This document shows positions 1-36,741 of a stretch of DNA of 36,741 nt, in pieces. The stretch is taken from positions 1-36,741 of the forward strand of contig CANRPC010000014.1 in assembly GCA_947632435.1 (NCBI GenBank). Reading direction: 5' to 3'. The stretch's first letter is position 1, and every line of letters starts with the position of its first letter. A program made the translations under genes and the position numbers. Origin of the DNA: an uncultured Bacilli bacterium (GTDB lineage Bacteria > Bacillota_I > Bacilli_A > RFN20 > CAG-449). The notes beneath the pieces are model-generated. The model searched no databases. It was not told where the DNA came from and saw nothing but the letters and a program-made list of their open reading frames with translations.

Positions 1-240
1 GAAAAAAGAGTTTTTTAAATATTATTCTTTTTCCTTATTTAGCGCCTCATTTTAGGGTTTGCTACCAAAGTCAGGTATTATACCAATCATTAATTTATAT
101 TTCTATAATTGTTTTTATTTGTGAATTTATTTTCTATTTTAGTAAAATTTATCGAAGTTTATTATAAGTATTAAGAAAAATGAAAAAACAGTTATTTGAA
201 TTTAAATGTTGTTTTTTTTCATATAGTTTTTATCGATTTT
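1..240. other. Left-edge gap with a leftward promoter-like element
   Basis: No convincing gene lies here. On the minus strand there is an extended -10 (TGGTATAAT, 85 to 77), followed one base later by CCTGACTTTGG (75 to 65). It would drive a transcript out of the left edge; no good -35 is visible. A weak A/T-only hairpin (182-190 with 210-220) could end a transcript. The extended -10 plus CCTGACTTT arrangement recurs, inverted, near the right edge of the window. Confidence 0.35.
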
Positions 241-325
241 CTCCAGATAGTTGTAAAAAACACATCTTTCTGGAGCAAATATTTTAATTTTTTTAAAAAT
301 AAAATATAATATAACTATCTGGAGG
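241..325 (+). promoter_or_regulatory. abiE promoter framed by a 12-bp inverted repeat
   Basis: CTCCAGATAGTT at 241-252 is the exact reverse complement of AACTATCTGGAG at 313-324. A third half-site, TCTGGAG, lies at 269-275. Between the outer arms are a -10 TATAAT (305-310) and a poor T/A-rich -35 near 282-287. The right arm covers the expected start of transcription and contains the Shine-Dalgarno GGAGG (321-325), seven bases before the ATG at 333. Known AbiEi antitoxins repress their own operon by binding inverted repeats at the promoter, so these are good operator candidates (inference from the family). Confidence 0.7.
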
Positions 326-332
326 GATTATT

Positions 333-920
333 ATGGTTATTACTAACCAACAATTAAAAGAATATTATCATAATCTTGCCGATCCAAAAGGTAGAATTGC
401 TAGAGATGTTAAAAATGGAAAGTTAATTCCTTTAGTAAAAGGAATTTACGAAACAGATTCTAACGCATTTCCTCCATATTTAGCGCAATTTATATATGGA
501 CCTTCTTATATATCTTTTGATTTTGTTTTGCATTACCATAATTTAATACCAGAAGCCGTATATAATATAATTACATGTGCTTCTTTCAATAAAAGGAAGA
601 TTAAAACATATACAAATAAATTTGGTACTTTTATTTATAAAGATGTTCCCCTTGCAGTTTTTTACTTAGGTGTTATAGTTAAAATTGAAGGAACATATTC
701 TTATCAAATTGCTACACCAGAAAAGGCTCTCTGCGATAAACTTTATACCATTTCGCCTGTACAATCAGTTGACGATTTAAAAATGTTATTATTTGATGAT
801 TTACGAATAGATGAAGATAAATTTAATGCATTAAACAAGCAAGATATATTAAAACTTGCTCCATTATATCGATCAAAAAATTTAAATTTGCTTGAAAAGT
901 TAATAAAAGGAAAGAAATAG
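333..920 (+). CDS. abiEi: AbiEi-like antitoxin of a type IV toxin-antitoxin pair
   Basis: A 195-residue protein resembling the AbiEi family: an N-terminal winged-helix segment (about 1-45) that should bind the operator, followed by an antitoxin domain with the family-like stretch around IATPEKALCDKLY (about 125-138). In known systems the antitoxin both represses the operon and counteracts the nucleotidyltransferase toxin, without forming a stable complex with it. It starts at the ATG seven bases after GGAGG, and the toxin gene begins one base after its TAG stop. Members are often longer, so this is a compact version. The assignment rests on order, the partner gene and weak motif memory; an orphan regulator is the alternative. 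Confidence 0.72.
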   Translation: MVITNQQLKEYYHNLADPKGRIARDVKNGKLIPLVKGIYETDSNAFPPYLAQFIYGPSYISFDFVLHYHNLIPEAVYNIITCASFNKRKIKTYTNKFGTFIYKDVPLAVFYLGVIVKIEGTYSYQIATPEKALCDKLYTISPVQSVDDLKMLLFDDLRIDEDKFNALNKQDILKLAPLYRSKNLNLLEKLIKGKK

Positions 921-921
921 T

Positions 922-1788
922 ATGCAACAAATCTTAAGTCAAATGCTAAAAAAATATAAAATTACCAATATTGAAGATCAAAAAAATGCCATTAAAGAAA
1001 TTGTACAAGAAGTTGTTTTATGTGGTTTATCTCGAGGAGGTTTTTTCAAAAAGGCTGCTTTTTATGGAGGCACTGCTTTAAGAATATTTTATGATTTAGA
1101 TAGATTTAGTGAAGATTTAAATTTTTCATTGATCACACAAGATCCTAGTTTTGATTTAACAAAATACTTTGCATACATTGAAAATGAAACAAAATCACTA
1201 GGACTTAATTTCAGTGTGCAAGAAAAGGTTAAATCTTTCGATTCAAATATAAAATCAGCATTTTTAAAAGGAAACACAAAAGAGCATATTTTGACATTTT
1301 ACGAAAATAGCTTAGATGCAAAATTTATAAATAAAGATGAGATTATTAGAATTAAATTCGAAGTAGATTTAAACCCTCTTTTAGGCGCTACTTACGAAAC
1401 TAAATTTAGATTATTGCCTTCTCCTTATCAAGTAAAATTATATGATCTTCCATCATTGTTTGCAGGAAAAATACATGCCATTTTATGTAGAAATTGGCAT
1501 TCAAGAATTAAAGGTAGAGATTTTTACGATTACGTCTTCTTTTTGTCTATTGAAGCACAAGTTAATTTGAAAAATCTAAAAGCCAAATTGCTGCAATCAA
1601 ATTTTATAAGCGAAGATTATGACTTAACAATAGATAATTTAAAAATTCTCCTTAATGAAAGATTTGATAATGTAAACTTTGACCAAGCGAAAGTAGATGT
1701 ATTACCATTTGTGAAAGACAAATCAAAACTCGATTTATGGAGTAAAGAATTTTTTAAAGAAATAACTAAAAATCTTAAAGCAAATTAA
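922..1788 (+). CDS. abiEii: AbiEii/AbiGii-family nucleotidyltransferase toxin
   Basis: A 288-residue protein of the AbiEii nucleotidyltransferase toxin family, which in studied members adds nucleotides to target RNAs and halts growth during phage infection. The active-site region is visible: YGGTALR (about 49-55) followed by RFSEDLNFSL (about 61-70), and further on GRDFYDYVFF (about 198-207), a hallmark of the family. The usual pattern is D-x-D in SEDLDF; here the second acidic residue is Asn (codon AAT), which may weaken or alter metal binding. It is preceded by AAGGA and is co-transcribed with the antitoxin. It is probably an abortive-infection module, whose activity is uncertain because of the Asn. 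Confidence 0.82.
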   Translation: MQQILSQMLKKYKITNIEDQKNAIKEIVQEVVLCGLSRGGFFKKAAFYGGTALRIFYDLDRFSEDLNFSLITQDPSFDLTKYFAYIENETKSLGLNFSVQEKVKSFDSNIKSAFLKGNTKEHILTFYENSLDAKFINKDEIIRIKFEVDLNPLLGATYETKFRLLPSPYQVKLYDLPSLFAGKIHAILCRNWHSRIKGRDFYDYVFFLSIEAQVNLKNLKAKLLQSNFISEDYDLTIDNLKILLNERFDNVNFDQAKVDVLPFVKDKSKLDLWSKEFFKEITKNLKAN

Positions 1789-1849
1789 TATTAAGAATAT
1801 AGAGTTTAAAATTTCTAATCGCTCTTTTAAATAAAAATTGTAAATTTAA

Positions 1850-1875
1850 AAAATAGGCTTTTTAAAGCCCTTTAA
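1850..1875. terminator. Weak bidirectional hairpin between convergent abiEii and ispE
   Basis: GGCTT (856-860 in the 1800s) pairs with AAGCC (1865-1869) across a TTTA loop, flanked by an A-run on the left and TTTAAAA on the right. It lies between two convergent genes and could end both transcripts, but the stem is only five pairs. The rest of 1789-1910 holds nothing else I recognise. Confidence 0.4.
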
Positions 1876-1910
1876 AAATATATACACATAAATATTTTTT
1901 GATAATAAAT

Positions 1911-2765
1911 TTAATTTAATGTTGAAGTTATTTTAACAAAATATTTACTTGGATCAAATTTTTGTGCTTCTATTTGAAGAAGTTTTGCATTCGTAGATAA
2001 AGCAAAAACAGAACTACCAGATCCAGACATTAAAACCATATCAAATCCATCATTCAAAAGTTTATTTTTAATAATGCTAATATCTTCAAGAAGCATTAAT
2101 GCAGGTTTTTCTAAACCATTTATCATATTTTTCTTTACTAATTCATCATTTCCCTGAATTAAACCTAAAATCAATTCATCTATATTAGAATATTCATCAT
2201 TATTAATTTCATCATATTTTTCATATGCTTCTTTTGTAGATATTCCCTTTTTTGGCTTAATTATTAACACATTATATTTCTTCTTTAAAGTAAAATGAGA
2301 TAAATCTTCTCCAATTCCTTTACATCTTGAAGGTTTGTTAAATAAACAATAAGGTACATCAGAACCTACTTCTTTAGCAATTTGAATTAATTCTTCTTTA
2401 GAAGGAGTTATTTTTAACATTTTCAAAATAACATTTATAACAACTGCAGCATCTGCACTGCCACCACCTAAACCTGCTGAAGTAGGAATAATTTTATGTG
2501 TGTGTATTCTAAATTTTTTCTTTATATCATAATGTTTAATCAATACATTCAATGCTTTAACAATTAGATTAGATTCATCATTTGGAAGAGAACTATCATC
2601 ACAAGTTATTACATTTTCATAATCCATTGGTAAAAAATCTATTTCCATTCTATCATGTAATTCAAGTGGTAAAATCACCATATCTATGTCGTGATAACCA
2701 TTCTCTTTTTTTCCTAAAATGTTAAGTGCTAAATTTATTTTTGCATATGCTTTTGCCATTATCAT
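1911..2765 (-). CDS. ispE: 4-diphosphocytidyl-2-C-methyl-D-erythritol kinase
   Basis: GHMP-family kinase of the MEP isoprenoid pathway; it phosphorylates CDP-methylerythritol at the 2-hydroxyl using ATP. Visible features are the N-terminal AKINL (8-12) with the catalytic-type Lys9, the ATP loop PTSAGLGGGSADAA (94-107), VGSDVPYCL (133-141) with the catalytic-type Asp136, and the C-terminal GSGSSVFAL. The 284-residue length is normal. The first ATG of ATGATAATG is preferred because GGAGGA lies 11 bases before it, inside the end of yabG. It is the last gene of the leftward cluster; in B. subtilis veg and sspF lie between yabG and ispE, and they are absent here. Confidence 0.95.
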   Translation of the reverse strand: MIMAKAYAKINLALNILGKKENGYHDIDMVILPLELHDRMEIDFLPMDYENVITCDDSSLPNDESNLIVKALNVLIKHYDIKKKFRIHTHKIIPTSAGLGGGSADAAVVINVILKMLKITPSKEELIQIAKEVGSDVPYCLFNKPSRCKGIGEDLSHFTLKKKYNVLIIKPKKGISTKEAYEKYDEINNDEYSNIDELILGLIQGNDELVKKNMINGLEKPALMLLEDISIIKNKLLNDGFDMVLMSGSGSSVFALSTNAKLLQIEAQKFDPSKYFVKITSTLN

Positions 2766-2773
2766 TTGAAGAT

Positions 2774-3526
2774 TTATCCTCCAGTATAATTTCTTCGTGC
2801 TTTGCCTTTTGTATCGATTCCACCTATTTCTTTAGAAATTGTTGAATTTATAATTGCTTCAACTGGTACATATTGATTAACTAAAGTCATAGCAATTGAT
2901 GACGCAACAATTATAGGGTCTAAAAGATGGATATTTTTTCGATGCGGTGAAGAAGCGAAATTTGCTCCGTTTTCGATTAGTACTTCATAATTGCTTTGAC
3001 AAGCTCCAGCGATAATGACAAGACTATCTTTATCTTGATAAAGATTTCTTGCTTCTTTGACCGCAAATAAATAATTACCCGAATTGCGATAACTTGTCAA
3101 GACATTATTTTTATCTTGTGCATTTAATATAAATCCGTCATGTCCTGTTAAAACTAAAATATCAAAATTGTCTTTTTTTAATAAAGGTTTTACTGCATAA
3201 GCCATATCTTTTTCTTGAACGTAATATCCTTGAGCTGGTATTTTATATTCACTATAAACTTCCATTGCTTTTTTTAAATAATAAGGATCGCCATCTAAAT
3301 GTAAGACTTTTCCTAAAATACAACTTTCAGAATTTGTTATTGCAAGTTTTGGTAAATTTATTCTTATTTTTTCTACTTCTTCTTTTTTTAAGTCTTCTTC
3401 GTTAGCGTCAGCATATAATCTATATTCTTCTCCTTTTAAAATATATTTATTATTTTGCTTAGCAATTATACGAAAAATAATATCATTATTATAAGAATTA
3501 CGACTTACTAAATCACCAATTTCCAT
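2774..3526 (-). CDS. yabG: YabG-type sporulation protease
   Basis: Resembles YabG (peptidase family U57), a protease that trims spore-coat and germination proteins in spore formers and is described as cysteine-dependent. Visible landmarks are GKVLHLDGD (72-80), LTGHDG with His129, and AGACQS with Cys176, followed by GANFASSPHR (187-196). His129 and Cys176 are the likely catalytic pair. At 250 residues it is shorter than the roughly 290 of B. subtilis. It sits between rsmA and ispE as in Bacillus, so it is an ancestral neighbour rather than a recent arrival. Its presence suggests the organism forms spores or recently descended from spore formers. Confidence 0.9.
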   Translation of the reverse strand: MEIGDLVSRNSYNNDIIFRIIAKQNNKYILKGEEYRLYADANEEDLKKEEVEKIRINLPKLAITNSESCILGKVLHLDGDPYYLKKAMEVYSEYKIPAQGYYVQEKDMAYAVKPLLKKDNFDILVLTGHDGFILNAQDKNNVLTSYRNSGNYLFAVKEARNLYQDKDSLVIIAGACQSNYEVLIENGANFASSPHRKNIHLLDPIIVASSIAMTLVNQYVPVEAIINSTISKEIGGIDTKGKARRNYTGG

Positions 3527-3556
3527 AATAAAATCACCCTGCTAATAATATGAAAT

Positions 3557-4372
3557 TTATTTATCCTGTGTAGTTAATTTGTGGAATATTTTCCAATAAT
3601 TTTCATAATTTATTTCTTCAGGACGTATATTTTCTTCTAAATTAATTTCTTCAAGTGCTTTTAAAATATTTTCTTTATAATATTCTTTACTTAAATTATT
3701 AATTAAAGTTTTTCTACGCATATTAAATGCTTTTTTTAAGAATTTATAAAACGCAATATTTTCTTCTACATCTTGGTTATAAAATGTTAAGGAACATACT
3801 AAAGAATCAACATTTGGTATTGGAAAAAATTCTTTTTTATTTACATAAAATTCTTTTTTTAAAACACCTATATGTTGAAACATAATTGATAAAGGTGAAT
3901 ATTCTTTTGTTTTTAATTTTGCAAATAACCTCTGTTCAACTTCTTTTTGAACCATAAAAACAAATTTATCTATTTTTTTTATTGTTAATATTTTTTCAAT
4001 TATCGAAGTTGTTAAACCATAAGGTAAATTAGAAATTACTTTATAATCATCTTGTTTTATATCTTGTTTTAAAAAATCTCCTGATATTAACGAAAAATTA
4101 TTAAAAAAAGAGAATGTTTCATTTAAATGTTTACACATTCTTGAATCAATTTCATAAGCAGTTAAAAAAACATTTTTAGAAATTACTATTTCACTTAAAG
4201 CACCTAATCCTGGCCCTATTTCTATAACCTTTTCATTATTTTTGCACTCTAAAAGATTAACAATTTTTTCTGCTATTTCTTCATTGATTAAAAAATTTTG
4301 AGAGTATTGTTTTTTAGGAAATAAATTTTTCTTTTCTAAAATTTTTAACACATATTCTTTACTTGCAATCAC
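3557..4372 (-). CDS. rsmA: 16S rRNA dimethyladenosine transferase RsmA (KsgA)
   Basis: SAM-dependent enzyme that dimethylates the two adjacent adenines near the 3' end of 16S rRNA (A1518/A1519 in E. coli numbering) late in 30S assembly. The substrate-entry segment YSQNFLI (23-29), the SAM motif VIEIGPGLGALS (49-60) and the catalytic motif NLPYG (115-119) are all present. The 271-residue length is typical. The start codon is GTG, 14 bases inside the end of rnmV, with GGAAG six bases upstream, so translation is probably coupled to rnmV. Confidence 0.96.
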   Translation of the reverse strand: MIASKEYVLKILEKKNLFPKKQYSQNFLINEEIAEKIVNLLECKNNEKVIEIGPGLGALSEIVISKNVFLTAYEIDSRMCKHLNETFSFFNNFSLISGDFLKQDIKQDDYKVISNLPYGLTTSIIEKILTIKKIDKFVFMVQKEVEQRLFAKLKTKEYSPLSIMFQHIGVLKKEFYVNKKEFFPIPNVDSLVCSLTFYNQDVEENIAFYKFLKKAFNMRRKTLINNLSKEYYKENILKALEEINLEENIRPEEINYENYWKIFHKLTTQDK

Positions 4373-4901
4373 TATATTCTTCCATCCATTTTTTCAACTT
4401 TGATTTATTTATTCCTAAAAGATTAATCCTTTTTAAAAAGGTTTTGCCGTTTGTTTTACCAATAGGAATTTTACTAGCTACATAATTTCTTCTTTTTGCA
4501 GAATCTAAATAATTTATTAATTTAAACTCTATTAAATCAGAAATTTTTAATAAATCATTATCTTTTTCATACTTAAATTCTATTATTTCTTTTAAAGCTC
4601 TTTTTAATTCTTGTTCATCACATTCGCAAACACCAAGTTTTTTACCATTTGATGCTAATTCTTTTTTTATATAGCAATGTTCAACACTAGGAACATATTG
4701 AGTAATTGTATTACGAATTTTTTCTCCTGGATAATCTGGATCTGTAAAAACAATAAGTCTTCTATTATGTGATAATTCTTTAATATAATCTAATGTTGTT
4801 TTATTTATAGCGGATCCATTAGTAATAACAAAGTCACAATCAATATAATTTCTTAAACGATTTACATCTGAAATTCCCTCGACAATCAAAACAGGTTTCA
4901 T
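4359..4901 (-). CDS. rnmV: Ribonuclease M5
   Basis: TOPRIM-domain endonuclease that matures the 5S rRNA precursor. The TOPRIM signatures are clear: VEGISDVNRL near the start (7-16), with the catalytic Glu, and FTDPDYPGEKIR (about 52-63), with the Asp pair. The 180-residue length matches the family. The start lies one base beyond the tatD stop, with AGGGGA as ribosome site inside tatD's last codons. The tatD-rnmV-rsmA order is the classic Bacilli arrangement. Confidence 0.94.
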   Translation of the reverse strand: MKPVLIVEGISDVNRLRNYIDCDFVITNGSAINKTTLDYIKELSHNRRLIVFTDPDYPGEKIRNTITQYVPSVEHCYIKKELASNGKKLGVCECDEQELKRALKEIIEFKYEKDNDLLKISDLIEFKLINYLDSAKRRNYVASKIPIGKTNGKTFLKRINLLGINKSKLKKWMEEYSDCK

Positions 4902-4902
4902 T

Positions 4903-5679
4903 TTATTCCCCTAACAATTTAATCGCGTTAAGATATGTAATTTCACTTAACTTTTCTTGTGACATTTCTTTAATAGAGGCAATCTCTTTTAATGTATAAT
5001 TAATGTATTTTGGTTCGTTTCTTTTTCCGCGATATGGATGGGGAGTTAAATATGGTGCATCTGTTTCTAATAATAATTTTTCTAAAGGAACTAATAAAGC
5101 AATTTCTTTTGGAGTTTTCGCATTTTTAAAAGTTACTGGTCCTCCTAAAGAAATATAACATCCAAGTTTTAAAAATTTATCCATCATCTCTTTTGATGAA
5201 GAAAAACAATGCATAATTACCCCTTTTTCAGGAAAATTATCTTTTAAAATATTATAAACATCTTCAATACTATCTCGAGCATGAATTGAAACTGGTAAAT
5301 TTAACGATTTTGCTAAATTTAACTGGGCAATAAAAAATTTTTTCTGCATTGCCTTTTTTTCTTCATCCTTTTCCCAATAATAATCTAAGCCAATTTCTCC
5401 AATACATTTTACTTCTTTATTATTGATAACTAAATTTCTTAGTTCGTTTATACTATTATCTAAATCAAGTTCATAACATGATGTAGGAAATATTCCTACC
5501 GCGGCTAAAATTTCTTTATAATTTTTTGCTAATAAAATTGCTTTTTTGGAATTTAATAAATCATCTCCAAGAACAAGCATCTTTTGAACATTATTTTCTT
5601 TGGCTTCTTTTATAACTTTATCAAAATCTAAAGCATAACTATCATCATAAAGATGACAATGTGTATCAAATATTCTCAT
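4903..5679 (-). CDS. tatD: TatD-family metal-dependent DNase
   Basis: TIM-barrel hydrolase of the TatD/YabD family, a metal-dependent 3'-5' nuclease. Metal ligands are visible: DTHCHL (5-10), GEIGLDYYW with its Glu, SIHARD, MHCFS and ETDAPYL. The start is placed at the ATG at 5679, giving 258 residues, because AGGA lies five bases upstream and the ATG overlaps the mnmE stop by one base (TAATG). An in-frame TTG at 5694 would add five residues but has no such support. This gene is tightly coupled to both mnmE and rnmV. Confidence 0.93.
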   Translation of the reverse strand: MRIFDTHCHLYDDSYALDFDKVIKEAKENNVQKMLVLGDDLLNSKKAILLAKNYKEILAAVGIFPTSCYELDLDNSINELRNLVINNKEVKCIGEIGLDYYWEKDEEKKAMQKKFFIAQLNLAKSLNLPVSIHARDSIEDVYNILKDNFPEKGVIMHCFSSSKEMMDKFLKLGCYISLGGPVTFKNAKTPKEIALLVPLEKLLLETDAPYLTPHPYRGKRNEPKYINYTLKEIASIKEMSQEKLSEITYLNAIKLLGE

Positions 5680-6989
5680 TATTTTCCTACGCAAAAACGC
5701 GAGAACACCTCTTTTTCTAAATCTGGAGTTACTTCTTCTCCTAAAATTCTTCTTATAGCATCATAAGAAGATTTTATATGTACAGTAATTAAATCTAAAG
5801 GAACATTTTTTCTTGCTTCTTCTTGGGCTTTAATTAAAGATTGTTTTGCTTCAATTAATAATCCAATTTCTCTAGAAGAACATAAGCTAGGTTCAATATC
5901 CTTTTCTAAATCGAACATTTCTTTTATCTTTTTTATTAAGTCTTTAATATCTTTGTTTTTCGCAGAAATATATATTTTATTATTTTTTAATTCCGTTAAT
6001 AAATCTTTTTTATTGATAACTTCAATTACTTTTTTATTCTTAATAATTTCTTCTAGCTCAATATAAGAATCTTCCTCTTTATCTTTAACATAAATAATTA
6101 AATCTGCTTCTTTAATAATTTCTTGAGCTTTATTTATTCCCATTTGTTCAATAATATCTAAAGATTCTCTTATTCCTGCTGTATCAATTATATGTAAAAT
6201 TAAGCCATCGATATTTATTTCTCCTTCAACCACATCTCTTGTTGTTCCAGGAATATCTGTTACAATAGCTTTTTCTTCTTTCAATAATGCATTTAAAAGT
6301 GATGATTTTCCTACATTTGGTCTTCCAACAATAACGACTTTTATTCCTTCCACGATTAATAAAGCATGATTACTTTCATTTAATAAAACATCAATTATTG
6401 ATAAATTTTCTTGTGTTTTTGTTAAGATATCATTTATTGTTAACTCTTCTATATCATCATATTCAGGATAATCTATACTTACTTCGATATTTGCTAAGAT
6501 ATCTGCAAGATTATTTTTTATTGGTATTAATTTTTTTGAAGTTTTACCATTTAATGATAATATAGCTAAATTTCTTTGTTCATCTGTTTTAGAATTAATT
6601 AATGAATTTATTGCTTCTGCTTGTATTAAATCTATCTTTTGATTATAAAAAGCACGTGCAGAAAATTCACCTCTTTGAGCTAATCTTGCTCCTAAAGAAA
6701 TTATTAAAGAAATTATTTTATTTACTATAATTAATGAACCATGACAATTTATTTCTATTACATCTTCACCAGTAAATGAACGCGGTGCTTTAAAACAACT
6801 TAATGTTACTTCATCAATAATTTCTTTGTTTAAATCTAAAATGTGACCATATATTATTTTATCTTGAGCATCAAGAATTTGTTTGGTAAATATTTTTTGT
6901 ACAATTTCATACGTTTTATCTCCAGAAATTCTTATAATTGCAAGAGGAGCTTTAAGTGGTGCTGTTGCTAAACTAACGATAGTATCCAT
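5679..6989 (-). CDS. mnmE: tRNA modification GTPase MnmE
   Basis: GTPase which, with MnmG, adds the cmnm5 group to U34 of certain tRNAs. Seen: an N-terminal tetrahydrofolate-binding region with GEDVIEINCHG (74-84), the P-loop GRPNVGKSS (222-230), DTAGIRE (switch 2), the NKKD specificity motif, and the invariant C-terminal FCVGK (432-436), whose Cys is needed for modification. The 436-residue length is normal to slightly short. Its usual neighbour mnmG is not in the window; tatD follows instead. AGGA lies ten bases before the ATG, at the end of aroQ. Confidence 0.96.
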   Translation of the reverse strand: MDTIVSLATAPLKAPLAIIRISGDKTYEIVQKIFTKQILDAQDKIIYGHILDLNKEIIDEVTLSCFKAPRSFTGEDVIEINCHGSLIIVNKIISLIISLGARLAQRGEFSARAFYNQKIDLIQAEAINSLINSKTDEQRNLAILSLNGKTSKKLIPIKNNLADILANIEVSIDYPEYDDIEELTINDILTKTQENLSIIDVLLNESNHALLIVEGIKVVIVGRPNVGKSSLLNALLKEEKAIVTDIPGTTRDVVEGEINIDGLILHIIDTAGIRESLDIIEQMGINKAQEIIKEADLIIYVKDKEEDSYIELEEIIKNKKVIEVINKKDLLTELKNNKIYISAKNKDIKDLIKKIKEMFDLEKDIEPSLCSSREIGLLIEAKQSLIKAQEEARKNVPLDLITVHIKSSYDAIRRILGEEVTPDLEKEVFSRFCVGK

Positions 6990-6992
6990 ATT

Positions 6993-7433
6993 TTATTTTC
7001 CTAAATAATTAATTAAAATTTTTATTGCTTCTACATAACTATCTTTTCCAAGTCCGACTATTCTTTTAATACAATAAGATGTAATATATGATTTTTGTCT
7101 AAATTCTTCTCTTTTTGTTAAATCTGACATATGTACTTCAACAGCAGGTATTTTTGTAGCTTTTAAAGCATCTAAAATCGCAATTGAAGTATGAGTATAA
7201 GAAGCAGGATTTATGACAATTCCATCATAATGTTCAAAATAACAATTTTGAATTTCATCTACTATTTTTCCTTCATAATTTGATTGTACAAAATCCAATT
7301 GTATATCACTATTTATAAAGCTTTTTTTTATATATTTTTTTACTTCTTCATAAGTATCTTGACCATAAATATTTGTTTCCCGAATACCTAACATATTCAT
7401 ATTTGGTCCATCTATAATTTTAATTTTCAACAT
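6993..7433 (-). CDS. aroQ: Type II 3-dehydroquinate dehydratase
   Basis: Dodecameric shikimate-pathway enzyme converting 3-dehydroquinate to 3-dehydroshikimate. Seen: DGPNMNMLGIRE (8-19), IYG with the catalytic-type Tyr23, QSNYEGKIVDEIQ (50-62), NPASYTHTS (75-83) with His81, and EVHMSD (99-104) with His101. The 146 residues are typical. Two things are odd. It is placed between jag and mnmE, which are normally adjacent. It also has no Shine-Dalgarno and follows a hairpin terminator closely, so its expression may be low or depend on readthrough. No other shikimate gene is in the window. Confidence 0.93.
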   Translation of the reverse strand: MLKIKIIDGPNMNMLGIRETNIYGQDTYEEVKKYIKKSFINSDIQLDFVQSNYEGKIVDEIQNCYFEHYDGIVINPASYTHTSIAILDALKATKIPAVEVHMSDLTKREEFRQKSYITSYCIKRIVGLGKDSYVEAIKILINYLGK

Positions 7434-7441
7434 AATTTAAG

Positions 7442-7468
7442 AAAAAAGTGGTTATCTAACCACTTTTT
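7442..7468 (-). terminator. Hairpin terminator after jag
   Basis: An 11-pair stem with an ATCT loop: GTGGTT (7448-7453) pairs with AACCAC (7458-7463), extended by A- and T-runs on both sides. Read leftward it ends in six U residues, directly in front of aroQ. It starts within the jag stop codon. It probably separates the rpmH-to-jag unit from aroQ-mnmE, or lets some transcription through. Confidence 0.8.
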
Positions 7469-8072
7469 ATTCTTCCTCGCTTTTTGTTTCTTCAACGTAG
7501 ATAATATTAATTTGACGATTTTTTCCAAAACCTGTAGATTCTGTTTTAATATGTGGCATTCCTGTTAAAGCATTGTGAACCATTCTTCTTTCATCCGCGG
7601 TCATTGGATCAAGAACTGCATTTACTTTTGTCTTTTGTACTTCATGCGCTATACGTTTAGCAAATAAAGTGATTTTAGCATATTTTTCTTCTTTATAATC
7701 AGATACATTTAATAAGATTCTAAATCTTTTATGAAAGTGATTGTTAACAGCAATTCTTACTAATTCATTCAATGCTTGTAAACTAACACCATTTTTGCCA
7801 ATTATAATTGGATTACGATCGCTTTCAATTTTTAAGTTAATAATATCATCTTTTAATGTAGGGCTTACTCTCGATTCAAAACCTAAAGCACTTATACCAT
7901 CTACAACGTAGTTTCTTGCAAATTCAATTACATCAACAATCGAATAAACTTCAATTTCTGTTGCTTCATCGTTTTGATTTACAACATAATACAAAAGTTC
8001 ATTAACTGGTGTCGCTTCTTTTTCACTTGCAATATTTAAGACATCTTCTAAATTTTTTCCTTTGTAAAGCAT
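7467..8072 (-). CDS. jag: Jag/KhpB RNA-binding protein
   Basis: Jag (KhpB, SpoIIIJ-associated), an RNA-binding protein partnering KhpA and linked to cell division and envelope growth in Gram-positive bacteria. Domain order is typical: an N-terminal Jag_N segment (about 3-50), a KH domain with the loop IIGKNGVS (about 92-99), and a C-terminal R3H domain around DPMTADERRMVHNAL (about 157-171). The acidic tail ETKSEEE is common. AAAGGAG lies six bases before the ATG. It follows yidC by 16 bases, as in most Bacillota. Confidence 0.95.
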   Translation of the reverse strand: MLYKGKNLEDVLNIASEKEATPVNELLYYVVNQNDEATEIEVYSIVDVIEFARNYVVDGISALGFESRVSPTLKDDIINLKIESDRNPIIIGKNGVSLQALNELVRIAVNNHFHKRFRILLNVSDYKEEKYAKITLFAKRIAHEVQKTKVNAVLDPMTADERRMVHNALTGMPHIKTESTGFGKNRQINIIYVEETKSEEE

Positions 8073-8088
8073 TTTTTTCTCCTTTTAC

Positions 8089-9594
8089 TTATTTAGTTTT
8101 ATATTTTGCAAACTGCTTTTTACTTTCTCTTTTTCTTTTTGATATAGCACGTATAATCAAAGATTGAGCTAAAGAGATAAGTGCAGATATTACCCAATAA
8201 ACTGCCATAGCTACAGGAAGAGTAAAGCCCATAACTATAATCATAATCATCATAATATTGCTCATCATATTCATCTGTTTATTATTTTGTTCTTGAGAAG
8301 GATTTTTTCCTAATTTTGGTCCTTTTTGAGCATCCTTTTTTTGTAAATAAGTAGGAATTTTAACAGATAAAATTTGAGTCAATGACATAATAATAAATAA
8401 AATAATAGCCGAAACATTTCCATTAAAAATTTCAGTACTTGTCAAAGAACTAAAACTTAAAGCAAAATGGCGTCCTCCATTAGCAAATAAACTATCTAAT
8501 CTTAAAACTACAGAACCAGACATTGCTCCCCATACTGCGATAAATATTGGAAATTGAATAAACATTACAAGAATCATAGAAAATGGATTTACTTTATATT
8601 TTTTATAAAGTGCCATTTGTTCTTGTGCCATTTGTTGTTTTTCATAATTATTAGTATTAGCGTTTGGATATTTTGCTTGTAATGCTTGTAATTCAGGTTG
8701 CATTTCTTGCATTCTTGTCTGTGACATTGTCGATTTAAAAGTTACTAACAACAAGAATAATCTAACAATGATAGTGACAAATAAAATTGAGAAAATTGCT
8801 GCGACAGCTCCTCCATTAAAAAGATTATAAAAACCATCTAACATCCAAGCAATTGGGAATTCAATTAAGCCTTCAATTAAACCAAAATCAAATGCTTTGC
8901 CCCAATTTTTTCCTTCAAGAACAACATTACCATATACGCCTTTTTTTGGAGAAATACATGTTGTTATAGAGGCAACTTGATTATTATAAGTTGTTTTATA
9001 ACTTGTAATAAAATAATTTGAAGGTAAATCTTCTATAGTTAAATCAAATGTGACTTTACCTAAATTATCATTACCTACAAATATTTCTTTACCTTGATAA
9101 ATATTTTCTTCAGCTGATTTTGTCCATTTATCAAAATTATACCAAAGCGTTTCATTAACATTTGATGATTTTTCAGAATGACCAGCAAAACGAATACTAG
9201 CATAATAAGAAGTTTGTTTAAATAAAACAGCTTCTTTATGAACATCATCTTTAGCTTTTAAATTTTTTAATTCTTCAACAGTATAATCTTTTAATGTTTG
9301 TTTTGTTCCATCTTCAGATTCAAATTTAGAATTGGATATTGCACTTTCAGTTATTGCATAAAAATAAATATTTTCTTCAATATAAGACAAATATTTTTCT
9401 GATGGAACAACAACTCCAGCTTCTTTTAAATTTTCAATGATTAATTCATCTCTTATTTTACCTTCATCAGTTACTTCTTGAGCATAACTTGACATAATAT
9501 TTGCTTTATCAGCATTTGTACAAAAGCTTTTTGTACAGCCCGCTAAAACAAACAAAGCAAATAAACTAATCGCTATTTTGTGTCTTTTCTTCAT
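8089..9594 (-). CDS. yidC: YidC/Oxa1 membrane protein insertase, lipoprotein type with a large external domain
   Basis: Inserts and folds proteins in the cytoplasmic membrane, alone or with Sec. It starts with a lipoprotein signal (MKKRHKIAISLFALFVLAGC, Cys20). The conserved core begins only near residue 240, with several membrane segments and the helix containing IIVRLFLLLVTFKS, whose Arg lines the hydrophilic groove. Residues about 21-235 form an extra domain outside the membrane, so the protein (501 residues) is nearly twice the usual roughly 260 of Gram-positive YidC. The start is firm: GGAGG six bases upstream. It overlaps the end of rnpA by 29 bases. The C-terminal tail is strongly basic, suited to ribosome contact. 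Confidence 0.95.
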   Translation of the reverse strand: MKKRHKIAISLFALFVLAGCTKSFCTNADKANIMSSYAQEVTDEGKIRDELIIENLKEAGVVVPSEKYLSYIEENIYFYAITESAISNSKFESEDGTKQTLKDYTVEELKNLKAKDDVHKEAVLFKQTSYYASIRFAGHSEKSSNVNETLWYNFDKWTKSAEENIYQGKEIFVGNDNLGKVTFDLTIEDLPSNYFITSYKTTYNNQVASITTCISPKKGVYGNVVLEGKNWGKAFDFGLIEGLIEFPIAWMLDGFYNLFNGGAVAAIFSILFVTIIVRLFLLLVTFKSTMSQTRMQEMQPELQALQAKYPNANTNNYEKQQMAQEQMALYKKYKVNPFSMILVMFIQFPIFIAVWGAMSGSVVLRLDSLFANGGRHFALSFSSLTSTEIFNGNVSAIILFIIMSLTQILSVKIPTYLQKKDAQKGPKLGKNPSQEQNNKQMNMMSNIMMIMIIVMGFTLPVAMAVYWVISALISLAQSLIIRAISKRKRESKKQFAKYKTK

Positions 9595-9928
9595 GCTTTA
9601 CCTCCATATAATTTTGGAATAATTCTTTTAACGAATTTAAAGATTCATAATAAGAATTTTCAAGAAATTTTTTTCTTACAATTAAAACAAAATCTTTATT
9701 TCGAAAATTATTCTCTTTTAACATTGTTTGTAACATTGCTCTTATTTTTCTACGAATTGTAGATCTTATAACAGCATTTCCTAATTTTTTTGAAGCCGAT
9801 ATTCCAAATCGAGGATGAGAAATTTCGTTGTCTTTCATATAAAGAGTAAAGCATTCATTGCTAATTTTTTTTCCTTTAATTACTTTTTGAAAGTCTTGTT
9901 TTGATTTAACTCGAAACTCCTTTTTCAT
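9566..9928 (-). CDS. rnpA: Ribonuclease P protein component
   Basis: Protein subunit of RNase P, which trims the 5' ends of tRNA precursors. Visible: N-terminal RVKSKQDFQKVIKGKK, FGISASKKLGNAVIRSTIRRKIRA (family RNR-type RNA-binding region, about residues 42-65) and FVLIVRKKF. The 120-residue length is normal. TGGAG precedes the ATG by about eight bases. It follows rpmH, from which it is separated by a hairpin, and its 3' end overlaps yidC. Confidence 0.95.
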   Translation of the reverse strand: MKKEFRVKSKQDFQKVIKGKKISNECFTLYMKDNEISHPRFGISASKKLGNAVIRSTIRRKIRAMLQTMLKENNFRNKDFVLIVRKKFLENSYYESLNSLKELFQNYMEVKHEEKTQNSD

Positions 9929-9947
9929 ATCATTAGCTCCATTTTTG

Positions 9948-9979
9948 AAAAAACACTAGATTAAGCAACCTAGTGTTTT
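9948..9979 (-). terminator. Hairpin terminator or attenuator between rpmH and rnpA
   Basis: AAAACACTAG (9950-9959) and CTAGTGTTTT (9970-9979) form a perfect ten-pair stem with a ten-base loop, followed leftward by a U-run. Because rnpA has no clear promoter of its own here, partial termination would give much more L34 mRNA than rnpA mRNA (inference). Confidence 0.75.
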
Positions 9980-9983
9980 AAGT

Positions 9984-10118
9984 TTAAGCAGAAATAACTT
10001 TTCTTCCTTTTGAACGTCTTCTTGCTAATACTTTACGCCCATTTGGTGTTGCCATACGAGCTCTAAAACCATTAACATTTTGATGTTTTCTTTTACTTGG
10101 TTGATACGTTCTTTTCAT
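9984..10118 (-). CDS. rpmH: 50S ribosomal protein bL34
   Basis: A 44-residue basic protein, [20 protein letters not shown] at the start and [11 protein letters not shown] at the end, matching bL34 along its length. The start is set at the ATG at 10118, where GGAGG lies eight bases upstream. The reading frame stays open for 22 more codons upstream, but that stretch is the promoter and leader, not protein. First gene of the leftward unit next to oriC. Confidence 0.97.
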
Positions 10119-10155
10119 TAATAACACCTCCGAATTTGATACGACATACACGAAA

Positions 10156-10184
10156 ATTATAAATATAAATTTATAGGTAGTCAA
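10156..10184 (-). promoter_or_regulatory. rpmH promoter
   Basis: On the minus strand a -35 TTGACT (10184 to 10179) and a -10 TATAAT (10161 to 10156) are 17 bases apart, a near-consensus sigma-A promoter. It drives the leftward unit rpmH-rnpA-yidC-jag and possibly beyond. Confidence 0.85.
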
Positions 10185-10259
10185 GAATTATAAATTAATT
10201 GCATAAATTTATTATTTGGAATAAATTATTTTTTCATTTAAGTTATTTTTTTATTAACA

Positions 10260-10578
10260 TCATGTGGAATTGTATTAATTTTTAATGTTGAAAACTATAA
10301 AAAAACGCCTTATTATGCGTATTTTTAAGTGTTGAAATTTTTCTTTAAGGTTAATTGTTTTCCACGAAATTCACCACAAATTATCTACCTAACTTATCCA
10401 CACGTTTTCAACATTTTATAGATGTGGATAAGTTGTAAAAAAGCCCTTAAATAAAGCATTTTTCGACAATAGCATATGTGGAAAACTTAATTTTTGTTTT
10501 AATTTTAATATATTTATCCACTTAGATATGATAAGATTTTTTTGTATTTGAAAAAAATCATTTTAGGAGTATCTAGTT
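10260..10578. other. oriC: Chromosomal replication origin (oriC) with DnaA boxes
   Basis: Between divergent rpmH and dnaA, the AT-rich spacer carries two perfect DnaA boxes in opposite orientation: TTATCCACA (10394-10402) and TGTGGATAA (10423-10431). One-mismatch or weaker sites include TTATCCACT (10514-10522), TGTGGAAAA (10477-10485), TTTTCCACG (10358-10366), TTATCTACC (10381-10389) and TGTGGAATT (10264-10272). Another box-like site, TTTTCCACA (12026-12034), lies in the dnaA-dnaN gap, so a bipartite origin as in Bacillus is possible. An A/T-rich stretch at about 10185-10260 holds nothing further I recognise. Confidence 0.88.
10504..10532 (+). promoter_or_regulatory. dnaA promoter overlapping a DnaA box
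   Basis: A weak -35 TTTAAT (10504-10509) and -10 TATGAT (10527-10532) are 17 bases apart. A DnaA-box-like TTATCCACT (10514-10522) fills the spacer, so DnaA could repress its own promoter directly. Confidence 0.5.
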
Positions 10579-11958
10579 ATGGTTATGTCTTTAACTCAAC
10601 AAAAAAATATTTGGAAACGCGTTTTATCTTATGTGCAAAGTAAATTAGATAATGATATTCATATGTACCAATATTTTTTCGAAAAAACAACATTGTATTC
10701 TATCGATGATGATACAATGGTTATCGTGGTTAATTCTCCTGTGTGTAAAACATTTTTAAATAATCAAGAACAAAGAGGTTATAAATTACTTCAAGAAGCC
10801 GTAGAACAAGTTACTCAAACAAATTTTAAATTGACTTTTGTTACAGAAGAGGAATTGAAATCTAACAACCCACCTGAAACTAAGTTAAATGAAACAAAAT
10901 CATCAATATTTTTTAAACAATGTGTATTAAATCCTAAATATAATTTTGATACTTTTGTCGCTGGAGATTGTAATAAAGAAGCTATTCAAGCTTCCTTACT
11001 TATGGTATCTAATCCTGCTGTATCTTTTAATCCCTTATTTATTTATTCTAAACCTGGATTAGGTAAAACACATTTATTACATGCGATAGGAAATTACTTT
11101 CAAGAAAAAAATCCTTTAAAAAAAGTTCAATATCTTTCCGCTGATGATTTTATAGATGAATTTGTAAAATATGTTCGTGGTAATCAAGAAACAGAAAATT
11201 TAAAGGATTATTTTAAAACAATTGATTTACTTTTAATCGATGATATTCAAGCATTAAAAGATAAAAAATCTACAGGTGAAATGTTTTTTACTATTTTTAA
11301 TCAAATGATTAATTCTGGTAAACAAATAGTTTTAACAAGTGATCGTAATCCTAATGATCTTCAAGGCCTAGAAGAAAGATTAGTTTCTCGTTTTAGTATG
11401 GGATTAACTGTAAATATGAAAATTCCTGATACCGAAACTTTAATGAAAATATTAGAGAAGAAAATAATTTCTAATCAATTAGATTATAAAATGTTTGATT
11501 ATGATGGTTTGCTTTTTTTAGCCACTAATTTTTCTAAAAATGTACGTGAATTAGAAGGTGCATTGAATAGAGTTATATTTTATAACATAACGATGAAACA
11601 CTTAAAACGTATTGATTTAAACACTATAAAAGAATCAGTATCGCAAATGTTAAAAACTAAAACAAATACGACTTTAACCGAAGAAAAAATTATTGAAGAA
11701 GTTGCCGAATTTTATAATATGACTGATACTCAAATCACTTCTAAAGTGCGAACTTCACAAATAGCTCTAGCAAGAAGAATAGCTATGTATTTATGTAGAG
11801 AATTAACCTCGACATCTTATAAAAAAATTGGAGCGTTATTTGGTAATCGTGATCATAGTACTGTTATTACTGCTGTGGTGAAAGTTGAAACAGAGTTGAA
11901 AACCGATGCTCAATTAGTTAATGTTATAAACACTTTAAAAAAACGCCTAAAAAAATAG
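10579..11958 (+). CDS. dnaA: Chromosomal replication initiator DnaA
   Basis: AAA+ protein that binds DnaA boxes and opens the origin. Seen: domain I (about 1-85), a short linker, Walker A PGLGKTH (159-165), Walker B LLLIDDIQ (217-224), sensor segment TSDRNPNDL, and a C-terminal helix-turn-helix ending in the DnaA signature KIGALFGNRDHSTV (416-429). The 459 residues are standard. The segment FVAGDCNKEAIQAS (126-139), usually close to FVIGSSNRFAHAA, is divergent. The first ATG is chosen because AGGAG lies ten bases before it; the second ATG, two codons later, is less well placed. Confidence 0.97.
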   Translation: MVMSLTQQKNIWKRVLSYVQSKLDNDIHMYQYFFEKTTLYSIDDDTMVIVVNSPVCKTFLNNQEQRGYKLLQEAVEQVTQTNFKLTFVTEEELKSNNPPETKLNETKSSIFFKQCVLNPKYNFDTFVAGDCNKEAIQASLLMVSNPAVSFNPLFIYSKPGLGKTHLLHAIGNYFQEKNPLKKVQYLSADDFIDEFVKYVRGNQETENLKDYFKTIDLLLIDDIQALKDKKSTGEMFFTIFNQMINSGKQIVLTSDRNPNDLQGLEERLVSRFSMGLTVNMKIPDTETLMKILEKKIISNQLDYKMFDYDGLLFLATNFSKNVRELEGALNRVIFYNITMKHLKRIDLNTIKESVSQMLKTKTNTTLTEEKIIEEVAEFYNMTDTQITSKVRTSQIALARRIAMYLCRELTSTSYKKIGALFGNRDHSTVITAVVKVETELKTDAQLVNVINTLKKRLKK

Positions 11959-11965
11959 AAAATAT

Positions 11966-11994
11966 TTGGTTTTAAAGGATATTTATGGTAAAAT
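11966..11994 (+). promoter_or_regulatory. dnaN promoter
   Basis: A -35 TTGGTT (11966-11971) and an extended -10 TGGTAAAAT (hexamer 11989-11994) are 17 bases apart. The transcript would include the DnaA-box-like TTTTCCACA at 12026-12034 and a GATGTT...AACATC inverted repeat (12004-12009 and 12040-12045). Confidence 0.65.
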
Positions 11995-12077
11995 AAATTA
12001 TACGATGTTTTCAAAAAAATAAGAGTTTTCCACACTTTCAACATCATTTATTATAATTATAAAAAAAGGAGAATAAT

Positions 12078-13202
12078 ATGAAAATAAATATAAATAGACA
12101 ACGCTTACTAAAAGCCTTAAATATTGTGAATGTTGCTATTGGACAAAAATCACCTGATCCCATATATATAAATTTTAAATTCGTAATGAATGATGAATAT
12201 TTAGAAATAACTGGATCAAATGGAGATTTGACAATCTGCTCTAAAATTTCTATTCAAGATAAAAATTCTGAGAATTATAATATTACTTCTTATGAAAAAG
12301 GTGCAACATTAATTTCTTCAAAATACTTAATAGAAATTATAAGAGGTTTAGATAGTGAATTTGTCACAATAGAAGTTATTGATGATGTTATTGCTCAAAT
12401 AAGCGATAAACAATCAAATTTCAAATTAAATTCGATGCCTATTGAAGAATATCCTGATTTAGATTTAGCTATTGAAGGAACAACTGTTACATTTAAAGCA
12501 AATGAATTAAAAAAGATTATTTTTCAAACAGCATTTGCTGCCTCAAATAAAGAAGTACGTCCTGTTTTAACAGCACTTAATGTCAAATCATTTAATAATC
12601 AAATGGAATTTACAGCGACTGACTCATTTAGATTATCAAAGAAAATTTTTAATATTGAAACAACTGATTTTGAAGTTAATATACCTGTGAGAACATTAAA
12701 TGAAGTTTCTAAAATGTTAGAAAATAGCGATGTCAAAATGATTGTTTCGCAACGCAAAGTTGTATTTGAATTTGATGATACAATAATTTATTCGCGTTTG
12801 ATAAATGGTGATTTTCCAAAAATTAGTAGAATGATACCAGATGCTTATCCTTATGTTTTGCAAGTCAGTGCTGAGATGTTTTCTGCTGCGATTGCAAGAG
12901 TTTCTCTTTTAGCAATAGAACGAGAAAATATAGTAAAATTATCAATTACTCCAGATAGTTTAGAAATTTCTTCAAAATCTGATCAAATAGGTTCTGCAAA
13001 TGAAACGATATCGACATTTAGATATGCTGGTGAAAGATTTGATATATCATTCAATGTCAATTATGTTCTTGATGCAATTAAAGCAACACAAAGTGATGAT
13101 GTAATTTTATCTTTTGCAGGCGAAATGTCCGCGTTTAGAATTACCGCGCCAAATGATAATTCTATTATTCAAATCATTACTCCTGTAAGATCATATTATT
13201 AG
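12078..13202 (+). CDS. dnaN: DNA polymerase III sliding clamp (beta subunit)
   Basis: Ring-shaped clamp that tethers the replicative polymerase to DNA. The 374 residues cover the usual three repeated domains; family stretches include FKLNSMPIEEYPDL (about 114-127), SNKEVRPVLTALNV (about 156-169), ATDSFRLS and the C-terminal ITPVRSYY. AAAGGAG precedes the ATG by about eight bases. It has its own promoter and terminator, so it can be made separately from dnaA. Confidence 0.97.
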   Translation: MKININRQRLLKALNIVNVAIGQKSPDPIYINFKFVMNDEYLEITGSNGDLTICSKISIQDKNSENYNITSYEKGATLISSKYLIEIIRGLDSEFVTIEVIDDVIAQISDKQSNFKLNSMPIEEYPDLDLAIEGTTVTFKANELKKIIFQTAFAASNKEVRPVLTALNVKSFNNQMEFTATDSFRLSKKIFNIETTDFEVNIPVRTLNEVSKMLENSDVKMIVSQRKVVFEFDDTIIYSRLINGDFPKISRMIPDAYPYVLQVSAEMFSAAIARVSLLAIERENIVKLSITPDSLEISSKSDQIGSANETISTFRYAGERFDISFNVNYVLDAIKATQSDDVILSFAGEMSAFRITAPNDNSIIQIITPVRSYY

Positions 13203-13232
13203 AAATTAAAAACAAGTTTAGAAAATTAAAAG

Positions 13233-13270
13233 ACACTTAGGTTTATTAAAAAAAATCTAGGTGTTTTTTT
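13233..13270 (+). terminator. Terminator after dnaN
   Basis: ACACTTAG (13233-13240) pairs with CTAGGTGT (13257-13264), with one G-U pair and a 16-base loop, followed by a T-run to 13270. Confidence 0.75.
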
Positions 13271-13342
13271 CATAAATAATATATTAATAATTAACAATAA
13301 TATATTAATATATATTATTAACTTTTTTTTATTAAAAAATTA

Positions 13343-13378
13343 TGCTACAATATTTATCGGTAGTAAAATACTTTACTA
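13343..13378 (+). promoter_or_regulatory. yaaA-recF-gyrB-gyrA promoter with a downstream inverted repeat
   Basis: Extended -10 TGCTACAAT (13343-13351), no clear -35. Directly after the expected start, TAGTAAA (13361-13367) and TTTACTA (13372-13378) form a perfect inverted repeat with a four-base spacer, just before the ribosome site GGAG (13383-13386). The repeat could be an operator or a small hairpin at the 5' end of the gyrase operon mRNA. The A/T-rich 13271-13330 upstream contains several ATATTAATAT-like palindromes. Confidence 0.55.
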
Positions 13379-13391
13379 TTATGGAGAAAGC

Positions 13392-13613
13392 ATGGAAAAA
13401 ATAGAAATTTCAACTGACTATATTACATTAGGTCAATTATTGAAAATGGCAAATTTAATTAATACAGGTGGTGAAGCCAAATTCTTTCTTAAAGAGAATA
13501 AAGTTTATGTAAATGATGAATTTGATAATCGACGAGGAAGAAAATTAAAAGATAATGATCTAATTGATATTAATCATCAAAAATTTCTTATAAAAAAAAT
13601 AAATGGAAATTAA
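13392..13613 (+). CDS. yaaA: S4-domain protein YaaA (RlbA-like)
   Basis: A 73-residue S4-like RNA-binding protein of the YaaA family found between dnaN and recF in most Bacillota; proposed to act in ribosome assembly. Nearly all of it is the S4 domain: ITLGQLLKMANLINTGGEAK (12-31) and VYVNDEFDNRRGRKLKDND (about 38-56). It overlaps recF by 11 bases, so recF translation is probably coupled to it. Confidence 0.93.
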   Translation: MEKIEISTDYITLGQLLKMANLINTGGEAKFFLKENKVYVNDEFDNRRGRKLKDNDLIDINHQKFLIKKINGN

Positions 13614-14694
13614 AAAATTAAAACTTACTAATTTTAGAAATTATAATTCTTTAACTGTTGAATTTTCACCATTTATCAATTTTATCTCTGGTGATAATGG
13701 TGAAGGTAAAACAAATATTCTTGAAGCAATATCAATTTTATCTTTAGGAAAGTCGTTTGTTACTTCTCAAGAAATCAATTGTATAAAGATTCAAGAGGAA
13801 TATGCTTATATTGAAGCGGAAATAAATTCTGATAAAGTAAAAAAAATTAATTTTGTGATTTCTCCTTTAGGAAAAAAAGTAACTTTAAATGGAAAAGAAA
13901 TTAAAAGAATTTCGGAATTATCTTCAAAATGCTTAACAGTAACTTTTTCTCCTAAGGATGTTCGTATTTTTAAAGATTCTCCTTTAGAAAGAAGAAAATT
14001 TATAAATTTATCACTTTCAATGCTTTCGAAAACTTATATGAACTTACTAAAACAATATAATGAGTTTATAAAAAAAAGAAACTTGTTATTAAAGCAAGAA
14101 ATTGACTGGCTATACATTCTTACGCTAGATGAACAAATTGCGCCTCTAAGCTATGAAATTGTGAAAATTAGAACAGAATTTATGAAAAACTTAGAGATGA
14201 AAGTAAAACAGATTTATAAATATTTTGCTTTAGATGAATCAGAAATCAGTTTATATTATAAAACTTTTATTCCTTTTGAAAGTGAAAAAAAAGAATATGT
14301 AAAAAAATTTTTGGAGATTATAAAACAAAATTATGAATCCGATTTAAAGCGTAAGAGCTCTTCAAAAGGAATTCATTATGATGATTTTACTTTTTTGTTA
14401 AATGGTAATGATATTTCAATTATTGGATCTCAAGGTCAAAATCGTATAGCTTCTTTAGCTCTTAAATTAGGACTTGCTTCTTTAGTAGAAAATATAAGTA
14501 ATGATAAACCTATTTTATTGTTAGATGATGTTTTATCAGAACTAGATGATTATCATCAACAAAAATTAGTGGAAATATTAAAAAATCTTGGTCAAATATT
14601 TATTTCTGGTAATGAGGTAAATAAAACTTTTGAAAATTGTGTAGAATATAAAGTTTCAAATCATGAAGTGAGGAGGATAACAAAAAATGGATGA
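13603..14694 (+). CDS. recF: DNA replication and repair protein RecF
   Basis: SMC-like ATPase that helps load RecA at gaps in the RecFOR pathway. Seen: LTNFRNY (8-14), Walker [11 protein letters not shown] (29-38), the ABC-type signature [16 protein letters not shown], and Walker [15 protein letters not shown]. The 363 residues are normal. There is no Shine-Dalgarno before the ATG, which lies inside yaaA, so coupling is expected. It overlaps gyrB by eight bases. Confidence 0.97.
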
Positions 14695-16699
14695 AAATGA
14701 AAGCTTAGAAAAAGAAACCCAAAATTTGATTCCGGAAGATGAAAAAGCTGATGCTGAATATACGGAAAAAAATATTCAAGTATTAGAAGGGTTAGAGGCT
14801 GTTAGAAAACGACCTGGAATGTATATTGGTACCACTTCATTTGATGGTTTGCATCATTGTATATGGGAAATTGTTGATAATGCAATAGATGAATCTTTAG
14901 CAGGATATTGTGACACGATTCACGTAATAATAAATAAAGATGGGTCAGTTACTGTTAAAGATAATGGACGTGGTATTCCTGTAGGAATAGTTGAAAAAAC
15001 AGGTAAATCCGCGGTAGAAACAGTTTATACCGTTCTTCATGCTGGTGGAAAATTTGGCGAAGGTGGAGGATATAAAGTTTCTGGAGGTCTTCATGGTGTT
15101 GGTGCTTCTGTTGTTAATGCTTTATCCGTCTGGGTTGAAGTAGTTGTTCATAAAGAAGGCGGTATTTATCGCATTAGATTTGAAAATGGAGGACATACTG
15201 CTATTCCACTTGAAAAAATTGGAGAATGTGATGATACAGGAACTATTGTTACTTTTATGCCTGATTCTTCAATATTTCAAGATACAACAACGTTTAATTA
15301 TAATACCGTAAGAGATAGAATTAGACAGATGGCCTTTTTGAATAAAGGTGTAAAAATTATTACTGAAGATCATAGAGAAGTAGAAAATAAACCAGAGGGT
15401 GTTGTTCCTGGAGCTAAAGATGAATTTTGTTTTAAAGGTGGCGTAAAAGAATATGTCATGTATTTAAACAAAAATAAAGTAGCTATGAGTGAAGAAGTTA
15501 TTTATTGTGAAGGTAAAGATCAAGATATTGTCGTAGAAATAGCTATGCAATACAATGATACATATAATTCAACGATCTATTCATTCTGCAATAATATTAG
15601 AACTGGTGATGGTGGAACTCACGAAGAAGGTTTTAGAATGGCTTTAACTCGGGTTTTAAACAATTACGCTAAAGCAAATAAATTTTTGAAAGAAAATGAT
15701 GATAATTATACTCAAGATGATACATTAGAAGGTCTAACTGCGATTATTTCAATAAAACATCCAAATCCTCAATATGAAGGGCAAACTAAAGGAAAATTAG
15801 GAAATTCTGAAGTTAGAAAAATTGTTTCAAATATTTTTGCTGCTCAGTTAGATAGATTCTTACAAGAAAATCCAAACGTAGCAAAATTAATTATGAATAA
15901 AGTTAATCTTGCATCAAATGCTCGTTTAGCAGCAAAAAAAGCAAGAGAAACGGTTCGTAAAGGAAGTGGAATGGAACTTACTTCTTTACCAGGTAAATTA
16001 GCTGATTGCGCTTCTAAAGATCCATCACTATGTGAATTATATATTGTCGAAGGAGATTCAGCAGGAGGATCAGCAAAAAATGGTAGAGATAGAGAAACTC
16101 AAGCTATTCTTCCATTAAGAGGTAAAATTTTAAACGTTGAAAAAGCTCAAATGAAAAGAGTTTTTGAAAATGCAGAAATTGGTAATTTAATTATTGCAAT
16201 TGGTGGGGGATATGAGAAAAATGGTGAGCATTTTGATATTTCTAAAATTAGATATCACAAAATTGTTATTATGACCGATGCTGATGTTGATGGTGCTCAT
16301 ATTAGAATTTTATTATTAACCTTCTTCTATCGTTATATGGCGCCTTTAATTGAACAAGGATATGTTTATATTGCTCAACCTCCTCTTTATAAAGCAAGTA
16401 GAGGAAATAAAGATTATTATTGTTATAATGATGAACAACTTGATGTTTTAAAAAGAAAATTAGGTCCTCAAATTGCTTCTAGATTAAAGATTCAACGTTA
16501 TAAAGGTCTTGGTGAAATGGATGCTGAACAACTTTGGGAAACCACGATGGATCCAAAGCAAAGAAAAATGATTAAAGTTAAAATGTCAGATGCTATGGAA
16601 GCGGACCAAATATTTGATGAATTGATGGGCGAAAGAGTAGAACCTAGAAAAGATTTTATTCGTGAAAACGCAAAATTTGTGAAGAACTTAGATATCTAG
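14687..16699 (+). CDS. gyrB: DNA gyrase subunit B
   Basis: ATPase subunit of gyrase (introduces negative supercoils). Seen: [17 protein letters not shown] (about 32-48), GHKL ATP-site motifs DNAIDE and [23 protein letters not shown], the TOPRIM domain with [11 protein letters not shown] and [11 protein letters not shown], and the C-terminal [20 protein letters not shown]. The 670 residues fit the short Gram-positive form. GAGGAGG upstream lies in the end of recF. Confidence 0.98.
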
Positions 16700-16712
16700 T
16701 AAAGGAGTTAGT

Positions 16713-19271
16713 ATGGAAGACAAAGAATTAGAATTTGAAAATGACGAAGAACTAGATGAAGAAATATCAGAGGAAGAAGAAAAATCTTTAGAAGAAATAG
16801 AATCTGGTATTGTTCCTGAATTAGTCGAAAAAGACATGGTTCAAGAAGTAAAAACTGCTTTTCTAGATTACGCAATGAGTGTTATTGTTTCACGTGCTTT
16901 GCCTGATGTAAGAGATGGTTTAAAACCAGTTCATAGAAGAATTATTTTTGGTATGAATGAAGGCGGAAGTCAACATGATAAACCATTTAAGAAAAGTGCT
17001 CGTATTGTTGGTGATGTTATGGGTAAATATCACCCTCATGGTGACTCTTCTATTTATGGAGCATTAGTAAAATTAGCGCAGCCTTTTTCTACAAGATATA
17101 CTTTAGTTGATGGACATGGTAACTTTGGCTCTGTTGATGGTGATGGAGCTGCAGCTATGCGTTATACAGAAGCAAGAATGTCAAAAATCGCTTCTGAAAT
17201 GGTTAGAGATATTAATAAAGATACTGTTGATTTCATGGATAATTATGATGGTCTTGAAAAAGAACCTGTTGTATTACCATCACGATTTCCAAATTTTTTA
17301 GTAAATGGTTCTTCAGGTATTGCTGTTGGTATGGCAACAAATGTTCCACCTCATAATTTGAAAGAAACAATAAGCGCTGTACAAGCTGTTTTAAATAATG
17401 AAGACATTACTGTTGAAGAATTGATGAGTCAATATATTTATGGACCTGATTTTCCTACAGGTGGTATTATACTTGGAAAATCGGGAATAAGAAAAGCTTA
17501 TGAAACTGGTCAGGGTTCAATAATTTTACGTTCAAAAACCAAAATAGAAGAATTACCAAATGGCAAAAAACGTATCGTAGTAAGTGAAATACCTTATCAA
17601 GTAAATAAAGCTATGATGGTTGAATCTATAGGAAAATTAGCACGAGATAAAATAGTTGATGGAATCACAGATGTTCGTGATGAATCAAATAAAAAAGGAG
17701 TTCGTGTTGTAATAGAAGTTAGAAAAGATGCTATCGCGGAAGTTATATTGAATCATTTATTTAAAAACACACAATTGCAAATTTCTTATGGAATTATAAT
17801 GTTAGGTTTAGTTGATGGTGAACCAAAAATATTACCTTTATTAGAAATTTTAAGAAATTATGCTGATTTCCAATGTGAAGTTATTGAAAGAAGAACAAGA
17901 TATGATTTGAAAAAGGATTCAGATCGTTTACATATTCTTGAAGGCTTAATAATTGCAATAGATGCGATTGATGAAACAGTACATATTATTCGTTCTTCAA
18001 GAACTAATGAAGAAGCAAAAAATAAATTAAAAGCAAGATTCAATATAGATGACATTCAAACAAAAGCTATTTTAGATATGACTCTATCACGTCTTGTTGG
18101 CTTAGAAAAAGATAAAATTGTTAATGAAGCTCAACAATTAAGAGAAAATATTGCCTATTATCAATCAATTCTTGCTGACCATAATAAAGTTGTCGAAATT
18201 GTAAATAACGAATTAGAAGAAATTAAAACAAAATATAGTGATGATAGAAGAACAGAGATAAGTGGTTCTGAAGCAACTATAGAGGATGAAGATTTAATTC
18301 CAAGAGAAGAACTTGTTATTACTTTGACAACAAAAGGGTATGTAAAACGTTTACCTATTGATACTTTTAAAATCCAAAATAGAGGTGGCAAGGGAGTAAC
18401 GGGAATGAAAACTCATGATGATGATGTTGTCGATATTATTGTTCATGCAGAAACACATACAGATTTATTGTTTTTCTCTAATTTAGGAAAAGTATATAAA
18501 TTAAGAGGATATCAAGTCCCAGAATTTTCCCGAATAGGTAAAGGTACACCAATTCAAAATTTAATCAGATTAGAAAAAGATGAATTGATATTAGCAATAA
18601 TTCCTGTTGCAGAATACATGGAAAATGAATATTTATTCTTTGCTACAAAAAGAGGAATTGTTAAAAGAACATCAATTCTAGAATTTTCTTCAATCCGTCA
18701 AAATGGTAAAAAAGCAATTGAAATGCGTGAAAATGATAGTCTAATTGGTGTAAAGAAGACTAATGGACAAGCATTAATTTGTATCGCAGCAAATAATTGT
18801 AAACAAGTATGCTTTAAAGAAGAAGATGTAAGAGTAATGGGAAGAAGTGCAAGTGGAGTAAGAGGTATGATGCTTCAAGAAGATGAAGATGCTGTTTCAC
18901 TTACAACTTCTCTAGAAGGTAAATATGTTTTATCTATAACAGAACATGGTTATGGAAAAATGTCACTTGGTGAAGAATATAGATTAACTTCAAGAGGAAC
19001 AAAAGGAGTTTATACTATTAAAGAAACTGATAAAACAGGAAAATTAGTTGCGACAAAAGCCGTCAATGGTGATGAAGATTTATTAGTTATAACTAAAGCA
19101 GGTGTTGTAATCCGTACTTCTTTAGAACAAATTGCTAAATCAGGAAGAAATACACAAGGAGTTAAAATTATTCGTATAAACGATAAAGAAGCTGTATCTT
19201 CATTTGCAATTGTTCCTCATGAAGAAGTAGTACAAGAAGAAAATTTAGAAGAAAATAATCAAGAAGAATAA
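16713..19271 (+). CDS. gyrA: DNA gyrase subunit A
   Basis: Breakage-reunion subunit of gyrase. Seen: an acidic N-terminal extension (1-30), [18 protein letters not shown] (60-77), the catalytic Tyr151 in AAMRYTEA, six C-terminal beta-pinwheel blades, and a GyrA-box-like QNRGGKG that marks gyrase rather than topoisomerase IV. The 852 residues are normal. In the quinolone region HGDSSIYG (109-116), Ser112 corresponds to E. coli Ser83, but Gly116 stands at the position of Asp87, which is normally acidic. It shares the operon with gyrB; AAAGGAG lies before the ATG. Confidence 0.97.
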
Positions 19272-19277
19272 AATGAT

Positions 19278-19311
19278 AAACTCGGCTACATTTAATATCC
19301 GAGTTTTTTTT
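19278..19311 (+). terminator. Terminator of the gyrase operon
   Basis: AAACTCGG (19278-19285) pairs with CCGAGTTT (19299-19306); a T-run reaches 19311. Confidence 0.85.
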
Positions 19312-19330
19312 AAACATAAAAAATAAACTA

Positions 19331-19360
19331 TTGCATAATTATAAAAAAAAGTATTAGAAT
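19331..19360 (+). promoter_or_regulatory. serS promoter
   Basis: -35 TTGCAT (19331-19336) and -10 TAGAAT (19355-19360), spacer 18. Transcription would begin at about 19367, at the base of the T-box leader. Confidence 0.65.
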
Positions 19361-19366
19361 AAATGT

Positions 19367-19582
19367 GCCTAGTGATAGGGAAAAGTATTAATTATTAATG
19401 TTTTAGAGAGTCAATATTTGGTGAAAATTGATACATTATGATTAAGAATCCACCCTTGAAGGAAAAGAGAAATCTTTCGTTTGCTGCGTTAAAGCTTATT
19501 AAAGTGGCACAAATGTGCAAAATAGGTGGTACCGCGGAAAACGTTTCTTTCGTCCTATAATAAGGTAGAAACGTTTTTTTAT
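19367..19582 (+). promoter_or_regulatory. T-box riboswitch, serine type, in front of serS
   Basis: tRNA-sensing leader that lets transcription of serS proceed when uncharged tRNA-Ser accumulates. The conserved T-box AGGTGGTACCGCGG is at 19524-19537. A strong terminator follows: AAAACGTTTCT (19538-19548) against AGAAACGTTTT (19567-19577) and a T-run. In stem I the stretch GAATCCACCC places a UCC serine codon at 19449-19451, followed by the usual purine; this is the likely specifier and agrees with the downstream gene. Confidence 0.92.
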
Positions 19583-19599
19583 AATATAAGGAGAAAAAA

Positions 19600-20883
19600 A
19601 TGTTAGATTTAAATTTAATTAAGACAAATCCTCAAAAAGTACATGATGCTTTAATGAAAAAAGGCTGGGACGTTGATTTTGAACCCCTTTTGAAAAAAAT
19701 GGATAAAAGACTTGAATTAATTCAAGAAGTAGAATCAAGAAAAGCAGAAGCAAATCGCCTTTCAAAATCTGTACCTCAAGTAAAAAAAGAAGGAGGAGAT
19801 GTTCAACAAATTTTTATTAAGGTCAAAGAATTAGCTAAAGATAATGAAAAAGCAGAAGCAGAATTAAAAAAATTAGAAGATGAAATTAATGAATTTGTTT
19901 TAGCTTTACCAAACATGCCTGATGATGATTTATTAGGTGGAGAAAAAGAAAATAATAAAGTTATTTCAACATTTAATAAAAAGCCTGAATTTGGTTTTAA
20001 AATTAAAGACCATGTTCAACTTTGTGAATCATTAGGATTAATAGATTATGAAAGAGCAGCAAAAATTTCTGGAAGAGGAACTTGGATTTATAAAGGTTTA
20101 GGTGCTCAACTTGAATGGGCAATTTTAAATTTCTTTATTCAAGAACATTTAAAAGATGGTTATACCTTTATTTTACCACCTCATCTTTTGAATTATGAAT
20201 CAGGACTAACTGCAGGTCAATTTCCTAAATTTGAAAATGATGTATTTTGGTTAAAAGATCAAGAACCAAAAAAATTTCTTTTACCAACTGCTGAAACAGC
20301 ATTAGTTAATTTACATAGAAATGAAATTTTAAGTGAAGATGAATTACCTAAAAAATATTTTTCTTATACTCCATGTTATAGAATGGAAGCAGGATCTTAT
20401 CGTACCGAAGAAAGAGGTATGATTAGAGGATATCAATTTAATAAAGTTGAAATGGTTCAATATACTAAAGAAGATGAATCTGATAAGGCTTTTGAAGAGT
20501 TATTACATAAAGCAGAAAGCTTGATGCAAAAATTAGGTCTTCATTATCAAGTATCTAAATTAGCCGCGGGAGATTGTTCTCATTCTATGGCAAGAACTTA
20601 TGATATTGAAGTTTGGATTCCATCTATGGGAATTTATAAAGAAGTTTCTTCTGTATCTAATGGTAGAGATTATCAAGCAAGAAGAGGCATGATAAGATAT
20701 CGTGATAAAGAAACTAAAAAAACTAAATATTGTCATACTTTAAATGCTTCAGGTCTTGCAACTAGTAGATTATTTCCTGCAATTATAGAACAATATCAAC
20801 AAGAAGATGGATCAGTAGTTATTCCTGAAGTTTTAAGACCATTTATGGGTGGAATATCAATAATTCATCCAATAAAAAAATAA
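19600..20883 (+). CDS. serS: Seryl-tRNA synthetase
   Basis: Class II synthetase that charges tRNA-Ser (and tRNA-Sec where present). It starts MLDLNLIKTNPQKV, followed by the long antiparallel coiled coil (about 30-100) that grips the tRNA long arm. The class II motifs are in the second half: motif 2 in YRMEAGSYRTEERGMIRGYQFNKVEM and motif 3 near NASGLATSRLFPAIIEQYQ. The 427 residues are normal. AAGGAG lies nine bases upstream. Regulated by the T-box directly before it. Confidence 0.97.
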   Translation: MLDLNLIKTNPQKVHDALMKKGWDVDFEPLLKKMDKRLELIQEVESRKAEANRLSKSVPQVKKEGGDVQQIFIKVKELAKDNEKAEAELKKLEDEINEFVLALPNMPDDDLLGGEKENNKVISTFNKKPEFGFKIKDHVQLCESLGLIDYERAAKISGRGTWIYKGLGAQLEWAILNFFIQEHLKDGYTFILPPHLLNYESGLTAGQFPKFENDVFWLKDQEPKKFLLPTAETALVNLHRNEILSEDELPKKYFSYTPCYRMEAGSYRTEERGMIRGYQFNKVEMVQYTKEDESDKAFEELLHKAESLMQKLGLHYQVSKLAAGDCSHSMARTYDIEVWIPSMGIYKEVSSVSNGRDYQARRGMIRYRDKETKKTKYCHTLNASGLATSRLFPAIIEQYQQEDGSVVIPEVLRPFMGGISIIHPIKK

Positions 20884-20908
20884 TGGTGGAAATGTTAAAA
20901 AAATAAGT

Positions 20909-20914
20909 TATAAT
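20909..20914 (+). promoter_or_regulatory. -10 element of the SRP RNA promoter
   Basis: TATAAT, seven bases before the G at 20921 where the RNA should begin. I see no good -35 in the 37 bases after serS. Confidence 0.6.
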
Positions 20915-20920
20915 AATAAT

Positions 20921-20999
20921 GCCATCTCGATTCAGAGAGGTGAATCAGGTCAGGACTGGAAGGTAGCAGCCTTAAGCTTATCTCTGAATGTGGGGTGGT
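20921..20999 (+). ncRNA. ffs: Small bacterial SRP RNA (4.5S-like)
   Basis: RNA core of the signal recognition particle. The hallmark Ffh-binding loop is present: GGTCAGGACTGGAAGGTAGC at 20948-20967, then AGCCTTAAGC. The ends pair over a long helix: GCCATCTC...TTCAGAGA at the 5' side with TCTCTGAA...GGGGTGGT at the 3' side. The length of about 79 bases means the short, Alu-less form rather than the roughly 270-base Bacillus form. A T-run follows at 20999-21004, so the RNA's own helix serves as terminator. Confidence 0.93.
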
Positions 21000-21008
21000 T
21001 TTTTATTT

Positions 21009-21464
21009 ATGAAAAATATAGAAGAAAAATATTTAGATTTAGCATTAAAAGAAGCTTATAAAGCAAAAGAAAAAGATGAAGTACCTGTAGGATGTGTTTT
21101 AGTTAAAAATGGAAAAATTATTGCTAAAGCGCATAATTTAAAAGAGCATAAACAAAATGCACTTGCTCATGCAGAAATTATAGCAATAAATAAGGCATGT
21201 AAAAAATTACAATCATGGAGATTAGATGAATTAACAATGTATGTAACTCTTGAACCATGTCCTATGTGTGCAGGAGCAATTTTACAATCTCGAATAAAAA
21301 AAGTAGTATATGGAGCAAGTGATTTAAAATATGGTGCTTTAGGATCAGATTCAAATTTATTTAATAAAAATTCTTTAAATCACTATCCAGAAATTATAGA
21401 AAATATAAAAGAAGAAGAATGTTCTTTTTTATTAAAAGATTTTTTTAAAACAAAACGAAAATGA
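21009..21464 (+). CDS. tadA: tRNA-specific adenosine deaminase TadA
   Basis: Zinc deaminase converting A34 to inosine in tRNA-Arg(ACG). The zinc and catalytic motifs are clear: HAE (54-56) and PCPMC (83-87). The start is placed at the ATG at 21009, giving 151 residues. The frame is open seven codons further upstream, but that would read through the SRP RNA. No separate ribosome site exists; the only G-rich stretch, GGGGTGG, belongs to the SRP RNA 3' strand. The gene ends with TGA, evidence for the standard code. Confidence 0.95.
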   Translation: MKNIEEKYLDLALKEAYKAKEKDEVPVGCVLVKNGKIIAKAHNLKEHKQNALAHAEIIAINKACKKLQSWRLDELTMYVTLEPCPMCAGAILQSRIKKVVYGASDLKYGALGSDSNLFNKNSLNHYPEIIENIKEEECSFLLKDFFKTKRK

Positions 21465-21490
21465 CATACTATTATTGAGGAGATAATAAT

Positions 21491-21859
21491 ATGTCTTTTT
21501 TTAAAAAAATATTTGGAATCATTGCATCTTTTGGATTTGTTGCAATTTTATTAATTGTTTCCTTCTTATTAGTAATTTTAACAAATAAAGAAGACACACA
21601 TTTAGATGAAAATCAAGAAATAGCTATATATTTAAAAGAAGAAATTAAAGAATTCGATTATAAAACGCATAATAATGATTTAAATTTAACCGTTATTTTT
21701 AAAGAAGATAAAAAGGAAGATTATTGTCTTTCGTATGCATATTATTACTATGATACATATGATTATAAGATAAATTTAATTGTAAAAAATAGTGATAATT
21801 ATTTATTTATTACTGTAATAAATGATGAAAAATCTTCACTTATAAAGAAAACAATTTAA
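21491..21859 (+). CDS. Unknown small single-pass membrane protein
   Basis: I do not recognise this 122-residue protein. It has a short basic N-terminus (FFKK), one hydrophobic segment (about 8-31) and an acidic, Tyr-rich remainder of about 90 residues containing SYAYYYYDTYDYK. The positive-inside rule predicts the tail outside the cell. GAGGAG lies nine bases before the ATG, a good ribosome site, so it is a real gene. It is 26 bases after tadA and probably co-transcribed with it; it converges on pepT. Confidence 0.7.
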   Translation: MSFFKKIFGIIASFGFVAILLIVSFLLVILTNKEDTHLDENQEIAIYLKEEIKEFDYKTHNNDLNLTVIFKEDKKEDYCLSYAYYYYDTYDYKINLIVKNSDNYLFITVINDEKSSLIKKTI

Positions 21860-21879
21860 TAAAAATTTTTAAATTGTTT
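21849..21879. terminator. Bidirectional terminator inside both convergent stop regions
   Basis: AAACAATTTAA (21849-21859) and TTAAATTGTTT (21869-21879) are a perfect 11-base inverted repeat with a nine-base loop. The arms contain the last codons and stop of both genes, so both proteins end in Thr-Ile or Ile before an identical stop context. The A and T runs within the stem and loop can serve both directions. Confidence 0.7.
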
Positions 21880-23071
21880 CTAATAAAGTTTTAATTACTT
21901 CATATACTTTATTCATTTCATTTAAAGAAACATATTCATAACGGCCATGACAAGAATAATCTCCAACACCGATATTTGGACATGGTAAACCAAGAAATGT
22001 GATACTAGCTCCATCTGTTCCACCTCTTATAGGAACATAAATTGGCAAGATATCATTTGCTTTATATGCATTACTTATTAAATTTACAACACTCATATCA
22101 TTTTTAAAATAAGTATACATATTTTTATAAGAATCTTTTATGGTTACTTCAATTTTTGCTGTTTTATATTTCGCTTTTAAAATTTCAGCAATTTCATACA
22201 TTTTTAATTTTTTTTGTTCTAATTTATTCTCATCATGATCACGTAAAATATAAGACATAAAAGCATTTTCTACATCACCATGTAAATCTGTTAAATGATA
22301 AAAACCTTCGTATTTTTCGGTTTTTTCAGGAACTTCATTTTCTGGAAGCAAATTATTAAATTCCATTGCTAAAGTTAAAGCATTTACCATGATTGATTTA
22401 GCACTTCCTGGATGAACACCAACTCCTTTAATATTTATTTTACATGATGCAGCATTAAAATTTTCATAATTTATTTCATTATATTCTCCTCCATCAAGAG
22501 TATAGGCTATATCAGCATCCATTTTTTTTAAATCAAAATGAGATGCACCTAAACCAATTTCTTCATCAGGAGTAAAACATATTCTTATAGGGGCATGCTT
22601 AATATGAGTATTATTTTGATAATATTGAGCAATTTCCATAATTATTGCAATTCCAGCCTTATCATCGCCACCTAAAAGATGATAACCATCAGTAACAATT
22701 AAATCATGACCTATTTGATTTTTTAAAGATGGAAAATGATTAGTATCCAAAGAATATTCGGCTGATAATTTTATTTCTTGACCATTATAATTTTCTACAA
22801 TTCGTGGTTCAAAATTACCTCCTTGTAGTGAACTAGAGGTATCCATATGGGCAATTAATCCAATCTTTTTTAACTTTTTATCACCATCAATTTTTGCATA
22901 AACATAACCAAATTCATCTTGATATGCATTTTTAACACCTATTTCATGAAGTTCTTTGACTAACATTTTTCCAAATTCTAGTTGCGATTTACTTGATGGA
23001 AAAGTTGATGAATTTTCATCACTCATAGTGTCGATTTTTACATACTTTAAAAATTTTTCTTTTATTGACAT
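21869..23071 (-). CDS. pepT: Peptidase T (tripeptide aminopeptidase)
   Basis: Cytoplasmic M20-family di-zinc aminopeptidase that removes the first residue of tripeptides. Metal and active-site motifs: AHMDTSSS with His75 and Asp77, GGDDKAG (134-140), PDEEIG with the Glu170-Glu171 pair, TLDGGE, and C-terminal CHGRYEYVS. The dimerisation domain with GVGVHPGSAKSIMVNA lies between. The 400 residues are normal. GGAGG precedes the ATG by about five bases. The membrane-protein gene at 23084-23671 lies 12 bases upstream, probably in the same operon. Confidence 0.96.
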   Translation of the reverse strand: MSIKEKFLKYVKIDTMSDENSSTFPSSKSQLEFGKMLVKELHEIGVKNAYQDEFGYVYAKIDGDKKLKKIGLIAHMDTSSSLQGGNFEPRIVENYNGQEIKLSAEYSLDTNHFPSLKNQIGHDLIVTDGYHLLGGDDKAGIAIIMEIAQYYQNNTHIKHAPIRICFTPDEEIGLGASHFDLKKMDADIAYTLDGGEYNEINYENFNAASCKINIKGVGVHPGSAKSIMVNALTLAMEFNNLLPENEVPEKTEKYEGFYHLTDLHGDVENAFMSYILRDHDENKLEQKKLKMYEIAEILKAKYKTAKIEVTIKDSYKNMYTYFKNDMSVVNLISNAYKANDILPIYVPIRGGTDGASITFLGLPCPNIGVGDYSCHGRYEYVSLNEMNKVYEVIKTLLETI

Positions 23072-23083
23072 ATATTCCTCCTT

Positions 23084-23671
23084 TTAATTGATTCTCCAAG
23101 AACTAGATAATTCTATAGATCCAAATCTTTTTTTAATAAATTTTGAATGCGTTTTGTTTTCATCTATAATAATTAAATCAATATATTCTATATTTTTATA
23201 TTTATCTTTTGCTAACAATGAATTAGAAAATACATAATGAATTAAGGATTTAAAAGAATATGAATAATATAATTTATCAATTGTTTTAGAAAATAGATAA
23301 TATAATAATTCACGATCATAAGCGATATTTAAATAATCGTATTTAATTAGTAAATTTTCATCGTTAAAAACACAATAATAATTTTTGTCATTTCTAATGA
23401 TTTTAATAGTAGTTTTTAATTGAAACAATTCTAACTGCTTTTCTAAAATTGGTTTAATAGTTTTAAAGTTATTTTTATAAATTTTACGCGCTTCTTTTGC
23501 AAAAATATTTTTAAATTTAATAATAAAAAAGATAAATAGTATTAAAAATATAAAAAGAAAAACTAAGAAAAGTATTAATAAATAATCTTTTTTTAGAAAA
23601 ATAAATGCACCTAAAAAGATTAATGATAATAAATAAAGAAAACTTAAAAGAATTATTAAAAACTTTTTCAT
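23084..23671 (-). CDS. Unknown two-helix membrane protein
   Basis: Not recognised. The 195-residue protein begins with two strongly hydrophobic segments (about 4-25 and 30-53) with a short Lys-Lys turn between, then a basic, Tyr-rich domain of about 140 residues predicted in the cytoplasm. No catalytic motif (such as HExxH) is visible. AGGAG precedes the ATG. It is upstream of pepT in the same direction and 155 bases from the divergent regulator gene. Confidence 0.65.
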   Translation of the reverse strand: MKKFLIILLSFLYLLSLIFLGAFIFLKKDYLLILFLVFLFIFLILFIFFIIKFKNIFAKEARKIYKNNFKTIKPILEKQLELFQLKTTIKIIRNDKNYYCVFNDENLLIKYDYLNIAYDRELLYYLFSKTIDKLYYSYSFKSLIHYVFSNSLLAKDKYKNIEYIDLIIIDENKTHSKFIKKRFGSIELSSSWRIN

Positions 23672-23703
23672 TTTACTCTCCTTTTTAAATCAATCTTTTT
23701 TGT

Positions 23704-23810
23704 TATTTACGTAAATATTTTAAAAAAATAGTAGCAAAAAAACAACGATAATTGCTTAACAATATTCTTAAATAATATTGTTTGAATAAAAAAACAAATT
23801 GCATTATAAT
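23704..23810 (+). promoter_or_regulatory. Divergent control region with two operator-like repeats and a strong promoter
   Basis: For the rightward gene: -35 TTGAAT (23782-23787), 17-base spacer, -10 TATAAT (23805-23810). A perfect inverted repeat AACAATATT (23758-23766) and AATATTGTT (23774-23782), spacer seven, abuts the -35 and is a good candidate site for the XRE regulator. A second, perfect 14-base palindrome TATTTACGTAAATA (23704-23717) lies closer to the leftward membrane-protein gene. Confidence 0.65.
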
Positions 23811-23826
23811 GGCTTTGTGATAAATT

Positions 23827-24405
23827 ATGAGTGATTTAAGAAAGATTATTTCCAAAAATTTAATTGAACTTAGAAAGAAGAATAATTTTACACAAGCAGA
23901 ACTTGCGGCAATGTTAAAGTATTCTGATAAAACAATCTCAAAATGGGAAATGGGCGAATCATTACCTGATGTTGAAGTTCTCTATAACATTTGTAAAATA
24001 TATAATGTTTCATTTGAATATATTTTAACTGAAGGTGATTATGAATCAAAAACAAATCTCGTGTATAAAAGCAATAGTGTTAATAAAGCTATTATTGGAC
24101 TTTTATCAATAACCTTAGTTTGGTTTATATTTTTGTTTATATTCATAACTTTAAATGTTTTAAAAAAAATAAATGCATGGCCTTTGTTTGTTTGGGCTAT
24201 TCCTGTTTCTTTGATTGTTACATTGGTCTTTAATTCTATATGGGGTAGACCAAAATTAAATTACATCATTGTTTCTTTTATGATTTGGTCTTTTCTAACC
24301 GCGATTTTTGTAACATTTGTTCCTTTCCATTATTATATTTGGCAAGTATTCTTACTTGGAATCCCATCACAAATCGCTATTATTCTTTGGTCAAGATTGA
24401 AATAA
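23827..24405 (+). CDS. Membrane-anchored XRE-family transcription regulator
   Basis: A 192-residue protein with an N-terminal helix-turn-helix (about 8-62), including FTQAELAAMLKYSDKTISKWEMG (20-residue core from 21) and a typical LPDVEVLYNICKIYNVSFEYIL. About four membrane segments follow (about 86-110, 118-135, 142-163, 168-188). The DNA-binding part stays in the cytoplasm, so it may sense membrane or envelope conditions. Its promoter predicts a transcript start only about ten bases before the ATG and no Shine-Dalgarno, so it is nearly leaderless. The pectate-lyase gene starts 22 bases after it. Confidence 0.85.
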   Translation: MSDLRKIISKNLIELRKKNNFTQAELAAMLKYSDKTISKWEMGESLPDVEVLYNICKIYNVSFEYILTEGDYESKTNLVYKSNSVNKAIIGLLSITLVWFIFLFIFITLNVLKKINAWPLFVWAIPVSLIVTLVFNSIWGRPKLNYIIVSFMIWSFLTAIFVTFVPFHYYIWQVFLLGIPSQIAIILWSRLK

Positions 24406-24427
24406 AATGTAAAGGAGATTATTTTTT

Positions 24428-26890
24428 ATGAAAAAGATCAAAACATTATTGCTATTAACTAGTGGCTTATTGTTTAGTGCCTGCTCCGTAAATGTTATTT
24501 CAGGAAGTGAGGCAACAAGCTCTAGTAATCTAACAAATTCTAATGGTGAGTTAAATACCTTAGAAAGTCAAACTGAAAGTTTAGATTCATCTTCATTAAC
24601 TCAAGAACAAGAAACTACAAGTAGTGAAACAAGTACTGATAAAAATACAACTAGTGAAAATCAATCTTTGAGTGAGCAATCCTCTACAAGTACAAGTAAA
24701 GAAACAAGTACATCTACTTCTTCAAAGCAAGAAACTTCATCTAGTGAAAGTTTTAATTCATCTTCATCAAGTAGTTCATTAAGCAGTTCATCAAGTTCAT
24801 CAAGTCAAAAAGAAGAAGACAAACCAGTTGTGGATCAAAAAATCACTAAATATGGTACTTATGGTGAAGCAATTTTTGCTGAATGGCAAGATAATAATGC
24901 ACCTGCTAATAAAGTAGAATACAAATTGTCGCAAGATTCAAATTATCAGGAATTAGACAAAGAACTTATAAGAGTTAAAGATACTTCAACAGTAAGATTT
25001 GATGCTTTAGGATTAAAAGCTGGGAAATATGATTTTAAAATTACCACTTCTTCAAAAGAAATTTTAGAACTAAAAAATGTTGAAGTAACTAATTATGATC
25101 GTTCTGGCTATGCACATTTTAACTATTCTAATGTAGGAGGTTATAATGATGATGGTACAGTAAAAAATAAAGCAGTTATTGTTTATGTAGATGAAAATAC
25201 AAAAAACACAGTTAAAGCTAATATTGGCGGTAAATCATATACGGGATTAAGCAAAATACTTCAAGCTCAATCAAATAGTTCTGATCCTTTAATTATTAGA
25301 ATTATAGGCCAAGTAAGCGCGGCAACTTGGAATGAAATTAAATATAAAAAAGGTTCTTCTAATTTAAGCGCATCGGAAATTAAAGATCAAAATGGCAAAG
25401 CTTTACCAACAAAAGATTTGACAGAAGATGAAATTATAAAAAATGGATATAATACATTAGATACATCAAAATATACAAAATTAGATGGCTTATCTAATAA
25501 AATAAGTTATTCAAGTGGAGAATTTGACTCTTATTATAACATGCTCGATGTTTCAAATGCTAAAAATGTTACTGTTGAGGGTGTTGGAGATGATGCTAAA
25601 ATCTTTCAATGGGGATTTACTTGGAAAAATTGTACAAGTATCGAAATAAGAAATTTGACTTTTGATAGTTATACAGAAGATGCTTGTTCGTTTGAAGGTT
25701 CAGATGATTCCACAACATTATCAGGTTTTAAAACAGGACATATATGGATTCATAATAATCAATTTAATATAGGTAAAAACTATTGGGATGTTTGCCCTGA
25801 ACAAGATAAATTAGAAGGTGATGGAGCAACAGATTTTAAAAAGAATGCATATATTACTATTGCTTATAATCATTATATTAAAAACCATAAAACAGGTTTA
25901 GTTGGTGGCGGAGATAGTCAACATACTGCTTGTTTAACCTTTCACCATAATTTTTATGATCAATGTTCACAAAGATTACCATTAGGAAGACAAGCTAATA
26001 TGCACATGTATAACAATTATTACTATAAAACAACTTCAACTAGTATGTCTATTAGAGCGGGTGCTTATGCTTTTGTTGAAGGGTGTTACTTTGAAGGTGG
26101 TAATAATCCTATGGAAACAAAAACAGGTGATTCTAAAAAAGGTGTTATAAAATCTTATAATAATGTTATTAATGGATCTAAAGGAACAAATAATGGAACA
26201 GTTGTAAAATCACGTGATGAGAAAGTAGCAAATGATAATATATATGATAAAGAATTTGATACAAACTCCACGAATTTCTATTATGATAGCGTTAATAAAG
26301 TTTCAAAAGTCTCATATCTTTCAAGTGCTGAACAAGCAATAAATGATGTAAAAGCTTATGCTGGACCTCAACATATAAATCCTTTTTCAAGTAGTCAAGT
26401 TGTAGTTCCACCTACTCCATCTACTGGTGAAGATCCTAAACCAGTTGAACCAACAGGTGATGAAGACATATTAAATATTAATGATATATCAACTTCTGGC
26501 ACAATTAGTTCTAATATTACAAAAGGTATTTTTACAATTACTGCAAATGCAGAAAAAACAGTAGAAATTGCAGGAACAAATAACTTTACTTCATTTGATT
26601 CTTCTTATAAAAAGGCATTGAAGTTATCAGGTACGGGATCTAAAGATTATCGTTCAATATATTTTACAATTAGTAAAAAAGCAATGGTTCATATATTTGC
26701 AGAAAGTTCAAATTCAGCTACTGCTAGATCACTTGCTATTTATGATTCTTCATATAAAGCTGTTAATCAATTTGATCCAATAACAAGTGCACGTGAATTA
26801 ACATATGAATTAAGTGCAGGAACTTATTATATAGCAAGCACCAATAGTGGAATGAATGTAGGAGCAGTAGTTTTAGAATATATAAAATAA
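24428..26890 (+). CDS. Pectate lyase-like lipoprotein (PL1 family)
   Basis: An 820-residue secreted, lipid-anchored enzyme. Order: lipoprotein signal with LFSAC (Cys19); a Ser/Thr/Glu-rich low-complexity spacer (about 24-135); a fibronectin-III-like beta domain (about 137-225); a parallel beta-helix of the pectate lyase PL1 type (about 235-650), with VEGVGDDAKIF, HIWIHNNQF and the signature HHNFYDQCSQRLPLGR (about 505-521); a Pro-rich linker PPTPSTGEDPKPVEP; and a C-terminal beta domain (about 685-820), perhaps carbohydrate-binding. It would cleave pectate by beta-elimination at the cell surface. AAAGGAG precedes the ATG. It is probably transcribed with the XRE membrane regulator. Exact substrate is not provable here. 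Confidence 0.88.
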   Translation: MKKIKTLLLLTSGLLFSACSVNVISGSEATSSSNLTNSNGELNTLESQTESLDSSSLTQEQETTSSETSTDKNTTSENQSLSEQSSTSTSKETSTSTSSKQETSSSESFNSSSSSSSLSSSSSSSSQKEEDKPVVDQKITKYGTYGEAIFAEWQDNNAPANKVEYKLSQDSNYQELDKELIRVKDTSTVRFDALGLKAGKYDFKITTSSKEILELKNVEVTNYDRSGYAHFNYSNVGGYNDDGTVKNKAVIVYVDENTKNTVKANIGGKSYTGLSKILQAQSNSSDPLIIRIIGQVSAATWNEIKYKKGSSNLSASEIKDQNGKALPTKDLTEDEIIKNGYNTLDTSKYTKLDGLSNKISYSSGEFDSYYNMLDVSNAKNVTVEGVGDDAKIFQWGFTWKNCTSIEIRNLTFDSYTEDACSFEGSDDSTTLSGFKTGHIWIHNNQFNIGKNYWDVCPEQDKLEGDGATDFKKNAYITIAYNHYIKNHKTGLVGGGDSQHTACLTFHHNFYDQCSQRLPLGRQANMHMYNNYYYKTTSTSMSIRAGAYAFVEGCYFEGGNNPMETKTGDSKKGVIKSYNNVINGSKGTNNGTVVKSRDEKVANDNIYDKEFDTNSTNFYYDSVNKVSKVSYLSSAEQAINDVKAYAGPQHINPFSSSQVVVPPTPSTGEDPKPVEPTGDEDILNINDISTSGTISSNITKGIFTITANAEKTVEIAGTNNFTSFDSSYKKALKLSGTGSKDYRSIYFTISKKAMVHIFAESSNSATARSLAIYDSSYKAVNQFDPITSARELTYELSAGTYYIASTNSGMNVGAVVLEYIK

Positions 26891-26926
26891 AAAAGCTTAA
26901 AAATGGCTTAAAATAAAGAAAATTAC

Positions 26927-26990
26927 TTGTCATTAAAAAGAATATTTGTTATATTAATTTTGCTTTCTTTAAACTCAATTGAAGTTTAAG
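26927..26990 (+). promoter_or_regulatory. rpmE promoter and leader hairpin
   Basis: -35 TTGTCA (26927-26932) and -10 TATATT (26950-26955), spacer 17. The 45-base leader contains TTTAAACT...AGTTTAAG, an eight-pair hairpin just before the ribosome site GGAAGGAG. The hairpin could serve feedback control of L31, as other ribosomal proteins do (inference). Confidence 0.6.
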
Positions 26991-27006
26991 GCGGAAGGAG
27001 TTAAAA

Positions 27007-27210
27007 ATGAAAAAAGATATTCAACCTAAGTACAACAGATGTAAGGTAACATGTTTAACTTGTGGCAACACATTTGAAACAGGTTCAGTCCTTAGCGAAA
27101 TTCGTGTTGATACTTGCGCTAAATGCCATCCATTTTATACTGGTAAACAAAGATTTGCTCAAAATGATGGTCGTGTCGATCGTTTCATGAAGAAATACGG
27201 AATGAAATAA
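27007..27210 (+). CDS. rpmE: 50S ribosomal protein bL31, zinc-binding form
   Basis: A 67-residue protein matching bL31: [10 protein letters not shown] at the start, CLTCG and [14 protein letters not shown] in the middle, and [13 protein letters not shown] at the end. Two Cys-x-x-Cys pairs mark the zinc-containing (C+) type, which is usually made under zinc sufficiency. Own promoter and terminator; GGAAGGAG lies about six bases before the ATG. Confidence 0.97.
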
Positions 27211-27211
27211 T

Positions 27212-27243
27212 AAAAGCCGTCACTGAATGTGGCGGTTTTTTTT
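27212..27243 (+). terminator. Terminator after rpmE
   Basis: AAAGCCGTCAC (27213-27223) pairs with GTGGCGGTTT (27229-27238 and on), with two G-U pairs and a TGAAT loop, then a T-run to 27243. It ends 16 bases before metG. Confidence 0.8.
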
Positions 27244-27258
27244 AGAAAAGGAGACATT

Positions 27259-28842
27259 ATGAAAGAAACATTTTATATAACAACACCTATTTATTATCCA
27301 AGTGCTAAATTACATATTGGACATGCTTATTGTACAACTGTCGCAGATACAATCGCTCGTTTCCATAGAATGATTGGTGATAATACATATTTTTTAACAG
27401 GAACAGATGAACATGGAGAAAAAATTCAAAAAAATGCGGAAGCTAAAGGAGTAACTCCTAAAGAATTCGTTGATGATATTGTTCTTGGTATTAAAGATTT
27501 ATGGAAATCATTAAAAATTAGCAACGATGATTACATCCGTACGACTGAAGAAAGACATGAAAAAGTTGTACAAGAAGTATTTTCAAGATTTTTAAAACAA
27601 GGAGATATTTATTTAAGTGAATATGAAGGTTGGTATTGTACTCCTTGTGAATCGTTTTGGACAGAATCTCAAGTTGGTGAAAATCATATTTGTCCTGATT
27701 GTAAACGACCTGTTCATAAAGCAAAAGAAGAAGCATATTTTTTCCGCATGTCTAAATATGTTGATAAATTATTAAAATTTTATGATGAACATCCTGATTT
27801 TGTTACGCCCGAAACAAGAAAAACAGAAATGATAAATAGTTTTATTAAACCAGGTCTAGAAGACTTATGTGTTTCTAGAACAACATTTACTTGGGGTGTA
27901 AAGGTTAAAGAAAACCCAAAGCACGTAGTTTATGTTTGGCTTGATGCATTATTAAATTACATTTCTGCATTAGGATATTTAAGTTCCGATACTTCAAAAT
28001 TTGATACATTTTGGGGGAAAGATGCCAAGATAGTGCATTTAGTCGGAAACGATATTTCTCGTTTTCATGTAATATATTGGCCAATTTTCTTAATGGCTCT
28101 TAATTTAAGAATGCCTGATAAAATATTTGTTCATGGACTTTTAATGATGAAAGATGAAAAAATGTCTAAATCAAAAGGTAATGTGGTTTCTCCAAATCCT
28201 TTAATTGAAAGATATGGACTAGATGCTGTTAGATATTATTTAGTAAGAGAAACTATTTTTGGAACAGATGGAAGTTTTACACCAGAGCAATTTGTTTCCC
28301 GAATAAATGTAGATTTAGTTAATGATTTTGGAAATTTATTAAATCGTACCGTTGCTATGATAATCAAATATTTTGGTGAAATTCCGCCTTATCAAAAGGA
28401 ATTAACTGATATTGATAAAGAATTAGAAATATGTGGAAAAAATACAATCATGCTTTATCAAAATTATATGCAAGATTTAAAAGTTACAGAAGCAATTATA
28501 GAAGTAATGAATTATGTTAAAAGAGCAAATAAATATATTGAAGAAACAAAGCCTTGGGAATTAGCACGTGATGAAAATAAAAAAACCGTTCTTGCTTCTT
28601 GCATGAATCATTTAGCTAATACTTTAAGACAAAGTGCGATTATGCTTTCACCAGTTTTATTAGAAACTCCTTCAAAATTGTATTCGCAACTAGGAATTGA
28701 AGAAAAATTACAAAAATGGGAAACTGTATCTGATTTTGAGTGTTTAGGTAATCAAAAAGTTGTAAAACAAGACCCATTATTTCCAAGACTAGATGCAAAT
28801 ATTGAAATTGAATATATTAAAAGTTTGATGGGAAATATTTAA
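27259..28842 (+). CDS. metG: Methionyl-tRNA synthetase
   Basis: Class I synthetase charging initiator and elongator tRNA-Met. Seen: the HIGH motif HIGH (19-22), a knuckle with CTPC and CPDC (about 125-150), KMSKS at about 300-304, and the helical anticodon domain. The ATG at 27259 is chosen (527 residues) because AGGAG lies five bases before it and ten upstream codons of open frame fall in the rpmE terminator. It lacks the C-terminal dimerisation/tRNA-binding domain of the roughly 660-residue Bacillus enzyme. In B. subtilis metS adjoins tatD; here it does not. Confidence 0.96.
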   Translation: MKETFYITTPIYYPSAKLHIGHAYCTTVADTIARFHRMIGDNTYFLTGTDEHGEKIQKNAEAKGVTPKEFVDDIVLGIKDLWKSLKISNDDYIRTTEERHEKVVQEVFSRFLKQGDIYLSEYEGWYCTPCESFWTESQVGENHICPDCKRPVHKAKEEAYFFRMSKYVDKLLKFYDEHPDFVTPETRKTEMINSFIKPGLEDLCVSRTTFTWGVKVKENPKHVVYVWLDALLNYISALGYLSSDTSKFDTFWGKDAKIVHLVGNDISRFHVIYWPIFLMALNLRMPDKIFVHGLLMMKDEKMSKSKGNVVSPNPLIERYGLDAVRYYLVRETIFGTDGSFTPEQFVSRINVDLVNDFGNLLNRTVAMIIKYFGEIPPYQKELTDIDKELEICGKNTIMLYQNYMQDLKVTEAIIEVMNYVKRANKYIEETKPWELARDENKKTVLASCMNHLANTLRQSAIMLSPVLLETPSKLYSQLGIEEKLQKWETVSDFECLGNQKVVKQDPLFPRLDANIEIEYIKSLMGNI

Positions 28843-28852
28843 TAATAAAAAA

Positions 28853-30211
28853 ATGAAAGAGAAGTTTAAAAAAGTACAATTTGAGGTTGAATGTATAGGT
28901 ATGTCAAATGATGGCAAAGGAATTTGCTATCATGAAAATATTCCTGGTTTTGTTGATGGTTTATTATTAAATGAAAAAGCTTTAGTGGAAACTACGTATC
29001 GAACAAAACAAGTATTTTACGCTAAAATTATAAAATTAATTAATAAAAGTGATAAAAGAGTAAATCCTATTTGCCCAGTTTCTTCTTCATGTGGAGGATG
29101 TCAGTTATTACATTTAGATTATCAAGAACAATTAAAATTTAAGCAAAATAGAGTTAAAGAATGCTTAAAAAAAATTGGCGATATTGAAATAGATGTGAAT
29201 GAAGTTATAGGCATGGATATACCATATTTTTATCGTAATAAAATACAAATGCCTTTAAAATTAGTAAAAGGACAAATTTGTTCAGGTTTTTATAAAGAAA
29301 AAAGTCATGATATAGTTCCTATAGAAATTTGTTATATTGAAAATAAAGATGCTGACCACATTTTATTAACAATAAAAAAATTAATGAAAAAGTATCGAAT
29401 TTTACCTTATGATGAAGATAAAAGAACAGGGGTAATTCGCCATATATTAATTAGAAATTCTTTAATGAATCAAAATAATATGGTTGTTATTGTAAGCAAT
29501 GTTGATTCATTTCCAGGAAGAAATGATTTTATAAAAGAATTAACAAAATTAGAGCCAAGTATTTCTACAATTGTTCAAAATACAAATAAAAGAGATACAA
29601 ATGTTATTTTAGGCGAAAAAGAAAAAATTTTATTTGGAAAAGGATATATTGAGGATAAATTATGTAATGTGCTATTCAAAATATCGGCAAAATCCTTTTT
29701 CCAAGTTAATCCTGTGCAAACAGAAAAATTATATAAATTAGCTATTGAAAAAGCAAATATCTCAAAAAATGATACAGTATTAGATGCCTATTGTGGAATT
29801 GGAACTATCGGACTTATTGCATCAACAAAAGCCAAACAAGTTATTGGTGTAGAAATAGAAAAATCCGCGGTTATAGATGCTTTAAACAATGCAAAGAACA
29901 ACAATATTAAAAATGCGTTATTTTATTGTGATGATGCAGGAGAATTTATTTTAAAACAATATCAAGAAGGAAAAATTTTTGATATTGTTATTATGGATCC
30001 TCCAAGAAAAGGATCAGATGAAAAATTTTTAAGCATTTTATTAAAAACTAAACCAAAGAAAATTATATATATATCATGTGATCCTGCAACATTAGCTAGA
30101 GATTTAAAAATATTAAAAAAGACGTATCAAATAAATTCTGTAACGCCAGTAGATATGTTTCCTAATACTATACATGTTGAAACAGTTGTTTGTTTGTCCA
30201 AACAAAAGTAA
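28853..30211 (+). CDS. rlmD: 23S rRNA (uracil-5-)-methyltransferase, RlmD/RlmCD type
   Basis: SAM-dependent enzyme making 5-methyluridine in 23S rRNA (U1939; Gram-positive RlmCD also modifies U747). Order: TRAM domain (about 5-65); an iron-sulphur cluster site CPVSSSCGGC (about 74-83) with a further Cys near 162; the SAM motif DAYCGIGTIGL; DPPRKGSDE; and the catalytic Cys in YISCDPATLARDL. The 452 residues are normal and the C-terminus (HVETVVCLSKQ) looks complete. The ribosome site is poor. A relic of a group II intron begins at the first base after the stop codon. Confidence 0.93.
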   Translation: MKEKFKKVQFEVECIGMSNDGKGICYHENIPGFVDGLLLNEKALVETTYRTKQVFYAKIIKLINKSDKRVNPICPVSSSCGGCQLLHLDYQEQLKFKQNRVKECLKKIGDIEIDVNEVIGMDIPYFYRNKIQMPLKLVKGQICSGFYKEKSHDIVPIEICYIENKDADHILLTIKKLMKKYRILPYDEDKRTGVIRHILIRNSLMNQNNMVVIVSNVDSFPGRNDFIKELTKLEPSISTIVQNTNKRDTNVILGEKEKILFGKGYIEDKLCNVLFKISAKSFFQVNPVQTEKLYKLAIEKANISKNDTVLDAYCGIGTIGLIASTKAKQVIGVEIEKSAVIDALNNAKNNNIKNALFYCDDAGEFILKQYQEGKIFDIVIMDPPRKGSDEKFLSILLKTKPKKIIYISCDPATLARDLKILKKTYQINSVTPVDMFPNTIHVETVVCLSKQK

Positions 30212-30478
30212 AGGTTAAGGCATAAAATAAGAGTTATTATCTTAAAGCAATGGAAAAAGCCATTAAGAATATATAAGAACCATGAATTAATAAACAAAAA
30301 GTTGAAATATAATTTTACTTGCGAAGAAATATTCAAAGTGGCTAACTCAAAACTTGGTTGGTATAAAAAATGTGGAATGAATGTAGTTAACTTTATTCTT
30401 TCTAATAAAGTTCTAGCCATAAGAAAAGGAGATAGACCAAGTTTAGTCAATCTCCTTGAATACTACTTATCTAAGTAG
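30212..30478 (+). pseudogene. C-terminal fragment of a group II intron reverse transcriptase/maturase
   Basis: An open frame of 88 codons with no start codon, in phase with rlmD and beginning straight after its stop. It reads RLRHKIRVIILKQWKKP, then NSKLGWYKKCGMN and VNLLEYYLSK before a TAG. This matches the last part of intron-encoded proteins (the WKQWKK region and the following helices after the maturase X domain). Reverse transcriptase motifs are absent, so it is a non-functional remainder. Confidence 0.8.
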
Positions 30479-30571
30479 TTTGTGATTAATGTAGACGTAA
30501 AGCCGTATAAAAGAAACGTACGTACGGTTCAATGAGAGGGGCAAAATTTATTAAATTTTCCTCTACCCTAT
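30212..30571 (+). mobile_element. 3' relic of a group II intron
   Basis: Only the 3' part of a group II intron is present: the tail of its maturase (30212-30478), then domain V and domain VI. Domain V is recognisable from AGCCGTA (30501-30507) pairing with TACGGTT (30523-30529), the catalytic AGC, a GAAA loop (30513-30516) and the CG bulge (30521-30522). Its upper stem is decayed. Domain VI ends in CCTCTACCCTAT near 30571, the expected kind of intron 3' end. The 5' domains and most of the reverse transcriptase are missing; the left breakpoint is at the rlmD stop and the right end is at the stop codon of the leftward dinD-like gene. Confidence 0.82.
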
Positions 30572-31410
30572 TAGTCTTTTTTTGGCTTTAATTTTTTACG
30601 CTGTTCGGATTCGAGCTGTTTGATACTCTTCTCGGGCGTAGGGAGTTCTTCGGGCATCGTACCGCCCGCGCGCTTTATTGCTTCTCTGACGATTGTTCCC
30701 ACTTCAAAGTGTGCGGCATTTGCTTTTTCGGGCGTGTCTGTCCCTTCACGGCGCATCTTAGCCTCGGTCTGCGTAATACGGAAGAGGTTCGCCGCGAGTT
30801 CCTCGCCACCCATGTGGTCGAGAATTTCTTCACCCTTGGAAAGCCCCTTATGCTCGGCAATGTCTCGGGCTGTCATTCCACCGTATAACCCGCGATAGCC
30901 CGCGTCTTGAAAGGTCGCGTATTCCTGATTCGTGATGATCCCCGCCTTGTGCGCCGCTTCGGCAAGGAGCATATTCTTCTGCTTGATGTCGCCGCGGATA
31001 AATAGTCGCTTTTCATCTTCGGAAAGCCTGTCGTAGAGTTCATCAAGTTCTTGTTGCCGCGTCTGAATAGCGAAATAGGTCTGCCCAAGTGCAATGACTT
31101 CTTTGCGTGGATCGCCGTTCATCACGATGAGATAACAGGCATACCGCGTGAGTTTGTAATCGATGATGAAAGATCGTTTACCTTTCCCCGAAATGATTGA
31201 CTTCCTGACCTCAGGAAAACAATCTTCCACGCTTTGCTGACTTATCTTGCAGGCAATCATCGCTGTCTTGACAACCTTATGGAAGTTCTCCCATTTGGCG
31301 TATTGCAAGACGGGTTGGAGTTCTCGTGCATACCAAAAATCCGCACCGTTTTCATCGGTGTGCTTAATGTCATCGAACAACTTTCTCTGCTGTGTACTTA
31401 ATTTGTCCAT
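30571..31410 (-). CDS. dinD: DinD-like DNA-damage-inducible protein
   Basis: A 279-residue protein closely resembling DinD: an N-terminal BRO-N-like region with IKHTDENGADFWYARELQPV and WENFHKVV (15-50), and the family stretch AAHKAGIITNQEYATFQDAGY. E. coli DinD is SOS-induced and inhibits RecA filaments; the role here is inferred. Base composition is strikingly GC-rich compared with all neighbours and codons such as CGC, GCG and GGC are frequent, so recent transfer is likely. I see no LexA-type site. The transcript appears leaderless. Its stop codon touches the group II intron relic. Confidence 0.88.
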   Translation of the reverse strand: MDKLSTQQRKLFDDIKHTDENGADFWYARELQPVLQYAKWENFHKVVKTAMIACKISQQSVEDCFPEVRKSIISGKGKRSFIIDYKLTRYACYLIVMNGDPRKEVIALGQTYFAIQTRQQELDELYDRLSEDEKRLFIRGDIKQKNMLLAEAAHKAGIITNQEYATFQDAGYRGLYGGMTARDIAEHKGLSKGEEILDHMGGEELAANLFRITQTEAKMRREGTDTPEKANAAHFEVGTIVREAIKRAGGTMPEELPTPEKSIKQLESEQRKKLKPKKD

Positions 31411-31416
31411 TAACTA

Positions 31417-31445
31417 ATTATACCACAATTCGAGAGCAAGTGCAA
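31417..31445 (-). promoter_or_regulatory. dinD promoter giving a leaderless mRNA
   Basis: Minus strand: -35 TTGCAC (31445 to 31440), 17-base spacer, extended -10 TGGTATAAT (hexamer 31422 to 31417). Only six bases separate the -10 from the ATG at 31410, so transcription should start at or within a base of the start codon. No Shine-Dalgarno exists. Confidence 0.75.
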
Positions 31446-31553
31446 AAGATACCGATATAAGGTTTGCGAAACATTAAATGACAAAGTAAATTCAGTTTAT
31501 ATAAGGCAAAATGACTTTTGACAATGAAAAGTCCGAAAAATAAATGATTTAAC

Positions 31554-31751
31554 TTATAGCAAAATAGGATTACATTCCACAACAAATCTGCGCAACTTAA
31601 AAATCAAATCATCAATTTCTTGTTTTTTTACTGGATAGGTCTCAGTAAACTACCGCATCATTTCATTGTGCACTTCAGGAGTAATATTTTTTTGGCTCAA
31701 CAAATTTTCGTAGCGTACATTCTTAATAATCCAAGTAAATTTAATTTTCAT
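31554..31751 (-). pseudogene. Small gene interrupted by one amber codon
   Basis: Starting at the ATG at 31751, 33 codons read MKIKFTWIIKNVRYENLLSQ and on to EVHNEMMR, then a single TAG, then 31 codons in the same frame (FTETYPVKKQEIDD...RRFVVECNPILL) before TAA. The composition on both sides of the TAG looks coding. I do not recognise the family. It lies 27 bases downstream of the DUF4143 ATPase in the same direction and may be its decayed operon partner. The remaining gap (31411-31553) shows only the dinD promoter. Confidence 0.5.
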
Positions 31752-31778
31752 AATCATCTTCACAAAGTAAAAACGAAC

Positions 31779-33035
31779 CTAAATATATTCAATAGGTAGC
31801 ACGACTAAATTATCAGAAAGATAGATTTTATTGTCGTAAAGGCAAACAATCGCCCCTGTGCCGCGCTTCTTGTCGATATCTTTATCAAGCACATCAAATG
31901 TAGATGCCATCGCTTTATTTGGAGAAGCACTCTTTTTTATCTCGATGGGATAGAGTATACCATTTTCTTCGATTATAAGATCAATTTCACTTTCCACATC
32001 GTATGTCTCACCATTTTTCTTTATTCGTTTTTTGTCTTTGCCGCGATAGTAGAATACATTGAACGTGTAGTCACTCCCCTCGTTGGAGAAGGACTTCAGA
32101 ATTTCGGAAATAACAAATGTCTCAAACATATTTCCCGCGACGGCACTTTCTGCAAGTGCCTCTGCGCTGTTCCATTTGGAAAGATAACATGCAAGACCAG
32201 TATCCCTAAAATAAAGTTTGGGTGTCTTGATTGCTCTTGTCAAATGGTTTGAATAGTATGGCTGTAAAATAAAGATAATCCCCATTCTCTCCAAGACGGA
32301 AATCCAATTCTTGATGGTTGCTTGCGTAACACCAACTTCTTCTGCAATTGATGCATAATTTAGCATCTGTGCCGTTCGTGCTGCAACAGCAGAAAGAAAT
32401 CGCGTAAAAGCAAGCGAATCCTTAATTTTAATTTCCTCTTTAATGTCTCGTTCCAAATAAGTTCTGACATAAAACGAATAGAAGTCTTGCCAATCTCTCG
32501 TTGTGATGTGCATTTCGGGATACATTCCGCGATGAATGATTTGCCAAAGGTCATTGTATGTTTTCAGTTGTTTCTCCCTTTCCAAAATATATTCTTTGGT
32601 TGGTACAAAATGGCGGTTGAAAGAAATGCCATTAAGTTCGCGGAGAGATAAATTCTGTAATTCGAGAATAGAAACTCTGCCTGCGAGCGACTCCTGCACT
32701 TTAAACATTAACTTTATCTGCTGCGAACTCGTCAGATAATAGTTTTCATACATATCGGACTTATCGCACTCAATCTTAATGTATGGAAATAGTTCTGATG
32801 CATATTGCACTTCATCGATAATAGAAGGTTTTGAAAGATTTTTCAAAAAAAGTTTCGGATCCTCGATGGCAGCATTCAACAAAAGTTTGTCATCGAAAGT
32901 AACGTACCTGACATTTGGGTACAAGGTTTTGAGTAAAGTCGATTTACCGATCTGTCTTGCTCCTGTCACGAGAATACATCTACTATTACTTGCTCTTTTC
33001 TTGAGAACTGACTCGATATTCCTTTTAATATACAT
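31779..33035 (-). CDS. AAA-family ATPase with C-terminal DUF4143
   Basis: A 418-residue member of the AAA_14/DUF4143 family, common in gut bacteria and of unknown function. Seen: Walker A TGARQIGKST (24-33), Walker B SIIDEVQYA (about 71-79), a central winged-helix stretch ASIAEEVGVTQATIKNWI (about 224-241), and a C-terminal nuclease-like fold with EIDLIIEE and YPIEIKKSASP, the pattern of acidic and Lys residues seen in PD-(D/E)xK enzymes. Base composition is intermediate between dinD and the core genes. AGAGG precedes the ATG. A small broken gene follows it. Confidence 0.85.
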   Translation of the reverse strand: MYIKRNIESVLKKRASNSRCILVTGARQIGKSTLLKTLYPNVRYVTFDDKLLLNAAIEDPKLFLKNLSKPSIIDEVQYASELFPYIKIECDKSDMYENYYLTSSQQIKLMFKVQESLAGRVSILELQNLSLRELNGISFNRHFVPTKEYILEREKQLKTYNDLWQIIHRGMYPEMHITTRDWQDFYSFYVRTYLERDIKEEIKIKDSLAFTRFLSAVAARTAQMLNYASIAEEVGVTQATIKNWISVLERMGIIFILQPYYSNHLTRAIKTPKLYFRDTGLACYLSKWNSAEALAESAVAGNMFETFVISEILKSFSNEGSDYTFNVFYYRGKDKKRIKKNGETYDVESEIDLIIEENGILYPIEIKKSASPNKAMASTFDVLDKDIDKKRGTGAIVCLYDNKIYLSDNLVVLPIEYI

Positions 33036-33054
33036 AATAACCTCTTGTGACTAA

Positions 33055-33083
33055 TCTATAATGCAACTATATTTTAGTCGCAA
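33055..33083 (-). promoter_or_regulatory. Promoter of the DUF4143 ATPase gene
   Basis: Minus strand: -35 TTGCGA (33083 to 33078) and -10 TATAGA (33060 to 33055), spacer 17; start of transcription about 13 bases before the ATG. Confidence 0.6.
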
Positions 33084-33116
33084 ATCTTGTTTTTTCAAGG
33101 GATTAATCGATGATGA

Positions 33117-33320
33117 AGTGATAAATGTATACTTTATCACTCAAAATCTTAAATATTATAATTTATTAGCATATTAATTTTTAAAGAAATTTGATAATTT
33201 ATAATTAATTTTTTATATAAAGTTTGTTTAGTATAATTGAAACAACAACAAATTTTTTCATTAAAAGAGTGTGGTCATATGACCGTAATTTCTTTGCTTG
33301 TTGAAATTCTTGAGTATAAT
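33117..33320 (+). promoter_or_regulatory. Divergent control region with two operator-like repeats
   Basis: AGTGATAAA (33117-33125) and TTTATCACT (33133-33141) form a perfect inverted repeat with a seven-base spacer. GGTCATATGACC (33273-33284) is a perfect 12-base palindrome. Two -10 hexamers TATAAT (33232-33237 and 33315-33320) read rightward, both with poor -35 boxes. The palindrome lies between them, so the helix-turn-helix protein encoded downstream could repress its own transcription here. Confidence 0.5.
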
Positions 33321-33347
33321 ATAAATTTTGTGGATGATTTTGCTTAG
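33279..33347 (+). CDS. Possible 22-residue upstream peptide
   Basis: ATG at 33279 (inside the palindrome) opens a frame reading MTVISLLVEILEYNINFVDD-FA, then TAG at 33345, 17 bases before the Panacea-domain gene. AGAG nine bases upstream is a weak ribosome site. It could be a leader peptide, the relic of a toxin gene, or chance. Confidence 0.2.
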   Translation: MTVISLLVEILEYNINFVDDFA

Positions 33348-33364
33348 AAAAGGAGGCAGCATAG

Positions 33365-34369
33365 ATGAAGAAGTATTGTGAAGTATGTGAAAAAGAAGTC
33401 GAGACTAAGGTGATTATTAAGAAAGAAAACTATGATGTTTGTGGCGAAAAAATCGAAGTTGATGCCAAGGTATTAGTTTGTGCTGAATGTGGAGAAGAAT
33501 TATATTGTGAGGAATATGATAATGCCACACTTATTAATGCATACAACGAATATCGTAGAAAGCATAAACTTTTGTTGCCAGAGGAAATTAAGAAAATTAG
33601 AGAACAGTATGGACTTAGTCAGAAAAAATTTGCTAAACTCTTGAATTGGGGAGATAAGACTATTTATAGATACGAGAATGGCTCTATCCAAGATAAAGTT
33701 CATAATAGTCTTCTTCTGTTTTTGCGTGAACCTAAAAATATGAGGATATATCTAACGGAGAACGAAATTGTCTTTGATGAAAGGCAAAAGGCAAAACTGC
33801 TTGATACTATTGATAAGCTTGAACAAAATACAGAATATCGAATTGGTTTACGTTTCTTTGATCAGTTTTTCTCAAGAGTTCCATGTGAAGAAAATGGTTT
33901 TAAGGGCTTTGATTATGATAAACTTTGTGCAATGATTTTGTTTTTTGCAAAAAAGAATACAGAATTACTGAAAACAAAACTTATGAAATTACTTAATTAC
34001 TCGGATATGATTTTTTATAAAGAAAATGGAATATCAATATCTGGTTTGAAATATGCACATATGACATTTGGACCAGCACCTGATCATTTTGATATAATTT
34101 TTGGAAAAATGGCCGCAGATCATATTGCACATATTGATGTGTTTTATGATGGAAACTATGAAAAGCATCAAGTGGTTCCAGAGTGCGATATTCCTGAAGG
34201 TGTGCTTTCTGATGTAGAGATAGAAGTGTTGAATCGTATATACGAAAAGTTTAAATCTTTTGGATCAGTAGAAATTTCTGATTACTCACATAATGAGAAA
34301 GGTTACAAAGAAACAAAGCTAGGAGAAATAATTTCCTATGCATACGCAATGGATATACAATTAGATTAA
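33365..34369 (+). CDS. Zinc-finger, XRE and Panacea (SocA-type) antitoxin-like protein
   Basis: A 334-residue three-domain protein. Residues 1-50 are a YgiT/MqsA-like zinc finger with Cys5, Cys8, Cys39 and Cys42. Residues about 72-122 are an XRE helix-turn-helix with YGLSQKKFAKLLNWGDKTIY. Residues about 165-325 are a Panacea (DUF4065, SocA) domain, seen from LLKTKLMKLLNYSDMIFYK and YAHMTFGPAPDHFD. Panacea proteins neutralise many unrelated small toxins encoded next to them. Here no toxin gene of suitable size adjoins on either side. GGAGG lies about ten bases before the ATG, and a strong terminator follows, so it is a single-gene unit. Confidence 0.85.
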   Translation: MKKYCEVCEKEVETKVIIKKENYDVCGEKIEVDAKVLVCAECGEELYCEEYDNATLINAYNEYRRKHKLLLPEEIKKIREQYGLSQKKFAKLLNWGDKTIYRYENGSIQDKVHNSLLLFLREPKNMRIYLTENEIVFDERQKAKLLDTIDKLEQNTEYRIGLRFFDQFFSRVPCEENGFKGFDYDKLCAMILFFAKKNTELLKTKLMKLLNYSDMIFYKENGISISGLKYAHMTFGPAPDHFDIIFGKMAADHIAHIDVFYDGNYEKHQVVPECDIPEGVLSDVEIEVLNRIYEKFKSFGSVEISDYSHNEKGYKETKLGEIISYAYAMDIQLD

Positions 34370-34392
34370 AGTTATTAATAATAAAAGTTGAG

Positions 34393-34425
34393 GCGGCTCT
34401 ATGATGAATTGAAAGCCGCTTTTTT
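34393..34425 (+). terminator. Terminator after the Panacea gene
   Basis: GCGGCT (34393-34398) pairs with AGCCGC (34414-34419) over a 15-base loop, followed by a T-run (34420-34425). Confidence 0.8.
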
Positions 34426-34501
34426 ATATAAAATTAAATGAGAAGTTTAGCATTAAAGGTATGGATATGATCTTTTATAAATGCATTGCTTAAAAGTGAT
34501 T

Positions 34502-34565
34502 TTTGCAAAAAATTTGCAAATTAACAAATTAATAAAATTGAAATATTTATTTATAGTAGTAAAAT
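34502..34565 (+). promoter_or_regulatory. Promoter of the ATPase-RloB pair with twin TTTGCAAA sites
   Basis: -35 TTGAAA (34538-34543) and -10 TAAAAT (34560-34565), spacer 16; the start falls just before the ribosome site AGGAG (34573-34577). Upstream, two copies of the palindrome TTTGCAAA (34502-34509 and 34513-34520) are 11 bases apart, one helical turn, a spacing typical of cooperative regulator binding. Confidence 0.5.
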
Positions 34566-34585
34566 AATGTATAGGAGAACAAATT

Positions 34586-35887
34586 ATGCTAGTTAATTTT
34601 AGATTCAAAAATTACAGATCATTTTATCAAGAAACAAATTTAAGTATGGAAGCAGTCAAAGATTCTGATTTTAAAGATATAAATACTTTTTCAATTAATG
34701 AAAAATTAATGCAAAAAGGGAATAATAATCTTCTTAAATCAGCGATGATATTTGGTGGTAATGCTTCGGGCAAAACCAATTTAATAAAAGCATTGGCTTA
34801 TATGAAGCGTGTAGTGTTATTTTCTTCATCACAAATTCCTGTAACTAAAGAAAATGAACCATTTGCTTTTTATATTGATTCTAATGAACAAGAAAGTTTA
34901 TATGAAATCGAAATAATTCAAAATAATATTTATTATAAATATGGTTTTACATTATGTAAAGGAAAGATAACTTCAGAATGGCTAGAGAAAAGGAAAGAAA
35001 GATTAAGTATTGTTTTTAAACGTAATAAAGATAATTTAGAAATAACTGGTTTAGATAAAAGAGCAGTTAATATAATTAATCTTTCTGATAATATTTTGTT
35101 TCTTTCTTTTGGAAATAGTTTGAAACTTGAAATAACTCCCTCGCTTAACGATGTTATGATGTGGTTTCATAATTTGCTTATTGTATTTGAAAATGATGTA
35201 AATAGTTTAGATATTTATTCAATGGAGCATGGTAAATATCAAGATATGGCTTTAAAAATTTTACAACTCGCGGATATTGGTATAAAAAATATTCAAGTTC
35301 AAAAGGACAAAATCACAAACGTGACAAATATAGAAGATGTATTAAAATTTAATACTCAAATTCAAATTCAACCTAAAGCTAATAGAGGCCAAATAAAACA
35401 AGAGAAAAAAGATTTATACAATATTGATATGAAAACAGATTTTGAGGTTTTTGATAATTTAAAAAAATCTATTGGAACAAAATCTATAATGCTATATAAA
35501 GATGAAGAATTTAATTCTGAAGGCACAATAAGACTTATTTCTTATCTTGGTTGGATATTAGCGGCCCTTGATAAGGGTAGGGTAATTTTTATAGATGAAA
35601 TAGATTCAAAATTGCATTTTCTTGTTACCGATTATCTTGTAAAACTTTTTAATTCTATAGATAAAAATCCTAATAATGCTCAACTTGTTTGTACCGCGCA
35701 TAATGTCATGCTTATGGATGAAGATTTACGTAGAGATCAAATCTATTTTACTAGTAAAGATTGTTATGGTGAAAGTTTTTTGGTTGCACTTTCAGATTAT
35801 AAAAATGTAAGAAAAACGGATTTGTTCAGTAAAAAATATTTAGCGGGTTTTTATTCTAAACTTCCAGATATGAATAAAGATAATTAA
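34586..35887 (+). CDS. AAA15-family ATPase of a RloAB/AbiL-like defence pair
   Basis: A 433-residue OLD/RecF-like ATPase. Seen: N-terminal FRFKNYRSF (5-13), Walker A GGNASGKTNLIKAL (57-70), a long alpha/beta insertion (about 80-310), Walker B VIFIDEIDSKLH (about 340-351) and the switch stretch CTAHNVMLMD (about 372-381). With the RloB-like gene eight bases downstream it matches the RloA-RloB or AbiLi-AbiLii arrangement, known or suspected to abort phage infection. AGGAG lies eight bases before the ATG. Base composition is like the host, so it may be an older resident. Confidence 0.85.
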   Translation: MLVNFRFKNYRSFYQETNLSMEAVKDSDFKDINTFSINEKLMQKGNNNLLKSAMIFGGNASGKTNLIKALAYMKRVVLFSSSQIPVTKENEPFAFYIDSNEQESLYEIEIIQNNIYYKYGFTLCKGKITSEWLEKRKERLSIVFKRNKDNLEITGLDKRAVNIINLSDNILFLSFGNSLKLEITPSLNDVMMWFHNLLIVFENDVNSLDIYSMEHGKYQDMALKILQLADIGIKNIQVQKDKITNVTNIEDVLKFNTQIQIQPKANRGQIKQEKKDLYNIDMKTDFEVFDNLKKSIGTKSIMLYKDEEFNSEGTIRLISYLGWILAALDKGRVIFIDEIDSKLHFLVTDYLVKLFNSIDKNPNNAQLVCTAHNVMLMDEDLRRDQIYFTSKDCYGESFLVALSDYKNVRKTDLFSKKYLAGFYSKLPDMNKDN

Positions 35888-35895
35888 GGTGAAAT

Positions 35896-36513
35896 ATGGC
35901 ACGTACAAGCAAAAAAATTAACGTATTAAATAAGTTTTATATAATTACAAATGGAAAAAGTAGTGAACAAAATTATTTTAATTTACTTAAATCCAAAAAA
36001 AGTATTTATGATGTCAAAGTAATTTTTCAAAATAATGATCCAGTTGGACTTGTCGAATATGCTGTTAATTTAAAGGATGCTAATCAAATATGGTTGGTTT
36101 TTGATATAGACTATACATATAAAGAAAATCGGCTTATTAAAGCTATAACAAAAGCAAAAAAATATGGAATTAAGTATGCGTTTTCAAATTTAGCATTCGA
36201 AGTTTGGCTTATTTCTCATTTTCAAAAATGTTATCAAGAGTTAGATATAAACGGACATAAAAAAATATTAGATAATTATTTGAATAAACAAAAAATAGGC
36301 CTTACTTATAGTAAAGCTAACATAGATATTTTAAAAAAATATTTTATCCCAAATTATCATAATGCTGTCATAAATGCTAAAATTGTTCACCAAGAATGGA
36401 TAAAGAAAAATAACAAAAAATATGGCAATAATGCAAATCAAAAAATATGGGAATGGAATTCTTGTACAACAATTTATAAATTAATCGAAGCAATGAAACT
36501 AAATAAATTATAA
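35896..36513 (+). CDS. RloB-like protein (putative effector of the defence pair)
   Basis: A 205-residue protein of the RloB type, thought to have a TOPRIM-like fold and act as the nuclease partner of the ATPase. Seen: FYIITNGKSSEQNYF (14-28), QIWLVFDIDYTYKEN (about 75-89) with the DxD pair, and FSNLAFEVWLISHF (about 109-122), the family's SNPxFExWxxxHF motif. In many members the first motif reads EGxxTE; here it is NGKSSE, so the first Glu is replaced by Asn. AGGTG precedes the ATG. Translation is probably coupled to the ATPase gene. Confidence 0.82.
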   Translation: MARTSKKINVLNKFYIITNGKSSEQNYFNLLKSKKSIYDVKVIFQNNDPVGLVEYAVNLKDANQIWLVFDIDYTYKENRLIKAITKAKKYGIKYAFSNLAFEVWLISHFQKCYQELDINGHKKILDNYLNKQKIGLTYSKANIDILKKYFIPNYHNAVINAKIVHQEWIKKNNKKYGNNANQKIWEWNSCTTIYKLIEAMKLNKL

Positions 36514-36741
36514 ACAAAATAAAATGAATTTTAAGTATGCGTAATTCCTAAGAGCAAAAAGTAAATGTTGATTTTTTAATTAATATGATATAATCAAACC
36601 TGACTTTTGGAGATGAAATACAAAATTAGGAAGTTATATCTAAAGATATAAAAGTATAAAATAATCTAGAGTAAAAAATTAGAAGGAAAATAATTTTTGT
36701 AATTTAGCTAAAGATATGGTTTTAGAGTTAAATTTAAGACC
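36514..36741 (+). other. Right-edge gap with an extended -10 promoter and imperfect duplication
   Basis: TTGATT (36568-36573) and an extended -10 TGATATAAT (36586-36594) predict a transcript starting near 36601, at CCTGACTTTTGG (36599-36610). Two stretches downstream (about 36623-36675 and 36676-36730) share AAAATTAG, CTAAAGATAT and AGAGT in the same order, suggesting an old duplication. A frame opens at ATG 36717 and runs off the window. No gene can be assigned. Confidence 0.4.

Follow-up and report, generated by a model that had tools for sequence, protein, structure and literature searches.

Gene content and composition of the locus

The window, by which the whole analysed stretch of 36,741 nucleotides is meant, comprises the entire contig C14 of a 1.68 Mb genome that is given as 98.13% complete in 42 contigs, and it carries the dnaA-dnaN-recF-gyrB-gyrA region (gene names by reading). 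On its minus strand, an intact frame at 30571–31410 (stop codon included) encodes a DinD protein of 279 amino acids. In a profile search the product matches the DinD model NF008573 with 360.9 bits, above the equivalog cut-off of 242, and the match is full-length, spanning model positions 4–279 of 288. A Bro-N domain (PF02498) occupies residues 15–107 at the N terminus (33.5 bits; cut-off 25.6), and the gene is assigned to the PADLOC candidate family PDC-S13. A sequence search of the PDB with DinD returned designed helical repeats and a segment of an arginyl-tRNA synthetase, and no relative of known structure.

Composition was measured on 27 ORFs of the window, with codon log-odds calculated against the usage of the contig (~27% GC). 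dinD (GC 0.493, GC3 0.563, log-odds −0.986) stands apart from the 22 ORFs extending from AbiEi to rlmD, for which GC ranges from 0.209 to 0.322, GC3 from 0.063 to 0.170 and log-odds from +0.387 to +0.805. The initial annotation had contrasted dinD with all of its neighbours; this is true of these 22 ORFs but "all" is too strong, since the adjacent AAA_14/DUF4143 gene (31779–33035, minus strand) is shifted too, though less than dinD (GC 0.379, GC3 0.390, log-odds −0.392), and the ORF at 33365–34369 deviates slightly (+0.093). A scan of viral contigs for the AAA_14/DUF4143 gene as a fellow traveller of dinD confirmed no relative. Both contig ends carry defence-like genes: a regulator of the MqsA/SocA (Panacea) type followed by an AbiL-like pair (AAA_21 and RloB) at 33365–36513, and an AbiEi/AbiEii pair at 333–1788. 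Downstream of rlmD, the genes differ in most of six relatives (L130–L135, by ORF reading only), and this may be a site of gene turnover.

A promoter adjoining the start codon

The dinD start codon (31408–31410, minus strand) is preceded on the same strand by a −10 element, TATAAT (31417–31422), which agrees with the consensus at 6/6 positions, and by a −35 element, TTGCAC (31440–31445), which agrees at 4/6. The 17-nt spacer between them ends in TGG and thereby places a TG at 31424–31425, yielding a TG-extended −10. The gap between −10 and ATG is six bases long (31411–31416, minus strand) and holds an in-frame TAG at −6, so that the frame is closed upstream. The description in the initial annotation of a near-consensus promoter whose −10 ends six bases before the ATG is thus accurate. 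Bacterial transcription usually starts about 7 bases after the −10, and the expected +1 is therefore the A of the ATG itself (31410, minus strand), as predicted from the spacing. The longest Shine-Dalgarno-like match before this ATG is only 3 nt. Within the window, TATAAT-N6-ATG occurs three times, a number reached by 23 of 100 shuffles, and promoter-like sites between 30200 and 33400 are no commoner than expected by chance (8 observed versus 11.0 in shuffles). In AT-rich DNA such a motif is unremarkable by itself; it is conservation among relatives that lifts the promoter above chance.

Conservation among dinD relatives

For comparison, the best 80 of 155 confirmed genome loci and 19 viral loci were taken. 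Five of these 99 loci were dropped (L012, which is frameshifted, and L069 and L106–L108, which are short, broken or distant), and the first tree thus comprised 95 rows including the window. A −10 with at least 5/6 matches stands 5–8 bases before the ATG in 12 of the 95 rows, and in all 12 the gap is exactly six. All 12 fall in a single 26-row clade (SH-aLRT 96), and none of the 69 rows outside this clade has a near −10. Shine-Dalgarno-like stretches of at least 4 nt are found in 0/12 of the near-−10 rows versus 77/83 of the remaining rows. In a second tree, with bootstrap and 38 chosen rows, three of them from a later search, a 20-row dinD clade (support 100/98) contains 12 leaderless rows, the window included; L027, likewise leaderless, branches just outside. 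The near promoter is missing from 8 of the 20 clade rows, among them the row nearest to the window, L064, where dinD starts 5 nt behind mnmG. Loss of the promoter is easy to picture in such a position close behind another gene. The leaderless trait requires six changes on the second tree, at least four of them by supported branches.

Conservation by column was assessed in 13 intact members, for whose choice the −10 was the sole criterion. The −10 is kept in all 13, with one mismatch in two of them. TG is present in 13/13, TTG at −35 and T at −17 in 12/13 each, and T at −29 and T at −1 in 11/13 each. Mean pairwise identity, by comparison, amounts to 0.28 over −80 to −36 and 0.42 in the spacer. 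As the members were picked by their −10 only, TG, TTG and the base at −1 were not selected for. Transcription usually starts at a pyrimidine-purine step, and a T before the A of the ATG fits such a start. In the frameshifted locus L012 the gap is 8 rather than 6. After the pattern had been fixed, a search of 396 genomes from the order of one carrier found 27 that matched, and three new loci from this search were placed in the tree: L186 bears the exact promoter pattern, and L182 (same clade) and L184 (outside the clade) lack it. The pattern is also absent from L188/L208, L190 and L195 (~70% identity, left out of the tree), and L181 and L183 share the upstream sequences of L017 and L022. In a sample of 392 genomes from the window's phylum, 19 have a match, and none of the upstreams examined shows the pattern. 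Twenty-one clade loci with 137 kb of sequence contain TGNTATAATN6ATG nine times, always at dinD.

These data bear on two other ways of reading the start of the gene. The near −10 might not be a working promoter here, dinD being transcribed from further upstream with an ordinary leader, for example through the AAA gene, which lies 368 bases off on the same strand. The commonness of the motif in AT-rich DNA and the example of L064, where a clade dinD has lost the promoter behind another gene, speak for such an arrangement; it is nonetheless improbable, given that the exact gap, the TG and the −35 have been kept while the surroundings diverged, and that a leadered message would also lack a ribosome site, as the ATG is preceded by no Shine-Dalgarno-like run of 4 nt. 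Alternatively, the true start codon could lie further downstream, in which case the leader would be short and the N terminus misread. Codon 11 is TTG, an alignment of 56 rows has its first invariant column at F12, and codons 2–11 are less constrained than codons 12–20 (nonsynonymous in 271/436 versus 121/336 unlike codon pairs). Codons 2–11 nonetheless resemble coding sequence much more closely than does an in-frame reading of the upstream DNA (431/482 nonsynonymous), and 12/12 members compared begin with M-[NDE]-x-L, which makes a downstream start very unlikely. The leaderless transcript predicted in the initial annotation is the reading favoured by a six-base gap that the clade has kept in otherwise diverging upstream DNA.

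The same device at other genes

A near promoter special to dinD was considered and rejected, since many viral genes and other genes of the same genome have the device. In the genome of the window, TGNTATAATN6ATG occurs eight times, as compared with none for the reversed control, and three of the eight occurrences open frames of more than 250 amino acids: dinD and two others that by reading encode an IspH-like protein and a lipoprotein. The latter two are candidate leaderless genes (G000:C7:59741-59758 and G000:C8:64178-64195; L138, L139), in which TGNTATAAT precedes the ATG by six bases. On viral contigs, 76 of 121 occurrences of a fuller pattern open an ORF of at least 60 amino acids, among the matches listed. 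In many genes on these contigs (L225–L344) the ATG follows the same promoter at a distance of six bases, and small proteins starting with MDLKS recur among them. The occurrences in the own genome and on viral contigs together indicate that the device is real and not specific to dinD.

Promoters whose −10 adjoins the ORF are already known (PMC12340547, PMC5397173). The arrangement at dinD resembles the leaderless promoters described for Deinococcus-Thermus, in which only a few bases separate the −10 from the start codon and no ribosome site is present (PMC12340547). In D. radiodurans, −10-adjacent leaderless promoters are reported to serve about a third of the genes (PMC12340547), whereas here a single gene lineage with a conserved −35 is concerned. 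Leaderless transcripts are put at ~2–3% in Clostridia with mapped transcripts (PMC9045289); another clostridial study gives 4% for one class of starts, generally with a second start upstream (PMC5171806), and 15 potential leaderless genes are listed for C. difficile (PMC7438776). According to these accounts, the dinD lineage thus sits in relatives of bacteria with few leaderless starts (PMC5171806, PMC9045289, PMC7438776). Among the titles and abstract openings listed for DinD, leaderless mRNA and leaderless starts in Clostridia, most subscription journals lying outside this scope, none concerned a LexA-free leaderless dinD.

LexA and RecA

In E. coli, dinD is a LexA-controlled SOS gene. The genome of the window gave no match to the lexA model in a profile search; among 14 controls the model found 9 (6 above cut-off), and among 58 genomes (the own genome and relatives) 7 match and one passes. 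Close dinD copies are carried by 14 genomes, of which 12 match the model and 11 pass the cut-off; the two without a lexA match say nothing about LexA independence. Although most of these hosts thus have LexA, no convincing LexA box is present at the promoters of 14 dinD members. When GAACN4GTTC was searched for outside the core promoter, in ~300 nt of upstream sequence of the 14 members, the best hits in 13 of them reached 5–6/8; the best exception, a LexA-like site at −116 in L023, reaches 7/8, as do 55 of 500 shuffles, and was rejected. A matrix was also built from nine sites in lexA promoters, selected by eye at 8 of 12 scanned lexA loci. At the sites from which it was made it scores 13.3–18.5, a circular result there; over −100 to +30 of the 14 dinD members its highest score is 8.0 (L018), and as 54 of 300 shuffles reach the latter value, the candidate was dismissed. 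The box and matrix scans, together with the lack of a lexA match in the genome, agree with the statement in the initial annotation that no LexA-like site is visible, and they favour its corollary that induction by damage, if any, would work differently here.

A RecA gene is present in the genome. E. coli DinD is listed among the RecA regulators that act through the RecA filament (PMC4457935), and the title of the primary DinD paper in the reference list of that paper speaks of the inhibition of postsynaptic RecA filaments. The full-length model match is shared with E. coli DinD, and LexA control is a trait of the E. coli gene of which signs are absent here. By analogy, the DinD of the window probably modulates RecA, as E. 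coli DinD reportedly does.

Origin of the gene

The nearest dinD relatives found belong to Clostridia-type genomes and are partial copies with 93–98% protein identity. L189, a contig-end copy covering codons 184–279, is 92.8% identical in DNA over 293 bases (98% in protein), and L064, a contig-end copy covering codons 1–153, is 88.3% identical over 452 bases (93% in protein). According to the record titles, the clade consists mostly of Clostridia metagenome-assembled genomes, several of them from animal guts. dN/dS of the window's dinD is 0.041 versus L189 and 0.038 versus L064 (both partial copies), indicating purifying selection by which the protein is kept. If the relatives are taken as the older state, changes from G/C to A/T exceed the reverse (14 to 5 with L189, 35 to 19 with L064), a bias that foreign DNA should show once in an AT-rich genome.

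Among 147 relatives, the NF008573 cut-off is passed by the window copy only. A congener (G002) carries a broken dinD at another place, with stops and a central gap and with 83.5–85.8% DNA identity. The blastn match at 31066–31478 (83.5%) and the alignment place the upstream stretch common to both copies at 31411–31478 (minus strand), so that identity runs 68 nt upstream of the ATG. The broken copy implies that dinD reached the genus, stands at two places and decayed in one of them. A foreign origin, for which the initial annotation had suggested a search for the donor by phylogeny, is in keeping with the Clostridia-type nearest relatives and the broken congener copy elsewhere, the direction of transfer from Clostridia-type genomes being the likely one. 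On these sequence comparisons, dinD is best regarded as imported and kept.

A probable intron remnant at the dinD stop codon

At its 3′ end, dinD meets a feature absent from the initial annotation. Putative domains V and VI and the 3′ end of a 5′-truncated group II intron lie at 30498–30571 on the plus strand. The RF00029 match to domain V has 28 bits and an E value of 0.02, short of the gathering score (40). In L348, a related domain V reaches 47.5 bits, passes its gathering score and stands beside a D1–D4 match. Homology to an E. gallinarum plasmid (L224; 69% over ~250 bases) and to a viral contig (L349; 79% over 78 bases) ends in both cases at window position 30572, from which it follows that the 3′ end of the intron falls on the dinD stop codon. 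A defined 3′ end is shared with bacterial group II introns (RF00029, RF02001), as the putative domains V–VI would be, but only the 3′ part remains here: no match to D1–D4 ribozyme domains was obtained within 28000–34500. A frame of 78 amino acids beside domain V (30242–30475, plus strand) is a probable remnant of the intron-encoded protein by reading and position; it has no Pfam or NCBIfam match and shows 59% identity to an unannotated frame of the E. gallinarum plasmid. At 3582–3813, that plasmid (L224) bears a homologue of this intron-end remnant, the matching frame not being the annotated one. In a search for an intact parent, the genome of the window gave just one further match, with an E value of 0.22, and a protein-based viral scan confirmed none.

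In L189, the corresponding place is followed within ~10 bases by a hairpin that is strong (z −3.08) and has a T-rich tail, and hairpin-like stretches are seen by eye behind several further dinD copies of the clade. For certain group II introns, those of class IIC, the insertion site lies behind a terminator. By analogy, the hairpin of dinD may have served the intron as a target here, and the 5′ part of the intron would have been lost afterwards.

The intron end also bears on a misassembly or binning error that would have joined Clostridia DNA to the contig. Such an error might be suspected from the division of the genome into 42 contigs and from the lone passing copy among the 147 relatives. 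It is hardly credible, however, as the broken copy of G002 at another place retains 84–86% DNA identity that reaches 68 nt upstream of the ATG, and as the junction to rlmD is the intron end, a boundary seen in two further records (L224, L349).

Mobile setting

Three copies of leaderless dinD (L013, L018 and L029) are divergent from a gene for the anti-restriction protein ArdC; of wider stretches taken at three ArdC loci, two contain dinD, and the third (L346), without dinD, was left out. Two clade members without the promoter, L019 (1558–3980) and L021 (3989–6122), lie beside phage integrases, and in a streptococcal satellite phage (L174, 3971–6157) dinD is likewise found beside an integrase gene. 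DinD is often carried on mobile elements. In this it resembles PsiB and other SOS inhibitors of plasmid leading regions (PMC11541004), which are RecA-directed, as DinD is by report, and often reside on mobile elements. DinD is nevertheless a different protein from PsiB, "DinD" is absent from the main text of that paper (PMC11541004), and a place on such an element would be conjectural for the window copy. That the dinD lineage serves as a portable establishment gene of mobile elements, expressed at once on entry and restraining RecA as PsiB does in conjugation, is a speculative and rather unlikely extension of this analogy. If true, the leaderless, LexA-free promoter would free DinD expression in a new host from the need for a matching Shine-Dalgarno sequence or SOS signal.

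Proposed history and implications

Taken together, the sequence data are best explained, with a probability of roughly 0.8, by an intact dinD, acquired horizontally, of a lineage residing mainly in gut Clostridia, whose members often have a leaderless promoter, and bordered at its stop codon by a truncated intron. Expression would depend on a promoter of the sigma-A type, TTG-N17-TATAAT with TG, whose −10 lies six bases from the start codon. RNA polymerase would start at the A of the ATG, and ribosomes would begin on the 5′-terminal AUG, presumably by 70S-type initiation. The unit would consist of the core promoter and the gene, followed in some relatives by a terminator-like hairpin, and would need neither Shine-Dalgarno sequence nor LexA, for which reason expression is probably constitutive. 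A group II intron would have inserted at the dinD stop codon and later been reduced to its 3′ end.

This organization suggests a compact, portable mode of expression in which a mobile gene dispenses with the customary damage switch: a dinD lineage with differently built expression would have entered a bacterium in which LexA was not found. Since mapped leaderless starts in Clostridia are few, an example conserved within one lineage is useful, and it may serve as a natural experiment on the question whether genes gain portability between distant hosts from a leaderless promoter.
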